This document shows, one piece after another, positions 1 to 63,593 of a DNA stretch of 63,593 nucleotides (position 1 is the stretch's first letter; each line of letters opens with the position of its first letter). A program made the position numbers and the translations under genes. The DNA lies in the IMG/VR virus record IMGVR_UViG_3300017917_001411, positions 1 through 63,593 of that record, one strand, 5' to 3'. Under the pieces are notes generated by a model. It did not search any database. It saw nothing but the letters and a program-made list of their open reading frames with translations, and was not told where the DNA came from. The DNA is from a virus.

Positions 1-1266
1 ATCGTATTGTGTGTAAAATTGTTTGAAATCATTTAATAGCTTAGGCCGTTCAAACGCTTCACTGTGCGGAGTTTTTACTATGTCCAAATAATCAATTAAT
101 CGTTGTAAATGATTATATTCATGTTCGTGATATAATTTTGAACTTTGAATTCCTGCTAGGAAGTTGACCAATTGATTACGATAATATGTACGCAAATCAT
201 CGCTTAATACTAAAGGACTTTGGAAACTGGGGAACCGTAAAATATTTAGTGTAAAGCTCACACGTTCACGCCCGTAGAGCACTTTAAGATGCTCCAATGA
301 CTTTAACAGATCGGGTAGACTATCCAAGCACAGTGCGTTAATTGTACACATACAATGTAGCGCACGAATATCATCTGAGTCTAATATTTGTTGTACGTTA
401 CGCAACCATAAGTTATAATCTAACCCATCGCGGATATATTCTGCTTGGGCACGAGTGCTTTCCATGCTAGTGTATATGTCTACTTCTAATCCTTCTATAC
501 TAGCGAGCAAACGCTCAACGTCCACTTGCGGGCCTAAGTTTGAGTTAATAGCTAGTCTTGTCGTGGATTTCCCTTTGTTCTCTCGGAACCAATCCAAGAG
601 CCTCCAGGTTTCCCCCGACATAAGCGGCTCGCCACCTGTAATGCGGAGTTCTTGAAGCGTTTTATGTAAGTCTGATTCCCACCACTTGAAGAAAGCTCGG
701 GCGTACGGATTCTCTTCACCATAGCGGTATAGTTGAGCACTTCCATGCGAATGAGTGAAATGGTTACGGCCATCACTAACAAGAGCAGTGTAAGGGCCAT
801 TGCGATCGATATCTTTGACCCAGGTGCTTGAAAAGGCAGGGTTACAATAAGAACAAGCGAACTGACAAGTGCGATCGAAAGCGATTTCGAGTGTACGTAA
901 GTCCACATCTTGATCAACAGGTGTGTTATATGCTTCATTTAAGGCCTCTATAGGATAAATTTTACTCTTATACACACGGTCGCTAACGGCATCAACGCCC
1001 ATGTCTTCTATCTTCCAACAGTATTCACAACCAGCGGGGCGGTCGCCCTTTAACATTAACTCACGGTCATGTTTCTTTTGCGCTGTGTTGTGTAATAGTT
1101 TAGGATTCTTTTGTACTTCGTTTATATCTACTAAATGTGCCGGCGGGTGATGGCAACTGGTGGTCATACCTGAACCCAACCATATGGTAGCGTTGTACCA
1201 TTTGGCCGCACAAAAACTAGCTGACTTTGCGTCAAGTATTTGACGTTTAAATTCTAAATCATTCAT
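1..1266 (-). CDS. Radical SAM protein (copy A), C-terminus beyond window
   Basis: Open reading frame of 422 codons that runs off the left edge, so the C-terminus is missing. The radical SAM cluster motif CX3CX2C is seen as TCQFACSYCNP near residue 140, followed by the GGEP motif (RITGGEPLM) that contacts SAM. Upstream are further Cys motifs (SFCAAKW, TSCHHPP, GCEYCW) in the pattern of twitch-type radical SAM proteins, where extra cysteines bind an auxiliary cluster. It is a paralogue of the gene at 2367-3782, sharing the Cys layout, HHPP/YHPP and LHNT motifs. The ATG at 1266 overlaps the stop of the preceding gene by 8 bases, implying translational coupling. Expected role: radical chemistry on a peptide or sugar-linked substrate; the substrate is unknown. 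Confident for the fold, not for the reaction. Confidence 0.85.
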   Translation of the reverse strand, partial: MNDLEFKRQILDAKSASFCAAKWYNATIWLGSGMTTSCHHPPAHLVDINEVQKNPKLLHNTAQKKHDRELMLKGDRPAGCEYCWKIEDMGVDAVSDRVYKSKIYPIEALNEAYNTPVDQDVDLRTLEIAFDRTCQFACSYCNPAFSSTWVKDIDRNGPYTALVSDGRNHFTHSHGSAQLYRYGEENPYARAFFKWWESDLHKTLQELRITGGEPLMSGETWRLLDWFRENKGKSTTRLAINSNLGPQVDVERLLASIEGLEVDIYTSMESTRAQAEYIRDGLDYNLWLRNVQQILDSDDIRALHCMCTINALCLDSLPDLLKSLEHLKVLYGRERVSFTLNILRFPSFQSPLVLSDDLRTYYRNQLVNFLAGIQSSKLYHEHEYNHLQRLIDYLDIVKTPHSEAFERPKLLNDFKQFYTQYD

Positions 1267-2383
1267 TGATAAAATTACGGAAACGATCAGGAAATTCTCT
1301 ACGCACACGATATCTCATGTCCGCGAGATGTTGCTGATTGTATTTACATATAGTATAACACTGTCTAAGGAATTGAACAAGATCTTGTTGACACAATTCT
1401 TCTACTATGTCAACGATCCGTTCTATACGTTTTTGGTTGTCATCTATTAGGTCAAAGGACTCATCTATAACATGACTAAATGTGCAAAATCCTAAGTTTC
1501 TAAGATCTCGGTAAAAGCCTCGATTGGCTACTGCTATAAATGGGTGCCCCATGGCTATGGGTTTCCATATCTTTTCTGTTCTAAATGAATAAGGATATTC
1601 AAATACTGTTTCGGTTACTAGACTAAAGTAAGTGTCAATGTAAGGTTCGGCTTTGAGATATATTTCGCCCCATTCGTTATTAAACAAGTCAAACTTTACA
1701 TAAGTGTTGTTAGTAGTTGGATTGGCTGTAGAACTGTATCGATCAACTTCATAATATGGATCTAGTGTACGAGCAGGACGCACCATGGACATTAGGTCTT
1801 CACCATGGTGTTCTAACTTTATACTACGACGTAGTGCTGATATAGCATCCAAACTAGTCCATAGACTTTGGTCTAATAATCCGTTTAATCTAAAACGTTC
1901 CAGCAGATATTTTCTACTGGCTCGCATGCGTCCATTTAAAAATAAAAACTTATAAGGTTTAGTTTCCTTATTGTATATGTCGCCGATGCGTTTGGCCGTC
2001 TGCACGTTTAGCTCATAGTCATATAGCTTAGGAAGAAAACTATCATAGGCCAAACAACGATAGCTTGGATCCATAGCACCACCAGCAATAATACCAATCT
2101 TCTTTTGTTGTGCTAGATCATTTATACCAATGTGGCAGCAAGCGCCAATCATTGTTTCAGATCCCTCGTGTGGATTACTCAGTATAACTCGTATGACATT
2201 TTGTTCAATTAATGGACGTATGCGACCGACATGTTCAATAAACTGCTGGCGCCCTATTAGGTATATTCCCCCAGGAACAATATCGTGTTCGGCAAAGTTC
2301 CAGAACTCTGCATCCGCATGCGGCTTGAGTAGGTCATAAACTTCGCAAAAAGTATCTAGTACCAGCTTATGATTGTCTAGCAT
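1259..2383 (-). CDS. Glycosyltransferase-like protein (TEKIWKPI family)
   Basis: About 374 residues. I cannot assign a reaction, but the layout matches a family common in phages and giant viruses: a central FLFLNGRMRASRKYLLERF segment and a C-terminal half with VTETVFEYPYSF, TEKIWKPIAMGHPFIAV, NLGFCTF and DESFDLIDDNQKR. The TEK-I-KP-I segment resembles the donor-sugar site of GT10-type fucosyltransferases (known family feature; the link is inference). A diverged paralogue lies at 39326-40510. The ATG at 2383 is chosen over a GTG at 2392; both overlap the end of the upstream radical SAM gene. It sits between the two radical SAM genes and overlaps both, so all three are probably made together. 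No signal peptide or membrane segment is visible; cytoplasmic action is likely. Confidence 0.6.
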   Translation of the reverse strand: MLDNHKLVLDTFCEVYDLLKPHADAEFWNFAEHDIVPGGIYLIGRQQFIEHVGRIRPLIEQNVIRVILSNPHEGSETMIGACCHIGINDLAQQKKIGIIAGGAMDPSYRCLAYDSFLPKLYDYELNVQTAKRIGDIYNKETKPYKFLFLNGRMRASRKYLLERFRLNGLLDQSLWTSLDAISALRRSIKLEHHGEDLMSMVRPARTLDPYYEVDRYSSTANPTTNNTYVKFDLFNNEWGEIYLKAEPYIDTYFSLVTETVFEYPYSFRTEKIWKPIAMGHPFIAVANRGFYRDLRNLGFCTFSHVIDESFDLIDDNQKRIERIVDIVEELCQQDLVQFLRQCYTICKYNQQHLADMRYRVRREFPDRFRNFINE

Positions 2384-3782
2384 GATACTCACACTCCGAC
2401 CACCAAGCAGACATTTCTGGGAATGTTTTTAAGAAATCTGTGCCACGTCTACGATCGTGTTCATTAAAGAAACGATAAAAATCTGCCTTGTTTTTATTAA
2501 TATATTCTATAGGCAACTTTTGTCCGTCGCGCATCCAGGTGATGTCACGATCTAGTCTGGCTATTTCATAGTCCTTAAATCCTTTAAACCTCTTGTCTTC
2601 TGTTTCTGCTTGGCGTATCATCCATGCCCATAAGTGTTCCAAACGATCTGCGTATGCTTCGGGCAGTATTTGTAAACTCTGCCAAGTGGGTTGACGTAGC
2701 ACAGGCGTATCAAACCACACACGCTGATAAGTGTTTGAATACACCTTGCGTAATCCTAGTATGCCGGCAAATAAGTTTTCCAATGTAGGTACACTGAGAT
2801 TGTTCATAGTTACAATAAATGTAATTGAATTGCGTCCGGGTATGTCAGTTAGAAACTGATTTACACGATCCCAAAGTAAGTTAAAATCTAATCCGTGTCT
2901 AATGTATTCTGCGTGTGCGCCCCATGCATCTAAACTAACATATTGCATGAAGTGTTCAATTTTTTCACCCTCACAAAGTTGTTTGACATAAGCAAGATAT
3001 TTCTGCCAAGACTTTTCGTCTACACTAAAGTTTGATGTTACGTTTAAATGTAAATTGGGTTTTGGGTTGGCTAGTACATAATCAAATACTCTGTAGGTAT
3101 TCTTGTCTAACAGTGGTTCACCGCCAGTCATTCGGAAGTGCTCTAGTTCTGGATATAACGTGGGCCACCAAGCCCAAAACGCTTCTACGTATGGATTGTG
3201 CTCGCGTACAGGGATAGGCCGATTACGGCCAGAAAAATGGTTAGGATCGTTATGAGTAGTACTTGTAGGATATCCCCCGTGGCGCTCAACTTCTTCCGCC
3301 CAAGTGGAGCTAAACTGCGGTGAGCAATAGCTACAAGCAAGATTACAAACATGATTAAAATTAACTTCAACATAACTTGGAATAGCATCTTCGTCTCCTG
3401 TGCTATTTACGATCATTTCAAAGTCCTTGGCAGCCCATGGCTCGCCCGACCGATAATGTCTATCACTTAGTTTGTTGTTGTCTTCCATAGCCCAGCAGTA
3501 TCCGCACTCTTCTGGGCGTTCGTGACGGAGCATGATTTTACGTTGTTCTTTCTTATGTGGTGTGTTGTGTAGTGCGCTTGGGTTGTCTGCTAGTAAACTT
3601 GCGTCTATAGCGTGTAGCGGTGGGTGATAACAACTGTTAGTCAATCCAGTAGTTAAGTGTAAACTAACTTGTTTCCATTTGGCCAAACAAAGTCCACGCC
3701 CAAGTTTTGTCTGCATGTCCTCAGCCGATGTAAGGAACTTGCTTTTAAATTCTGCAGATACTTCATCACCTTTGTTTTGCAT
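2367..3782 (-). CDS. Radical SAM protein (copy B)
   Basis: Complete, 471 residues. The cluster motif CX3CX2C appears as VCNLACSYCSP near residue 150 and the SAM-contact motif as RMTGGEPLLD near residue 220. N-terminal cysteines occur as LCLAKW, NSCYHPPLH and ECGYCWAMED, as in twitch-type radical SAM proteins that carry an auxiliary iron-sulfur cluster. It is a paralogue of copy A and lies two genes upstream of it in transcription order. The start overlaps the end of the SGNH-like gene by 17 bases; the next in-frame ATG is well inside the conserved region, so this start is preferred. Substrate unknown. Neighbouring sugar-active genes make modification of a glycan or of a glycosylated structure plausible, which is inference from context. 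Confidence 0.88.
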   Translation of the reverse strand: MQNKGDEVSAEFKSKFLTSAEDMQTKLGRGLCLAKWKQVSLHLTTGLTNSCYHPPLHAIDASLLADNPSALHNTPHKKEQRKIMLRHERPEECGYCWAMEDNNKLSDRHYRSGEPWAAKDFEMIVNSTGDEDAIPSYVEVNFNHVCNLACSYCSPQFSSTWAEEVERHGGYPTSTTHNDPNHFSGRNRPIPVREHNPYVEAFWAWWPTLYPELEHFRMTGGEPLLDKNTYRVFDYVLANPKPNLHLNVTSNFSVDEKSWQKYLAYVKQLCEGEKIEHFMQYVSLDAWGAHAEYIRHGLDFNLLWDRVNQFLTDIPGRNSITFIVTMNNLSVPTLENLFAGILGLRKVYSNTYQRVWFDTPVLRQPTWQSLQILPEAYADRLEHLWAWMIRQAETEDKRFKGFKDYEIARLDRDITWMRDGQKLPIEYINKNKADFYRFFNEHDRRRGTDFLKTFPEMSAWWSECEYHARQS

Positions 3783-4338
3783 TGTAATTTTGTAATTGAT
3801 CGTATAATTTAATCACGCCATTTTCATTTAGATGACCGTCTGATAATCTATCGCTTGGCATAATATATGGATAAAACAATTCAGTTTTAGTATTTCTTGT
3901 TTGCCACGAAAATGGTATTACTGTTTTTCCTTGGCTTATTAAAAAGGTCACAAGACTGTCAATTAACATATCACTAAGATTATCACAAAACGGTCTTTCA
4001 AATACTGTGTAAAAATATTTGTGTAATTCAGTGTGTGTATCATCGAGATCTTTGGTCGAAAGGTCTAATCCAAGTCCGTGGAATCCAGCAAAAAAATCTA
4101 AATTATCATTATGATATTTGATGCCAAATCTTTCTGCAAATGTAAAACCTAATACAAATACATCATGATTTTGATATTGTTCATATGTGTCAGTGGCTAT
4201 TAACAAATTGCTTTTTCTTGGACGAGAATGATCGGTTACTTGATATCCACCACGATGTTCAAACAAGTGCCCAAGGCTTTTATCTCGATCCAGTCCTTGT
4301 CCATATGTCAAGCTACACCCATCAAGGTATAATTTCAT
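3766..4338 (-). CDS. SGNH hydrolase-like protein
   Basis: 190 residues. The N-terminus LYLDGCSLTYGQG fits block I of SGNH/GDSL esterases, with the nucleophile Ser in G-x-S-x-T-x-G, and the C-terminus SDGHLNENG fits block V (D-x-x-H), supplying catalytic Asp and His. The middle blocks are not clear by eye. The start is placed at the ATG at 4338, which overlaps the upstream TAA by one base (TAATG); an in-frame GTG at 4344 is less likely. Such enzymes remove or transfer acyl groups, often acetyl groups on polysaccharides. In an operon with glycosyltransferase-like genes this suggests trimming of a surface glycan (inference). Confidence 0.65.
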   Translation of the reverse strand: MKLYLDGCSLTYGQGLDRDKSLGHLFEHRGGYQVTDHSRPRKSNLLIATDTYEQYQNHDVFVLGFTFAERFGIKYHNDNLDFFAGFHGLGLDLSTKDLDDTHTELHKYFYTVFERPFCDNLSDMLIDSLVTFLISQGKTVIPFSWQTRNTKTELFYPYIMPSDRLSDGHLNENGVIKLYDQLQNYNAKQR

Positions 4339-5264
4339 TACCACCCTTCTTGACTCCTAATAACGTCAATCTCTCTTGTCATAACACCGAGATTATGCCA
4401 ATTACTGCGATAATGTTGTTTAAAGAACTTGCTTTCCGGGTCATTCATCATTGTAATAGGTAAGTCTAGCTGATCAACTAAATCTTCTGCTACACGTCCG
4501 GCAATAATCTCTGGATTATGTCCATCGATAGTAGCGTACAAATCTTTAAGAGCATTAAAGTCTTGAACTAGCTTGTAGTCCCATTCAGTTAGCATGGTCA
4601 TATATGTGCCCATACGTGCACCAGTAATAGCCCAGATACCATGTTCTACGTCGCGCCCAACATTATGCCATATAGTTAAGTGATCTAAATTACGTTGATG
4701 TACACGATCTTTAAATTCTGCGAGACTAGGTTTAGCACCTTTGTTTAAACACATTTTAACGCCTTCGCGGAATCCTGCTCGCCAAGCGTGGAACTCACTT
4801 TGATTAGGATATGTTGTTGAGTAGCAGTCATGCATGGCCCAGTAGTTAGGATAAAAACAAAATTCTACATCATTTTCTACTGCACCATCACTAGCTTCGT
4901 GAGTACGCATGTTACGCACAAATTCACGTGTCCAACTGCTAAGTCCGCCGTTGCCGTACATCAATCCGTTGATATGATTCTTTGCTCGCCAACGATACAC
5001 AGCACCTTCCCACGCTTCGTCTGGGAATTCTAGCGTTAAGTTAAAAAATTTCTCGTTAGGTAAGTTATCGCCGTCAATAAGAATAAAGCGTTCAGTAGTA
5101 CTGGCTTCGGCGGCCGCTTTGTGTGCGGCATCCGATCCTTTGACTCCATCTACACGTGTGGCCCATGGAATCATGTTCTTAATCTTAACCCAGAATTCTT
5201 CCTTCTGTGGTTCATCATAACTTAGGTAAATGCAATCTAAGTCAGCTATGTCAATCGATTTCAT
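4338..5264 (-). CDS. Putative GT-A type glycosyltransferase
   Basis: 308 residues. The N-terminal third has a nucleotide-sugar-transferase look: LDCIYLSYDEP opens a beta strand and RFILIDGDNLP gives a D-x-D-like metal-binding motif near residue 80, followed by the conserved-looking GLMYGNGGLSSW. The second half (WRAGFREGVKMCL, IWHNVGRDVEHGIW) has no motif I can name. It overlaps its neighbours on both sides (one base with the SGNH-like gene, 14 bases with the small gene upstream), consistent with one translational unit. Function is inferred only from the DGD motif and context; donor and acceptor are unknown. Confidence 0.55.
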   Translation of the reverse strand: MKSIDIADLDCIYLSYDEPQKEEFWVKIKNMIPWATRVDGVKGSDAAHKAAAEASTTERFILIDGDNLPNEKFFNLTLEFPDEAWEGAVYRWRAKNHINGLMYGNGGLSSWTREFVRNMRTHEASDGAVENDVEFCFYPNYWAMHDCYSTTYPNQSEFHAWRAGFREGVKMCLNKGAKPSLAEFKDRVHQRNLDHLTIWHNVGRDVEHGIWAITGARMGTYMTMLTEWDYKLVQDFNALKDLYATIDGHNPEIIAGRVAEDLVDQLDLPITMMNDPESKFFKQHYRSNWHNLGVMTREIDVIRSQEGW

Positions 5265-5595
5265 TAGTTTTTACACTCCATTTGGTATGAGGCTTTGTTT
5301 GATTAACTACTATACAAACATCGTGTGGATCGCAACAAGTACCTTGTTCACTAGGTTTGAGTTTCTTTATTGTAATCTTGGGAACTATTTCTACAATCTT
5401 TTCATTGATTACACGAACATTGGGTAAACTTTTTGCGTATGTTGCTTGATCTATCTCTATATACTTACCGGGTAGATCCTCCATGGTATAACATATTGGT
5501 GTGCCATCATCGTTGTAGTATAATCTATAGAATATAGGTTTAGATTTAGGCATGTCATGTAGTATACTCCAAAATTCTTCGTGTGTCATTGACAT
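5251..5595 (-). CDS. Small conserved-looking protein, function unknown
   Basis: 114 residues, no recognised domain. Visible features: FYRLYYNDDGTPICYTMEDL near the start, a VEIVPKITIKKL strand-like stretch, and CCDPHDVCIVV near the C-terminus with three Cys and one His that could bind metal. The start is decided by a Shine-Dalgarno AAGGA at 5606-5602, six bases before the ATG at 5595. A TTG at 5601 and an ATG at 5589 are alternatives; the latter would overlap the upstream stop as ATGA. It is embedded in the sugar-active operon, so an accessory role there is possible but not shown. Confidence 0.6.
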   Translation of the reverse strand: MSMTHEEFWSILHDMPKSKPIFYRLYYNDDGTPICYTMEDLPGKYIEIDQATYAKSLPNVRVINEKIVEIVPKITIKKLKPSEQGTCCDPHDVCIVVNQTKPHTKWSVKTNEID

Positions 5596-6317
5596 AACCA
5601 ATCCTTTATATGATAGTGTACCAATCCATGTTGTGCTACAGTTTGTATGCGTAGTCCCGAATCAGTAAATTCCCAAACCAATTCTTGTGTCCAGTTTTCA
5701 GTTGTTGTATCAATTATCCTACGCTTCATGTGTACAATCTGTGGACCAAAGCCTTGAGGCAAAGTCACACGTTCCACGCCCATGATTTCAGCGGCCATGG
5801 CGTACACCACGTCTGTACTTGGGTTGTCTTCTGGAAATTTAATCAGCCGCTTGTAATCTTCCCAATGCTGGAAGATGTTTTTAACTGTATCAAAAAACTC
5901 TTTTGCTGTTGTGCTTAACCGCCAGTAAGTAATAGCATTATACACATCACTAAAACTATTAGCATCAAAGATTTTTCGATAAAATCTACTTGTGGACTCT
6001 TCATCATAAAAATTTCTACAGCCTTGACTTATAACTACATCACGGTGTTCAAATAACGTCCACCAATGATCTATAGGACCTGCGGCAATCATGTCTGCTT
6101 CTAGTTTGATTGTTTGTCTATAAGGGCTAACTTCAAACATTTGCCAATCGTTGGCCCAGCCACCCTGGTTACCGTGCGGCAACATATCTTCTGTAACAAT
6201 AGTTATATTAACATCAGGGTGGTGGCATAAAATGCTGTCTCTCAAGCGTTCAGCACAAGACACATAGACGTCACCTATGGCTGGAATTAAGTATCCACGT
6301 TCATGCGTTACTGGCAA
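5586..6317 (-). CDS. Putative glycosyltransferase, GT8-like (copy a)
   Basis: 243 residues. Resembles glycogenin/GT8-type enzymes: an N-terminal GYLIPAIGDVYVSCAERL strand-helix unit, then SPYRQTIKLEADMIAAGPID, where EAD replaces the usual D-x-D near residue 75. The adjacent upstream gene has the matching segment SPWDRTLVLDADYVVAS, so the two look like paralogues, with this one altered at the first metal ligand. The start is a TTG at 6317: GGAG at 6327-6324 lies six bases upstream and no in-frame ATG exists nearby. It overlaps the end of the preceding gene by 17 bases. The changed metal motif may mean altered donor use or loss of activity. Confidence 0.6.
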   Translation of the reverse strand: MPVTHERGYLIPAIGDVYVSCAERLRDSILCHHPDVNITIVTEDMLPHGNQGGWANDWQMFEVSPYRQTIKLEADMIAAGPIDHWWTLFEHRDVVISQGCRNFYDEESTSRFYRKIFDANSFSDVYNAITYWRLSTTAKEFFDTVKNIFQHWEDYKRLIKFPEDNPSTDVVYAMAAEIMGVERVTLPQGFGPQIVHMKRRIIDTTTENWTQELVWEFTDSGLRIQTVAQHGLVHYHIKDWLCQ

Positions 6318-7059
6318 CTATGTCTCCTAGGTGTTTCTTGCCCATAGCATGGAAGTCTTGTCCAGTTAGTTTGATCCAACGTGGTCTCCCATCGTGTGCT
6401 TGATAATCTATTCTATAACTGTCTTGGTCTAACTGTGAGAGTTTATGACCTGGGATTAAACTTGCCAATGGCCATGGAATAGTTGGATAATCTAACACAT
6501 GTCCGTTGACAACATTCAATGCGATACTCAGTGCATGATCATTACGATAAGTGTGTCGATTGTTATGATACAGTGCGCGATAATGATCCCAGTTGTCTCT
6601 AACCATGCTCATAGTATCAAATATTAATTCAGCAGTCTTGCTTCTACGGAACATCATCACAGTGGCCCATGCCATGGGCATGTTGTACTGTCCAAAGTGA
6701 TTAAGATCATTGAAATCTTGTAGTCCTGTAATATCGTATGCTGTTTGATGTGCTAAAAAATCTTTGTTGGCTTCGAGCAACACTTTTAATTGATCACTTG
6801 CTACAACATAATCAGCATCGAGCACAAGTGTACGATCCCATGGACTTAGTTCATATGCGTTAGTTCTTGTTTCATTATGCCAAGTTACATTATTATCATA
6901 GTCACTGAAGTAACGACTGTTTGTTCCTTTAGGTGTACCTGTGACAATATGTGTAGGAATACCTAGGTGGCGTTCAATATTCTTTGCTGACCACTGGGCC
7001 ATGGCCAAGTAATCGGTTACTTCGTTATTATAGGCAAAGATAAGTGCGCCAGTAGTCAT
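6301..7059 (-). CDS. Putative glycosyltransferase, GT8-like (copy b)
   Basis: 252 residues. The segment RTLVLDADYVVASDQL carries a D-x-D motif (DAD) near residue 75 as in GT8-type nucleotide-sugar transferases, and the N-terminus TGALIFAYNNEVTDYLAMA fits the first Rossmann strand and helix. C-terminal HAMGKKHLGD may hold further ligands. The ATG at 7059 overlaps the upstream stop as ATGA, the usual coupled arrangement, so it is preferred to in-frame starts at 7128 and 7095, which would run deep into the preceding gene. Donor and acceptor unknown. Paired with the diverged copy just downstream. Confidence 0.65.
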   Translation of the reverse strand: MTTGALIFAYNNEVTDYLAMAQWSAKNIERHLGIPTHIVTGTPKGTNSRYFSDYDNNVTWHNETRTNAYELSPWDRTLVLDADYVVASDQLKVLLEANKDFLAHQTAYDITGLQDFNDLNHFGQYNMPMAWATVMMFRRSKTAELIFDTMSMVRDNWDHYRALYHNNRHTYRNDHALSIALNVVNGHVLDYPTIPWPLASLIPGHKLSQLDQDSYRIDYQAHDGRPRWIKLTGQDFHAMGKKHLGDIVASNA

Positions 7060-7361
7060 CTGTTCTTGGATAGTTGCTCGTATTCTACTAACCATGCATT
7101 CATTTGTTCTTGCCAACGACGATGACATTCAGTATACAGTTCTTCTGGGTTGACCTTTACTGGATTATCATACAAGTCTAATAACACAACGTCTGGATCC
7201 TTACACGCAAGTAATATGTTTAATAATTCTGGTCCGGCCTTCCACATACCACCTGCGTGAGCAAATAGCATTTTGGCTTGATATTTTTCTTTGAGCAGGC
7301 GTTTGGCCGCGGCATGCTCAAAACGAGCACGACTCTGCTTAATTAAATCGTCAGTATTCAT
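7056..7361 (-). CDS. Small conserved phage protein, function unknown
   Basis: 101 residues. The segment KMLFAHAGGMWKAGPELLN followed by VLLDLYDNPVKVNPEEL and a C-terminal WQEQMNAWLVEYEQL helix matches, from memory, a small protein of unknown role in many T4-like phages. It is the first gene of the accessory operon and ends ATGA-coupled to the next gene. A sigma70-like promoter lies directly in front, with the -10 box only six bases before the ATG, so the mRNA may start at or near the start codon. Confidence 0.7.
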   Translation of the reverse strand: MNTDDLIKQSRARFEHAAAKRLLKEKYQAKMLFAHAGGMWKAGPELLNILLACKDPDVVLLDLYDNPVKVNPEELYTECHRRWQEQMNAWLVEYEQLSKNR

Positions 7362-7367
7362 GAGTAA

Positions 7368-7396
7368 ATTATACAGGAAATAAGGACAAAAGTAAA
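7368..7396 (-). promoter_or_regulatory. Sigma70-like promoter of accessory operon
   Basis: On the minus strand TTTACT (7396-7391) and a perfect TATAAT (7373-7368) are separated by 17 bases. The -35 box overlaps the tail of the upstream terminator. The predicted start point falls at or next to the ATG at 7361, implying a leaderless transcript. Confidence 0.55.
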
Positions 7397-7413
7397 GGGT
7401 CCGAAGACCCTTT
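7394..7413 (-). terminator. UUCG-loop terminator of baseplate operon
   Basis: Eight-base stem AAAGGGTC/GACCCTTT closing, on the minus strand, a TTCG tetraloop and followed by ACTTTTGT. It lies just past the stop of the 7432-8430 gene and would end transcription of the minus-strand structural operon. Confidence 0.75.
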
Positions 7414-7431
7414 GGTTAACCTAACTAGCTA

Positions 7432-8430
7432 TTAAGCTACCGAAGCTGCCACAGTCGGAGTACCCCAACTGTTGGTCAAATAGGTTGTTGCTGGTGGAAC
7501 AAATCGGCATAATACCGCTGGAGCTGTACCAAATGATGTATATGGGCTGGCTGTGTCTGTACCACCTGAAATATTACATGTAGTTCCTGCCACACTAACC
7601 GCCGGCTGATACCAAGTAGTTACAAGTGTTAATGCTGTAGATCCAGCATTTACTGCGGCAGTAACACGAATATATTCGCCAGTATATGGAGATACTGAGC
7701 TGTTCAACTGCCACATTGTTGTTGCGGCGGCTCCTGGAGTTAAACTATACCAACCAGTTGTGGTTAAGTTTGGACTTGGTGTACCAGAACCACCAACACG
7801 TGTAAATCCTGTATAACTTGTACCGGCAATGGTTTGTGCGGCACCGTTAACACGACCACTTAGATACAACGCACCAACTGTTCCAACAAATGTATTCCAG
7901 TCAGCATCAATGTCTGTACCTGTTGAACTCTTGTTCATATCCAACCGAACTAAACCGCCTGCATTCCAGAAATAACGTGCTTGGTCGGCACTTGGAAAAG
8001 TTACTGTATGAGTCCAGGTGATTGTCCAGGTTGATTGACCAGATCCTGTGGCAGTTGTTTTAGCTGTTGAACCAGTCCAAGTAGAACTTGTTGTACCACT
8101 TGCGGCAGCATTACCGCGATTAGTTGTTAAGCTGGTGATATCAGTAGCAACGTTGGCTAAAATACTAATTGTGTTACCTGTTACTGGAGCCGTTCTTGAT
8201 GTTAGTGTAGTATTTGTTTGACTGCCCATACTAGATAGTGTATTAACTAAACTAGCCCATTGTGTAGCGGTTACTGTGCCACCTGCTGATACTTGTCCGA
8301 TAGGAGTTTGACCCCAACCTTTATCTCCGGTTCCAGTCCCCCAAACGTCATTTACATTTGATCCAGAAGTAGTTGCTACAAATCCGTTGTAGTCTGTTGC
8401 CTGAATTAATCCACCAACTGAATATGTCAT
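7432..8430 (-). CDS. Virion structural protein (baseplate or fibre associated)
   Basis: 332 residues, rich in Thr, Gly, Ser and Ala. The N-terminus has a pattern I know from structural proteins of T4-like aquatic phages: LIQATDYNGFV, then WGTGTGDKGWGQ, then VTATQWASLVNTL. The rest is beta-rich (TWTITWTHTVTFPSADQARYF) without a nameable domain. Last gene of the minus-strand structural operon, immediately before the terminator. A TAAATA box and AGGAA Shine-Dalgarno precede the ATG. Probable tail-fibre or baseplate decoration; the exact position in the virion is not shown. Confidence 0.7.
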   Translation of the reverse strand: MTYSVGGLIQATDYNGFVATTSGSNVNDVWGTGTGDKGWGQTPIGQVSAGGTVTATQWASLVNTLSSMGSQTNTTLTSRTAPVTGNTISILANVATDITSLTTNRGNAAASGTTSSTWTGSTAKTTATGSGQSTWTITWTHTVTFPSADQARYFWNAGGLVRLDMNKSSTGTDIDADWNTFVGTVGALYLSGRVNGAAQTIAGTSYTGFTRVGGSGTPSPNLTTTGWYSLTPGAAATTMWQLNSSVSPYTGEYIRVTAAVNAGSTALTLVTTWYQPAVSVAGTTCNISGGTDTASPYTSFGTAPAVLCRFVPPATTYLTNSWGTPTVAASVA

Positions 8431-8443
8431 TTTTATTTCCTAA

Positions 8444-9721
8444 TTATTTAATTGTAACGATCGCTTCTACGGTGCCTTCGCCGGCTTCTAGTTTGTCTGC
8501 TAGGGCTCGACCGATTACGTTAAATGCTGTGGCTTCACCGTTTTGTGCTGATCTTGCGCGACCATTGCCTGCTGATACAAGACGATCACCTTTGCGAACT
8601 TGACCAACAACTTTAACTGGTACACGTCCAGTCATTGCAACTGGTGGATGTGTTTCGTCTGTACCTGCCTGGCTGTTCATCAAATAGGCTGCACGAGTAC
8701 TTATCACACCGAACACAGAATCACTTAATTCTGCACTTACTTTGGTAATTTCTGCACTGCCACCTAACTCAACAACGGTACCTGCTTCATAAATTGTATC
8801 TGCGGCAAAACGTTCTGCAACGTCAGCGTAGTTAGCGTTAATTTGATTACCGCTGATTGTACCATTGGCACCATTAACTGTCATAACAGGAGTTTGTACG
8901 CCACCAATGTTTACGCTCAATTGGATGTTACCATTGAGTGTCTGATTGGCTAGTGTTACAGTTGTACCAGCTACACTGGCCTTGAAATCACTAGAGGCAC
9001 CAACTGTTAAACCAGAATTGTTTGTAATTGCCAGTGTTCCAGACATTGACTGAGCATTGGCTGTTTGTACAAAGTTGCTTGATGTGTATCCACCAAGATA
9101 GTTGGCAGAGTTAGCTGTACCTTGGAACAATGCGCCAGATACAGTACTGCTTAATTGGAATCCTGGACTAACTGTAGCAAAGCCTGTAATTGATGGGCTT
9201 GGAGTAAAAACTGCGTCTTTTGACATAATGCCAACGATAGTACCATTGACATAGAATTTGATAATAACGTGGTCGCCTGAGCCAGTTGAACCAACTGTGT
9301 CAGCAAACGCACCTGTTGTACCTTGTGTTGAAGTAAATGCTGGACCAACTAATAACCATGCACTACCAGTCCATACTTTTAACTGTGCATTAGTTGTGTC
9401 ATACCACAAATCACCAGTTACGTTTGATGTTGGTGCACTTCCTGAAGCAGTCGCAGCCGAGATAGTTTTAAATGTTGAACCATTGTAAACTTTTAATAAA
9501 CTATTACCACTGTCCCACCAAAGCTGACCAGTTAATGGTGCACCCGGTGGTGTTGAGTTAGCACCGTTTTCTAATAGATGAACAAAGTTTTCATCTAAAA
9601 ACTGACCGTAGCCGGCATAGTTTTTACCAACTAACGTCATTGACGTTGTGGAATTGTTAATAGTACCATCTGCGATAGTAGTTAAGAAAGTACCATTTGT
9701 TAAATTAATTGTATATGACAT
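8444..9721 (-). CDS. Tail fibre-like structural protein with shared C-terminal domain
   Basis: 425 residues. The N-terminal part carries two copies of a fibre motif (GQLWWDSGNSLLKVYNGSTF and GDLWYDTTNAQLKVWTGSAW, residues about 65-125). The middle is a repeat-poor beta-rich shaft. The last 130 residues (NYADVAERFAADTIYEAGTV, VFGVISTRAAYLMN, MTGRVPVKVVGQVRKGD, SAGNGRAR) match the C-terminus of the long fibre at 58203-61973. Such C-terminal domains on fibres often aid trimer folding or are processed; which applies here is unknown. Shine-Dalgarno CGGAGT precedes the ATG and two TAAATA boxes lie upstream. Confidence 0.75.
   Translation of the reverse strand: MSYTINLTNGTFLTTIADGTINNSTTSMTLVGKNYAGYGQFLDENFVHLLENGANSTPPGAPLTGQLWWDSGNSLLKVYNGSTFKTISAATASGSAPTSNVTGDLWYDTTNAQLKVWTGSAWLLVGPAFTSTQGTTGAFADTVGSTGSGDHVIIKFYVNGTIVGIMSKDAVFTPSPSITGFATVSPGFQLSSTVSGALFQGTANSANYLGGYTSSNFVQTANAQSMSGTLAITNNSGLTVGASSDFKASVAGTTVTLANQTLNGNIQLSVNIGGVQTPVMTVNGANGTISGNQINANYADVAERFAADTIYEAGTVVELGGSAEITKVSAELSDSVFGVISTRAAYLMNSQAGTDETHPPVAMTGRVPVKVVGQVRKGDRLVSAGNGRARSAQNGEATAFNVIGRALADKLEAGEGTVEAIVTIK
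8445..8450 (-). promoter_or_regulatory. Late promoter-like TAAATA box
   Basis: TAAATA on the minus strand, overlapping the end of nothing but the stop of the upstream gene, 14 bases before the ATG at 8430 and followed by AGGAAA as Shine-Dalgarno. Matches the core of the T4 late promoter. Confidence 0.45.
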
Positions 9722-9741
9722 GTGTTTTTACTCCGTATTTG

Positions 9742-9749
9742 TATTTACC
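9742..9749 (-). promoter_or_regulatory. Late promoter-like GGTAAATA
   Basis: GGTAAATA on the minus strand about 20 bases before the ATG at 9721, followed by a CGGAGT ribosome site. T4 late-promoter core. Confidence 0.5.
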
Positions 9750-9766
9750 AACAAATAATATATCTA

Positions 9767-9774
9767 TATTTATG
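9767..9774 (-). promoter_or_regulatory. Late promoter-like CATAAATA
   Basis: CATAAATA on the minus strand, spanning the stop region of the 9770-10390 gene, upstream of the 8444-9721 gene. Seven of eight bases match TATAAATA. Tandem with the box at 9742-9749. Confidence 0.45.
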
Positions 9775-10390
9775 TAGAGCTTAAATTGGTCAACGTCTGT
9801 ATTCTTAACGTATAATCAATTTGGATCTGTCTGTTTAAACTCTTCTGAACTGGGTGGAAAATCACATGCGTAATTAAACGCAAATCTGTAGCACTTCCGT
9901 TCCAGCATTTTAACCCTAGCTCATCAAATACGTACTCACCGTTAAAATTAGTAGAGTTATCAAATGCTTGTTGACCAGCAGGCTCGCCATAGTCCAATAA
10001 ACAAGTTACTAAAATATCAGTATACACCTTACCTGTGGTATGTAATACTGTCATTTTATTGTTTGCAGGATCTGTATTGTTAGCAGAGTTATCATCTACT
10101 ACTTTGCTATATGTTTGGTTATATAAGTCAGCGTTTTGACCTGTGGTATTTGGGGGCAAATATGTAATTACACCAGTTGGATCCACGCTTGAACCACCGT
10201 TACCAAATGCCATTGAATAAATCCAGCCACCGCCTTGTGCGCTGGTACGATTGCTTAATGTTTCAGCCATGGCAATCGAAATATTTTCATAGTGGATTGC
10301 GTTCTTTTTATCCACTAAAATTTCACCAGACTTAGGATCGTGTATTTTTACAAATCCTTCAATTTTGGTTAGTCCAGGTTGAATAATCAT
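9770..10390 (-). CDS. Virion structural protein with EGFVKIHDP N-terminal motif
   Basis: 206 residues. The N-terminus reads KIEGFVKIHDPKSGEILVDK followed by KNAIHYENISIAMAE, a signature I recall from structural proteins of T4-like aquatic phages. The remainder is beta-rich, including FGNGGSSVDPTG and VFDELGLKCWNG. The start ATG overlaps the stop of a 49-codon gene upstream as ATGA, and that mini-gene encodes a second version of the same N-terminal motif. Location in the baseplate/fibre end of the operon suggests a fibre-attachment or baseplate periphery role (inference). Confidence 0.75.
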   Translation of the reverse strand: MIIQPGLTKIEGFVKIHDPKSGEILVDKKNAIHYENISIAMAETLSNRTSAQGGGWIYSMAFGNGGSSVDPTGVITYLPPNTTGQNADLYNQTYSKVVDDNSANNTDPANNKMTVLHTTGKVYTDILVTCLLDYGEPAGQQAFDNSTNFNGEYVFDELGLKCWNGSATDLRLITHVIFHPVQKSLNRQIQIDYTLRIQTLTNLSST

Positions 10391-10536
10391 GCTCTTTTCT
10401 CCACTATTACTTCTTTTGTATTCGGGTCAAAAATCTTAATAAATCCCTCAACTGATATTGAACCAGTTTCATTAGGGCGTTTTTGAGTATTGGCTTGCGG
10501 TTGAGCAGGCTGTTTACTTGTATCGTTATTAATCAT
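10387..10536 (-). CDS. 49-residue mini-paralogue of the downstream structural protein
   Basis: Short gene between the giant structural gene and the 9770-10390 gene. It encodes a polar leader rich in Gln, Asn and Pro and then SISVEGFIKIFDPNTKEVIV, matching the KIEGFVKIHDPKSGEILV start of the next protein. The stop is shared with the next start (ATGA at 10390-10387). AAGG lies about ten bases before the ATG, so it looks translated. It could be a free N-terminal domain or the remains of a duplicated gene. A frameshifted longer form is not supported because the downstream frame starts with its own ATG. Confidence 0.7.
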   Translation of the reverse strand: MINNDTSKQPAQPQANTQKRPNETGSISVEGFIKIFDPNTKEVIVEKRA

Positions 10537-10548
10537 ACGTTATTTACC

Positions 10549-13500
10549 TTAAATTTCGCCCCGTAAAAACTTGGCAGCCTGGGTATCAGTTTCTTGTAAC
10601 GACTGATTAGCCACAGCAGTATCATACCACCAAACTCCACGTCGTACTAAAATAGTAACATCAGAACCAGCTATTGGAGCAGTTGTAAATGTTACTTCTG
10701 CAGGGTTATCGTTGGTCACAGTATAGCCACTTGTTTGTAGTATTCCACCAACGTATACTTCTACTGATTCATTACGGATGGTGCTATCTTCGAGTAACAA
10801 GTTAATGTCACTAGCGGTAAACACTGTAGTTGATCCGTCGGCAAGTGTGGTGTTACTTACAACATAGTTTTGATCGGCTAATGGTAACAAATTACCACGG
10901 CCCATGTCATACACAATAGCACCTGTGCTATGAGATGCGGCTGCTGTACCAGCTGTTCCACGTAATAAACTACTTACGGTGTTGTTTACAGTATCACGCT
11001 CACGATACATAATACGCTCACCATCGATTGTAATCACACCCCAAATGTTTACAGTCAAATCTGGCTCACTCAGTGCGCTGGCATCAGTGACATAAATGAT
11101 ATCATCGTATTGTCCTAATGGCTCAGCTAAAGTAGTAGTTGTCTTGGGCGTCATACGATATGTTGCTTGAACACCACGCATATCTTGGAAGATACGGAAA
11201 GAAGCAGGACCGGGCACAACGCTTTGTGTAAGATCTGTAATCGCTACCACTGCCTCAGGAGAAATCGCTGGACCCTGAATTATAACTTTGGAGCCACTTA
11301 CTGTGTATCCTTGATTGTTAAACAAGAAACGACCATCTATAGATACAAGATTTCGATCTGGATTAGTAATCACCGTACCTGTTTCAAATACGTTAAACTT
11401 CTCTTGCTCACCCACACTGTAATCAAACGACCCAGGTCCGTTGTTTACAGCATCTGGAGAGAAATCTGTGGTGTCGAATCCTTCGCTGAATATAGTACCT
11501 TGAACTTCTGGTCCAACAAACACTTGTGTTAGTAGTCCTTGCTCACTTGGATCATTCCAAGTGATAATATCAATCATATCTCCCCATGTTGGCATTAAAC
11601 CATTGCCTGGAACAAAACTTAATGTGTTGCCGACTACCCAATATTGTGCGGCTGTTCTTACGGCGATCTCAATAACATCACCTGCCGCCGGTGCTTGTGT
11701 TAATGTTACTGTACGGAGACTTGATCCATCATACGGATCAACATTAAATCCAACACCTAGAACTAGAGCAGTTTGATTGATGTACACGCTTACATCGTTA
11801 TTAGAAATTAGTCCTTGACTATAACCGCCACGATCAGGTAGATCATATGTTACAGTTGACCCATTGGCTATATATCGAACGCCTTCACTTGGACGTGCTC
11901 TAAATCCATTAACTGTAACAATTAAGTTAATTGGATTGGTGCCTTGTATACTATTATCTAAAGTAATAGAAGCACTGCCATCAGACATTACTCTTTGGAA
12001 TACTGGCAATGACCAACTATGAGTTGTTCCACTTCCAGCATAACCTAATGCTGTTAAATTAATACGGTCTGTAGCACCATAGGTGTTTGTAAATGTAATC
12101 TTTGTTGACGAATCAGTATATGCGGCAAAGGTGTAGTCAACTCCATCAATTAACTCTGTTTGACCATTATAGATTACAAACTGATAAATTGAGTTTGCTG
12201 GTGGAATAGGGTCAGAGCTAGTTGGGAATGGGATAATAATTGAACTTACACCACCACTAGTAATATCGTTGCCTAAATAACTCTGACTCATTAATTGATT
12301 ACCACCGCCGGTGGCTGCCACAATTACTTCAATAATGTTGCCATCTGACGCACCTGTGCCCAGGGTCAATTCATAGTCTACCCAGTTGTAAGCAGTTGGC
12401 TCAATTAATCTACCAGTGGTAACATTAAATGCCATTACTACCATTGGTACTGTCAATAATCCAGCAAAACTTACAGTAGGTTGTAAAGAGTTAAAAATAA
12501 TTCGACGATCATTAATTGGCATGCCATGACCGTTACCAGTCCAGTCAGCACCCGGTGTTGTATAAACACGTAAATCTAATGTGTCAAATTCTGCACCTGG
12601 AATTAGCTCCTCTGGTGCATGACTCTCGTAGGTGTCAATGTAGGCGCCACCGTCAACATTAATGTCTGTTGGGCGTGTGCCTAGGTACAAGTCTTGATAG
12701 TAACTTTCGTAAATAGCGTCAAGAATAGCAGGGTCGTATGTTGGGCGACCTTCTGGGCCATAACTGATATTATCGTATGGGTTGATGTCATAGTTACCCA
12801 CGTCAAAACCTGTATTTTGACTAAACAGTGGACCAAATACTTGAACTCCTGGATAGTCAATACCATCAATTAATAAACTTAGCTGACGACCAGGTTCATT
12901 GGCAGTTGGAGCATAGAAACCTTGTGTACGATCAATGCCACTTAATGATGATGCGCTAACGCTTGTCCAATAATCTGGATTAAACTCAGTAGTGGCTGGT
13001 ACTGATGAGATTGCCTGCCAAACTTGATCAAAGTATCGAACTTGTGTTCCTGATGTATAACTTGTGCCAGCTGTCCAATCAACGATGTTTGAAGTGTATT
13101 GGTAACGGTCATATTTCAATGTTACATTGAAGCTTCTTACTAGACCATTGCCCATTACTGGAACAATTTTTGCACCAGTACCTGTACCAGTAATTGTAAT
13201 ACTTGGAGTTGTTATATATCCACTTCCAGGATTGACGATTGTTACGCCAACAATTTGACCGGCACTATTAATAATTGCAGTCAATTCAGCTGGTACTGTT
13301 GCTTCGCCAACCACGGTTAATGTTGGTGCGGTGGTGTAGCCTGTTCCACCATCAATAATAACCACATCATCTAATTGCAAGGTATAATTATTAAACCACT
13401 CATTATATGGCAATGTGGTCCATAGGCTTGAGTTGCTTGGCGTATCGCTGTTGTTATTTGGTCGTCCAGTTCCCACTGCACTACTTTGTGTGTAAGGCAA

Positions 13501-16500
13501 TAAAATTGGGCTAACATATTGAGGAATCAACAAGTTAGTATCATAATATGCTGGTAAATCAAAGTCAGTAAGTGTGCCAAGATAATCATCGGCACCATTG
13601 TATACTAGATTAAATTCACGAATTTGAACGTGGTATGGTTTAACTTCCTGAATATAATTCAGAACAAAATCTTGATTGTCGTGGCGATAAATTTGATAAG
13701 GAATCAACTGACGAATATTATGCACAACGTCTATCAAGCTGGTCTTCATTAACCATTCTGGATTGGTTGACTCACTGAGAATATACTCAAACACCAACAT
13801 TAACAACTGATTTCTTTCGATGGCTAATTCATTGATAAAGATTTGCTCATTGATCGCTTGAATAATCTTGCGTGTTTCAATGACTGGTTCTTGATCAAAG
13901 TACTGAGCGTCAAATACTTCAATGTCAAAACCAAATCGACCAAGAGGGTAATTCCACAATGTTTCGCTGAATTGTAGTGTTCCGTTTTGCAATCCTACAC
14001 GGGACCATCCGGTTTCAGTTAATAGATAAATTTCCCACTTACCCTGGGCATTAGATGTAACTTTAACACTAGATCCAACTGGGACCGATAATGTTGCTAA
14101 ACCTGCATAATTTGGTACTTCGTCTATAGGAACAATAGTTCTGTTGTATCCTGGATCATACCAATCAATAGTGTACCAGTACTTGCGTGTGTCGTAATTT
14201 TGTACACGTGTTAACTGCGTGGTCTTGGATCCAACTAAATTGCCGGCAATTACTGTATAAATTGTCCATAAACCATTGTTTGTTGAATCGCTAGCGATCA
14301 GGTACTTGTAACCAACTGGAACCAGTGCCAAATCTTGATAGCTTAATTCTTCAATTGTTGCTAAACGTTTATTCCATTCACCGCTGGCCGCAGTCGGCTC
14401 TGGATCGCTGGAATACAATAAACTAATGTTATTTTTTTCAATAATTGGGTAAGAAGCAATTATTGAATTTGCACGAGTTAGATAATTTTTAAGGGCCCCA
14501 AATCGATCTACAAACATTGATTGTCGAGGTCTAAATTGAACTCCATAACGTTCAGGTGGACTCAATGCAGGATCTGGAACAATAGCACCGGTGTTGTTTA
14601 CACCGCAGAAGCTATCTTGCAATTTACGATATAAATTACCTGTAATAAAACTGTCAGACTTACCATCGGCAACAAGTTCATATTCGGTATGAATAGCATC
14701 GTCAGTTGCCACACGATCGTATTCAACATGAAGAATAGTGTCTGATGCAGAAATAAATTCTAATCCGTTATAGATAGCTAGAGTATTAGCATTAAGAATA
14801 GCCACATAAGGAATACCACTGCTTTGTGGACTTTCAATATAACGTGTGATGCCAGTAGTGCTTAAAGTTTTACCAGCACCAGTGTTGATTGTGTCAATGC
14901 CTGTTACCCAGAAATAATAACGTGTCTGGAATGTGCCTTGTACTGTAAGGTTAGATTTAATAGTGTAGCTGGTTGTGCTATATGGAGTTCCGGGGCCTGT
15001 GTATTGTGCAGGAGGAACAGAACTTTCAACCCATTGATAAACATCTACATGACTTCCAGGGAACAACTGGCTCCAACGACGGCTTGCGTATGTAATATCA
15101 TCTTGACTTGGATCAATAAATCTAGTGTTGGTAATGTCCCACCAAATTTGCCCAACACGATCTACACTCCAATAATTTCCGTTGTTGTTTACAGTACCAG
15201 TATTGTATTTGGCTGGATCGTTTACAGAAATAAAATCAATATTTCTAGAGGCCGCACCAAGTATCTTACCTTGCAACGGATTGATAAAATCAAAATAATG
15301 AGCTGTGGTATTCTCTAGTTTATCAAACATGTACACACTGTTGATTAATTCAACATCGCCTACTGGAGTTTGTTGACGTATTGTTGTCCAAGCAGGAAGT
15401 TGTGCTGGATTATCAAATGCTCTCACACGACCATAGTTAACTGAACTGTCACCAAGATCGGATCCAGGCGCACCAACTAATAATCTTCCACTGGTGTAGT
15501 CTAATGCGGCGCCCCACTGGTCAAGTCGTTGAGCGTCTTGATCGTATATTTGTTGACCAAATACAAAATGACCTGGGTTAGACAAGCTCTCACTTGTTGA
15601 ACCTAACCAATCATAGGTGTAAACTGCACCACTTTGAATTGCGGTGTCAGAGAAGATAGTACTGTGATCATCAAAATAAGTTTTTCCGCTGTCAAATATA
15701 ACCGGCTCGTATATATTTCCGTTGGGGGCACCGACAACCAAACTATTATAGTCAACGTCCATAAACACTGATGCGCCAAAATTAGCGTTGGTAACAGGAT
15801 TTGGACTGGTGATATTTTGAATCCACTGCCAAGGTTCGAATCCTAGATCATCAAATGCAGTTCCAGTTACACCTGGTAACACATTGACATAATCTTCATC
15901 TGCCGCATTTTTATTAATAATAGTAATTGTTAAGAATCCATTGGCTGTTGATGCTACAATGTTAGGAATTCCAGAATTATTAATTGATGTGGCAAATCCT
16001 GTAACAGTATTATCACTTGGAACGGTGGCAACATAGTTATTAATTCGAATGGTGTCACCAATTGTTAAACTTGGATTAGCAACTGTAGATGTAATTACAC
16101 CATAGTTTGCACCTTGATTTACTTGTACATCAACACTACCGGCCTCAGGGCGCACGGCTCCATCTCCGGGTTTACCGATATATAGTTCGTCGTTATCAGC
16201 ACAAATATCAACAGCATAACCAAACAATCCAGATTCAAATTGAGCATCGGCTACAATTTTTTGTACTTGGTTGAATATGTTATTTTCAATTACCAGTGTA
16301 TCTCCTACGTTTAATGTAAGATTAGATGATAATGTTACAGTGTTAGCACCAAGATCCACAGTGTAGTCGCCGTTAATAAATTGGGTGGCATCTTTTAAGA
16401 ATGTGTTGTTCAACAACACTGAAATTGGGCCAACACTTCCGGCTGGTATAGAATAAACCAACTGTGATGGATTGGTAATAATTTGTTTAATTACATTTCT

Positions 16501-19500
16501 ATCAAACACATATACACTACCATCATTGCTAAATGATCCAGTACTGTCATTTGGACAACCAATGAATACCTGACGTCCATCAGTAGTTGTAGATACGCTA
16601 AATCCAAACTCGGCATTGCCAGCTAAACCGGGTACAGTCAGAGTATCAACAAAATCAAAATAAGTTTCTGCTCTGACGTTAATAATTGCACCGGCTGGAG
16701 GATTGTTAATGAATGTTACAGTGGTTGTACCGGCATTGTAGCTATAATCAATATAAGGTCTTTGTAGAGTTCCGTTAACTTCAATTGAGAAACTCCACAT
16801 ATCACTAACTGTATACAAATAGGTTCCAATATTAAATGAACTAGTATTTGAAACGCCACTGCCAGATTTAGTAAATTCTAAAATTGCACCACCACTTACA
16901 TTTGTAACTGTAATGGTCAAGTTATTTGCTGGGTTACTTCCTCCACCAATTGTTGTGGCATTGATAGTTAAAACATCACCAATATTATAACCAGTACCAC
17001 CAGCAGTTAATGTTACACTATATGTTCCTCGTGTGCGACCCACGATAAATTTAGCACCCGATCCACCACCGGTGGCTGAGTCTTGCTCAACATTATAATA
17101 GGTTTGGTGATCAATTTGCTGTCCCAATTTTCTGCTGATAACCAGTGGCAAACCTGGAGCGGGAATAGCTGTTAAAACTACAGAATTTCCAGTAGTTGTA
17201 TAATCTACACCATATGTTAATAATTGGTTGTTCAACAAAACTGTCAATTGAGTTGGCTGATCAACTGTGATATTTTGATAGTAGTCGTAAATTACAGAGG
17301 TGGTAGTTGTATATTTTACATATTGATCTTCAATGTCAACTCGTCCGAACGCATAAACTTTATTAGTTCCAGGAGCACCAATATACATCCAACGTTCATC
17401 ATTGCTAATAGCAATTGACGTGCCAAACTTAGCACCAGTAAAGTCTTGATCTGGGGACACTAATAATTGTGTGAGGATAAAGTCACTACCGGTGTTAGGA
17501 CGCCGAATGACTGTTGCATAACCATAATTGCTGTTACTGGTGTTGGCCCCGGCGGCACACCAAACTTTATTACCTATTTTAACAACATTACCAAAATTGC
17601 TTGTGCCAGTTGTGTCCAATTCTAACAAGAAGTGTTCAGCGTACTCTCCAAATTCGTTTTTAAGATAAGTGTAAACTCCGCCGGAGGTACTGTATGTTGG
17701 ACTACCAATTAACGCAAATAAATTATTTGTTGATTGAGCTACACTTGCTCCAAACTGTGCATTGGAATCAGGGGTAGTTGCTGATATGCTTTGTCCTCTG
17801 GCAAAAGGTGATTGTTTTTCAATAACTTCCCACAAACCTTGAGAATTATTATCAATCCACACACGAGCGCCAGGTAATAGAGAATTAACATATGGTAAAT
17901 TATACACATCACTGGCTTGTGCCACACGCTGAGTTTGTAGATAATATGCTACTCCATCACCGGTAACGGTATTGCTTATTGTTAATGATATAGTAATTTG
18001 TGTAGCATTGACAACATTTTCAACTTTATACACACCATCAATTACTGAATCTAACATGCGAATAATAATTACATCGTTAGTTGCTAACCCATGTGGCTTG
18101 CTAAATGTTACCGTACAAGTAGCATTAAGATTAGAAGATATCTCAGTTACTCGACCTGGAATTCCACTACATCTATAAATGTTCCAATCCCAACTATTAC
18201 TCTTAGCGGCCCAAATAGTTGTGCCTACACCAATTGTTTCTAACACTCCAGGGGCAAATCCCAAATTACCTAATAGAGAGAATACAGTTACATCAACATC
18301 GTTAAGATCTACATAACCAGCAGTGGGAAGTGCTATGTCAGTAGGAGAGACTGTGGTTGTTGGGAAAATACTAGTATTAGGAAGTTTATAACTTTCTCTC
18401 CATAAATTGTTAAGATATATTGACTGGTCTGCTGAGCTTGTTTCTCCAGTTTGAATTATTTGCACTGTTGATGGATTAGAATCTAGATCAGCTTCGTTTA
18501 ATCTTAATTCAATAAAGCTACGATTTGCATTTGCACCATAAACAGATTGTTGTACGGCCCAGTTTTCATAAACTGTATAATCAGCCACTTCTTTGCTGAG
18601 ATTAGCGTTACCTAGTAATCTTATAGCACGAACTGTACCAGCATCTTTAATAAACTGCTGATATACTCCAACCTGACTAACGTCGTCAAGGTTAAGTGCT
18701 GTCATATATTGACGTGGTCTGAATCCAATCAACCCAAAACTTAATAGGTCTTGATCGGAATTTAAATTAGCCCGATAAACATCATAGCTGTCGGCTAACT
18801 GATCGGCCTTCAAGGCAATGTTGTTTAGTAAGCCGCCTTGAATCTTAGTATAATCGCTCTTAACCCAATCCGAATAATCAAATTTTACTTTAGGTTGAAC
18901 AATAGTTTGGGCGGACCAATAGTTGTTTTTGTAGATAACAATTTCGCCCTTGGCATATTTTCTATTAGGTTTCCATTCTTCAACATTTTTGTTATTATTA
19001 AGAATGAAGCCTTGGGCATCTAACTGACCATTCCAATCTGCACTTACTGTGGCAATAACATTAACACGACTTTGACGAGCACCAGTTGCTGGATCATAAA
19101 TCAAATCATTGAAGATTGATTTATTGTTAAGAACAACAAGTGTTTCGTAACTTGTGTATTTGAGATCAAGATAGTTAATAGTTTGTTCATTAAGACTCTT
19201 AACAATAAAAGTATTTTCAAATCTATCAACAACTAAATCTCTAACTGGAATGTTGGTACGATTTTGATCTAAAATAAGATTTTCAGGTGTTTGAATTACC
19301 AGGCTATCAACAATAGCCTGTTCTTTAACTGCGGTAGCACTTGTAGCGTTTGGATTTAAGTTGATAACACTTCCAACAGCCCAACCTTGATTTGCCCAGT
19401 ATAAAAATTCCTGTGCCATTTGACTCCAGTTAAGAACTTTACCATTCTCTTGATCCTGGAAGCTCATGCCTTGACGTTCTAACAATGCACCATAACTTAA

Positions 19501-22500
19501 AATAAAGTCAACAACCACTGCTTGGTTTGTAAACACATAGCCATATGGCACTTGCACTACAGTATCGCTGTATTGATTTGGAACCGTTACAGTGCTGCCG
19601 CCGGCGCTAATAGTTGTCTTTGTTCCAGCGGCACGACTGGCTAATATTTCAAAATAAGGATTGGTAATACTATAACCAAGTACAGCGTATCCACCTTGTA
19701 CAATTTGCACAATGATTGAACTAAACACAACTTGTTCAAACGGTTGGTTTTTGTAAATTAATAAATCATAGCTTTCTTCAGGCAACAGCAAGCTCGAGTT
19801 TAAGCTATTAGGACTTGACTTCTCTGTATAAATCTTGAGATACCGTTTGTCGGTAAATGATCCAACACGATAGCACAATCTTACATCAAGGTTACTCAAT
19901 GATGTTGTTAGATTTGAACTAGAATTTTGACCTAGTTGCTGATTATAATCAATAATCCAGTCGATAAAGCTGGCCTTACTTACGCCATTACCATATACCT
20001 GAATGTTGTTGGCATCTAATCTATAACGACCGTTGTAGAGATATTGATTAAAGTCTGTGTCAAACTTATACAAATCTCTATCGGCAAATAACGAGAAGAA
20101 CTCTGCTGGACGTGTTAACGCCAACAATCTCATGATAGCAAATGGATAGCTAGAGCTCTTAAACCAAGTGGCTTCTACAGGGCCGCCATCACCGAATGTC
20201 CAAGATTTTTGGAATTGGCTTGAATCATATAAACCAACTACACTGTCAATTGGGCTTAATAAATTACCTTCTGAATCCACCGGCGGTACTTCTGTTAATC
20301 TTGGTCTAGCGTACTGTGGGCGATAATAGCCACCCATTGGATCGTTGACATAACCCGCGGCTAGATCATCCCATAGAACCATGTTACCACTTGTGTATGG
20401 TGCTGGTCCATATTGTTGCTCCCACCATGATGGTTTTTCACTAAAACCTAACATTTCCCACGGACGTGTATTAGGATAATCTGTATCATAAAAATAACGA
20501 TAGATTCCTCTCCAGGCTCCAACATACAATGGAGATTCTTTCAATATGTCAGTAGTGCCTGTAAGTTTATTACCGCAGGCACTGTAATTCCAAGTAAATT
20601 CGTTTGAAGCGATAAAATCTTGAGTTTTATAATCAAGTTTGTTCCAACCCACCCAACTTAAAAATTCTGGCGCAAGAATAGCATTGACTTCGCTTAGAGT
20701 ATAATCAGTTGTTCTAAACTGACCAGGAATAACGTCAGCCGCAGTCAATGGAATTGCAGATTTAACTTTTAAGTTGTTATAGATTCGTGTTTCAAATTCT
20801 AATAGCAACTGATCACGGAAGTCACCAAATGCCACAGTTTTACTACCATCGTGTCCTTGAATAACCCAGCAAGGATTTATATAAGTTGTATCATAATAAA
20901 TTTCTGGACGGAAGGCAGGATACAATCCTAACTTAGTTGGGGTGTTAGGAACAAAATTACCAATAGTACTTTCATATTCTTGAATTACAACAACGTCTCC
21001 AGTGGCCAACGGAATACTAATTGTCAATGTTGGTGAATTGGCTGAAACGGTATAGTCATAACCATACTGTAGCAATACATCATTAACATAAACCAACACA
21101 CTTTGATAATTTGAACTGGTAAAGTCGTAAGTTGTTGACAAAGAGAATACATTAGTTGATATTGGAGTAACTGTGGTTGTAGTTTGTTTATAAATTGATG
21201 TAACAGGCAACATATCACTCCAATAGAATGGATAGTTTTCAGTCTTGCCTGAATTCATATAAGCAACAGCTGCCTCTAACATTTGTGGAATGGTATAGTT
21301 GGTATAATCTTCTGTTACCACTGTGTTCAACAATCTTGCCTTGAATTTTTCATATTCTTTTGAGTTATAATCTAGTGCGTTGAATATGTTATATTCTGTG
21401 CTTCTCATGAAGAAGCCGGCCATGGTCATTGGACTTGACTGTTGTACAATATTTGTACCATAAGGAATAATGTCACCTAAATCACGTGTGTTGTTAGCGC
21501 CATTCATTGGACCAACAAGAGCAATTAAGTTTTCACAAATACTGTCGTAGTGACTACGCACGGTTCCTAGCGTGAACGTTGGACTGTCACTGTTTAATGG
21601 GTTGTTTGATAAGTTACCAGGAACGGTGTAGAAACCAACTTTGCTTGCCTGGCTACTTAATACATCAACTTCAATGATATCTCCTGGCACATATATTTTT
21701 TGTAGCGTAATAGTTGTGGTATTATCTGTGGTGCTTACAGTGTATGTGTTAGGTTCTTGATACGCATTGGCCACAAAGAGTTGAACGGCAGGAACTACGT
21801 TATTCTCATTAACTTTTACATCCAACAACAAAGGATTGCCATCGTAAACAAATCTAAATTGTTGACGAGATAATGTTGGAGTAATAGCAGTTTGCCAACC
21901 AATTTCTTTAATATAATTTGTTCTGCTAGAATATTGTTGTGCGTGTCCAATGCTTATATTATCAGTATAAGATATAGAATCTTTAGTGTAGGTAAATGTA
22001 TCTTTGTAAAGATTATTATCAAACACAATATCACCAACATTGGTCAAGCTCAAATACTTAAGAGGGAATCCTAATACTGAATCGTTGGTTCCTGTACCTT
22101 GGGCATAAGAAAATAATTTTGATCCAACAAAGTTTGTACTTGGATATTTGACACGATTGCCTAAACTTATGTCAGAAGAATCAAAAACATCAAATAATGG
22201 TGGCTGATTAACATTGGTCTTTTGTTGGCTTTCAATCCATTCAACACCATCATAGTAAAAACTCTTACCTTGAAGTGTGTTGCCACTTAAACATACCACA
22301 GTTTGATTAATTGCTATGTCTGCGTCGGCTGCTGGAACCAAATTAATAATTGGCTCAGCAATCAATGGTGGAACGCTATCGGGTGTAATAAATTCTACAA
22401 CATAAATTTTATTACGTACTTGTGGATCACTATCGGCTGCAAAAATTACTCGAGAGCCGTTGATAAATTGATATCCATCAGTACCATAACCTGTGGTACC

Positions 22501-24705
22501 ATTAATAGTACTCAATGCATCAGTAGCATTAAAGTCAATAATATTTACAGGTTGTTTACCTTCAGTGCCAAAATCAAAAAGTTTTGTGCCAGCACGGAAT
22601 TCAATAACTGGACGTTTAGCCCTAAAATTATTGTCTAGTACCGGAATGGTATTATTATAAGCGGCACTGGCATTGATAACATCAATGTGGAACCAGCGAT
22701 TACTACGTGTCCAAGGATTAAGATCTAAACTTGCACGATTGATTGTTAGATAGTCGGGCACCAATGGAGCATTTAATGTAGCGTCATAATTGCCTATATC
22801 ATATGGAGTTGAATCATAAGGTACTGTTGAGCTTTTTGTATAAGTTTCTGGTGTAACAAAATTTGTTACTGGTAATAATTTAATCGCTGTGCCAACACCC
22901 TCAACATAATAACTGTTATTTTGATAGCTAACCGGGGTCACCGAACCAACAAATTCTACTTTCAAGCCATTTGTAAACACTACACCATTTGGCGATGTGT
23001 AATTCTTCTTACCGATGATCTCGTTAACATCCAATGTGCTTATTTGATCCTCAGTGATTAACTTTATTTCTCCAAACATCAATGGATTTACACCATCTTG
23101 ATAATATAACGTGCTCAATGGCGCTGTTAGCAATGGAATTTGTTCAAAGTATCCTTGGTCATTTTTGTACCAGTCAGTACTTGAATAAACTGTTCCATAA
23201 TTAATAATAAATTTTTGTTCAAACTCAATTGCCTGGACACTATTCAATTGCATATAAGTGTAGCCATCATTAGTAGTAATATACTGAATCTGCCAAACAC
23301 TATATCGTTGTTCTTTAGGAATATCCGTGGTATAGCTAAATGGTACCGAATCATAAGATCCTGGACCCGACTGCACATCACCTACATTAGGCAAAGGATC
23401 AAATTGACTGGCAATTTGCCAACCACCAGCAGTTGGATCTTCAATGTCGTTAATAAAAACAACCGTGCGGCCATTTAAATTTGTAATGCCATCAATACCA
23501 TCCGGATTGTCAATAAAGAATTGCTCAACACTTTGATTGTTAATGTCAGTAAATTTTAAATCAGTAATCAAGTCAACAGTGTATGCTGTAGACTGATTAT
23601 TAACCCAAGGCAGATTAAAGTAAAAATCCTGTGCGTCAATCAATGGAACATTAAATGTTACGGTACCCAGATCTTCGCCATTGTTGACAACTCCTAGTAC
23701 ATCACGACTACTGATGTTTGGTGTTGTTGGCATCTTACCTTCAACACCTGGTGCCGCCTGAATCCAAAAACCAGGTCCTGTACCAGGTGTGGCATCAACA
23801 ATGTTCAACTGCCCTTTCATGTTTGGTTCTGTTGAACTAGCATAGTACAGTGTGTTAGGTGCGTTTTGTGGAACGGTGAATGTTACAAGACCGTTAGTTG
23901 CTCCGTTATTAATAATAGACGCATTACCGTCAGGCAGTGTTCCATTGTAAATATTATTGGTGCCTATAGTCGGTTGTGTTTTAATATAAAATGGTGAAGC
24001 AACATTTAATATTAAATTGAATACGTAGGTGTTTCCGCGAACTAATGTTAAATTTGGATTAGTTTGATAATCAATTACATATGCCGATGTAGAATTATTA
24101 GTAACTCGAAGATTAATTGTTTCTGTTTGGTTTTGTGCAACATTAAATGTATATGATCCGCCACGAACCAAAGTAAGTGTTGGATTGTTTCCAGTTACGC
24201 CACTGAAAGAATAAGAATTATTTTTACGAATTACATTAAATGTGTCACTTGATGGAACATTTCCGGCAAACACATTAACACTGTCAGGGCCGGCTGGTAA
24301 CCAGTAATATTGACTGAAGTTTACAAACTTATCAAAGTCAATAAACGGATCCCAAGAATAAAATTCACTAGAATAAAGTCTATCTGCTTTGGAAGTATTT
24401 GCTCCTTGTAATCCTAGTGCATCAGTAATGCCAGGAAAAGTAATAGCATCGGCAACTTTTGTGTGATCATTGGTAGTAAGGACTACGCCTGGCTCAAGTT
24501 GATAGTTAGCCCGAGTAGCATCTGTTTCTTTAATGTATTCATCATTGGCATTAACGCCGGGTCCAACTCGGCGGCCAACAAAGCCTTGAATCTTTTTAAA
24601 CTTAGGTTCTTGAACTAATTGATCCAGAGTGGCGCCGAGGAATTCTCGGTTGGTGCTTGTCTGAAATATTTCAGGTAAAAAATCAACTGTTCTTACTCGT
24701 GCCAT
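10549..24705 (-). CDS. Giant virion structural protein, 4718 residues
   Basis: Single uninterrupted frame of 14 kb. The N-terminus (RVRTVDFLPEIFQTSTNREF, then WDPFIDFDKFVNFSQYYWLP) and C-terminus (YDTAVANQSLQ..TDTQAAKFLRGEI) are of a type I recall from very long structural proteins of T4-like aquatic phages. Residues about 155-300 hold two cupredoxin-like segments (LVRGNTYVFNL, LYYASSTEPNMKG) lacking the copper Cys and His. Residues about 2310-3090 hold six FG-GAP-like repeats (FGTSIAISNDERWMYIGAPG, FGASVFMDVDYNSLVVGAPN and others) as in integrin-type propellers. Scattered NGxxxxxxxYTVxxxxxTF modules occur between and after these. Starts one base inside the gp6 stop (TAATG). Probably a baseplate-attached fibre or sheath-distal assembly; the role is inferred from size and context. 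Confidence 0.85.
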   Translation of the reverse strand: MARVRTVDFLPEIFQTSTNREFLGATLDQLVQEPKFKKIQGFVGRRVGPGVNANDEYIKETDATRANYQLEPGVVLTTNDHTKVADAITFPGITDALGLQGANTSKADRLYSSEFYSWDPFIDFDKFVNFSQYYWLPAGPDSVNVFAGNVPSSDTFNVIRKNNSYSFSGVTGNNPTLTLVRGGSYTFNVAQNQTETINLRVTNNSTSAYVIDYQTNPNLTLVRGNTYVFNLILNVASPFYIKTQPTIGTNNIYNGTLPDGNASIINNGATNGLVTFTVPQNAPNTLYYASSTEPNMKGQLNIVDATPGTGPGFWIQAAPGVEGKMPTTPNISSRDVLGVVNNGEDLGTVTFNVPLIDAQDFYFNLPWVNNQSTAYTVDLITDLKFTDINNQSVEQFFIDNPDGIDGITNLNGRTVVFINDIEDPTAGGWQIASQFDPLPNVGDVQSGPGSYDSVPFSYTTDIPKEQRYSVWQIQYITTNDGYTYMQLNSVQAIEFEQKFIINYGTVYSSTDWYKNDQGYFEQIPLLTAPLSTLYYQDGVNPLMFGEIKLITEDQISTLDVNEIIGKKNYTSPNGVVFTNGLKVEFVGSVTPVSYQNNSYYVEGVGTAIKLLPVTNFVTPETYTKSSTVPYDSTPYDIGNYDATLNAPLVPDYLTINRASLDLNPWTRSNRWFHIDVINASAAYNNTIPVLDNNFRAKRPVIEFRAGTKLFDFGTEGKQPVNIIDFNATDALSTINGTTGYGTDGYQFINGSRVIFAADSDPQVRNKIYVVEFITPDSVPPLIAEPIINLVPAADADIAINQTVVCLSGNTLQGKSFYYDGVEWIESQQKTNVNQPPLFDVFDSSDISLGNRVKYPSTNFVGSKLFSYAQGTGTNDSVLGFPLKYLSLTNVGDIVFDNNLYKDTFTYTKDSISYTDNISIGHAQQYSSRTNYIKEIGWQTAITPTLSRQQFRFVYDGNPLLLDVKVNENNVVPAVQLFVANAYQEPNTYTVSTTDNTTTITLQKIYVPGDIIEVDVLSSQASKVGFYTVPGNLSNNPLNSDSPTFTLGTVRSHYDSICENLIALVGPMNGANNTRDLGDIIPYGTNIVQQSSPMTMAGFFMRSTEYNIFNALDYNSKEYEKFKARLLNTVVTEDYTNYTIPQMLEAAVAYMNSGKTENYPFYWSDMLPVTSIYKQTTTTVTPISTNVFSLSTTYDFTSSNYQSVLVYVNDVLLQYGYDYTVSANSPTLTISIPLATGDVVVIQEYESTIGNFVPNTPTKLGLYPAFRPEIYYDTTYINPCWVIQGHDGSKTVAFGDFRDQLLLEFETRIYNNLKVKSAIPLTAADVIPGQFRTTDYTLSEVNAILAPEFLSWVGWNKLDYKTQDFIASNEFTWNYSACGNKLTGTTDILKESPLYVGAWRGIYRYFYDTDYPNTRPWEMLGFSEKPSWWEQQYGPAPYTSGNMVLWDDLAAGYVNDPMGGYYRPQYARPRLTEVPPVDSEGNLLSPIDSVVGLYDSSQFQKSWTFGDGGPVEATWFKSSSYPFAIMRLLALTRPAEFFSLFADRDLYKFDTDFNQYLYNGRYRLDANNIQVYGNGVSKASFIDWIIDYNQQLGQNSSSNLTTSLSNLDVRLCYRVGSFTDKRYLKIYTEKSSPNSLNSSLLLPEESYDLLIYKNQPFEQVVFSSIIVQIVQGGYAVLGYSITNPYFEILASRAAGTKTTISAGGSTVTVPNQYSDTVVQVPYGYVFTNQAVVVDFILSYGALLERQGMSFQDQENGKVLNWSQMAQEFLYWANQGWAVGSVINLNPNATSATAVKEQAIVDSLVIQTPENLILDQNRTNIPVRDLVVDRFENTFIVKSLNEQTINYLDLKYTSYETLVVLNNKSIFNDLIYDPATGARQSRVNVIATVSADWNGQLDAQGFILNNNKNVEEWKPNRKYAKGEIVIYKNNYWSAQTIVQPKVKFDYSDWVKSDYTKIQGGLLNNIALKADQLADSYDVYRANLNSDQDLLSFGLIGFRPRQYMTALNLDDVSQVGVYQQFIKDAGTVRAIRLLGNANLSKEVADYTVYENWAVQQSVYGANANRSFIELRLNEADLDSNPSTVQIIQTGETSSADQSIYLNNLWRESYKLPNTSIFPTTTVSPTDIALPTAGYVDLNDVDVTVFSLLGNLGFAPGVLETIGVGTTIWAAKSNSWDWNIYRCSGIPGRVTEISSNLNATCTVTFSKPHGLATNDVIIIRMLDSVIDGVYKVENVVNATQITISLTISNTVTGDGVAYYLQTQRVAQASDVYNLPYVNSLLPGARVWIDNNSQGLWEVIEKQSPFARGQSISATTPDSNAQFGASVAQSTNNLFALIGSPTYSTSGGVYTYLKNEFGEYAEHFLLELDTTGTSNFGNVVKIGNKVWCAAGANTSNSNYGYATVIRRPNTGSDFILTQLLVSPDQDFTGAKFGTSIAISNDERWMYIGAPGTNKVYAFGRVDIEDQYVKYTTTTSVIYDYYQNITVDQPTQLTVLLNNQLLTYGVDYTTTGNSVVLTAIPAPGLPLVISRKLGQQIDHQTYYNVEQDSATGGGSGAKFIVGRTRGTYSVTLTAGGTGYNIGDVLTINATTIGGGSNPANNLTITVTNVSGGAILEFTKSGSGVSNTSSFNIGTYLYTVSDMWSFSIEVNGTLQRPYIDYSYNAGTTTVTFINNPPAGAIINVRAETYFDFVDTLTVPGLAGNAEFGFSVSTTTDGRQVFIGCPNDSTGSFSNDGSVYVFDRNVIKQIITNPSQLVYSIPAGSVGPISVLLNNTFLKDATQFINGDYTVDLGANTVTLSSNLTLNVGDTLVIENNIFNQVQKIVADAQFESGLFGYAVDICADNDELYIGKPGDGAVRPEAGSVDVQVNQGANYGVITSTVANPSLTIGDTIRINNYVATVPSDNTVTGFATSINNSGIPNIVASTANGFLTITIINKNAADEDYVNVLPGVTGTAFDDLGFEPWQWIQNITSPNPVTNANFGASVFMDVDYNSLVVGAPNGNIYEPVIFDSGKTYFDDHSTIFSDTAIQSGAVYTYDWLGSTSESLSNPGHFVFGQQIYDQDAQRLDQWGAALDYTSGRLLVGAPGSDLGDSSVNYGRVRAFDNPAQLPAWTTIRQQTPVGDVELINSVYMFDKLENTTAHYFDFINPLQGKILGAASRNIDFISVNDPAKYNTGTVNNNGNYWSVDRVGQIWWDITNTRFIDPSQDDITYASRRWSQLFPGSHVDVYQWVESSVPPAQYTGPGTPYSTTSYTIKSNLTVQGTFQTRYYFWVTGIDTINTGAGKTLSTTGITRYIESPQSSGIPYVAILNANTLAIYNGLEFISASDTILHVEYDRVATDDAIHTEYELVADGKSDSFITGNLYRKLQDSFCGVNNTGAIVPDPALSPPERYGVQFRPRQSMFVDRFGALKNYLTRANSIIASYPIIEKNNISLLYSSDPEPTAASGEWNKRLATIEELSYQDLALVPVGYKYLIASDSTNNGLWTIYTVIAGNLVGSKTTQLTRVQNYDTRKYWYTIDWYDPGYNRTIVPIDEVPNYAGLATLSVPVGSSVKVTSNAQGKWEIYLLTETGWSRVGLQNGTLQFSETLWNYPLGRFGFDIEVFDAQYFDQEPVIETRKIIQAINEQIFINELAIERNQLLMLVFEYILSESTNPEWLMKTSLIDVVHNIRQLIPYQIYRHDNQDFVLNYIQEVKPYHVQIREFNLVYNGADDYLGTLTDFDLPAYYDTNLLIPQYVSPILLPYTQSSAVGTGRPNNNSDTPSNSSLWTTLPYNEWFNNYTLQLDDVVIIDGGTGYTTAPTLTVVGEATVPAELTAIINSAGQIVGVTIVNPGSGYITTPSITITGTGTGAKIVPVMGNGLVRSFNVTLKYDRYQYTSNIVDWTAGTSYTSGTQVRYFDQVWQAISSVPATTEFNPDYWTSVSASSLSGIDRTQGFYAPTANEPGRQLSLLIDGIDYPGVQVFGPLFSQNTGFDVGNYDINPYDNISYGPEGRPTYDPAILDAIYESYYQDLYLGTRPTDINVDGGAYIDTYESHAPEELIPGAEFDTLDLRVYTTPGADWTGNGHGMPINDRRIIFNSLQPTVSFAGLLTVPMVVMAFNVTTGRLIEPTAYNWVDYELTLGTGASDGNIIEVIVAATGGGNQLMSQSYLGNDITSGGVSSIIIPFPTSSDPIPPANSIYQFVIYNGQTELIDGVDYTFAAYTDSSTKITFTNTYGATDRINLTALGYAGSGTTHSWSLPVFQRVMSDGSASITLDNSIQGTNPINLIVTVNGFRARPSEGVRYIANGSTVTYDLPDRGGYSQGLISNNDVSVYINQTALVLGVGFNVDPYDGSSLRTVTLTQAPAAGDVIEIAVRTAAQYWVVGNTLSFVPGNGLMPTWGDMIDIITWNDPSEQGLLTQVFVGPEVQGTIFSEGFDTTDFSPDAVNNGPGSFDYSVGEQEKFNVFETGTVITNPDRNLVSIDGRFLFNNQGYTVSGSKVIIQGPAISPEAVVAITDLTQSVVPGPASFRIFQDMRGVQATYRMTPKTTTTLAEPLGQYDDIIYVTDASALSEPDLTVNIWGVITIDGERIMYRERDTVNNTVSSLLRGTAGTAAASHSTGAIVYDMGRGNLLPLADQNYVVSNTTLADGSTTVFTASDINLLLEDSTIRNESVEVYVGGILQTSGYTVTNDNPAEVTFTTAPIAGSDVTILVRRGVWWYDTAVANQSLQETDTQAAKFLRGEI

Positions 24706-27700
24706 TAAATTACTCCACTACCAGGTGCTGTTCTCAAGTTTGTACTTGTCAATGCTGTTATCACTTCAATGTTATTTACTGTCGCGGCATTTACGAAGAT
24801 TTGGTTAGGTGCTGATCTGATTTCATACAAGTCACCAAAATATTTTTGTGGGTTCAACGGAACCAACACTACAGAACTGACAACATCACCTAATTGTGAA
24901 TGTAAGTATGCGCTCAACTCTGAAAAATAGAATGTGTCTCCAAAGTTCCAATTGTCAATTGTAAAGTATTCATTAAGAGCGGCAACTACCAAACTCTTAA
25001 CCTCACTTATACTTGCAGTTGAGTTAGCGGCTTGAATTACTTTAATTGTTGCACGCAACTCTTCTGGAGCCTTGTCTCCAAACAATGGCTGAAACTCTAC
25101 AGAATTTAAAATCATTGTGTCGGACAACATCTTGTAATCTTGTAAACCGCCATATGTAGTTGTTAGATAATCGATAGTTGGAGGAGTTGGTTCTACCACC
25201 GTGTTAGTAGTGTCGCGAATATAATTTTGATATGCTGTATAGTATTCATTAGTTACGACATATACATCAATAATATTGGTGGTACCAGGATCAATACGAC
25301 TGGTCAATGGACTGTTATGACGATATTGGAAATACAAGTCTTGACGACCAACACGAGCGATAAATTCAGTATTTGCTACCAGCGTTCTAACACCAGTAGT
25401 TAAATCAACAGTTAATGTCCAAAATAATTCTTGAAGGTAAGCGTAGAATACTTGCCCATCAACATATTGTTCTTTTACCAATTCAATTTCATCATAACTT
25501 GCATAATCTGCGTTAACTACCCCGCTGTCAACTAACAAATATCTTTCAAGGTTATCAAAGTCTACAGTTTTTTGTAAAAATACTAATTTTTTGTTTCCAT
25601 TAACATCAGGTGCCACAATATCATTGAAAAAATCTGGATTGTCGGGTACACCATCAGAGTCGCTGTCGGTAAACGATACCAAGACTTGGAAGTCATCAAC
25701 ATAACCATCGCTTTGTACAGGTTGTCCTACAATCTTCATACGAGTGTCACCGGCTAACGGCAGTGCGCTGTCGGGGCGTGAATTTGTTTTTAATACATTA
25801 ATAAAATCACTAATCACTGTACCAGTGCGGCTGTCATAAATCTTTTGATCACCATAGAAGAAGAAACGTGTTTTTAATACTGATCCAAAGTAATAATCTA
25901 ATGCACGATAGCTAATTGTATATGTTGATCCGTTAGTAATAAATTCTACTAACCAACTTGCATCACTGTTGACGCCGTCGGTATTGCCGGCAGCTCCAGG
26001 CGTTGTCAAACTCCAAGACTCATCAACGGCTAGATTTGTTGATGTGATCAAATACCATGTACCAGGAGTTCCGGTGATACCGCCGAGGCTGTCATATGCA
26101 ATACCAAAATTACGATTTAAACGAATTTGTTCGGCCATAGATTGTTCAAAACTAGTCGGCAAGTCTGTAACAAATACTGGAATTACTTCTGTAGCAATAG
26201 CGTTAGTAGGAACATAGTTATTAAGTGTAACAGGACCAGATCCATCTGGCAAGTTGCCTAGGCCTTGTGCTGTTCCATTGACAACGATCACTGTAGGGCT
26301 GGCCCAAATTACTAACTTTTCATTTGGTCTTGTTGGTGTACCTGGTTGTAAATGATTATTTTCATCAAAGTAATAACCCGACGGAGGTTCAAACTTAACA
26401 AGGCTTCCTACCTGAATATATTTTGCATTAGTACTGGTGTATGTACTAATCGGTACAGGATTACCAAGATTATTTTTAAAATAACCAGTTGTGGTGTTTG
26501 CTAAACTAGTGCTAAGATTCCAACTTGCTCCTACTGATGTCAATGGTGCTCTTGGAAATTTAGCATAATAAAATTGTTGCATCTGGCTGGCCGCCAATGT
26601 TGGCTGAACTTGATTTACAATAACATCAGCAATTTCATTATTAGTTAAAAATTGATATGTAAAGCTAGGCAGTGTAAAGGCTTCGTATAAAGCACCGTCG
26701 CTACCAAATGTATTGGTAGATGAATACTTTCCGGTATTGTCAACTAAATCAAGGAATCGACTTGTGCCAATTGAACTGCGATTTAATGCTTTTGATTTGA
26801 TAATTGAGTTATAAGCAGTAAATGGAAAATTGTTGTAGTCTTCACCGTTAACCATACGATTCTGTGTATAGTAGCGAGCTGGTGCACGTTGTTTAATTTG
26901 ATCGATTGATTCACGTGCTGTGGCATTTGACACAGGTGTTGTAATACCACATGTGAATGTAATAGTTTCTAATTGACCGGTGCGACTTACATAGCTAATA
27001 GGAATTTGAACGCTTTGCATTTCGCTTGGGTTGATAATATATTCTAATCCATTTGAGGCACGAACATAACAACGGAATGTACCAACTGGAATGGCAGAGA
27101 ACACACCATCACCAAAGTTTAATGTAATCTGATCGTTGGTACGTGATGTTGTTGAAAATAGTTGGCGAACACCTGGAGCAGTTTGTTCTGCTGCCGCGGC
27201 ATATACTGATTCAACATAAGTCCATTCTGACTGAATAGTGCCAACATTGTCTAATTGATATAACCAACGGTCATTGTTGTTTACACCTTCGATGTTAATG
27301 TTTACTGTGCGATTACTCACACGGTCAGCAAGATTAAAGTCTTGGTTTTGTAATACACCTTGTTTGAACAAGAAGAAGTAACCAGTGTCAGCACTATTGT
27401 ATCCTAGACTGTCATTTCGGAATAAAACATTAAATGCACCAGCTGGTTTAGGACTTGGTTCATAAACATAACTCTTGCCCACGGCTGTGGCATTAACTGC
27501 CTCAAATGGCATACTGATACCATCGATGGTCGAAGTATAAGGAACAACTGGCAAATAACCTGGAACTAAGTTAATTGAATATTCTGCTGTGTCTACACCA
27601 AGAATAGTGTTGCGGGCGCCAGGTTGTCCAACACGCTGACTGTCAACTAAACTAGCATTAATAATTGCTGTAAATTGTTCTTGCCAATTGGCATTGGTAG

Positions 27701-28139
27701 GATCAGCCCAATTTACAGTGACATTAGACAAGTTGATACCATTATAATCAATAACATTTTCTGTGGTTTGTACAGAAAAAACTTTTAGATAGCCACTGGC
27801 GGCAATGTTACGTTTAGGTGTATAACTTACTAAATTAGCGAGTTTTACCACACTGTCACGACGTTCAGCAGTGTCAATGTAATTTTCACGTGTGTTTAAA
27901 TCTGTGCGGAATGCCAGTGCTTGACCCATAAAAGCCATGACATCAAGCAGGGCAATAAATTCTGAACTTTCAATGTAGTCATTGAATGTTTCTGGATAAT
28001 ACAAACGCAAATAATCTACAAAACTCTTGCGTAATGTTTCAAAATCATAACTTTGGAAGTCGGCTTCGCGATAGGTCTGATAGATTCTTTTCCAATCTTC
28101 AACGCCGAAAACAACCGTTTGTCTATTAGTCTTTGCCAT
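24705..28139 (-). CDS. 6: Baseplate wedge protein gp6-like
   Basis: 1144 residues, longer than T4 gp6 (660). The N-terminus (DFETLRKSFVDYLRLYYPET, then FIALLDVMAFMGQALAFRTD, NTRENYIDTAERRDSVVKLA) is the clearest gp6/baseplate J-like signature, and the C-terminus includes NSVEFQPLFGDKAPEELRAT. gp6 forms the dimeric wedge ring around the hub in T4. The extra length lies in the middle and suggests inserted beta domains. It follows gp25 and precedes the giant gene, overlapping the latter by one base. A CATAAATA box ends seven bases before the ATG and no Shine-Dalgarno is seen. Confidence 0.92.
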   Translation of the reverse strand: MAKTNRQTVVFGVEDWKRIYQTYREADFQSYDFETLRKSFVDYLRLYYPETFNDYIESSEFIALLDVMAFMGQALAFRTDLNTRENYIDTAERRDSVVKLANLVSYTPKRNIAASGYLKVFSVQTTENVIDYNGINLSNVTVNWADPTNANWQEQFTAIINASLVDSQRVGQPGARNTILGVDTAEYSINLVPGYLPVVPYTSTIDGISMPFEAVNATAVGKSYVYEPSPKPAGAFNVLFRNDSLGYNSADTGYFFLFKQGVLQNQDFNLADRVSNRTVNINIEGVNNNDRWLYQLDNVGTIQSEWTYVESVYAAAAEQTAPGVRQLFSTTSRTNDQITLNFGDGVFSAIPVGTFRCYVRASNGLEYIINPSEMQSVQIPISYVSRTGQLETITFTCGITTPVSNATARESIDQIKQRAPARYYTQNRMVNGEDYNNFPFTAYNSIIKSKALNRSSIGTSRFLDLVDNTGKYSSTNTFGSDGALYEAFTLPSFTYQFLTNNEIADVIVNQVQPTLAASQMQQFYYAKFPRAPLTSVGASWNLSTSLANTTTGYFKNNLGNPVPISTYTSTNAKYIQVGSLVKFEPPSGYYFDENNHLQPGTPTRPNEKLVIWASPTVIVVNGTAQGLGNLPDGSGPVTLNNYVPTNAIATEVIPVFVTDLPTSFEQSMAEQIRLNRNFGIAYDSLGGITGTPGTWYLITSTNLAVDESWSLTTPGAAGNTDGVNSDASWLVEFITNGSTYTISYRALDYYFGSVLKTRFFFYGDQKIYDSRTGTVISDFINVLKTNSRPDSALPLAGDTRMKIVGQPVQSDGYVDDFQVLVSFTDSDSDGVPDNPDFFNDIVAPDVNGNKKLVFLQKTVDFDNLERYLLVDSGVVNADYASYDEIELVKEQYVDGQVFYAYLQELFWTLTVDLTTGVRTLVANTEFIARVGRQDLYFQYRHNSPLTSRIDPGTTNIIDVYVVTNEYYTAYQNYIRDTTNTVVEPTPPTIDYLTTTYGGLQDYKMLSDTMILNSVEFQPLFGDKAPEELRATIKVIQAANSTASISEVKSLVVAALNEYFTIDNWNFGDTFYFSELSAYLHSQLGDVVSSVVLVPLNPQKYFGDLYEIRSAPNQIFVNAATVNNIEVITALTSTNLRTAPGSGVI

Positions 28140-28146
28140 GGTCTTG

Positions 28147-28154
28147 TATTTATG
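28147..28154 (-). promoter_or_regulatory. Late promoter-like CATAAATA before gp6
   Basis: CATAAATA on the minus strand, seven bases before the gp6 ATG, in the 36-base gap after gp25. With T4 spacing the transcript would begin one or two bases before the ATG. Confidence 0.6.
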
Positions 28155-28175
28155 GCTGTGAAAAACGGCGTAGTT

Positions 28176-28550
28176 TTAGATGTAGCTGGCTCGACGTTGT
28201 TGCTGGTCAAAAAAGATGCTTAGGCGCTGGGCATCTGTGCTAGGAACGAATGCTAATTCAACTTGTATTAATATACCATTTTGTTGAGGAAATATTTGTA
28301 CATCTGTAATTTGTATTCTTGGATCGCCACCAGCTACACGTTGAATTTCATTGACAATAGCCGTTTCTGTTTCTTGTGTTTGATTTTCAAAAATATAATC
28401 CCAAAGTGCTGTTCCATATTGTGGGCGACCTGGTAACTGCCCTTGTCGAATATTAAGAGCATTAAGCAAGTCTCGCTTGACTAGATCATTATCAACAAGG
28501 GTAAATTTCTTGTATTGATTTTGTGTGTTGAATCCGATAAATGTTGGCAT
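28176..28550 (-). CDS. 25: Baseplate wedge protein gp25-like
   Basis: 124 residues, close to T4 gp25 (132). Typical gp25/GpW-type sequence: LVDNDLVKRDLLNALNIRQG, GRPQYGTALWDYIFE, and a C-terminal half with VNEIQRVAGGDPRI. gp25 nucleates sheath assembly at the wedge by contacting gp6 and gp53 in T4; gp6 follows directly here. TAAATA lies seven bases before the ATG, within the end of the gp5-like gene, and no Shine-Dalgarno is present. Confidence 0.95.
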   Translation of the reverse strand: MPTFIGFNTQNQYKKFTLVDNDLVKRDLLNALNIRQGQLPGRPQYGTALWDYIFENQTQETETAIVNEIQRVAGGDPRIQITDVQIFPQQNGILIQVELAFVPSTDAQRLSIFFDQQQRRASYI

Positions 28551-28556
28551 AGTTTA

Positions 28557-30992
28557 TTATTTACTTTCTGGGTTACCAGGTGCAAAACGGAATATACTAT
28601 CGTCATCTGGTGTTTGTTTTAACACATCAACTGTTTGTGGGCCGGTTGCTTGATCGCTGTAAACAGGAGTGGCAATCTTTGGATTACCAATAATATCTGT
28701 TACCGCCTGATCCATATCTGTGCGTATCACAGTATTACCATAACCAGGTAAATTATTGTAATTGTTTAATGCATTAAAATAAATCTGTGAGAAATCCACA
28801 GCATATTGACCTTGACGTGCTGAATCTAGTATGTTGTCTAGCATAGCTGAATCTTCAAGTGTGCCATTGACCCAAGCCACAACATTGTCAACTCCGTATT
28901 GAGCCGCGGGTTGTATAAATGTTGCTTGATATCTAGCACTTTCATCTCCATTGAGAATATTGTTGTTTAATAGACCAAGGTATGCTCCGGCTAACAGAGC
29001 ATACTGAGCAATATTTTGTACAACAGGAGCATTTAAATATCCAAGCAAACTGCTAATGCCCAACTGTCCAGTCCACACGTTGGGACTATTCAACACGATG
29101 TACGTCAATTGTGGTTCTGTAATTAAATTTAATGTTCCGGGTTTTAAATAACCAGTTTGCGTCAGTGCTTGTGGGCTTTGTCCGTATTCTCCAACACCAT
29201 TGACATAAATGTCTGGTCCAACATATACAGGATTGCCATCCTCATTTAATTGCCAATCAAGATTTAAATTACCTTGATCATCATAAGGACTGCCAACAAC
29301 TTTAATACGTTCAGCAGTTGTATTGGCCTTGGCCTGCGCTGTCATTCCTGTAAGATCGTTGGCAGTACATTGACCAATGTTATCACCAGCTGGTTGTTCG
29401 TTGGCAATGTTTTCAGCAGTGACACCATTCTTAACAGCACGTTGGCTGACTGTTTGATATGCCGCATCGCTCTTGGCCGCTTGTTCTGGAGTTTGAGAAC
29501 TACCGGGTGCATTGGTAGGATTGTCTGTGACAATTCCTGTATCATTTAAGTTAACAGTATTCTTTACACCTTGATTATGATATGGGAATGGTTCATGTGT
29601 TGGTGCACGAGTAACAATGGTATTAATAGCACCTGGATTTGGAACCCAGCCTTTACCAGCAGTAAAATGTGTGTCAGTGAGTTTGTATGTGCCAAGATTG
29701 GGCACGGTCGATGTACCAATTACACCAGCACCATTGAGATTGATTTGATTGGCCTTGAAGTTAAGCGTAGATCCACCATCCCAGGTGCTTATTCCACCTT
29801 TAAGTGCGAGCTTGCCATCACCGCGAACGCTGATAGTTTGTTTTGAATACGCGGCTAGTGTTTGATCTGCATTGATTGTTAGATTCTTTGCGCTTTCTAA
29901 CGCAAACAAATTGTTCGCCTTCATTTTAATATTATTACCGGCATTGATATTAACATCAACATCGGCATGTAAATTCAGTGTGCCTTGTGTGCGTAAGTTA
30001 ATCGAGTTGGTGGAATAAACATCCACAGTTCCTTGCTTACCTAGTTCAATCCAAGTTTGTCCATTGGCGTGTACAATATAAAATGTATCACCGTTGTCGC
30101 TCATGGTAATTTGATGCCCTTTAGCTGTACGAATACGAACCAGTGTGTCATTACCGTCAAGATCTCCATCATCCATGACAAATGTATGTCCGCCTTTGCG
30201 ACCAATAACTTGTGCTTGCTGTGCGGTAATTTCACCCTTTTGTAACTGAGCACGGATGGTGCTAGGTTTCATACCGCCTTGATAAATTGGCTCACCTGGT
30301 GTGCTGATACCATATGTAGAACTTGGGCTTTCTCTTTGACTGCTTGACTTGATAGGACCACGAATTGGATCAGTGTTCAAACCCTGTTGAAATAATTCTG
30401 CGGCTAATACACTTTGTACAGGTTTTGGTGCATTGTAAAATTTTGGATTCTCATTAACCGCAGGATTGCCTTCATTAATTTCAGTAACTGGCATGAGTGC
30501 AGAATTAGTAAAGGCTTGCTGTTGTGCCTGATTCCCTGGGACATAATTGCTTGTTGCGCCAATTGCAGGAATCATGTGATTGATACCAGGTTCTGGAATA
30601 CAACCTAAATAGTAACCTTGATTTGGGTCTCCGCCGACAAAGAAACAAAGAACTTTTACACCAACATCAGGTGGTGTAAACCACATACCATAACTATTGC
30701 GATTACCTGGATATGTTCCGTAACTAGCAGTTGTTCCCACGTAAGGTGTGGCTCCATAAAATGGCGGACAATAGTTTACACTGCGCCAAAGGCTTGTGTC
30801 AGTTAAGTTAGGTGTACCATCGGCATTTGTAGCACCAAATTGTTCAATCCACACATCCAGTCGACCACTACGAATAGCATCTACGTTGTTGACTACAATG
30901 CCAACATACGGACCCATTTCCGTAGGCATAAGTCCACGGTCAAATTTATAACCTTGGGGACGACCTCGACTGCGTAGTATATTCTCTGCCAT
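28557..30992 (-). CDS. 5: Baseplate hub/spike protein gp5-like, without lysozyme domain
   Basis: 811 residues. The N-terminal OB-fold region (GPYVGIVVNNVDAIRSGRLD, GVKVLCFFVGGDPNQGYYLG) fits the gp5 family that sits at the tip of the tail tube. Residues about 240-420 (GGHTFVMDDGDLDGNDTLVR, then alternating short strands such as GTLNLHADVDVNINAGNNI) fit the beta-helical needle of VgrG/gp5. No T4-type lysozyme domain is visible. Near residue 570 is a segment (GSPYDDQGNLNLDWQLNEDG) shared with the 34299-36233 protein. The C-terminal part is helical, of unknown role. Follows the 1000-residue protein after a three-base gap. Confidence 0.88.
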   Translation of the reverse strand: MAENILRSRGRPQGYKFDRGLMPTEMGPYVGIVVNNVDAIRSGRLDVWIEQFGATNADGTPNLTDTSLWRSVNYCPPFYGATPYVGTTASYGTYPGNRNSYGMWFTPPDVGVKVLCFFVGGDPNQGYYLGCIPEPGINHMIPAIGATSNYVPGNQAQQQAFTNSALMPVTEINEGNPAVNENPKFYNAPKPVQSVLAAELFQQGLNTDPIRGPIKSSSQRESPSSTYGISTPGEPIYQGGMKPSTIRAQLQKGEITAQQAQVIGRKGGHTFVMDDGDLDGNDTLVRIRTAKGHQITMSDNGDTFYIVHANGQTWIELGKQGTVDVYSTNSINLRTQGTLNLHADVDVNINAGNNIKMKANNLFALESAKNLTINADQTLAAYSKQTISVRGDGKLALKGGISTWDGGSTLNFKANQINLNGAGVIGTSTVPNLGTYKLTDTHFTAGKGWVPNPGAINTIVTRAPTHEPFPYHNQGVKNTVNLNDTGIVTDNPTNAPGSSQTPEQAAKSDAAYQTVSQRAVKNGVTAENIANEQPAGDNIGQCTANDLTGMTAQAKANTTAERIKVVGSPYDDQGNLNLDWQLNEDGNPVYVGPDIYVNGVGEYGQSPQALTQTGYLKPGTLNLITEPQLTYIVLNSPNVWTGQLGISSLLGYLNAPVVQNIAQYALLAGAYLGLLNNNILNGDESARYQATFIQPAAQYGVDNVVAWVNGTLEDSAMLDNILDSARQGQYAVDFSQIYFNALNNYNNLPGYGNTVIRTDMDQAVTDIIGNPKIATPVYSDQATGPQTVDVLKQTPDDDSIFRFAPGNPESK
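28558..28563 (-). promoter_or_regulatory. Late promoter-like TAAATA before gp25
   Basis: TAAATA on the minus strand overlapping the gp5-like stop codon, seven bases before the gp25 ATG. The stretch TAAATAATAAACTATG is nearly identical to the one before the plus-strand gene at 46728. Confidence 0.5.
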
Positions 30993-30995
30993 TTA

Positions 30996-33900
30996 TTATC
31001 CAAAAAAGTTGTTTAAATCTGTTGGTGTATTGGTAGCGGTACTTATGCCACTATCATCACTGGCGGCCATAGATTGTGTGGTTCCAGTTACAGTTGTTGC
31101 TCCAGCATTTGGATTGATACCAGGTGTGGCTAAACTTGGAATTCCAACATTAACTCCGCCAACAGTAGTCGGATTTGTAGCGGTTGCACTAGGTCTAGTT
31201 GGACTAGACCCTAATACACTTCCGGCAAGAGCATTAATACCAAACGCAATATTTTGCCCCAGGTTTGGTTGTCCTGGAATATTGTTTAGCGTGGAAACAT
31301 AAGGGATCAATGCCGCGCCAGCAAGTAAGTTTGATGGATTAACTCGCAACTGTGATGCAGTTCTCAATGCCTGTGCTGTTACATCAGTTTGTGTTTGATT
31401 GTTAATTGTTGCAATCTGATCTGGTCTAAATCTCAATAACGAACCCATTAAACTTTGGGTAAATTTTCCTTTGTTAAATTCGCTTGTAACTTGAACAGCC
31501 TTATAAACAAAACTTTGAGCATTTTGTGTGCTTAGACCTTGTGGAGCATTGGTATAGTTTGGACTGTTAGGGTCTATAAGTCCAGTATTCAAATTATAAT
31601 CAGCTGGTGCGTTAAAGGCTACCTCAAATAAAACTTCTTGACTGTCAAAGTTAATTGTACCGTCTGCTAAAAATGGATTAAAATTCCAGTTGGTTCTTTT
31701 AGGCAGAGCAAATGCTTCGCCTTGTTGTAACCAGGCTGGATCGCCAACTATAGAAAGTTTAGCAACTCCTAAATCACCAGGATTATAAAAATAATCTGCG
31801 GCGTTGGCAGCTGGTTCGTTGGTACGACCCTTGGCTCCTTGATTGTTTTGTCCACTTAGTGGTTGATAGATAAATCTTTGTAAAGTGTTGGCGTTACTGA
31901 TACCTTCCTGTAGTGCGCGACTTGTTCCGCCGGACATAACAAGAGCGTATTGACTCTTGTAATCAATTTCGTAACTTAATACAGATGTGTTTTCTCCAGT
32001 AAACCAATATTTGTATTGTTTATGTGTGCCATTGTAGGTTGGCAATGGAAACCAAGGACTGACTAACTCAGCAACTTTGTAAGCACTGATAACATAGGTA
32101 ATTCGATAAGCATAATCATTTCGTTTAGTATCATAACCAATTGGCTCGGCCCTCATGGAGATTTTATACCACGCTACATTTTTTCCAGGGGTACCATTTG
32201 GTTCTTTAGTTTGTGACGTTTCATTAATTTTAAACAACTGTTGATCTTCAAGGTATGTTGAGTTACGTAAAATCTTATCGATAGCCTGTACAATTTGAGT
32301 ACCGGCAACAATACTAACGTTTCGACTACTAGTATCTACACTTTGTTTTTCTGGTAACTTTTGGTCAGCGGCATTTTTACTGTTATTATTTGCCGTTTGA
32401 TTTTTTTCATTACCCACACGTTTGATCTTGGCATTTTCAATAGCACTACTTACGAACTCAACGTTGTATTGGTCAGCAATGGCATAATTTCCTTGCTTGA
32501 CAAGATTTGCTTGATAAGCGTTAAGAGATTCCATCAATCCTTGTTTGATTGTTTGTTTAGCTGTGGGTGCGGCACTGGCTTTAGGGGGAGCGGTTGTGCC
32601 TGTTGCTGTAGAACCAGCACCACTGGCCATCTGTGCTACAACTGAACTTACTCCGGGGGCTACTCCTACTGTGCCAGCAGGAGTATTTGTACCAGTGGTA
32701 ACTGCATCTTGTCCGGTTGAATAAATTATTGGGCCAGCAAGAGCGTCTTTAACAGTTATACCAGACAATTCCATATTGTAAGGAATAGTTCCTCTATTAC
32801 TACCCACGTTAATGTCGTATTGACTAGGTGTTGCTTCAATTTCGTACTCAACTAATTTGTTGGCAATACGGTATTTGATGTTATTAATACGCATTGGATA
32901 CCATTTCTCAACGAATGCGTTTGGATCAGTGATTCCAGTGTTAGGGCGACCTCCTCTTACAAGATTACCGTTAGAGTCATAACCGTAAAACTTAATGGTC
33001 ATTAGATAATTTTCAGCTTGATAGTTTTTTTCTTTTTTATCAACACCACCAAGATATCCTGCAACTGCTAAATCTAAGTTTTGTAATAGTGTAATACCAT
33101 TGGGTTCCACAACATTCATTTTGATTGTGGCTACATTGTGTGCAGATCCTGTACCTTTGCCCTGAATTGTGCTTAATAATTCTACACGATCGATATAATA
33201 ATCATTACTAAAATATGGGTTACGACCTGCGCCATAATCTCCTTGTCCACCTCCGCTTTGGAATAACAAAGTAGCTCCAGATAAATTTTTCTGACCACTG
33301 TTAACCATTGCCTGAAATGCCTGCAAAGTCATTAGATATACACTAATAACATATGTGTAACTGGCATATTGATCTAAAACATTTGATTGAGGAATGATTT
33401 GTTGTTGAACAAACGCATTGTCAATTTCAATTCTTGTAGCATTTTTACCAGAAGCAGTGTCATCATTGTTGGCTCCAACACCGGGGGTAGTCGTAGTAAC
33501 AAATCCAGGACCAGATGCATTTGTACTAGGATTAAATCCAGGAGTGGCTAATAATCCTGAACCAATATTATTATTGCCAGCAAAAGTTCCTTGTGTATTG
33601 GTCAAAGTTCTTACTGGTGCATTGGTTCCTGTATCAACATTGTTGCCAGTAACAGCAGGCTCAGCGTTTGTACCACTGGTGTTTGTTGGTACTGAAATTA
33701 CTCTACCTTGGGCATCAACTTGCAATGGCCCAAACGTTGGATGCTGACTACTTGAGTTCTCAGTTGTTGCATAAGCATCATCATTAACAATATCACCTGA
33801 ACTAATTATAGGGCCACGAAGTTGGGCAATTTGATTGTTAACTAAATCTAAATCGTTTTGAACCTGGATAATCCTACTTTGTATTCCGGCAGCCAGCGTT

Positions 33901-33998
33901 GGATTTCGTTGTTGTGTTGTGGCCAGTTGTGATTGTAGATCATTTAACAGTATCAATAACGATGCACGTTGTTGTTCTAATTGTTGTATGGTTGCCAT
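30996..33998 (-). CDS. Baseplate structural protein, possibly hub (gp27 position)
   Basis: 1000 residues. Residues 3-60 are a likely coiled coil (QQLEQQRASLLILLNDLQSQ and LDLVNNQIAQL), followed by a low-complexity Thr/Asn/Gly stretch. The folded core starts near residue 200 with NVLDQYASYTYVISVYLMTL and includes KWYPMRINNIKYRIANKLVE and VEYEIEATPSQYDINVG. The C-terminal 100 residues are again low complexity. The gene sits between gp53-like and gp5-like genes, where a gp27-like hub partner could be expected, but I see no decisive gp27 motif. Calling it a hub protein is inference; structural role is well supported by context. Confidence 0.65.
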   Translation of the reverse strand: MATIQQLEQQRASLLILLNDLQSQLATTQQRNPTLAAGIQSRIIQVQNDLDLVNNQIAQLRGPIISSGDIVNDDAYATTENSSSQHPTFGPLQVDAQGRVISVPTNTSGTNAEPAVTGNNVDTGTNAPVRTLTNTQGTFAGNNNIGSGLLATPGFNPSTNASGPGFVTTTTPGVGANNDDTASGKNATRIEIDNAFVQQQIIPQSNVLDQYASYTYVISVYLMTLQAFQAMVNSGQKNLSGATLLFQSGGGQGDYGAGRNPYFSNDYYIDRVELLSTIQGKGTGSAHNVATIKMNVVEPNGITLLQNLDLAVAGYLGGVDKKEKNYQAENYLMTIKFYGYDSNGNLVRGGRPNTGITDPNAFVEKWYPMRINNIKYRIANKLVEYEIEATPSQYDINVGSNRGTIPYNMELSGITVKDALAGPIIYSTGQDAVTTGTNTPAGTVGVAPGVSSVVAQMASGAGSTATGTTAPPKASAAPTAKQTIKQGLMESLNAYQANLVKQGNYAIADQYNVEFVSSAIENAKIKRVGNEKNQTANNNSKNAADQKLPEKQSVDTSSRNVSIVAGTQIVQAIDKILRNSTYLEDQQLFKINETSQTKEPNGTPGKNVAWYKISMRAEPIGYDTKRNDYAYRITYVISAYKVAELVSPWFPLPTYNGTHKQYKYWFTGENTSVLSYEIDYKSQYALVMSGGTSRALQEGISNANTLQRFIYQPLSGQNNQGAKGRTNEPAANAADYFYNPGDLGVAKLSIVGDPAWLQQGEAFALPKRTNWNFNPFLADGTINFDSQEVLFEVAFNAPADYNLNTGLIDPNSPNYTNAPQGLSTQNAQSFVYKAVQVTSEFNKGKFTQSLMGSLLRFRPDQIATINNQTQTDVTAQALRTASQLRVNPSNLLAGAALIPYVSTLNNIPGQPNLGQNIAFGINALAGSVLGSSPTRPSATATNPTTVGGVNVGIPSLATPGINPNAGATTVTGTTQSMAASDDSGISTATNTPTDLNNFFG

Positions 33999-33999
33999 A

Positions 34000-34299
34000 T
34001 TAGAACCCTAATGTGTTACGCAACGTAGTAATCTTTGGAATATAAATTGTGGTTCCAGTTTTAAAATCTAATGGTGGAGTTTGTAATGTGTTTGGGTTGC
34101 GTTGATAAAATACCCACCACAGCGTTGGAGTTTCGTACAAGTCAAATGCCAACATGTCAGGTCTGTACTGATATAACTCAGTGATTACAAATTGTAAATC
34201 GTCGGGCATCTTTGGAATAGGGCGATTGTTCATTACATCTAAGTAAAACTGAGTGTATCCCGTTGTGTAGTAAGGACTGGTTGCGTCGTACTGTGCCAT
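34000..34299 (-). CDS. 53: Baseplate wedge protein gp53-like
   Basis: 99 residues, about half of T4 gp53 (196). The core FVITELYQYRPDMLAFDLYE followed by TLWWVFYQRNPNTL and a terminal TGTTIYIPKI strand matches the LysM-like part of gp53, which clamps gp6 and gp25 together in the wedge. It overlaps the upstream 644-residue gene by one base and ends TAATATG against the next gene, so the three are coupled. Confidence 0.88.
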   Translation of the reverse strand: MAQYDATSPYYTTGYTQFYLDVMNNRPIPKMPDDLQFVITELYQYRPDMLAFDLYETPTLWWVFYQRNPNTLQTPPLDFKTGTTIYIPKITTLRNTLGF

Positions 34300-36233
34300 T
34301 ACCAGAATCCTCCTTTTAATAAGTTTCCGTTGGCAAAGTTTCTCAATGAGAACTGCTGACTAACTTGAGAGCGACTTTGAATTGGATACAACATAAGTTG
34401 TATGTCCATTTTAGTTGGAACATATGTTGGATTGTCAATGCCTAAGTTAGGAGCTGCCAGTCGTGCGTCTAAACCACCCTTGGGTAATCCAACAGTGGCC
34501 AATCGTTGTAGTGCATAGCTCAACGGATTGCCAGCTACATATTGACGATTACGTTTAGTTAACAAGTTAGTTCCATTATCTAAACTACTTTGAGCACGTA
34601 TGTAATCCACATCGGCTGGTAGGTTATAGTTAAACTGTGCAATTACACAAGGATGTTCATTAAATTGATAATCACCAAGGCCGGACAAATAAACCAATGG
34701 AGGCGGCGATCCTCGCTGTGCATCTTGTCCATAAAACATCTTTGTAGCACTACGAAAGAAATGTATTACCGCTAACAAATAATTTGCTTCGGAGGTATCC
34801 TGTGCTGTAAATGTAGCACGAAGATTTACTGCGTCGGTATAACTACCTTTGTAAAAATAACCGCGATAGTTAGAATGTGTTAGATCGTATGCTTCATAGT
34901 TGGCTTTGTATGCTGTGTCAATTGACGGCGTATATGGAAATATAATGCCGTCGGTGTTACGCAGTGGCCACAACACAGGGCCACAAGCAGGATCATTATA
35001 CAAATAATTTGACTGCGGTGCTAAACGTAAACGCACACGCCAATCACTGGCAGCGGCTTTATTCTGACGTTGATCTCGAATAGTCTGTTGCTGTTGTAAT
35101 TGCTGTAACAATCCGCTTAAATTAGCATTGGCTTGTTCGGCTATGGTCGCACCAACAGGTTGACCCGTACCAGTGAACACTGGAATACCATTAGAACCAA
35201 GAATCCATCCTGGGTTAAGAACACCACTGGCATCATATGCTGGACCAGTAGCTTGTTGTGCCGCTGGTCCTGTATTAAGACCAATACCTTGATTGATTGA
35301 AAAATCTTGAGCAGCCAGAATAGCGCCTTGCTGTGTTAATCCTCTAACTACTGTTTGATTAGTTACAGTATCAAATACATCCCAACGACCAGTTGTAGAA
35401 TTATAAACTTCAACAAAATTACCCCCAGTGGTTCCTGCACCAGTTATAACATTTTCAGGTGTTAGTGCTAGCGGATTGTTTGGTCCAACATATACAGGAT
35501 CATTATTTTCGTTTAATTCCCATCCAAGGTTTAAGTTACCCTCGTCGTCGTACGGGCTACCGGTTACGTTCACATAACCAATACTGGCGGCATCATTAGG
35601 AACAATACCCGGTGTAGCAACGTTGCCGTATGTGCCAACTGCTGAACCTAGTGTGTAGTTAATCAGTTGCGGATTAATACCAGTTGCCTGAGAAATTGTT
35701 CCAGTGGCCACTTGTTTAGCCACTTGAATAGAAGTGTTAGTTACTTGATTAGTTACAACATTTGATACATTAGCGTTGGCAAATAGATCTGCACCTTTGG
35801 AGTAAATCTGATCGTATATGCTAGGAGATAATTCTCCAGAATTAATAACTTGAACATCCTGAGGCAGTAACGAAACACCACTGTCGTCAACTGTAATCAT
35901 TGGTGAAGTTTGTATTTCACTAAATGAAACATCAGGTCCAACAAAATCTTGCAAAGTATAAGTGAATTCTGAAAACTCAGGAGCATCAACAATACTGCCT
36001 GGATAAAAATTATTCACCCATTCTGCATTTCCAGCAAAACTACCAACTTCTTGATAGGCACTTCCGCCAAGTTCTGCCAACGAAGGTGCAGCAGTGTCAT
36101 AGATTGTAACTGTATCAGCAAATACATCAGCCGCTAAAAATTCTCCGCCAGCAAGGTCTGTGGCGGCGCCCACAATGGTATCACCGACTAGTGATTCAAA
36201 TGCAAAATCTGCAACTAATGTTTCTACGCCCAT
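34299..36233 (-). CDS. Baseplate/tail-tube-junction structural protein
   Basis: 644 residues. The conserved-looking part is C-terminal (residues about 400-644): DWRVRLRLAPQSNYLYN, GIIFPYTPSIDTAYKANYEA, YLLAVIHFFRSATKMFYGQD and NYNLPADVDYIRAQ, a pattern I recall from structural proteins of T4-like aquatic phages with a tail-tube-like fold; T4 gp48/gp54 are the functional candidates. Residues about 222-252 and 329-357 hold two copies of a segment (GSPYDDEGNLNLGWELNENN; a weaker GPAYDASGVLNPGW copy) also found in the gp5-like protein. The first 200 residues are acidic and Val/Ala rich without a known domain. Function by homology is tentative. Confidence 0.65.
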   Translation of the reverse strand: MGVETLVADFAFESLVGDTIVGAATDLAGGEFLAADVFADTVTIYDTAAPSLAELGGSAYQEVGSFAGNAEWVNNFYPGSIVDAPEFSEFTYTLQDFVGPDVSFSEIQTSPMITVDDSGVSLLPQDVQVINSGELSPSIYDQIYSKGADLFANANVSNVVTNQVTNTSIQVAKQVATGTISQATGINPQLINYTLGSAVGTYGNVATPGIVPNDAASIGYVNVTGSPYDDEGNLNLGWELNENNDPVYVGPNNPLALTPENVITGAGTTGGNFVEVYNSTTGRWDVFDTVTNQTVVRGLTQQGAILAAQDFSINQGIGLNTGPAAQQATGPAYDASGVLNPGWILGSNGIPVFTGTGQPVGATIAEQANANLSGLLQQLQQQQTIRDQRQNKAAASDWRVRLRLAPQSNYLYNDPACGPVLWPLRNTDGIIFPYTPSIDTAYKANYEAYDLTHSNYRGYFYKGSYTDAVNLRATFTAQDTSEANYLLAVIHFFRSATKMFYGQDAQRGSPPPLVYLSGLGDYQFNEHPCVIAQFNYNLPADVDYIRAQSSLDNGTNLLTKRNRQYVAGNPLSYALQRLATVGLPKGGLDARLAAPNLGIDNPTYVPTKMDIQLMLYPIQSRSQVSQQFSLRNFANGNLLKGGFW

Positions 36234-36236
36234 GTA

Positions 36237-36590
36237 TTAATATTTTTCCCACAAAACTGCTGGATCTGTTTCATCTGTTGGATGAATACAATACCACACA
36301 CATTCTTCTAAAGTTACACCAGATTCTCTTGTGCCGGCTGGTAAATTATAATGTGCAGGGGCCGTGTACTTAATCTTTTGCCCATCCTCGGTTTCTCTAA
36401 CAATGCTACCTTGTGCAAGAATAATAAGATGTGCGTGATCAAATTTTTTGCTTGTCACCCGCATGCCTTTGGGCACTAAATATGCTTTTACATACACGCC
36501 ATCAGTTAAAATATGCTTGACTTTAGAAACATCCATTAACGCAGGTTGCTTATTAGCATCAAGAGTTTCAGTTTGAACTTGAGTATCCAT
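36237..36590 (-). CDS. Cupin-like phage protein
   Basis: 117 residues. KAYLVPKGMRVTSKKFDHAH then LIILAQGSIVRETEDGQKI and HYNLPAGTRESGV form the two strands-and-turn units of a small cupin barrel; the C-terminus VWYCIHPTDETDP is typical of cupin-like proteins in T4-like aquatic phages. The His pair (DHAH) could bind metal, but the full cupin set is not clear. First gene of the minus-strand structural operon, with TAAATA five bases before the ATG and no Shine-Dalgarno. Role unknown. Confidence 0.7.
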   Translation of the reverse strand: MDTQVQTETLDANKQPALMDVSKVKHILTDGVYVKAYLVPKGMRVTSKKFDHAHLIILAQGSIVRETEDGQKIKYTAPAHYNLPAGTRESGVTLEECVWYCIHPTDETDPAVLWEKY

Positions 36591-36595
36591 AAGTG

Positions 36596-36603
36596 TATTT
36601 AAC
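36596..36603 (-). promoter_or_regulatory. Late promoter-like GTTAAATA at head of baseplate operon
   Basis: GTTAAATA on the minus strand, five bases before the ATG at 36590. It would drive the whole 36590-7432 operon from a start point at the initiation codon. Confidence 0.6.
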
Positions 36604-36634
36604 CAAAAGATAATAGGCTAGTATTATAAAAAGG

Positions 36635-36662
36635 TTGACAAACACAACTTTTGTGCTAAAAT
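36635..36662 (+). promoter_or_regulatory. Sigma70 promoter of the gp55 gene
   Basis: Perfect -35 TTGACA (36635-36640), 16-base spacer and -10 TAAAAT (36657-36662). A Shine-Dalgarno AAGGAG (36677-36682) follows, eight bases before the GTG start at 36691. This host-type promoter fits earlier expression of the late sigma factor. Confidence 0.8.
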
Positions 36663-36690
36663 TATCTTTAATAAACAAGGAGATACATCA

Positions 36691-37593
36691 GTGTCCGCGA
36701 CACCTAGCCCAGCACCAACAAAAAAAGTAAACTATCTCAACAACAGAGATATCCTAAAAGAAATCCACCTAAGCAAAAACACCTATTGTACATACCTAGA
36801 TCCTGTCAACGATCATCAGTATGATATTATTTTGCCGCACGTGGAAAAGATCAATCAACGCACTGTAGCAGAAGCACGACGCAATCGTGCAGACCGCATT
36901 AAACGTGAAACAGGCGAAGTCGTTGATCCAAAAAAGATACCTAATACAGACTTAGTGTTCCGTATTAGTACATGGGAACACATACCCATGGCACCCAAAA
37001 AAGTACCCAAAACTCAGCAAAAGAAGAAAAGCAAATTAGAAGATATCTTTGAATTTGACACACCAGAAGATGATCCACTAGCAGACTTAATAGATGAACC
37101 AGTATTAGACACCACTCATGTTCGTGTGAACTTTCCTCCGTTCTTTCACTATCGTATTAACGAAGATAAAGAGCCCGTTTTGGTGGGCAAAAGCCACTGG
37201 ACGGGAGATTTACATCACGGTGAGTTCTCTAAAGATCACGGCCAAATGACACGTAAGTTGGCTCATATGTTTATGAAACTGTGCGAGCGTTATGCTACTA
37301 GATCCAACTGGAGAGGATACACTTACAATGAAGAGATGCGCGGTCAAGCCTTGTTGCAACTTAGCCAAATTGGTTTGCAGTTTGATGAATCAAAGTCTCA
37401 GAACCCATTTGCTTATTACACTGCCGCTATTACTAATAGTTTTACTCGTATTCTTAATTTAGAAAAGAAAAACCAAAACATCCGCGATGATATTTTAGAA
37501 ATGAACGGACTTAACCCAAGTTGGACACGTCAAAATGCCGGCAAGGGCGGTGCTTATTCGTCCGGACCGGTTGTGACCACTTACGAAGAGTAG
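36691..37593 (+). CDS. 55: Late-transcription sigma factor gp55-like
   Basis: 300 residues against 185 in T4. VNYLNNRDILKEIHLSK near the start matches T4 gp55 (YNYVNNKELLQAI), and SNWRGYTYNEEMRGQALLQL, then LQFDESKSQNPFAYYTAAIT and NSFTRILNLEKK match the sigma2-like core that binds the TATAAATA late promoter with host RNA polymerase. About 120 extra residues lie between these blocks, including a Lys-rich stretch, an acidic stretch (FEFDTPEDDPLADLIDEP) and a VRVNFPPFFHYRIN segment. GTG start with a strong AAGGAG site. The many TAAATA boxes in the window are its likely targets. Confidence 0.9.
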   Translation: MSATPSPAPTKKVNYLNNRDILKEIHLSKNTYCTYLDPVNDHQYDIILPHVEKINQRTVAEARRNRADRIKRETGEVVDPKKIPNTDLVFRISTWEHIPMAPKKVPKTQQKKKSKLEDIFEFDTPEDDPLADLIDEPVLDTTHVRVNFPPFFHYRINEDKEPVLVGKSHWTGDLHHGEFSKDHGQMTRKLAHMFMKLCERYATRSNWRGYTYNEEMRGQALLQLSQIGLQFDESKSQNPFAYYTAAITNSFTRILNLEKKNQNIRDDILEMNGLNPSWTRQNAGKGGAYSSGPVVTTYEE

Positions 37594-37632
37594 TATACTT
37601 GTATAGATTCAGTCGCCAAATAATAGGTGACT

Positions 37633-37640
37633 GATAAATA
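37633..37640 (+). promoter_or_regulatory. Late promoter-like GATAAATA
   Basis: GATAAATA four bases before the ATG at 37645. Seven of eight match to TATAAATA. No Shine-Dalgarno in the gap. Confidence 0.5.
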
Positions 37641-37644
37641 CATT

Positions 37645-38313
37645 ATGATTTACAAACAAGATTATTTTGGATTTGTTTACCGATGGTTCGACAATAAGAG
37701 ATCAATGTGGTACATTGGAAGCCACCACGGATCCCTTGAGAGTGGCTATGTTTGTTCAAATAAACAAATGTTGAATGCTTATAAAAAACGCCCGGCGGAT
37801 TTTACACGAGAAATTTTAGAGTTTAACACATTATCAGATAATTGTTTAACCACAAAACTATTAGAACAAAAATTTCTTGATCAGGTTCCAAATATTAAAG
37901 ACAACCCGCTATATTACAACAAGAAGAACGAAGCCCAAGGCGGGTGGTCATTCATTGATGAGGAACATGTTAGTAAAAGAGCAACTACCTTAAAAGACAA
38001 CCACAGCAAAATTGGATTATCCGAGTGCGAAAAGCAAAGTTACAAGAAAAAAATTGAGACTCGTTTAAAGCGTATATCCGAATCTGGATTTACTCAAAAG
38101 GAAATCGAACAGCATAATGCTTATGGTTATGAAGTTAAGGTAATATTGCCGTCAGGAGAAGAAAAAATTTATCCATCAATGGCAAAAGCATCAAAAGACT
38201 TGAAAATAGATTGTCAATATGCTAGACTAGTAACTCTTCAGGATAGAAATTATAAAGGATACCAGGTGTATATATTGAAAGAACCACTAATTGATTGTCG
38301 AGGATTTAAGTAA
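37645..38313 (+). CDS. GIY-YIG-like homing endonuclease
   Basis: 222 residues. The N-terminus GFVYRWFDNKRSMWYIGSHH is a GIY-YIG variant (FVY and YIG), followed by an acceptable catalytic Glu in LLEQKFLDQ. The C-terminus VILPSGEEKIYPSMAKASKD and YKGYQVYIL resembles DNA-binding repeats of intron-encoded nucleases. ATG at 37645 is preferred over an in-frame GTG at 37627; neither has a Shine-Dalgarno. It sits freestanding between gp55 and gp47, whose ATG overlaps its stop (TAATG). Likely a mobile gene inserted here, cleaving related phages that lack it. Confidence 0.7.
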   Translation: MIYKQDYFGFVYRWFDNKRSMWYIGSHHGSLESGYVCSNKQMLNAYKKRPADFTREILEFNTLSDNCLTTKLLEQKFLDQVPNIKDNPLYYNKKNEAQGGWSFIDEEHVSKRATTLKDNHSKIGLSECEKQSYKKKIETRLKRISESGFTQKEIEQHNAYGYEVKVILPSGEEKIYPSMAKASKDLKIDCQYARLVTLQDRNYKGYQVYILKEPLIDCRGFK

Positions 38314-39326
38314 TGGGTCTGTTTAAAAAAGCGGCGATGTTTACCGACATTCACTACGGTCTAAAGTCCAATAGTTTACAACATAATACCGATTGTGATA
38401 ATTTTGTTGACTGGTTCATTGAGTGTGCCAAAGAAAATAATTGTGAAACAGGATTCTTTCTCGGAGATTGGCACAATCATAGGGCTAGTTTAAATTTACA
38501 AACATTACAATTTTCCTTGCGAGCACTGGAAAAATTATCCAAATCGTTTGATCGGTTTTACTTTATTCCAGGCAATCATGATTTGTACTATCGTGACAAA
38601 CGCGATATCCACGGTGCCGAATGGGCTAGACATATTCCCAATATTGAAATTATCAACGATTGGTTTGAAGATTCAGGAGTGGTCATTGCTCCGTGGTTAG
38701 TAGGCGACGATCACAAACGCATACCAAAACTCAAGGCACAATATGTGTTTGGTCACTTTGAATTACCACACTTTAAAATGAATGCCATGGTAGAAATGCC
38801 CGATCACGGAGAACTACAAGCCGAACACTTCGACGGAGTAGGAGAAGTGTATTCCGGGCATTTCCATTTGCGTCAGCAACGTCGCAACATCAACTATATC
38901 GGCAATGCTTTCCCACATAATTTTGCCGATGCAGGCGACGACAAACGTGGCTGTACTATCATTGAGTGGGGCAAACTGGCTGCCTATCATGCATGGCCAG
39001 GACAACCATTGTATCGTGTGTATAAGTTAAGCGATTTAATTGCCACACCAGAAAAGTTACTTGCCGATAACATGCATGTGCGTGTACAGTTAGACATCGA
39101 TATCAGTTACGAAGAAGCTACATTTATTAAAGAAACATTCTCAAGACAGTATGCTATTCGTGAAATGAGTTTGATTCCGGTTAAGAATCAAGAAGTTGCA
39201 CAAGACCTGGCGCCTGGTGAGATTAAGTTTGAATCCGTGGACCAAATTGTCACACAACAAATCACAGCAATCGAAAGTGAATTCTACGATCCAAAATTGT
39301 TGTTGCAAATATATCAGGCCTTGTAA
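38313..39326 (+). CDS. 47: Recombination nuclease subunit gp47-like (SbcD/Mre11 type)
   Basis: 337 residues, like T4 gp47 (339). Calcineurin-type metal motifs in order: FTDIHYG (residue 12), LGDWHNH (about 51), PGNHD (about 88), and GHFHLRQ (about 188). With gp46 it forms the complex that resects DNA ends to start phage recombination and recombination-dependent replication. In this phage an extra gene separates the two subunits. Confidence 0.95.
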   Translation: MGLFKKAAMFTDIHYGLKSNSLQHNTDCDNFVDWFIECAKENNCETGFFLGDWHNHRASLNLQTLQFSLRALEKLSKSFDRFYFIPGNHDLYYRDKRDIHGAEWARHIPNIEIINDWFEDSGVVIAPWLVGDDHKRIPKLKAQYVFGHFELPHFKMNAMVEMPDHGELQAEHFDGVGEVYSGHFHLRQQRRNINYIGNAFPHNFADAGDDKRGCTIIEWGKLAAYHAWPGQPLYRVYKLSDLIATPEKLLADNMHVRVQLDIDISYEEATFIKETFSRQYAIREMSLIPVKNQEVAQDLAPGEIKFESVDQIVTQQITAIESEFYDPKLLLQIYQAL

Positions 39327-40510
39327 TGAAACACATAGACGACCAGACCGTTGAAATCCTAAAGACATACTTCGAGTTTGACCGTCTATTCGATCTTAAG
39401 CAATATGATACTAATAATATGTCTCAATTGTATTTCGATCTTGAAAAATTAACTAAAGAAAGCTACTCTCCTAATTATAGATTTATATTTCTGCACTACG
39501 AAACAGAATACTACTTTGACAAAAAATACCCAGGACTAACACTAATCAATCTACAACGAATTCTAGCAGCTCTCGATATATCAAACTACTTTTGTTTGAT
39601 CTTAACTCAACAGGATCTTTCTCATCATCTTAGATTTTTGCAAAAACAAGAAACTACAGATCTAACATCTATTGATTCAATCAAGTATCAGAATTACTAT
39701 TGGACTAACGAATATCTGTGTGAGAAGGCATCCACAGATCTTGATCTACAGGAAGATCAAATTTCTAAAAAATATCTATGTCTAAACCGAAATCTTAGAT
39801 TTCATCGGCGTGTTATTTTTTCTTTGCTCAACAACAACAATTTACTCAACGACGGCATAGTCAGTTATCTTGGGTTAGATAGCCCATCGTTAACACCATC
39901 GTTAGAATTTTCAGAAAAATTAAAAAATAAAAAAAATCTTTGTTTACTCGAAAACTCAACCGCAACTCGCGTCAATGATCAATGGCTACTGCATGACGAA
40001 TATATAAAAAAGTCAGTGAGTGCTGTTCCTATTGGGTATAGTTTCAAAAATTTTAACGAAATAGAAGATCCTACATTATCTTTAAAATTTATAGATGCAT
40101 CACTGGAACAACAATGCTTTTTACATGTTATTTCAGAAACAGTTTACAATTATCCTAGTAGCTTTTTAACTAAAAAATCGTTAAAGCCTATTATATACAA
40201 ACGACCGTTTGTGCTTGTTGGACCTGCAGGATCAATAAAAAATTTACACAGTATTGGGTTCAAAACATTCGGTCAATGGTGGGACGAAAGTTACGATCAA
40301 ATTGAAGATAACGAAAAACGAATGCTATTAGTACTTCAAATTATCAAACAAATTTGTTCTATAGACATTTCATCTCTCCAAGATATGTGCAAACAAATGA
40401 AAAATGTGTTAGAATATAACTTTAACTTTTACCGCGATTCTTTTAAAAATCAAGAAATCGATCGCCTGCATAATTTTTGTCAAATGAATCTAAAACCAAG
40501 ATATGATTGA
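39326..40510 (+). CDS. Glycosyltransferase-like protein inserted between gp47 and gp46
   Basis: 394 residues. Paralogue of the 1259-2383 protein: shared YLCLNRNLRFHRRVIFSLL, SETVYNYPSSFLTKKSLKPI, SIGFKTFGQWWDESYDQIED and DNEKRM blocks. The T-E-K of the putative donor site reads TKK here, so a key acidic residue is changed. The N-terminal 170 residues do not match the paralogue. Its ATG overlaps the gp47 stop (TAATG) and its end overlaps the gp46 start by eight bases, so it is co-translated with the nuclease. Its base content looks more A+T rich than its neighbours, hinting at separate acquisition. Reaction unknown; a nuclease-related role is not excluded. Confidence 0.6.
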   Translation: MKHIDDQTVEILKTYFEFDRLFDLKQYDTNNMSQLYFDLEKLTKESYSPNYRFIFLHYETEYYFDKKYPGLTLINLQRILAALDISNYFCLILTQQDLSHHLRFLQKQETTDLTSIDSIKYQNYYWTNEYLCEKASTDLDLQEDQISKKYLCLNRNLRFHRRVIFSLLNNNNLLNDGIVSYLGLDSPSLTPSLEFSEKLKNKKNLCLLENSTATRVNDQWLLHDEYIKKSVSAVPIGYSFKNFNEIEDPTLSLKFIDASLEQQCFLHVISETVYNYPSSFLTKKSLKPIIYKRPFVLVGPAGSIKNLHSIGFKTFGQWWDESYDQIEDNEKRMLLVLQIIKQICSIDISSLQDMCKQMKNVLEYNFNFYRDSFKNQEIDRLHNFCQMNLKPRYD

Positions 40511-42266
40511 AATAAAAAATCTAACAGTTAAAAACTTTATGAGTGTAGGTAACGCTACACAAGCCGTTAATTTTGATCGCAAGGATCTTACACTAGTTTT
40601 AGGTGAAAACTTAGACTTAGGTGGCGATGGATCACGCAACGGCACAGGTAAGACTACTATTATCAATGCCTTGAGTTATGCATTATACGGTCAGGCTTTG
40701 ACCAACATTCGCAAGGATAATCTCGTGAACAAGACCAACGGCAAGAGCATGTTGGTGTCGTTGGATTTTATGGTCAACGGACAAGACTACAGAATTGAAC
40801 GTGGACGTAAACCAAACATATTCAAGTTCTATGTAAACAATGAGCAACAACAAGCGACAGATGACGCACAGGGTGATTCAAGAGAAACACAAGATGCAGT
40901 AGAACACATTCTAGGCATGACACATGATATGTTCAAACATATCCTTGCTCTAAACACTTACACAGAACCATTCCTTAGTTTAAAAGCTAACGACCAACGT
41001 GCAATCATTGAACAGTTGCTTGGTATTACCATGCTCTCTGAAAAAGCCGAGCAGATTAAAGAACAAGTTCGTCAAACTAAAGACAAACAACAAGCAGAAG
41101 ATTTGCGTATTAAGGCTGTGCAAGAAGCCAACAAGCGCATGGAGGAACAAATTGACAACCTTAAACGTAGACAGCGCCTATGGTATGAGAAGCATGCGGA
41201 AGACATATCAAAACTTGAGAAAGCCATTGAAGGGCTTAAGGCGATCGATATCGAAGAAGAAATTCAGGCGCACAAGGATCACACCGCTTGGGACAATAAC
41301 CGCAAAACGTTTAACGATCTCCAAAAAGCGTTATCCCAGGCTAAACTTGACCGGGACCGAGAGGACAAGCAGATTAAAAAGCTGTCGGAGGAGATTATCA
41401 AGCTCGAAGCACACACGTGCCACACGTGCGGTCAAGCCTTCCACGACGAGAAGCACCAATTGGTCTTGGAGGGTAAACAGAAAGATTTGGCAGATGCGAG
41501 AACGTCGAGCCAAGAGCATTCACGAACAGTATCAGATATACAGACTGCCCTCACCGAGTTGGGGGAGATAGGCAAGCCACCCAAGATGTTCTACGACAAG
41601 GAATCGGATGCCTTTGAACATCGTGCTAACTTAGCCGCATTAGAAAAACAGTTAGAAACAAAACGCACAGAAGTAGACCCATATGAAGAGCAAGTGTTAG
41701 AAATGGCACATCAAGCACTACAAGAAGTTAATTACGACTTGCTCAACGAACTTGCTCGGTTGTTAGATCACCAAGAGTTCTTGCTTAAACTGTTAACTAA
41801 CAAAGATAGTTTTATTCGTAAGAAGATTATTGAACAGAACTTGAGCTATCTAAATCAACGCCTAACACACTACTTGGATAGAATTGGATTGCCACATAAT
41901 GTCATCTTCCAAAACGATCTCACTGTGGAAATTACTGAACTGGGTCGCGAGTTAGACTTTGACAACTTGTCACGTGGTGAACGTAATAGACTTATTTTGA
42001 GTATGAGTTGGGCATTCCGCGACGTATGGGAAAGTTTATATCATCCAATCAACGTGTTGTTTATTGACGAGCTTGTTGATAGTGGTATGGATACCATGGG
42101 TGTAGAGAACTCATTGGCTTTACTTAAAAAGATGTCACGTGAGCGACACAAGAGTATTTGGCTTGTTTCACATAGAGATGAACTTGCTGGACGTGTGGAA
42201 AACATTCTTAAGGTTGTAAAAGAGAATGGTTTCACTAGTTACAACACAGATGTAGATATAGCGTGA
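40503..42266 (+). CDS. 46: Recombination nuclease subunit gp46-like (SbcC/Rad50 type)
   Basis: 587 residues, like T4 gp46 (560). Walker A GSRNGTGKTT near residue 45, zinc hook CHTCGQ near residue 306 flanked by long coiled coils, ABC signature LSRGERNRL near residue 490, Walker B VLFIDELVDSGMD near 520, and the H-loop VSHRDE near 555. All ATPase motifs are intact. Works with gp47 in end resection. Starts within the preceding gene and its stop overlaps the GTG of the next gene (GTGA). Confidence 0.95.
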   Translation: MIEIKNLTVKNFMSVGNATQAVNFDRKDLTLVLGENLDLGGDGSRNGTGKTTIINALSYALYGQALTNIRKDNLVNKTNGKSMLVSLDFMVNGQDYRIERGRKPNIFKFYVNNEQQQATDDAQGDSRETQDAVEHILGMTHDMFKHILALNTYTEPFLSLKANDQRAIIEQLLGITMLSEKAEQIKEQVRQTKDKQQAEDLRIKAVQEANKRMEEQIDNLKRRQRLWYEKHAEDISKLEKAIEGLKAIDIEEEIQAHKDHTAWDNNRKTFNDLQKALSQAKLDRDREDKQIKKLSEEIIKLEAHTCHTCGQAFHDEKHQLVLEGKQKDLADARTSSQEHSRTVSDIQTALTELGEIGKPPKMFYDKESDAFEHRANLAALEKQLETKRTEVDPYEEQVLEMAHQALQEVNYDLLNELARLLDHQEFLLKLLTNKDSFIRKKIIEQNLSYLNQRLTHYLDRIGLPHNVIFQNDLTVEITELGRELDFDNLSRGERNRLILSMSWAFRDVWESLYHPINVLFIDELVDSGMDTMGVENSLALLKKMSRERHKSIWLVSHRDELAGRVENILKVVKENGFTSYNTDVDIA

Positions 42267-42658
42267 GGCGTTTAAAAAGATGGCGTCGTAATCGTGCTAA
42301 TATGAACACACGCATACTCAAAACTCAGGATGCATGTAATATATCAATTCGTCATATCCTATATTGGCGTAAATCACATAAAAAAGGCATGGGTGTGGCA
42401 CCAATATATAAAACAAGATCCAAAGAATCTATCACACGAGTAACTGTTCGAGTTTCAAAATTGTTAAGAAATAAAAAACATCATATACCAAAATATAAAG
42501 TTGATCGGGCTGGTCTAGATTTTTTTTCAATAACCAGTCCAAAAGCACCGAACATGCGTTGGACAATGGCTAGACGTGAGTATCGAAATAACAAGAGAGA
42601 AGTAATTAAAAAATTTCCTGATTATGTAGATGTAGCATTGTTTGATAGGTGGTGGTAA
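42263..42658 (+). CDS. Basic protein of unknown function
   Basis: 131 residues, strongly basic (RRLKRWRRNRANMNTR at the start; many Lys and Arg throughout), which suggests nucleic-acid binding. No domain recognised. The GTG start overlaps the gp46 stop as GTGA; an ATG at 42302 is possible. Ends with FDRWW. Its place after gp46 suggests, but does not show, a link to DNA processing. Confidence 0.5.
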   Translation: MRRLKRWRRNRANMNTRILKTQDACNISIRHILYWRKSHKKGMGVAPIYKTRSKESITRVTVRVSKLLRNKKHHIPKYKVDRAGLDFFSITSPKAPNMRWTMARREYRNNKREVIKKFPDYVDVALFDRWW

Positions 42659-42707
42659 TCGCCTGAAATTCTGTGGTATTGCAACATCTTTGATAACTAA
42701 TAGTCCA

Positions 42708-43133
42708 ATGTGGCTGTTTGAATCAAAGGAAATTACAGAATTACCAGAAGATTGCGTTGGTTTCGTTTACTTGATAACAAATAAACTAACCGGCAGAAAG
42801 TACATTGGGAAAAAATTAGCAAAATTTAGTAAGACAACATACAAGACAGTAAAACTAAAAAACGGCAACAAAAAACGTAAAAAAATCAAAAGTAAAATTG
42901 ACTCAGATTGGCAGCTATACTACGGTTCAAGTCCAGAATTATCTAAGGATGTAGAACTGCTAGGACCAGAAAACTTCACTAGAGAAATACTTTATTATTG
43001 CAAAAGCAAGTCTGAATGTAGTTACATTGAGGCCCGAGAACAATTCGCAAGACGAGTATTAGAGTCAGATGACTACTATAACGGACATATACAAGTCCGC
43101 GTCCATGGTAGTCACATTAAAAACAAACTGTAA
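42708..43133 (+). CDS. GIY-YIG nuclease-like protein (T4-like conserved type)
   Basis: 141 residues from ATG 42708; an in-frame TTG at 42642 would overlap the upstream gene and is disfavoured. GFVYLITNKLTGRKYIGKK is a clear GIY-YIG core (VYL and YIG) and the later REILYYCKSKSECSYIEAR provides the expected Arg and Glu positions. A Lys-rich loop (KNGNKKRKKIKSK) separates the two. This type occurs near recombination genes in T4-like aquatic phages as I recall. Homing activity or a repair-type nuclease are both possible. Confidence 0.72.
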   Translation: MWLFESKEITELPEDCVGFVYLITNKLTGRKYIGKKLAKFSKTTYKTVKLKNGNKKRKKIKSKIDSDWQLYYGSSPELSKDVELLGPENFTREILYYCKSKSECSYIEAREQFARRVLESDDYYNGHIQVRVHGSHIKNKL

Positions 43134-43577
43134 GGCAACGCTGTAAAAGACACTGTTTGGCCGGGATTGCTCGGCCCCCATTGAGGATATGTGAGATACC
43201 ATATTCGGATTCTTGGGCGTCAAGGAAAGAAACTAACTTAAGGTTTTAAATGATTCAGGCTCTGTGAACAAGATACATCCTGGGCTAGATAATGTTTTGC
43301 TTATAGGGACATTACTGGTACCGTTGACATGCGAAGCTAGAGTAGGGGGTACAGGTCAACCGCCTCCGTTGTAAGTGTATTACAAATCTCTTTATATAAG
43401 ACGACTGGTTCGACTCGGATAATGACAGCCAGGAAGTTATTTGCCCTCGGATGGGCGAATAACGACCAAAGGATCTGGATAATAACTGATACACTCACTT
43501 CGTTCGTGTTTAATAAAAGTATTGATGAGCAAAGCGAATCAATAGAACTTCGTCAGAAGTTCTCTAAAGGATGTATA
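43134..43577 (+). other. Gene-free structured region, candidate ncRNA (strand uncertain)
   Basis: The only gap over 300 bases. Hairpins in order: GGCCG/CGGCC (43159-43176), GGATATG/CATATTC (43185-43206), GTTGAC/GTCAAC (43323-43360), TTGTAA/TTACAA (43369-43385), an 11-base stem GTTATTTGCCC with GGGCGAATAAC (43436-43463), ATTGAT/ATCAAT (43521-43543) and AGAACTTC/GAAGTTCT (43544-43563). No convincing ORF, tRNA or array. It lies between convergent genes, so readthrough RNA from the plus strand is the simplest source. Plus strand is assumed from the gene before it. Confidence 0.4.
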
Positions 43578-43766
43578 TCAGAAGAATGGTAAGTTTGTTT
43601 TCTTGGTAGTATCTAAATTCTCTTTGACAATGTCAGAGATAATTGCACGTTCACCTTGACTCATTTGCATGGCCTCTTCATAGGTTATGCCACCACGCAT
43701 GTACCAGCAAAGTTTGAGTACTTCTTGTTTGATGCTTTTAACCTCCTTATCCATAGCATCAACCAT
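43578..43766 (-). CDS. Small ORF after gp26 (gp51 position), likely frameshift partner
   Basis: 62 residues: KSIKQEVLKLCWYMRGGITY then EEAMQMSQGERAIISDIV and a basic tail. In T4 the gene after 26 is 51, an assembly factor for the hub, so position suggests a gp51-like role. There is no Shine-Dalgarno before the ATG; instead a small CGGG-ATTT-CCCG hairpin overlaps it. The frame is open upstream through the end of gp26 in the -1 register, so it is probably expressed mainly as the C-terminal part of a gp26 fusion. Sequence similarity to gp51 was not established by eye. Confidence 0.65.
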   Translation of the reverse strand: MVDAMDKEVKSIKQEVLKLCWYMRGGITYEEAMQMSQGERAIISDIVKENLDTTKKTNLPFF

Positions 43767-44635
43767 GCGGGAAATCCCGTCAGAGTCCAGGACTAGGAGG
43801 CGGTTTCGAAAAAATTTGACATGTCCAACGTAAAGTCTTGTTGGAATTCGTTATTGCAATCTTGACATTTCATACCAATGGGTTTGATGTCACTTGCACG
43901 TCGTAACTCAATCGCTCGATCTTTAATGGCTTCGAACGTTGATTTAGGACAGTTGTTTAAAAACTCAAGAATGTGATTAGAATCGGTTACCATGGCATCG
44001 GCTGTTTTAATTGCTCCCACAGCACTGCTAATATTACGTATGGTCATGGCAGTAATGCGTTTAAATGCTTCGCCAAGTTGACGCATTTTTTCTTCTTCGG
44101 GTATTTCGCTATTGGGTAAAATCTGCATGAGTTTTTGATCTTCAAACTGAATCTTGCTGTTTTCGTTTAGTTGTTTATATGTCACTGGTGTAAAGTAAAT
44201 GGTTAAATCACCAATGGCTAAAGGTTGTTCGTAATCGGGTGTTTTGATGCTGTCGAGAACCATGCGCAAGTCAATTTCAAAATCATGTTCGCTTCCGCAT
44301 TTTGGACATTTAGTAGAAATAGTCATGTCGTGTCCGTAACTGGCAATTCTAGTGGCCACTAGTAATGCGTTGATATCAGTGCTAGGCACAGCCCATGGGT
44401 CTGTAATATTAGGCACACAACTGCGGATAATTTCCACCACAGCACTGCCGTTAAACAGCGCATCCGGTGTGCGACTAGAAATTTCATCAACCGCGGTCAT
44501 GGGTAAAATTGGTAATTCACCATTGGGCGGCAGGTTAATTGTGCCCGGTGGATACTGTTTACCACCACTGGGTAACCGTACATAAATTGCCGGTTGTCTA
44601 AAATGTTTTCTTAATGGGTTTTGTAAATCGGCCAT
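43578..44635 (-). CDS. Predicted gp26 fusion product by -1 frameshift
   Basis: Predicted 352-residue protein: gp26 residues 1-276, linker of 14 residues read in the -1 frame, then the 62-residue ORF. The layout (a main product and a rarer longer product by slippage near the end of the first gene, next to the tape measure gene) copies the tail-assembly chaperone pairs of lambda (G and GT) and of other tailed phages, which bind the tape measure during tail building. Here the tape measure is the adjacent divergent gene. The frames and slippery site are seen; the fusion itself is inference. Confidence 0.5.
43793..44635 (-). CDS. 26: Baseplate hub/assembly protein gp26-like
   Basis: 280 residues. 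KHFRQPAIYVRLPSGGKQYP at the start and LPILPMTAVDEISSRTPDAL are typical of gp26 of T4-like aquatic phages. Two CxxC units, CPKCGSEHDF near residue 108 and CQDCNNEFQQDF near residue 256, probably form a zinc site. T4 gp26 is needed for hub assembly. GAGG serves as Shine-Dalgarno. The gene ends with a slippery run that may send ribosomes into the next ORF. Divergent from the tape measure gene across a 45-base gap with late-promoter boxes on both strands. Confidence 0.85.
   Translation of the reverse strand: MADLQNPLRKHFRQPAIYVRLPSGGKQYPPGTINLPPNGELPILPMTAVDEISSRTPDALFNGSAVVEIIRSCVPNITDPWAVPSTDINALLVATRIASYGHDMTISTKCPKCGSEHDFEIDLRMVLDSIKTPDYEQPLAIGDLTIYFTPVTYKQLNENSKIQFEDQKLMQILPNSEIPEEEKMRQLGEAFKRITAMTIRNISSAVGAIKTADAMVTDSNHILEFLNNCPKSTFEAIKDRAIELRRASDIKPIGMKCQDCNNEFQQDFTLDMSNFFETAS
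43808..43817 (-). promoter_or_regulatory. Probable -1 ribosomal frameshift site in gp26
   Basis: On the minus strand the gp26 codons TCA AAT TTT TTC GAA contain T TTT TTC (43814-43808) and A AAT TTT (43817-43811), both in the X XXY YYZ phase. Slippage joins gp26 residue 276 to 14 linker residues (RNRLLVLDSDGISR) and then the 62-residue ORF, without a stop. Confidence 0.6.
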
Positions 44636-44646
44636 GATTTTGCCTC

Positions 44647-44654
44647 TATAAATA
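44647..44654 (+). promoter_or_regulatory. Late promoter TATAAATA of tape measure gene
   Basis: Perfect TATAAATA, 26 bases before the ATG at 44681, followed by TAGG as a weak ribosome site. Confidence 0.75.
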
Positions 44655-44660
44655 TACTAC

Positions 44661-44668
44661 TACTTATA
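44661..44668 (-). promoter_or_regulatory. Late promoter-like TATAAGTA of gp26
   Basis: TATAAGTA on the minus strand (one mismatch to TATAAATA), 25 bases before the gp26 ATG. Together with the plus-strand box this 45-base gap is a bidirectional late promoter. Confidence 0.5.
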
Positions 44669-44680
44669 GGTTAAAAAAGC

Positions 44681-46711
44681 ATGGCTGACGGAATTGACTC
44701 CCAAGAACTACAAGCACAAATGGACGCCTTGCGTCAGGCGATGCAAGGGCTGACCGCAGCCACCGACGACGATACCAAATCTAAAATGACCGCCAAAAAG
44801 GCAACAGCCGATTCGGTTAAAGCCATTGGTAGTTTTGCCAAAACTGTAGGCGAAGGCAATACAGAATTTAAATCATTTAACAAGATTATCGACACAGCCA
44901 CTGATGTTATGGCTGGGTTTGCTAAAGCTGTACCATTTTTAGGCGAAGGACTAGCCGCTAGTGTTAAAGCAGTTGGCGAAGCAAGTAAGTTTGTTGTTAA
45001 TCAACTTGATGCAACGTACAAAGCATTTGAAGATCTTGGCGAAGTAGGCGGACTAACTGCCAAGGGCATGACTGGACTCAACGAGCAGTTCTTACGCTCG
45101 GGTATGAGTTTGCAAGGGTTCCAGAAGACTGTTGTACAAAATGCACAAGCTCTAGCTAGATTTGCTGGATCAACCGGTGAAGGTGCAGAACAGTTTAGTA
45201 AAATTGTAGGATCAATTGCCACTACCGATGCAGGCGACCAACTACGTCGTTTGGGTATTGGCGCAGATAAAATTGGTGAAACTGTAGCCGGTTTTGTCAC
45301 ACGTGAAACACGACTAGGTCGCGCTCAACAAATGACACAAGACCAGTTGATTGCTGGCAGTGTACGTTATGCTAAAGAATTAGACGAGTTAAGCAAGCTC
45401 ACTGGTCAAAACAAAGACGCACTACAAAAGCAACAGGATGCCGCTTTAAGTGAAGCTCGTTTCCGTGCTCAAACTGAAAAGATGATTGAGCAAGGATTAG
45501 ATCCTACTGAATTAATCAACTTTCAAACAGCCGTAGCAAGTATCGCTCCGGGTATTGCTCAAGGTATTAGAGATTTATCTACAGGTGCAGCCACAACTGA
45601 TGCTGCTAAACAGTTAATAGTATCCACTGGTGGTGCCGCAACTGGTATTCTAGATCGATTAAAGCAAGGTGCTATTACTAGAGAACAAGCCGAAGTTGAA
45701 TTACAAGATGCATTAAAACGCAACAAGAAGTCCATGGTTGACCATGCGCAGGCAATTGGTAATGATAGTCAAGTGTTTACAGACTTGTCACAGTCAATTG
45801 ATTACATGAATGCCAAACGTGACAAAGAAGGCAAGTTAATTAAATCTACCCAGGATGCTCAAATAGCCGGTCAAGATGAATTAACTAACAAAACCGTTGA
45901 CGCTAAAAAACAATTAGAGTTAATGAATCGTAACATGTCCAATTTGGGTTTCCGTCTGTTACCAGCGGCGGCAACTGCGGTAGGTGCATTCACTGAAGCT
46001 CTCAACGAAGCAGTGGGTGTAATGTCCGAAAAATTGGGTATTAGCCTACCTGGCGTTGGTGGTACAAGTAAACAAAGAGGTGAGCGCAGACGAGCTGCCG
46101 CCGCAGGTCCTAAAGGGCAGGCATTACCAGAAGCAGGAACAGCAACTGAAGCTGATTACAAAGGACTGCGATTAAAAGGCGCAGAAGCCACAGCTGGCGG
46201 AACATCAGATCAACGATTAGTGGATTTAGCCTGGTTGATCCAAGACGCATTTGGTGCAGATATCAAATACTTCTCGGCATTTAACGACAAGTATCATATG
46301 GATAAAGACAGTGCTCACAACCGTGGTCGAGCACTTGACTTTGTTCTAAATGATCCAACAATGGCCGCATCTTTGGCTGATAGTGTTCGAGCACTTCCGG
46401 GTGTTAAGTATGTTAAAGATGAATACAATGACCCTAGTCCAAATTCAACTGGCGGACATATCCACGCAGAAATTTTGGCACGTAATGGATACAGCGGAAC
46501 ATTAAGTGGCCCAACAAGCGGATATCGTCCTAATTTGGTCATGCATGGTACTGAAACACTAACAGTACAACCTACTACAGGTGCCGCAGGTTCGGCTGCT
46601 ACAGCTGACACCAGCATACTTTCGGCACAATTGGACAAGCTCGAGGAGCTAGTTGGTGTTATGAAAACACAAGTATCAATAAGCAATAAGTTATTGTCAT
46701 ACCAAGGCTAG
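44681..46711 (+). CDS. Tape measure protein with M15-like peptidase domain
   Basis: 676 residues. Long helical, Ala/Gln/Lys-rich N-terminal two thirds (KAIGSFAKTVGEGNTEF, hydrophobic AVPFLGEGLAASV near residue 90, AGFVTRETRLGRAQQMTQDQ) fit a tail tape measure. Residues about 515-605 carry DSAHNRGRALDF (S-x-H-x-x-G-x-A-x-D) and GGHIHAEI (H-x-H), the zinc-binding pattern of M15/D-Ala-D-Ala-type peptidases, so the protein may cut peptidoglycan during DNA entry. A short C-terminal helix (LDKLEELVGVMKTQVSISNK) follows. Next to the gp26 frameshift pair, as tape measures are next to their chaperones in other phages. T4 gp29 is the functional equivalent; direct similarity was not established. Confidence 0.78.
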   Translation: MADGIDSQELQAQMDALRQAMQGLTAATDDDTKSKMTAKKATADSVKAIGSFAKTVGEGNTEFKSFNKIIDTATDVMAGFAKAVPFLGEGLAASVKAVGEASKFVVNQLDATYKAFEDLGEVGGLTAKGMTGLNEQFLRSGMSLQGFQKTVVQNAQALARFAGSTGEGAEQFSKIVGSIATTDAGDQLRRLGIGADKIGETVAGFVTRETRLGRAQQMTQDQLIAGSVRYAKELDELSKLTGQNKDALQKQQDAALSEARFRAQTEKMIEQGLDPTELINFQTAVASIAPGIAQGIRDLSTGAATTDAAKQLIVSTGGAATGILDRLKQGAITREQAEVELQDALKRNKKSMVDHAQAIGNDSQVFTDLSQSIDYMNAKRDKEGKLIKSTQDAQIAGQDELTNKTVDAKKQLELMNRNMSNLGFRLLPAAATAVGAFTEALNEAVGVMSEKLGISLPGVGGTSKQRGERRRAAAAGPKGQALPEAGTATEADYKGLRLKGAEATAGGTSDQRLVDLAWLIQDAFGADIKYFSAFNDKYHMDKDSAHNRGRALDFVLNDPTMAASLADSVRALPGVKYVKDEYNDPSPNSTGGHIHAEILARNGYSGTLSGPTSGYRPNLVMHGTETLTVQPTTGAAGSAATADTSILSAQLDKLEELVGVMKTQVSISNKLLSYQG

Positions 46712-46712
46712 C

Positions 46713-46720
46713 AATAAATA
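46713..46720 (+). promoter_or_regulatory. Late promoter-like AATAAATA
   Basis: AATAAATA seven bases before the ATG at 46728, right after the tape measure stop. No Shine-Dalgarno in the gap. Confidence 0.5.
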
Positions 46721-46727
46721 ATACACT

Positions 46728-47267
46728 ATGTCTTTCTATGTTTATCAATACATCAATGAGTTCGGTAATCCTTATTACATTGGAAAAGGTTCTGGACGAC
46801 GTATGCATGTAGAACATAAACATACCAAATTACCAGAAATTAACCGACGTATTATAGTTAAAGACGGACTTACAAATGATGAAGCTAAATCATTAGAAAA
46901 ACAGCTAATACAACAATATGGTAGAAAAGTTGATGGAGGGATTTTAGATAATATTAAAATCAATCAATGGGCATGCTATACTGGTTGGAAACATTCCGAT
47001 GAGACAAAACAAAAAATAAGCCTGGGTAATAAAGGAAAAAAAAGAACCCCCGAACAGCGTAAAAATTACAAAGGCACAACAACAACAAAAGAACATGCTG
47101 AAAAAGTAAGACAGGCAAATTTAGGTCGTGCCGATGATGGTAGATATGTTAAAATTGGATTAACAAAAAGTAAACAACGTTGGTACACCGACGGAAAAAA
47201 AACTATTATGGTAAATCCTGGTGATCAACCAGAAGGATTTCACCCAGGAAGAAAATTAAATGGCTGA
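46728..47267 (+). CDS. GIY-YIG homing endonuclease with NUMOD3-like repeats
   Basis: 179 residues. YVYQYINEFGNPYYIGKGSG is a GIY-YIG core with RRMHVEH following, and EAKSLEKQLIQQYG supplies the catalytic Glu. HSDETKQKISLGNKGKKRTP and KEHAEKVRQANLGR are NUMOD3-type DNA-binding repeats, and KQRWYTDGKKTIMVNPGDQP with EGFHPGRKLNG is the tail typical of these phage nucleases. It sits freestanding between the tape measure and portal genes and overlaps the portal start by eight bases. A mobile gene, probably targeting the allele without it near gp20. Confidence 0.88.
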   Translation: MSFYVYQYINEFGNPYYIGKGSGRRMHVEHKHTKLPEINRRIIVKDGLTNDEAKSLEKQLIQQYGRKVDGGILDNIKINQWACYTGWKHSDETKQKISLGNKGKKRTPEQRKNYKGTTTTKEHAEKVRQANLGRADDGRYVKIGLTKSKQRWYTDGKKTIMVNPGDQPEGFHPGRKLNG

Positions 47268-49095
47268 TTCAAACAACGGACGTAACGGACGCAACGGTGG
47301 GTGGCGAAAATATTTCAAGGTCGTTAATACTGGCGGCCAACTAAGTCCTATTTCGGGCTCAAATCAATTTGGTTTACCGGGCTACGGTAAAACAGGTACC
47401 GCCGGAGTTCAAGGTGGATCTAACTTATATGGCCACGCAGAAATGGCCTATCGCAATTATGCTAGCCGACTACCTGAAGTATATTCTGGACACCCAAACC
47501 GCATTGAACGTTACAACCAATATGAGAACATGGACTGTGACAGTGAGATTAATGCATGTTTGGATATTATCGCAGAATTTAGCACACAACTTAATGATGA
47601 TAACGAAACACCGTTTGAAGTTAAATTCTCAGACAAGCCAACAGATCACGAAGTTGAAATTATTAAAAAACAGTTAAAGCAGTGGGTTAAACTTAACAAA
47701 CTAGATCAACGTATTTTTAAATTGTTTCGTAATGCCATCAAATACGGTGATCAGGTATTCATTCGTGACCCTGAAACATTTGAAATGTACTGGGTTGACA
47801 TGACTAAAGTTAGCCGAATTATTGTCAACGAAAGCGAAGGCAAGCGTCCTGAGCAGTATGTTGTTCGCGACATCAATCCTAACTTCCAAAATTTAACAGT
47901 AGCCGCAAAAACTACCAATGACTTTGTGACCAATCCTAGTGTTGGATCAATTACCAATCAGGGTAATTACACAGCACCTAGTGGTAGTCAAGGACTTGTA
48001 GGTAACAGTCGTTTTGCTCGTGCTATGAACGAAACAACCATTGATGCCAAGCATGTGGTTCATTTAAGTTTAAGTGACGGTTTGGATATATTCTGGCCAT
48101 TTGGACAATCAATCCTAGAAAACATTTTTAAAGTTTACAAGCAAAAAGAATTGCTCGAAGACGCTGTGTTAATCTATCGTGTACAACGTGCTCCAGAACG
48201 CAGAGTCTTTAAGATTGACGTGGGTAACATGCCCAGCCATATGGCCATGGCTTTTGTGGAACGTGTTAAAAACGAAATGCACCAACGTCGTATTCCTACA
48301 TACTCAGGTGGCGGACAAAATATGGTTGATGCCACATACAATCCGTTGTCAATTAACGAAGATTTCTTCTTTCCTCAAACTGCTGAAGGTCGTGGATCAA
48401 CTGTTGATACATTACCAGGTGGTCAGAATTTAGGTGAAATTGACGACTTAAAATATTTTAATAACAAAATGGCACGTGGTTTGCGTGTGCCATCAAGTTA
48501 TTTGCCCACTGGCCCGGATGACAGTGATCGTGCATTAAATGACGGACGTGTGGGCACAGCACTTATTCAAGAATTCCGCTTTAATCAATATTGTGAACGT
48601 TTGCAAAACTTAATTGTACAAAAATTAGATGATGAATTTAAGATGTTCTTGCGTTGGAGAGGCTTTAATATTGACGCAGGATTGTTTAGTATTCAATTTT
48701 GCGAGCCACAAAACTTTGCCAGCTATCGCCAAGCTGAAATGGATACAAGCCGTGTAAACACATTTACGTCTCTTGAACCATTGCCGTACATGAGCAAACG
48801 TTTCTTACTCAAACGTTATCTTGGCTTAACTGAAGATGAAATTGTTGAAAACGAACAACTGTGGAAAGAAGAGCGAGATCAGCCAGAATTACAAACTACA
48901 CAGGGACAAGATCTACGTTCCATTGGTATTACACCAGCAGGCATAGAATCTGACATTACTACCGGAGAAGAACTAGCCGGCGGTATGGAAGCCGCAGGAG
49001 TACCAGGTGGTGCACCTGCAGGCGGTGGATTAGGTGGAGGAGCACCAGGCGGAGTAACACCTGTGGCACCTCCTCCAGCGGTGCCAGGAATATAA
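47260..49095 (+). CDS. 20: Portal protein gp20-like
   Basis: 611 residues (T4: 524). Clear gp20 blocks: YASRLPEVYSGHPNRIERYN, YENMDCDSEINACLDIIAEF, FRNAIKYGDQVFIRD, YRVQRAPERRVFKIDVGNMP, and KMARGLRVPSSYLPTGPDDS. Forms the dodecameric ring at the head vertex for DNA packaging and tail joining. The C-terminus is a Gly/Pro/Ala-rich tail (EAAGVPGGAPAGGGLGGG) of no known function. The start lies inside the end of the homing endonuclease gene. Confidence 0.97.
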   Translation: MADSNNGRNGRNGGWRKYFKVVNTGGQLSPISGSNQFGLPGYGKTGTAGVQGGSNLYGHAEMAYRNYASRLPEVYSGHPNRIERYNQYENMDCDSEINACLDIIAEFSTQLNDDNETPFEVKFSDKPTDHEVEIIKKQLKQWVKLNKLDQRIFKLFRNAIKYGDQVFIRDPETFEMYWVDMTKVSRIIVNESEGKRPEQYVVRDINPNFQNLTVAAKTTNDFVTNPSVGSITNQGNYTAPSGSQGLVGNSRFARAMNETTIDAKHVVHLSLSDGLDIFWPFGQSILENIFKVYKQKELLEDAVLIYRVQRAPERRVFKIDVGNMPSHMAMAFVERVKNEMHQRRIPTYSGGGQNMVDATYNPLSINEDFFFPQTAEGRGSTVDTLPGGQNLGEIDDLKYFNNKMARGLRVPSSYLPTGPDDSDRALNDGRVGTALIQEFRFNQYCERLQNLIVQKLDDEFKMFLRWRGFNIDAGLFSIQFCEPQNFASYRQAEMDTSRVNTFTSLEPLPYMSKRFLLKRYLGLTEDEIVENEQLWKEERDQPELQTTQGQDLRSIGITPAGIESDITTGEELAGGMEAAGVPGGAPAGGGLGGGAPGGVTPVAPPPAVPGI

Positions 49096-49098
49096 ATA
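49091..49098 (+). promoter_or_regulatory. Late promoter TATAAATA overlapping the gp20 stop
   Basis: Perfect TATAAATA containing the gp20 TAA, four bases before the ATG at 49103, without a Shine-Dalgarno. Confidence 0.65.
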
Positions 49099-49102
49099 CA
49101 GT

Positions 49103-49324
49103 ATGATCCTTAATGAATTATACGAACGTAGCCCAGAAGCTTATCAAGATTTAAGTCAAGATAATAGCCAACCTCAACTGGGCGATTTGCGTAAAACACG
49201 TTTGACCTTACGTCAGATACGTAAATTGCGTCAAATGAATGATGTTAGAACGTATGAGTATAAAGAAAAATTAAAAGAAATTAAGAAACAATATTCGCCT
49301 CCAGCGGCTCCGCCTGGATTATAA
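49103..49324 (+). CDS. Small head-module protein (gp67 position)
   Basis: 73 residues, basic and helical: LGDLRKTRLTLRQIRKLRQM then NDVRTYEYKEKLKEIKKQYS and a Pro-rich tail. It lies between gp20 and the acidic scaffold-like protein, where T4 has gene 67 (prohead core). Similar small proteins sit here in other T4-like aquatic phages. Role as a prohead core component is inferred from position. Confidence 0.7.
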   Translation: MILNELYERSPEAYQDLSQDNSQPQLGDLRKTRLTLRQIRKLRQMNDVRTYEYKEKLKEIKKQYSPPAAPPGL

Positions 49325-49334
49325 AAATCTTATC

Positions 49335-49358
49335 AAAACCGCCAAAAAGGCGGTTTTT
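49335..49358 (+). terminator. Factor-independent terminator
   Basis: AAAACCGCC / GGCGGTTTT stem of nine bases with AAAAA loop, followed by one more T and CC. Ends the gp20 transcript before the late box of the next gene. Confidence 0.85.
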
Positions 49359-49390
49359 CCACACTTAAAGTACCAATATTTTGAATTATA

Positions 49391-49398
49391 TGTAAATA
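49391..49398 (+). promoter_or_regulatory. Late promoter-like TGTAAATA
   Basis: TGTAAATA 30 bases before the ATG at 49429, followed by a strong AAGGAG ribosome site (49418-49423). Would drive the scaffold, protease and capsid genes. Confidence 0.6.
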
Positions 49399-49428
49399 TT
49401 TCTACGAGCCATACCTTAAGGAGAAATT

Positions 49429-50295
49429 ATGACATCGAAATTTGAACAGTTGATCGAATATGTGATCAATGATGAAGAACAGAAAGCCCGCGAGCTTTTC
49501 CACGACATCGTGGTAGAAAAATCACGTGAAATCTACGAGAACTTGATGAATGAAGAATCTGAAGAAGATTTGGATGAAGCCAAGGAAGAAGATGACGAAG
49601 GTGAAGAATTAGACGAAGCTAAAGAAGAAGACGACGAAGGCGAAGAGCTTGACGAATCCGAAGAAGACGTTGAAGAAAGCATTGGTGGTGACGCTAGCCA
49701 AGGTTTAATTGACGACGTTGAAATGGAAGAAGAAGGCATGAGCGAAGGCGAAGAAGAGGAAGAGTCTGGTGAAGACTTGGAAGACCGCGTTGTTGACTTA
49801 GAAGACAAGTTAGACGAATTAATGGCTGAATTTGAAGCCTTAATGGGTGCTGAAGAAGAAGAGCACAGCGACTTAGGCGCAATGGGCGGTGACGAGCTAG
49901 AAATGGACGACACAGCTGAATTTGACGACGGTGAAGGCGAAGAAGAAGTTGAGTTTGATGAACTTAGCGAAAACGTAAGTCTTGACAAAGCTCCAGAGCC
50001 AGTACGTTCTGAGCAAGCTTCAATTAACAAGAAATCTACTGTTGCATTTAATAGTGGTGCAGCCGGTATGGAAGGTAAGCCAGTTAAAGAAACTGGTGCT
50101 ACTAACAAAAACCCAGACGGTACAGCCGCTAACAAAGGCGAGCCAAATGAGTACAAAAAAGGCGAAACAACTGTTCCACACGCTGGTAAGTTCCAAAATG
50201 TTCCAGGCGGTGACAAGAAGTTAGGCCCAGCTACTAAGCCACATTTGGCACAAGCTACAGGTGTTAATACAAAGACACCATTTCCTAAAGGCTAA
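49429..50295 (+). CDS. Acidic prohead core protein (gp68-like)
   Basis: 288 residues. The N-terminus FEQLIEYVINDEEQKARELF with HDIVVEKSREIYENLM is typical of the prohead core protein next to gp21 in T4-like phages. Residues 44-185 are extremely acidic with a doubled DEAKEEDDEGEEL unit. The C-terminal 90 residues are basic and flexible (Lys, Asn, Gly). An acidic core with a processed tail fits a scaffold component cut by gp21. Strong AAGGAG site. Assignment to gp68 rests on position and N-terminus. Confidence 0.75.
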   Translation: MTSKFEQLIEYVINDEEQKARELFHDIVVEKSREIYENLMNEESEEDLDEAKEEDDEGEELDEAKEEDDEGEELDESEEDVEESIGGDASQGLIDDVEMEEEGMSEGEEEEESGEDLEDRVVDLEDKLDELMAEFEALMGAEEEEHSDLGAMGGDELEMDDTAEFDDGEGEEEVEFDELSENVSLDKAPEPVRSEQASINKKSTVAFNSGAAGMEGKPVKETGATNKNPDGTAANKGEPNEYKKGETTVPHAGKFQNVPGGDKKLGPATKPHLAQATGVNTKTPFPKG

Positions 50296-50304
50296 TTGAG
50301 AGAT

Positions 50305-50940
50305 ATGGCTCGATATCTACAAGAACATCTAAGCTTCACTCAAGCACAGGCGCAAGTCTTGCTTGAGGAAGCCGCTGATGGATCAGGTAAGAACTTATAT
50401 CTCAAGGGTATCTGTATCGAAGGCGGTGTTCGCAACGCTAACGAACGTGTATATCCAGTCAATGAAATCGCAAAAGCCGTAGATACAATTAATGAGCAAA
50501 TTTCCAGTGGTCACAGTGTTTTAGGTGAAGTCGATCACCCAGATGATTTGAAAATTAACTTGGATCGTGTAAGCCACATGATTGAAAAAATGTGGATGGA
50601 CGGCCCAGCAGGTTTTGGAAAATTAAAGATTCTACCAACACCAATGGGTGAGCTAGTTAAGACTATGCTCACAAGCGGTGTTAAATTAGGTGTTTCCAGT
50701 CGTGGATCAGGTAATGTCGACGACCGAACAGGACATGTCAGTGACTTTGAAATTGTCACTGTTGATGTAGTCGCTCAACCCAGTGCTCCAAACGCATATC
50801 CAAAAGCAATTTATGAAGGTCTTCTTAACATGAAGCACGGTCATAAAGTGTTAGAGATGGCCAAGGATGGGAAGAGTGATAAGGTACAGAGATATTTGAA
50901 AGCTGAAGTAATGAGGCTTATCAAGGATCTCAAAATCTAA
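50305..50940 (+). CDS. 21: Prohead protease gp21-like
   Basis: 211 residues, like T4 gp21 (212). GKNLYLKGICIEGGVRNANE, RVYPVNEIAKAV, and GEVDHPDD (catalytic His near residue 78) followed by GVKLGVSSRGSG (catalytic Ser near 131) match the herpesvirus-assemblin-like fold. It matures the prohead by cutting core and capsid proteins after Glu. The ATG at 50305 is preferred; a TTG at 50296 directly follows the preceding stop. Confidence 0.95.
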   Translation: MARYLQEHLSFTQAQAQVLLEEAADGSGKNLYLKGICIEGGVRNANERVYPVNEIAKAVDTINEQISSGHSVLGEVDHPDDLKINLDRVSHMIEKMWMDGPAGFGKLKILPTPMGELVKTMLTSGVKLGVSSRGSGNVDDRTGHVSDFEIVTVDVVAQPSAPNAYPKAIYEGLLNMKHGHKVLEMAKDGKSDKVQRYLKAEVMRLIKDLKI

Positions 50941-50952
50941 GGAGAAATAAGC

Positions 50953-52041
50953 ATGTTAGATGCTATGAAACCATTATTAGATAGCGACTTGATTTCTGAG
51001 GATGCGAAAGCTGAAATCAACGAAGCTTGGGAAAACAAGCTAGTTGAAGCCAAAGAGCAAGCTCGTGCAGAACTCCGCGAGGAATTTGCACAACGCTATG
51101 AGCATGATAAAAAAGTAATGGTGGAAGCCTTGGATCGCATGGTATCAGAAGGTTTGAACGCAGAGATTGAAGCTATCCGTGTTGAAAAAGCACAGTTAGA
51201 AGAAGATCGTGTTAACGGCCAAAAGAAACTACAAGAATCTGCCGCAAAGTTTAACGACTTTATGGTTAAGAAACTTGCAGAAGAAATTGGCGAATTGCGT
51301 AAAGACCGTAAAGCACACAACGAAGGCCTTGAGAAATTAGAAGGCTTTATCGTTCATGCTTTAGCTCGCGAAATTCAAGAATTTGCACAAGACAAACAAG
51401 ACGTTGTTGAAACTAAAGTTCGTTTGGTGCGTGAAGCTCGTGAGAAACTTGAGACATTAAAAGCTCGATTCGTTGCTGAATCTAGCCAGAAGATGGCTCA
51501 GGCTGTTAGCCAGCATCTCAAGACTGAACTTAGTCAATTGAAAGAAGACATTAAAGTTGCTCGTGAGAACAATTTTGGTCGTCGCATTTTTGAAGCATAT
51601 GCTAGTGAATTTGGTGCTACTCATTTAAATGAGAAAGCAGAAGTTCGCAAGTTGCAAGACATGATTGCTAACAAAGACAAACAATTGGCCGAGGCCACTC
51701 AAACTCTTACTAAAGCTAAAACTTTAGTAGAGTCAAAAGAACGCGAAATACGTATTATCAAAGAATCCAACGAGCGTCAAGCTACAATGGATGATTTATT
51801 GCGCCCTCTCAACGCAGAGAAGCAAGAAGTTATGCGTAATTTGTTAGAAAGCGTTCAAACTTCACGTTTGAAAAATGCTTTCGAAAAGTATCTACCAGCT
51901 GTCCTAGAAGACCGCTCAGCAAAAGCTAAAAAAGTAATTGTTGAGAGTGTTGCCGAAGTCACTGGCGATAAATCTGTTCGTGTACAAACCGAAGAAGATA
52001 GCAGTAATGTTATCGACCTCAAGCGTTTGGCAGGACTGTAA
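50953..52041 (+). CDS. 22: Prohead scaffold protein gp22-like
   Basis: 362 residues, long coiled coil with alternating Glu/Lys/Arg/Gln (KLVEAKEQARAELREEFAQR; KQLAEATQTLTKAKTLV). The C-terminus TMDDLLRPLNAEKQEVMRNL, LLESVQTSRLKNAFEKYLPA is a gp22 signature. Forms the core on which the capsid shell assembles and is then digested by gp21. GGAG site nine bases before the ATG. Confidence 0.95.
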   Translation: MLDAMKPLLDSDLISEDAKAEINEAWENKLVEAKEQARAELREEFAQRYEHDKKVMVEALDRMVSEGLNAEIEAIRVEKAQLEEDRVNGQKKLQESAAKFNDFMVKKLAEEIGELRKDRKAHNEGLEKLEGFIVHALAREIQEFAQDKQDVVETKVRLVREAREKLETLKARFVAESSQKMAQAVSQHLKTELSQLKEDIKVARENNFGRRIFEAYASEFGATHLNEKAEVRKLQDMIANKDKQLAEATQTLTKAKTLVESKEREIRIIKESNERQATMDDLLRPLNAEKQEVMRNLLESVQTSRLKNAFEKYLPAVLEDRSAKAKKVIVESVAEVTGDKSVRVQTEEDSSNVIDLKRLAGL

Positions 52042-52065
52042 TTTTATAAGGTAAAGGAGACTTAA

Positions 52066-53262
52066 ATGTCACAACAATTATTAGAAAGTCGCTGGGACGA
52101 AACCAAACAAGCCTTGTTAGAAGGTTTGAATGGTACTAAGCGCAACTCAATGAATGTAATTCTTGAGAATACTCGTAAGTACTTGTCAGAAGCCGCTTCA
52201 AGTGGTTCTACAGCATCTGGTAACATCGCTACATTAAACCGTGTGATTCTGCCAGTTATTCGACGTGTAATGCCAACAGTTATTGCTAACGAGTTGGTTG
52301 GTGTTCAGCCTATGACTGGTCCAGTTGGCCAGATCCATACATTACGTGTTCGTTATGCTCAGTCATTGACAGACACATCTGCTGCCGCTACTAGCGTAAC
52401 AGCAGGTCAAGAAGCATTGTCACCATTCACAATCGCTACTGCTTATTCTACTGTTCCACAAGCAACAACTAGCACAAGCACATACGGTGGTGGTAACACA
52501 GCTACAATGGAAGGTACAGGCGGTAAGCAAATTTCTGTACAAATCTTGAAACAGGCTGTTGAAGCCAAAACTCGTAAGTTACAAGCACGTTGGACTTTCG
52601 AATCTGCTCAAGATGCACAAGCTATGCATGGTATTGACGTTGAAGCAGAAATTATGGCTGCTTTGGCTCAAGAGATCACAGCTGAAATCGACCAAGAGAT
52701 CCTCTTGTCGTTGCGTACATTAGCAAGCACAGAGTACACATACAACCAAGCTACAGTATCTGGTACAGCTACATTCGTTGGTGACGAACATGCCGCTTTG
52801 GCTGTTTTGATCAACCGTGTTGCTAACTTGATCGCTCAGCGTACACGTCGTGGCGCTGGTAACTGGGCTGTTGTTAGTTCAGCTGCGTTGACAGTATTGC
52901 AATCTGCTACAACTTCAGCATTTGCTCGCACAACAGAAGGTACTTTCGAAGCTCCTACAAACACTAAGTTTGTTGGTACATTGAACGGTGCTATGCGTGT
53001 TTTCGTAGACAGCTATGCACAAGACACTACTCCAGTGTTAGTAGGTTATAAGGGTTCTAGCGAAGCTGATGCAGCCGCGTTCTACTGCCCATATATTCCT
53101 TTGATGAGCTCTGGTGTTGTTCTTGACCCAACAACATTCGAACCAGTAGTAAGCTTCATGACACGTTACGGTTATGTTGAGTTGACAAACACAGCATCAT
53201 CGTTCGGTAATGCTGCCGACTACCTAGGTGAGATTGCTGTTCAGAACTTGAGCTTCAGCTAA
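52066..53262 (+). CDS. 23: Major capsid protein gp23-like
   Basis: 398 residues, shorter than T4 gp23 (521). HK97-fold gp23 signatures: LPVIRRVMPTVIANELVGVQ, PMTGPVGQIHTLRVRYAQ, and FESAQDAQAMHGIDVEAEIM. A gp21-type site (L-x-E) at YLSE|AASS would remove the first 42 residues. Strong AAAGGAGA site; a terminator follows. Shorter than T4 mainly because of fewer insertions. Confidence 0.97.
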   Translation: MSQQLLESRWDETKQALLEGLNGTKRNSMNVILENTRKYLSEAASSGSTASGNIATLNRVILPVIRRVMPTVIANELVGVQPMTGPVGQIHTLRVRYAQSLTDTSAAATSVTAGQEALSPFTIATAYSTVPQATTSTSTYGGGNTATMEGTGGKQISVQILKQAVEAKTRKLQARWTFESAQDAQAMHGIDVEAEIMAALAQEITAEIDQEILLSLRTLASTEYTYNQATVSGTATFVGDEHAALAVLINRVANLIAQRTRRGAGNWAVVSSAALTVLQSATTSAFARTTEGTFEAPTNTKFVGTLNGAMRVFVDSYAQDTTPVLVGYKGSSEADAAAFYCPYIPLMSSGVVLDPTTFEPVVSFMTRYGYVELTNTASSFGNAADYLGEIAVQNLSFS

Positions 53263-53288
53263 TCAACCCCAGGGATGGGAAGGTTCAG

Positions 53289-53314
53289 AAACCCGCTTCG
53301 GCGGGTTTTTGTTT
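53289..53314 (+). terminator. UUCG-loop terminator after gp23
   Basis: AAACCCGC, loop TTCG, GCGGGTTT, then TTGTTT. Ends the head operon. On the other strand it is not followed by T residues, so it is probably one-directional. Confidence 0.9.
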
Positions 53315-53317
53315 GGC

Positions 53318-54469
53318 TTAAGGTTTGAAGTATTTTAGATGATTGTGTACACGATCTATTACACTGGTCCAATCATCTCTTTTAGGTTGACGAAATAATT
53401 TAGCACTTGGATACCATGGACTGTCGTCGCGATTTAATAACCAGCGCCAATCAAGTGCATGTTGACTTAGTAGTACCCATAGAGGACGACCCAGGGCACC
53501 AGCAAGATGACTGACAGCAGTATCCATGCCAATAACTAAATCTAAGTTCATCATTAGTGCCGCGGTGTCAGCAAAACTGCTAATTGCCCCTGGGAACATA
53601 GTAACACCTAATTCTGCTAAAATTTTAGCATCGCCATCTGAACAATCGGCTTGTAGGTTAATCCATTCAATGTCAGGGTTCATTTTGATTAATCGTTGCA
53701 TCTCTTCAAAATTTACAGCTTTATATCGATTAATCCAAGTATCCTTTCGGCCACTCCAACAGAATCCTACACGTAACTTATGTTTTGGCCCTAACCGAGC
53801 TAGCCAATTTTTTTGTAAATCGGCTGGTGTTCCAAGATACCCAAGTATTTGTGGTATGTTATTAACTCTAATGCCTAACACACGAGGAATACTCATTATA
53901 GGAATCCAGTAGTCAAATTCTTCTTCGGGGATCTGATCATATAAACCTACCCATGAGAACATGGCATAGGTCTTAAATAATGGTACAAGTCCATCAGTAA
54001 CTTGAATGAATATTCGAGCACCCATTCGATAGAGGTTATAAGCAAAGCGAACAAACTGTATGTTATCGCCGTGACCTTGTTCACCAACAATTAAAATTGT
54101 TTTACCTTTAAGATCCTCGCCATTCCACATGGGCTTATTATATTTTGGCAAGGTGCCATCTAAATGTTCAAACTGCCAACGTGATTCGTATTGATTCCAA
54201 CCACGCTCGTAATCTCCCATGATCAAATATGCCACAGCTAGGTTAAATTTTGCGGTTACCAGGTTTGGATCTAAGATAATTGCGTGTTGTAAAAAAGGTA
54301 TTGATCTTTCCGGGTAACCGCACTCTCTAATAACATTACCGTAATTACACCAAGCTGCCGCACAGTTAGGATCCTGTACAAATGCTTGGGCATAACAGGC
54401 TAACGCCTGCTCGGGTTGATTTCGTTCTCTATATTCGTTGCCTTGTGCAATAAGCAGATTAATATCCAT
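53318..54469 (-). CDS. TPR-containing glycosyltransferase (GT9/GT41-like)
   Basis: 383 residues. Residues 1-100 are TPR repeats (GNEYRERNQPEQALACYAQA; NPNLVTAKFNLAVAYLIMGD-like units). The C-terminal part GQHGD-like ILIVGEQGHGDNIQFVRFAY, RVGFCWSGRKDTW, and LVIGMDTAVSHLAGALGRPL with LLSQHALDWRWLLN fits heptosyltransferase/SPINDLY-type GT-B enzymes that TPR domains often guide to protein targets. The ATG at 54469 is the first in frame; the frame extends to a TTG at 54538. It is antisense to its neighbours between gp23 and a structural gene. May glycosylate virion or host protein; the target is unknown. Confidence 0.8.
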   Translation of the reverse strand: MDINLLIAQGNEYRERNQPEQALACYAQAFVQDPNCAAAWCNYGNVIRECGYPERSIPFLQHAIILDPNLVTAKFNLAVAYLIMGDYERGWNQYESRWQFEHLDGTLPKYNKPMWNGEDLKGKTILIVGEQGHGDNIQFVRFAYNLYRMGARIFIQVTDGLVPLFKTYAMFSWVGLYDQIPEEEFDYWIPIMSIPRVLGIRVNNIPQILGYLGTPADLQKNWLARLGPKHKLRVGFCWSGRKDTWINRYKAVNFEEMQRLIKMNPDIEWINLQADCSDGDAKILAELGVTMFPGAISSFADTAALMMNLDLVIGMDTAVSHLAGALGRPLWVLLSQHALDWRWLLNRDDSPWYPSAKLFRQPKRDDWTSVIDRVHNHLKYFKP

Positions 54470-54474
54470 TGGAA

Positions 54475-54480
54475 TATTTA
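54475..54480 (-). promoter_or_regulatory. Late promoter-like TAAATA
   Basis: TAAATA on the minus strand, five bases before the ATG at 54469, without a clear Shine-Dalgarno. Confidence 0.45.
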
Positions 54481-54552
54481 ATAATAAATTAACAACTGAA
54501 ATAATTTGTAATATAATATATGTATTAGGTGAATTCAATTTTTAACTATATT

Positions 54553-54560
54553 GCTAAATA
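54553..54560 (+). promoter_or_regulatory. Late promoter-like GCTAAATA
   Basis: GCTAAATA at the head of the 54650 gene's long leader, followed by structured RNA and an AAGGAG ribosome site. Confidence 0.55.
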
Positions 54561-54566
54561 CTAGTC

Positions 54567-54624
54567 AACGCAATAATGCGTTTTATGCGGCCTTAACCAT
54601 CCGCGTAGCGGCTAGAACCCGCAT
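54567..54624 (+). promoter_or_regulatory. Structured 5' leader
   Basis: AACGCA/TGCGTT hairpin (54567-54582), then ATGCGG (54585-54590) pairs with CCGCAT (54619-54624) around an inner CCGC-GTA-GCGG hairpin (54601-54611). Lies between the late box and the AAGGAG site, so it may protect the mRNA or tune translation. Confidence 0.5.
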
Positions 54625-54649
54625 CGGACTTCTTTAAGGAGAAAACAAA

Positions 54650-55459
54650 ATGGGTCGTCCTCTAAAAATACAAAAATATCAATCTTCAATTTCTACCGGA
54701 ATTGATCAAGGTTATCCTCCATTTGCTGCCCCAACAACAATGGACACAAACACTACAGTAGTTCCACAACCTGCAACAACACCAGTACCATTCACTGGCG
54801 TAGTTGGCGGTCAACGTGGCGGCGCTGTAAGTGCAACATATCCTGTAGTTGAAGTACAATGTAATATCTTATTGGCAAGTGGCTCTGGTGCTGGAGTACA
54901 TAATGGCGTTATTTTGCGTCAAAAAGGTTCTCGCAAGTTCTTAGTACAAGACTTAACAGCCGTACAAGACGAAAGTATTGCCGCTGGCAACTCTTACATC
55001 ATTACTACACTCGGCACAACTGATTGGACATTGTTTGGTGCCCCAAGTGGTGCCGCAGTAGGAACAATTTTCTACGCAACAGCCGCTGGATCAAACAGTG
55101 GTAACGGTGTATGTAACTTAGTTGGTCAGTGTGTGTTAGTTAATTCTGGTACTCCAACCGCTGGTAACATGAGCATTACAATGGCAGTTGGTGGCGATAG
55201 TACAGCAGTGTACATTTCTAAGTTAACTAACAAGTTTGTTCAAGACTTTAACGGTGGTGAAACTGGTGGTGTTGCTAACACTGGTGATGTTTGGGCTGAA
55301 ACAGCAGTGGTTAATAACATTGATTATGCCGCTAACTTCTTCACAGACGAAAGCACATTTGCTAAATCTGGTGCTGATGTTGCTACATGGACTGGTACTA
55401 ACCAACCTGGTAACAACGGTACTCTTGAATTGGCACAAGTTGAGAAGTATACTTCTTAA
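54650..55459 (+). CDS. Virion structural protein (head decoration or fibre)
   Basis: 269 residues, rich in Gly, Thr, Ala and Val. MGRPLKIQKY at the start is a motif I recall from structural proteins of T4-like aquatic phages. GNSYIITTLGTTDWTLFGAP with GTIFYATAAGSNSGNG is a short beta unit common in phage fibres and decoration proteins. It has its own late box, a long structured leader and a terminator, so it is a single-gene transcript, consistent with an abundant virion protein. Position after the capsid genes suggests a head-surface protein (inference). Confidence 0.7.
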   Translation: MGRPLKIQKYQSSISTGIDQGYPPFAAPTTMDTNTTVVPQPATTPVPFTGVVGGQRGGAVSATYPVVEVQCNILLASGSGAGVHNGVILRQKGSRKFLVQDLTAVQDESIAAGNSYIITTLGTTDWTLFGAPSGAAVGTIFYATAAGSNSGNGVCNLVGQCVLVNSGTPTAGNMSITMAVGGDSTAVYISKLTNKFVQDFNGGETGGVANTGDVWAETAVVNNIDYAANFFTDESTFAKSGADVATWTGTNQPGNNGTLELAQVEKYTS

Positions 55460-55476
55460 TCTTACCCAGCAAGACC

Positions 55477-55507
55477 AAATCCCCACTAAGTACTGTGGGG
55501 ATTTTTT
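55477..55507 (+). terminator. Terminator abutting the next start codon
   Basis: AAATCCCCAC / GTGGGGATTT stem of ten bases, eight-base loop, T run ending directly at the ATG of the 55508 gene. GGGG of the stem is the only ribosome-site candidate for that gene. Confidence 0.85.
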
Positions 55508-56095
55508 ATGGCCATAGCATTTGTATTAGGTAACGGTATTAGTAGACGTGGATTACCACTAGAACCTTTGCGGTCTTATGGTACTATCTATGGATGTAAT
55601 GCCCTATATCGAGAGTTTACTCCAGATGTATTAGTAGCAACCGACACTCCTATTTCTTTAGCAATACAAGAAGCCGGGTACTCTAAAACAAATAAATTTT
55701 ACACTAGAAAACCCATGGAAAATTCTGGTGCTCTAGCTATACCCAAAGATTACTATGGATTTAGTTCGGGGCCTGCGGCTGTGGCAATAGCGGTTACTGA
55801 ACGACATAGAAAAATATACCTAATAGGATTTGATATGGGCCCAGCAGAAAACAATAGAATTAATAACATATACGCTGGCACCGAATTTTATAGATCAACG
55901 GATGCACAGCCTATCTATGCCGGCAATTGGATTAAACAAATTAAGTCAATTGCACAAAAATTTCCAACTGTGGCATTTATCCGTGTTATGGGCCCAAACA
56001 CAGCAACAATCACCGACTTTGATCCAATACCAAATATTACAAATTTGAATTTAACAGCTCTGCAAGAACGCATAAATAATTCAAAGGATCTCTAA
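55508..56095 (+). CDS. Conserved protein with Rossmann-like N-terminus
   Basis: 195 residues. AFVLGNGISRRGLPLEPLRS followed by YGTIYGCNALYREFTPDVLV and ATDTPISLAIQEAG resembles a family seen in phages and near DUF115/GT42-type proteins, where N-G-x-S-R is part of a nucleotide-sugar site. IYLIGFDMGP is a second Rossmann strand. It starts immediately at the end of a terminator T run and overlaps the late box of the next gene. Function unknown; a sugar-transfer role is possible. Confidence 0.6.
   Translation: MAIAFVLGNGISRRGLPLEPLRSYGTIYGCNALYREFTPDVLVATDTPISLAIQEAGYSKTNKFYTRKPMENSGALAIPKDYYGFSSGPAAVAIAVTERHRKIYLIGFDMGPAENNRINNIYAGTEFYRSTDAQPIYAGNWIKQIKSIAQKFPTVAFIRVMGPNTATITDFDPIPNITNLNLTALQERINNSKDL
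56071..56078 (+). promoter_or_regulatory. Late promoter-like CATAAATA
   Basis: CATAAATA inside the end of the 55508 gene, 21 bases before the ATG at 56100, followed by AAAGGA. Confidence 0.5.
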
Positions 56096-56099
56096 ATTC

Positions 56100-56699
56100 A
56101 TGAGTACAACGTTTAAAAACATCAGTGGTGACTGGGATATTACGGTAAACGGCGGAGTTGGAACCATACACGTTTATGGCGACTTGGATGTTCACGGTAA
56201 TATTACCTATGTATCTGACTTAAAAGTTAACGATGCGTTTATTATTGTTGCTGGTAACAACACTGGGTCAGTAACTGATGGTGGTTTGCTCATGCAGAAA
56301 ACCGGAAATACATGGGCTGGTATCAGATATGATACAACTGTTGGATCTTGGCAGGTTAGTTCAAGCACAGATATTAATGGTGTTGGAACATATGCTAACA
56401 TCTCTACCACCACTCTTACTATTGCTGGTTCTAATACACAAGTTCAGTTCAATGATGGTGGTGTGTTTGGTGCAACTGCTAATTTAACATTTAATAAAAC
56501 TACAAATCAACTTAGTGTCCTTAAAGGATCACAAGTTTTGGGTAACGTTGGCACAGCTCCAACTGCAACAAGTAATGCTGTGACACTTTATAATCTGGCA
56601 CCAAATACTGGTGGCACTGGTGTTTATGCTAGAACTACCACAACACAAGATGAATTAGTTAGCCTGACTAAGGCAAGACTTTTTGGTATTATATTTTAA
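56100..56699 (+). CDS. Virion structural / fibre protein
   Basis: 199 residues. GTIHVYGDLDVHGNITYVSD then LKVNDAFIIVAGNNTG is a module found twice more in the long fibre at 58203 (NLIVQGNITYINIDDLRVED; NLTVQGTTTTIDTNITTIED). The rest is beta-rich (TQVQFNDGGVFGATANLTFN). A short fibre or fibre-network component. AAAGGA lies 10 to 15 bases upstream of the ATG. AAGGAAA of the following gene overlaps its stop, so the two are coupled. Confidence 0.7.
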   Translation: MSTTFKNISGDWDITVNGGVGTIHVYGDLDVHGNITYVSDLKVNDAFIIVAGNNTGSVTDGGLLMQKTGNTWAGIRYDTTVGSWQVSSSTDINGVGTYANISTTTLTIAGSNTQVQFNDGGVFGATANLTFNKTTNQLSVLKGSQVLGNVGTAPTATSNAVTLYNLAPNTGGTGVYARTTTTQDELVSLTKARLFGIIF

Positions 56700-56708
56700 G
56701 GAAAAATT

Positions 56709-57023
56709 ATGGCAACAACTTCAGCTTTAGTAACAAGCACAGGCGGAAACGTTTATACCAGCACTGGTAATACTGTGATTACCTGGTTATCAATAACAAA
56801 TTATTCAGCCACCGCTACAAGTGCAAACGTTCATATTGTACCAATTTCTGGTAGTGCTAATACACAAAATCAAATTATTTCAAATGTAGTAATTACTGGT
56901 AATGACACACTACAGCTTTATGTTGGCAACGAAAAATTAATATTAGCAGATAGTTCCGCTGTTTATATTATTGCCAATGCTGATACAAGATTAAATGCAG
57001 TAACCAGCTACACATCAGCCTAA
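56709..57023 (+). CDS. Small structural protein, unknown role
   Basis: 104 residues. Beta-rich: TVITWLSITNYSATATSANV then NQIISNVVITGNDTLQLYVG and KLILADSSAVYIIANAD, like a single immunoglobulin-like or fibre-associated sandwich. AAGGAAA precedes the ATG by 6 bases. Its stop overlaps the ATG of the next gene (TAATG). Probably a virion protein by location. Confidence 0.65.
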   Translation: MATTSALVTSTGGNVYTSTGNTVITWLSITNYSATATSANVHIVPISGSANTQNQIISNVVITGNDTLQLYVGNEKLILADSSAVYIIANADTRLNAVTSYTSA

Positions 57024-57424
57024 TGCCAAGTTTTTTTAAGAACCGTCGTATAGAATCTGGCAGTACGGCTGTTCGCGTTCCAGTGGGCACAGCAGCCGAT
57101 CGCCCCAATTCTCCTGTGTTTGGAATGATACGATATAACACTGATAACGGGCTTTGTGAATTTTTTAACGGAACCATATGGCAAAACATGGGTATCGGTG
57201 GTCTTGTCAGTTATACCGTTGACAATTTTACAGGTGATGGTGTAACTACAGCGTTTAGTCCAATGAGTTACACAGTAAGCGATGCTACACAAATTATTGT
57301 TTTTGTTGGTAGCATTTATCAGGTCGCCACCACAAATTACACAGTCAACGGTACCTATACTATTACATTTACTTCGGCTCCACCTAGTGGCATGCCTATT
57401 AATGTCATCCATACCCAAAACTAA
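57023..57424 (+). CDS. Fibre-type protein, two-module cassette
   Basis: 133 residues. Module 1: TAADRPNSPVFGMIRYNTDN then EFFNGTIWQNMG. Module 2: FTGDGVTTAFSP and VFVGSIYQVATTNYTVNGTY then TFTSAPPSGMPINV. The same pair of modules recurs in the 57448 and 58203 proteins. Short length suggests a chaperone-like or adaptor fibre piece, or a minor virion protein. Confidence 0.7.
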   Translation: MPSFFKNRRIESGSTAVRVPVGTAADRPNSPVFGMIRYNTDNGLCEFFNGTIWQNMGIGGLVSYTVDNFTGDGVTTAFSPMSYTVSDATQIIVFVGSIYQVATTNYTVNGTYTITFTSAPPSGMPINVIHTQN

Positions 57425-57427
57425 ATA
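57422..57427 (+). promoter_or_regulatory. Late promoter-like TAAATA overlapping a stop codon
   Basis: TAAATA made from the stop of the 57023 gene, 20 bases before the ATG at 57448, followed by AAAAGG. Confidence 0.4.
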
Positions 57428-57447
57428 TACAATCAAAAGGATAATTA

Positions 57448-58131
57448 ATGGCTATTAGTTTTGTCGCGGGTCAAATGTTGCAATCCAACCTTAATCGGGC
57501 CGGAGTCGACTTGGCGATTAGTAATGCCAATGTTTCTATTGGAACACATGTAGTAATATCTAATACTGGAAATGTTAATGTTGGTAATGTTAATATTAAC
57601 AATCTTTCTAACCCTGTACAAAATCAAGATGCCGCCACAAAATACTATGTAGATCATATTGGTAACATTGGTAATCTTACTGTAAGCAACACAACTATTA
57701 GTACCAGTTTAGCTACTGGTAATATTACTTTAACACCAACTGGTAATGCTCTTGCATATATTAATACCACAACTGGATTAGTAATCCCAACCGGAACCAC
57801 AGCACAAAGACCTGCAACAGGTAACGTAGCAGGAACTGTTCGTTTTAACACAGATACCACCCGTATAGAAGTTTACGATGGCACCGAATGGGATCAAATA
57901 GTCGGTGGTGTAACAAATCAAACATTTACCGGTGCTGATGGCGTAACAACTGTTTTTACACTTAACAGAAAATCAACTACAGCGGCTACACTGGTCATGC
58001 TTAATGGTATCGTACAATTACCAACAACTGCATATGCCGTGACAGATGGCGGGTCTGGAACATTTGGCAACGTATTGACATTTACTCAAGCACCTAGTAC
58101 TAACGATACTATAGACGTTCGATTCTTATAA
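57448..58131 (+). CDS. Fibre-type structural protein
   Basis: 227 residues. An Asn/Val-rich shaft-like N-terminus (ISNTGNVNVGNVNINNLSNP, then DAATKYYVDHIGNIGNLTVS), then the two-module cassette: TAQRPATGNVAGTVRFNTDT with EVYDGTEWDQIVGG, and FTGADGVTTVFTLN with VMLNGIVQLPTTAYAV and TFTQAPSTNDTIDVRF. QDAATKYYVD resembles a motif found in many phage tail proteins. Probable fibre or fibre-linking protein. Confidence 0.75.
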   Translation: MAISFVAGQMLQSNLNRAGVDLAISNANVSIGTHVVISNTGNVNVGNVNINNLSNPVQNQDAATKYYVDHIGNIGNLTVSNTTISTSLATGNITLTPTGNALAYINTTTGLVIPTGTTAQRPATGNVAGTVRFNTDTTRIEVYDGTEWDQIVGGVTNQTFTGADGVTTVFTLNRKSTTAATLVMLNGIVQLPTTAYAVTDGGSGTFGNVLTFTQAPSTNDTIDVRFL

Positions 58132-58171
58132 CTTTTGTTAAATTGCCCTTAAAATGAAATAGCTAAGATAT

Positions 58172-58179
58172 GGTAAATA
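58172..58179 (+). promoter_or_regulatory. Late promoter-like GGTAAATA
   Basis: GGTAAATA 23 bases before the GTG at 58203; a GGGGGA stretch (about 58190-58195) serves as ribosome site. Confidence 0.55.
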
Positions 58180-58202
58180 CTCCATAATCGGGGGACGTTG
58201 TT

Positions 58203-61200
58203 GTGGCAAATTTAACAAGAATTAATAATAATCAGATTACTGACGCATCTGTAGGTAACGTATACGTGGGGGTAAATGCCGCCGCAAAATTACAAAATTA
58301 TACAATCACATCGCAAAAAATTGCGAACAATTTAACTTATGGTAGTGACTTAACTGTTACAGGTAATCTTACAGTTCAGGGTACAACTACCACAATCGAT
58401 ACAAATATTACTACGATTGAAGATCCAGTGATCATTCTGGCCTCAAACCAAACCGGAGCTCCAGCAGTAGACATTGGTTTCATTGGACAGCGTGGTACAT
58501 CAAATAACGTTGCTTTTGTTTGGGACGAAAGCGCCACAGAATTCATCACAGCGTACACAAGTACAGCTGAAACTAACACAGTAATTACAATTTCCAGTTA
58601 TGCCAATTTCCATACCAACGATGCTAACGTTGCTGGTAATTTACGTGTTGGCGGAACTACAAGTTTCACTGGTAATATTGCAAGTTTAAATGTAACAGGT
58701 AATATCACAGGCGGAAATCTTTTATCTCCTGGTCTAATATCAGCTACTTCAACAATTACTTCGGCTGCCAACATCACTGGTAGTAATTTATTAACTGGCG
58801 GATTAATTTCGGCTACTTCAACAATTACAAGTGCCGCCAACATCACTGGTGGTAATTTATTAACTGGTGGTTTAGTCAGTGCAACCGCCAACGTAATTGG
58901 CGGTAATATTAGAACTGGTGGTTTGATCACAGCCACTAGTAACATCACAGGTGGTAATTTATTAACTGGTGGTCTGGTTAGTGCAACTTCTAATATAACA
59001 GGTGGTAATTTATTAACAGGTGGATTGATATCAGCAGCCAGTACCATAACTGGGTCAAGTGTGCTTGCTACTGTTGTAAGTGCAAGCGGCAATATAACAG
59101 GTGGTAATTTATTAACAGGTGGCCAAGCAGTAGTTACAGGTAATATTACTGGTGGTAATGTTTTAACTGGTGGACAAGTAAGTGCCACAGGCAATGTTAC
59201 TGGTGGTAACTTAGTAGCTGTTACTGCTTTAGTCGCTCCAGCATTAAATGTTACAGGCAACATCACCGGGGGTAATGTACTAACCGCAGGCCAAGTAAGT
59301 GCAACTGGTAATGTAACTGGTGGCAATGTAATCACAAGCGGTCTTACATCAACTGGTTCATTAACAGCATCAACTACTATTGTTGCTACTGGCAATGTAA
59401 CCGGCGGTAATGTGTTAACCAGTGGACTTGTATCAGCAACTGGTAATGTTAACGGTGGTAATTTAATTAGTGCTGCACTAGTTCAAGGCGTAACATTGTC
59501 AGCAACAGGCAATATCACTGGTGGTAATATATCAACTACCGGTTCAACAATAACTGGTACTTTAGAAACAACTGGTAATGCATTAATTGGCGGTAACTTA
59601 ATCGTTCAAGGAAACATTACATACATTAACATCGACGACTTGCGTGTTGAAGATCCAATTATTATTCTTGGTACTGGACCAAACGGTGCTCCATTGTCTA
59701 CTGACGATGGCATGGATCGCGGTGTTTATATGGAATGGTACAAAACTGGTCTTGGCAATGCCTTTATGGGTTGGGAAAACAGTTCTGGAAATATTTTAGC
59801 TGCGACTAGCGTTAATTTCTCAGGCAACAATGTGGTTAATGTACTACAATACGGCACATTCCAAGCAGGTAATTTGTATGTTGAATCAGCAAGTGTTGTT
59901 GGTAATGTCAACGGCGGAAATTTAAGAACTGCTGGACAAGTAAGTGCCACAGCAAATATTACAGGTGGTAATGTATTAACAGGTGGCCAAGTATCAGCAA
60001 CAGGTAATGTCACTGGTGGTAATTTAGTAGCTACAACTGCGTTAGTTGCTCCAACACTTAATGTTACTGGCAATATCACAGGTGGTAATATTTTAACTGG
60101 TGGTTTGATATCAGCTACTTCAACTATCACATCAGCCGCTAATATAACTGGTGGTAACTTATTAACCGGTGGACTTATTAGTTCAGCAAGTACAATTACT
60201 GGAACAAGTCACTTAGGCTCGGTTGTTAGTGTTAGTGCTAACATCACTGGTGGTAATATATTAACTGGTGGATTGATTTCATCTGCATCAACTATCACTG
60301 GTACAAGCCATTTAGGTACTGTAGTTAGTGTTAGTGGAAACATCACAGGTGGTAATATATTAACTGGTGGATTAATTTCATCGGCATCAACAATCACTGG
60401 CACAAGTCATTTAGGTACTGTAGTTAGTGTTAGTGGAAACATCACAGGTGGTAATATCTTAACAGGTGGATTAATATCCGCAACTTCAACAATTACAAGT
60501 GCTGCCAATATCACTGGTGGTAATATCTTAACAGGTGGTTTAGTAAGTGCAACTGGTACAATAACCGGGTCAAGTCATTTAGGTACCGTGGCCAGTTTAA
60601 GTGGCAACGTAACAGGTGGTAATTTATTAACTGGTGGTTTAGTAAGTGCCACAAGCAGTGGTACATTTGGAAATATTGTTATCACTGGTAACAGTATTCA
60701 AATGCTCAACGCTGCCGGCAGAATTACTATTGATGGTAACAGTGCTGATTCAGACTTTGCTGTTAACGGCTTAACCGCTAACATATTCTATGTTGATGCC
60801 GCAACCAGCACAGCAAGTTTTGGTAATGCAACACAAACAACCAATGCTCTTGTATCATTTAACGCAACTAACTCAATCTTAATGCCGGTTGGTAATACTG
60901 GGCAACGTCCGGCCACTGGTGTTACAGGTATGTTGCGTTTCTCTACAACTGAAAACGCTCTTGAGGTTTACGATAATAGCCAATGGTCTAAAGTAGGTGT
61001 TCCAAACTTTACTGTTATTGCTGATCAGCAGTTTAATGGTGACGGAGTAACAACAGTATTCACATTAAGTTCAAGCCAGACAACTAATAGCTGTATTGTA
61101 AGCATTAACGGTATTGTTCAGATTCCAACGATTGCTTACTCAGTTAGTGGTACAACATTGACATTCACAGAAGCTCCGCAGACAGCTGATGTCATTGATG

Positions 61201-61973
61201 TTCGTGAAATTACCACAACTACAACCGTTACTTCTGTTAGTAATAGTTCTGGTAACGCTGTGGTTGGTGTCACTGATACAGCTAAAACAGTTCAGGTTAC
61301 TGGAGATCTAGTTCCAACCGGCAATGCCACAGCTAACTTGGGCAGTTCTACAAATTATTGGAAGAGCTTGTATGTTAGTGGTAACACAATTTATTTAGGT
61401 GGATTACAACTTAAAGAATCGGCCGCAAATACATTCTCGGTTTACTCCAGTGATGGCACTACTCCGGCTACACAAAACTTTGGAACCGGTAATATTACAT
61501 GCGGAAACATTATTAACAGTAATGCCAACGGTGTGGGTAATATTGGTGATTCAACTACTTACTTTAATACAGTCTTTGCTAAAGCAACATCAGCACAATA
61601 CGCTGACTTAGCAGAAAAATATGTAGCCGATGCGGCATATGCTCCTGGTACTGTTGTAGTATTTGGAGGCAACAAAGAAGTTACAGTAAGTTCAACAGAC
61701 GCAGATCGAGCTGTAGCAGGTGTAATATCTACCAATCCAAGTTATATCATGAATGGCGGATTAGATGCAGAATTTGTTGCTACTGTGGCACTTACAGGTC
61801 GTGTGCCAACTCGTGTAACAGGCACAGTTAAGAAGGGCGATTTAATGGTATCAGCAGGATATGGTTTAGCACGTGCTGAGGCAGATCCTAAGGTTGGTAC
61901 TGTAATTGGTAAATCATTAGAAGACTTCGATGGTAACGAAGGTATAATTGAGGTTGTTGTAGGACGTTTCTAA
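58203..61973 (+). CDS. Long tail fibre built from 23- and 33-residue repeats
   Basis: 1256 residues, GTG start with a GGGGGA site. Order: N-terminal NLTVQGTTTTIDTNITTIED module; shaft of repeats NITGGNLLTGGLISATSTIT (residues about 155-460); a second NLIVQGNITYINIDDLRVED module (about 465-530); second repeat shaft (about 565-820); QRPATGVTGMLRFSTTENAL and NGIVQIPTIAYSVSGTTLTF cassette (about 895-1000); then a C-terminal domain (QYADLAEKYVADAAYAPGTV, VAGVISTNPSYIMN, LTGRVPTRVTGTVKKGD) also found in the 8444-9721 protein. Gly/Thr repeats of this kind form slender trimeric shafts. Likely receptor-binding fibre, since the window has no other candidate of this length on this strand. Confidence 0.85.
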   Translation: MANLTRINNNQITDASVGNVYVGVNAAAKLQNYTITSQKIANNLTYGSDLTVTGNLTVQGTTTTIDTNITTIEDPVIILASNQTGAPAVDIGFIGQRGTSNNVAFVWDESATEFITAYTSTAETNTVITISSYANFHTNDANVAGNLRVGGTTSFTGNIASLNVTGNITGGNLLSPGLISATSTITSAANITGSNLLTGGLISATSTITSAANITGGNLLTGGLVSATANVIGGNIRTGGLITATSNITGGNLLTGGLVSATSNITGGNLLTGGLISAASTITGSSVLATVVSASGNITGGNLLTGGQAVVTGNITGGNVLTGGQVSATGNVTGGNLVAVTALVAPALNVTGNITGGNVLTAGQVSATGNVTGGNVITSGLTSTGSLTASTTIVATGNVTGGNVLTSGLVSATGNVNGGNLISAALVQGVTLSATGNITGGNISTTGSTITGTLETTGNALIGGNLIVQGNITYINIDDLRVEDPIIILGTGPNGAPLSTDDGMDRGVYMEWYKTGLGNAFMGWENSSGNILAATSVNFSGNNVVNVLQYGTFQAGNLYVESASVVGNVNGGNLRTAGQVSATANITGGNVLTGGQVSATGNVTGGNLVATTALVAPTLNVTGNITGGNILTGGLISATSTITSAANITGGNLLTGGLISSASTITGTSHLGSVVSVSANITGGNILTGGLISSASTITGTSHLGTVVSVSGNITGGNILTGGLISSASTITGTSHLGTVVSVSGNITGGNILTGGLISATSTITSAANITGGNILTGGLVSATGTITGSSHLGTVASLSGNVTGGNLLTGGLVSATSSGTFGNIVITGNSIQMLNAAGRITIDGNSADSDFAVNGLTANIFYVDAATSTASFGNATQTTNALVSFNATNSILMPVGNTGQRPATGVTGMLRFSTTENALEVYDNSQWSKVGVPNFTVIADQQFNGDGVTTVFTLSSSQTTNSCIVSINGIVQIPTIAYSVSGTTLTFTEAPQTADVIDVREITTTTTVTSVSNSSGNAVVGVTDTAKTVQVTGDLVPTGNATANLGSSTNYWKSLYVSGNTIYLGGLQLKESAANTFSVYSSDGTTPATQNFGTGNITCGNIINSNANGVGNIGDSTTYFNTVFAKATSAQYADLAEKYVADAAYAPGTVVVFGGNKEVTVSSTDADRAVAGVISTNPSYIMNGGLDAEFVATVALTGRVPTRVTGTVKKGDLMVSAGYGLARAEADPKVGTVIGKSLEDFDGNEGIIEVVVGRF
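60150..60220 (+). repeat. 71-bp block shared with the next fibre gene (copy 1)
   Basis: Exact match to 62587-62657, bounded by mismatches on both sides. Both are in the same frame of separate fibre genes, which suggests recent exchange. Confidence 0.85.
60150..60545 (+). repeat. Tandem 99-bp repeats, followed by a 69-bp unit
   Basis: GGTGGTAA boundaries fall at 60150, 60249, 60348, 60447 (99 bp apart) and 60516 (69 bp further). Units 60249 and 60348 are almost identical. They encode 33- and 23-residue shaft modules of the fibre. Confidence 0.85.
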
Positions 61974-61986
61974 TACAACATTGTCT

Positions 61987-62019
61987 AAAATAGGACTCTT
62001 AGTTGGGTCCTATTTTTTT
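61987..62019 (+). terminator. Factor-independent terminator after the long fibre
   Basis: AAAATAGGAC / GTCCTATTTT stem of ten bases, ten-base loop, then TTT before the late box of the next gene. Confidence 0.85.
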
Positions 62020-62020
62020 G

Positions 62021-62028
62021 GCTAAATA
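62021..62028 (+). promoter_or_regulatory. Late promoter-like GCTAAATA
   Basis: GCTAAATA directly after the terminator, 21 bases before the ATG at 62050, followed by GGA about six bases before the start. Confidence 0.6.
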
Positions 62029-62049
62029 TAGGATAATTGGACGGAATAA

Positions 62050-63593
62050 ATGGCATTAACTAGACCTCGTGCGTATCAGATTTACGACATCGACTATAAA
62101 CAAGCAGTCCGTGTTGTTACGACCACAGATATAACACTTTCAGGAAGTGCACCTAAAGTTGTCGACGGGGTTACACTGGCACTCAATGATCGTGTACTTG
62201 TTACAGGACAATCAATTGGCAGTCAAAATGGTATCTATTATGTCACTACTGTAGGAACAGGATCTAACGGCACATGGACTCGTAGCATAGACACTGATAC
62301 CACTGGAGAATTACTATCAGGTACCGTTGTTATGGTTACTGAGGGATTAATTTATGCTGATACACAGTGGAAATTAACCACCGACGATCCTATTACAATT
62401 GGTGTTTCAACTCTAACATTTGTACAAAACTATTTGGCAAATTCAATTTCAGCAGGGACCAGTAACGTTGTTGTTGCCTCAAATGCAAACGTAACAATAA
62501 GCTCTAATGGTACTGCTAATGTATTAACAGTAAGCTCAACTGGTACGGTTACATCTGGTACGGCAAGTGTAACAGGCAATATTACAGGTGGTAACTTATT
62601 AACCGGTGGACTTATTAGTTCAGCAAGTACAATTACTGGAACAAGTCACTTAGGCTCAGTTGTTTCTGCGTCGTCCAATATCACTGGTGGTAATTTATTA
62701 ACTGGTGGATTAATGTCATCTACTGGAAATGCCATCCATGGTAATATCTTAACAGGTGGCTTAATTTCGGCTACTTCAACAGTAACAGGATCAAGTTTCC
62801 TTGGCACAGTGGCCAGCCTAAGTGGTAACGTAACCGGTGGTAACCTATTAACTGGTGGATTGATCAGTGCTACAAGTACAATTACCAGTGCCGCTAACAT
62901 TACTGGTGGAAACTTACTCACTGGCGGTTTAATATCATCAACTGGTAACATTACCAGTTCTGGAAACGTTAGTGGCGGTAATTTATTAACTGCTGGATTG
63001 ATATCAGCAGGATCAACAATTACAGGCACAAGTCACTTAGGATCAGTTGTATCAGTTAGTGCTAATATTACTGGCGGTAATGTCTTAACTGGTGGATTAA
63101 TATCAGCTGGTTCAACAATCACTGGAACAAGCTTCTTAGGTACAGTGGCCAGTTTAAGTGGTAACGTAACTGGTGGTAATGTATTAACAGGTGGTTTGAT
63201 CAGTGCCACAAGTACAATCACTTCAGCCGCCAATATAACCGGTGGTAATTTGTTGACAGGTGGCCTAATATCATCAACTGGTAATATTACTAGTTCTGGA
63301 AACGTCAGTGGTGGTAATTTATTAACAGGTGGATTAATATCAGCTGGTAGTACTATCACAGGCACAAGTCATTTAGGATCAGTTGTATCAGTTAGTGCTA
63401 ATATTACTGGCGGTAATTTATTAACTGGTGGATTGATTAGTTCAGCAAGTACTGTAACTGGAACAACCTTTATTGGTTCAGTAGTAAGTGTAACTGGTAA
63501 CGTAACCGGTGGCAATTTATTGACTGGTGGATTGATCAGTGCCACTTCAACAATTACAAGTTCTGCCAATATCACTGGTGGTAATTTATTAAC
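62050..63593 (+). CDS. Tail fibre protein with repeat shaft, C-terminus beyond window
   Basis: At least 514 residues, open at the right edge. The N-terminal 135 residues (VRVVTTTDITLSGSAPKVVD, VDGVTLALNDRVLVTGQSI, NGIYYVTTVG, TTGELLSGTVVMVTEG) form a beta domain I recall at the N-terminus or within the shaft of many phage fibres. From about residue 175 it runs into NITGGNLLTGGLISATSTIT repeats like those of the upstream fibre, with a 112-residue higher-order period. The missing C-terminus likely holds the receptor tip. Possibly an alternative or partner fibre to the 58203 product. Confidence 0.82.
   Translation, partial: MALTRPRAYQIYDIDYKQAVRVVTTTDITLSGSAPKVVDGVTLALNDRVLVTGQSIGSQNGIYYVTTVGTGSNGTWTRSIDTDTTGELLSGTVVMVTEGLIYADTQWKLTTDDPITIGVSTLTFVQNYLANSISAGTSNVVVASNANVTISSNGTANVLTVSSTGTVTSGTASVTGNITGGNLLTGGLISSASTITGTSHLGSVVSASSNITGGNLLTGGLMSSTGNAIHGNILTGGLISATSTVTGSSFLGTVASLSGNVTGGNLLTGGLISATSTITSAANITGGNLLTGGLISSTGNITSSGNVSGGNLLTAGLISAGSTITGTSHLGSVVSVSANITGGNVLTGGLISAGSTITGTSFLGTVASLSGNVTGGNVLTGGLISATSTITSAANITGGNLLTGGLISSTGNITSSGNVSGGNLLTGGLISAGSTITGTSHLGSVVSVSANITGGNLLTGGLISSASTVTGTTFIGSVVSVTGNVTGGNLLTGGLISATSTITSSANITGGNLL
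62587..62657 (+). repeat. 71-bp block shared with the previous fibre gene (copy 2)
   Basis: Exact match to 60150-60220 in the previous fibre gene, about 2.4 kb apart. Confidence 0.85.
62587..63593 (+). repeat. Fibre-shaft repeats with 336-bp higher-order period
   Basis: Units of about 69 and 99 bp alternate; the stretch beginning AATATCATCAACTGGTAA at 62931 recurs at 63267, 336 bp (112 codons) later, equal to two 99-bp plus two 69-bp units. Continues past the edge. Confidence 0.75.

Follow-up and report, generated by a model that had tools for sequence, protein, structure and literature searches.

A near-invariant T TTT TTC heptamer at the end of gp26 points to programmed -1 frameshifting in T4-like phages

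Frameshifting in tail chaperone genes is in general an already published class of recoding. In phage lambda, the C-terminal domain of the gpG/gpGT pair is encoded by the -1 frame; there, the short form covers the tape measure protein, while recruitment of tube subunits falls to the long form (PMC5009743). The same review describes tail frameshifting as widely conserved in long-tailed phages "except T4". The chaperone locus of the Vandenendeviridae and Andersonviridae resembles the one described here in its proposed, conserved -1 frameshift, its poly-T motif and the kind of alignment evidence behind it, but it carries GTTTTT instead of T TTT TTC and belongs to other phage families (PMC12846349). 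A 2022 paper (Vladimirov et al., Virology 566:9-15, as described in PMC10885494) named gp26 and gp51 of T4-like phages as tail assembly chaperones, which in T4 have a gene each. The initial annotation of the DNA studied here took such a chaperone pair as not known to be established for T4-like phages; according to that description, the chaperone identity of gp26/gp51 was already in print.

We analyzed a locus in a window of 63,593 nt, by which we mean the whole stretch of viral DNA under study. Its features are as follows.

43793 to 44635, minus strand: gp26, short tail-assembly-chaperone-like protein, 280 aa (PF12322 T4_baseplate, phrog_150)
43808 to 43814, minus strand: slippery heptamer T TTT TTC, in register for -1 slippage and kept across relatives
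43578 to 43808, minus strand: -1 reading frame, putative 76-codon C-terminal extension of the long form, containing a 62-aa ORF (43766-43578)
43764 to 43766, minus strand: first ATG in the -1 ORF, a possible weak independent start (Shine-Dalgarno duplex -4.1 kcal/mol)
43741 to 43801, minus strand: predicted RNA fold just downstream of the heptamer, in which GCCUCCU pairs with AGGAGGU; inner hairpin CGGGAUUUCCCG
44681 to 46711, plus strand: divergent neighbour, candidate tape measure protein, 676 aa (phrog_14121 "virion structural protein", E=3e-8)

The gp26 gene ends with the codons TCA AAT TTT TTC GAA ACC GCC TCC TAG, and its stop (43795-43793, minus strand) lies 19 nt from the start of the heptamer. 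As the initial annotation had proposed, T TTT TTC (43814-43808) stands in slippery phase near the end of gp26, and the -1 frame runs without a stop over 14 codons into the 62-residue ORF, whose ATG at 43766 is the 15th codon of the -1 ORF. The frame is open for 76 sense codons overall, from CGA (43808-43806), the first codon after slippage, to 43581, with the stop codon at 43580-43578. The window has 48 ORFs that begin with ATG and span at least 100 aa; of these, gp26 alone has an in-register T6C within its last 25 codons. Elsewhere in the window, an ORF at 552-938 (minus strand) has an in-register GGGAAAT at its end and a -1 frame that is open for 184 codons beyond its stop; it may be a chance or wrong-strand ORF. 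On the sequence evidence set out below, we consider it highly probable that gp26 encodes a short/long pair of tail-assembly-chaperone-like proteins made by programmed -1 frameshifting at T TTT TTC.

The gp26 product matches PF12322 (E=3e-18, 66.8 bits, above the gathering cut-off of 24.5) and phrog_150 "baseplate hub" (E=7e-18), and its AlphaFold model (pLDDT 84.8) finds T4-like baseplate hub assembly proteins in BFVD. The -1 extension is predicted to form three helices (pLDDT 89.7); no family was assigned to it in searches of Pfam, PHROGs and NCBIfam. When both models were searched against the PDB, no solved tail assembly chaperone matched gp26 or the extension by sequence or fold, and the locus further differs from lambda gpG/gpGT in its T TTT TTC site, its PF12322 membership and its divergent candidate tape measure neighbour. 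Together with the database name "baseplate hub", the missing match to solved chaperones would suit a protein that carries a real extension and yet serves as a structural subunit of the hub. We regard this as improbable, given that the 2022 paper assigns T4 gp26/gp51 to the tail assembly chaperones (as described in PMC10885494) and that the short/long pattern is typical of such chaperones.

The comparison with T4 bears on the identity of the extension. T4 gp51 consists of a PF12322 protein with an additional C-terminal segment. The profile of -1 ORFs from cyanophage-type loci aligns with the gp51 C-terminus (hhalign 96.8%, E=3e-10), and by this measure these ORFs are clearly homologous to the gp51 extension. 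The jumbo-type profile, which includes the window, in turn matches the cyanophage-type profile (E=3e-4, 33 columns), whereas a direct profile comparison of the window-type extension with T4 gp51 is weak (8% probability, E=0.004). Because the link runs via the cyanophage-type ORFs and the direct match is weak, the extension of the window is probably, not certainly, the same domain as the C-terminal extension of T4 gp51. The window gp26 thus resembles the T4 pair in belonging to PF12322 and in having an extension that probably corresponds to that of gp51, but in T4 the short and long forms are two separate paralogous genes and the heptamer is absent. The initial annotation had paired gp26 and the next ORF as gp26/gp51. 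As a chaperone pair this is retained, while the ORF would represent the extension part of gp51 and not the whole protein.

The nearest named relatives of gp26 are found in jumbo phages such as Sinorhizobium phage Phosso, Agrobacterium phage Atu_ph07, Serratia phage BF, 121Q and MIJ3 (27-35% identity); IMG/VR holds closer relatives at 43-66% identity as well as a large sister group. We compared the window with 94 readable relatives (jumbo-type set, 95 loci, gp26 identity down to 27%). TTTTTTC is the last in-register heptamer and the -1 frame is open in 95/95 of these loci, and hence none of the homologues lacks the heptamer or has a -1 stop ahead of the ORF end. The distance from the start of the heptamer to the gp26 stop varies among 10, 16, 19 and 40 nt, whereas the heptamer is constant, which indicates that selection acts on the heptamer and not on the stop. 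After thinning to 40 sequences, the TTT and TTC codons of the heptamer are identical in all of them. AAT, TTT and TTC (positions 274-276) are 100% identical in same-residue pairs compared to an expected 51-61%, and the AAT-TTT-TTC windows are the strongest codon constraint in gp26; TTC makes up 26% of Phe codons overall. As the thinned sequences share ancestry, this constraint does not translate into a simple p-value. The expectation in the initial annotation that the T6C run and the open -1 frame would persist in gp26 homologues was thus borne out, as was the signal sought in synonymous codons at the slippery run. A AAT TTT, the other site it had named, is also in slippery phase in the window, but relatives carry AGT, CAT or TAT ahead of the T run; since the A is not kept, it is T TTT TTC that is under constraint. 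The heptamer and the open -1 frame of gp26 are real and far beyond chance, and their conservation in relatives puts them beyond doubt.

The -1 frame itself shows the pattern of a coding sequence. It has no stop in any of 49 aligned sequences, compared to about 7 per sequence in the other two frames, and its mean column identity is 63% versus 59% for gp26. The pN/pS of the -1 ORF is 0.30 overall and 0.39 across the aligned set for codons 7-14, which lie past the gp26 stop and ahead of the window ATG; in the window and its five nearest distinct relatives alone, these codons are too few for third-position bias. Judged by these ratios, purifying selection acts on the -1 ORF even ahead of its first ATG. 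The Shine-Dalgarno duplex of that ATG stays short of the 5% background cut of -5.8 kcal/mol. The match is therefore weak, and the ATG follows a small hairpin. Relatives differ in this start: the window ATG is missing at L004, L005, L006 and other loci, 22/95 loci lack ATG, GTG and TTG throughout the first 22 -1 codons, and in Pseudomonas phage MIJ3 the whole -1 ORF is without any of the three. In many relatives the -1 ORF does not stand alone as a gene, because a start codon is absent.

These data also bear on a rival explanation in which no fusion protein is made and the downstream ORF is a small gene in its own right, read from its own ATG or reached through coupled re-initiation at the gp26 stop. 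Many relatives (for example L007, L010, L011 and 121Q) do have an ATG overlapping the gp26 stop as ATGA or TAATG, these overlaps usually fall in the -1 frame, and public records annotate a separate downstream ORF. The window, however, has no start at the gp26 stop and its first ATG lies 14 codons in with a weak Shine-Dalgarno match; moreover, re-initiation would explain neither the loci and the entire MIJ3 ORF that are devoid of starts, nor the invariant TTT TTC codons, nor the selection ahead of the ATG. We therefore hold this explanation to be quite unlikely. The 62-aa ORF as an independent gene was rejected on account of its weak Shine-Dalgarno match, the non-conserved starts and their absence from MIJ3. 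Slippage of RNA polymerase on the T run, yielding mixed mRNAs that encode the fusion, is the least credible explanation, as the site is indeed a T homopolymer with longer runs in Melnitz-3 and vB_VmeM-32, but six T are short for bacterial polymerase slippage and the exact TTTTTTC is held in one codon register, a constancy that slippage of tandem tRNAs demands, in 95/95 loci of the jumbo type and 66/66 of the cyanophage type.

The -1 frameshift that the initial annotation had proposed to join gp26 to the next ORF is thus supported by the 95/95 conservation, the constrained codons and the missing starts. Conserved -1 coding, constraint before the ATG and the lack of starts make entry from gp26 through slippage more likely than independent initiation. 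The signal, its conservation and the constraint on the -1 frame can be read in the alignments; that slippage occurs, how efficient it is and what the products do in assembly, we infer. Most ribosomes would terminate at the gp26 stop and produce the short chaperone of 280 aa. A minority would slip by -1 on T TTT TTC, bypass the stop and produce a long form, consisting of gp26 through Phe-Phe and the 76-residue helical extension. If the pair works like lambda gpG/gpGT and T4 gp26/gp51, the short product may coat the tape measure protein and the rare long one may recruit tail tube subunits.

We also inspected RNA structure near the heptamer. The fold at 43741 to 43801 has a predicted energy of -27.1 kcal/mol (z -2.5). 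It is absent from the nearest relatives of the window, and a stimulatory role is for this reason not supported. RNAalifold found no common pair over 49 sequences that would indicate a shared stimulatory structure. Part of the sister group (loci L018-L094) has a possible stem AGGAUCUU/GAGAUCCU about 5 nt past the heptamer, a position that corresponds to the spacing of known stimulators. At least 7 of its 8 pairs are present in 24/42 sister-lineage sequences; the stem is barely above shuffles (0.824 versus 0.801) and overlaps conserved RIL/EIL codons.

The initial annotation placed gp26 next to a divergent tape measure gene. The divergent adjacency is present in the window, while the identity of the neighbour is less firm. 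Besides the phrog_14121 match, a member of this family from Serratia phage BF matches tape-measure PHROGs at ~3e-6, possibly due to coiled coils, and the protein named tape measure in Atu_ph07, gp701, does not adjoin gp686. The C-terminal part of the 44681-46711 product shows a His/Asp pattern (SAHNRGRALD ... GGHIHAE) with a sub-threshold Pfam match to HH_signal (E=0.034), and this segment may be a peptidoglycan peptidase-like domain. Two GIY-YIG-type homing endonuclease genes (42642-43133 and 46728-47267, both plus strand) flank the block of gp26 and the candidate tape measure gene; one is SegE-like (PF19835, E=5e-33) and the other has a NUMOD3 motif.

The heptamer extends beyond the jumbo-type set. 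TTTTTTC is present in 66/66 distinct cyanophage-type loci and also in P-SSM5, phiAS5, LG08, S13, phi-Grn1, Desulfovibrio phage 7757 and S-N03. TTTTTTG is found in Rhizobium phages RL38J1 and RHph_I1_9, TTTTTTT in vB_VmeM-32 and Melnitz-3, and most of the other T4-like lineages that were sampled have a run of at least T6. When the Desulfovibrio phage protein served as the seed of a scan, no relatives turned up. In the four T4-type phages examined (T4, Acj9, AS-gz and Skers) there is no heptamer, and each has two PF12322 genes. Heptamer-bearing phages that were checked each have a single PF12322 gene above the cut-off, and the same holds for the complete jumbo records; the window itself is a fragment. 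Cygsa01, VP-1, phiA8-29 and D531 (L106, L108, L109 and L111) break this pattern of heptamer versus two genes, as they have a single-copy gp26 and a comparable -1 ORF yet lack a canonical heptamer. Three of them have a TAATG overlap, and phiA8-29 has neither TAATG nor the heptamer; VP-1 has GTT TTT, which is similar to the GTTTTT motif of the Vandenendeviridae.

Papers on Atu_ph07 and CBB are silent on a frameshift. A 2025 paper cites the 2022 work of Vladimirov for poly-T signals in "T4-like phages", and the distribution of the heptamer may for this reason be partly published already. That the heptamer is conserved across the superfamily and mutually exclusive with the two-gene arrangement may so far be unreported. 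Several public records, for example PRTG_00100, phiAS5_ORF0325 and PP939_gp269, list the small ORF that follows gp26 as a gene of its own, named "baseplate hub assembly catalyst" (gp51). Such records are probably misannotated frameshift extensions. This corrects a recurrent misannotation, in that a "gp51" or "hypothetical" ORF after gp26 would usually be the C-terminal part of a fusion protein.

Overall, our results suggest that the T4 exception to tail frameshifting is local, and that most relatives of T4 examined keep a nearly invariant signal. We give an even chance to the scenario in which the T TTT TTC frameshift is ancestral in the wider T4 superfamily and T4-type lineages replaced it by duplication into genes 26 and 51. 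If true, this would explain T4 as the textbook exception to conserved tail frameshifting. The T4-type phages examined, which have two genes instead of the signal, would then provide a natural experiment in which recoding was replaced by gene duplication.
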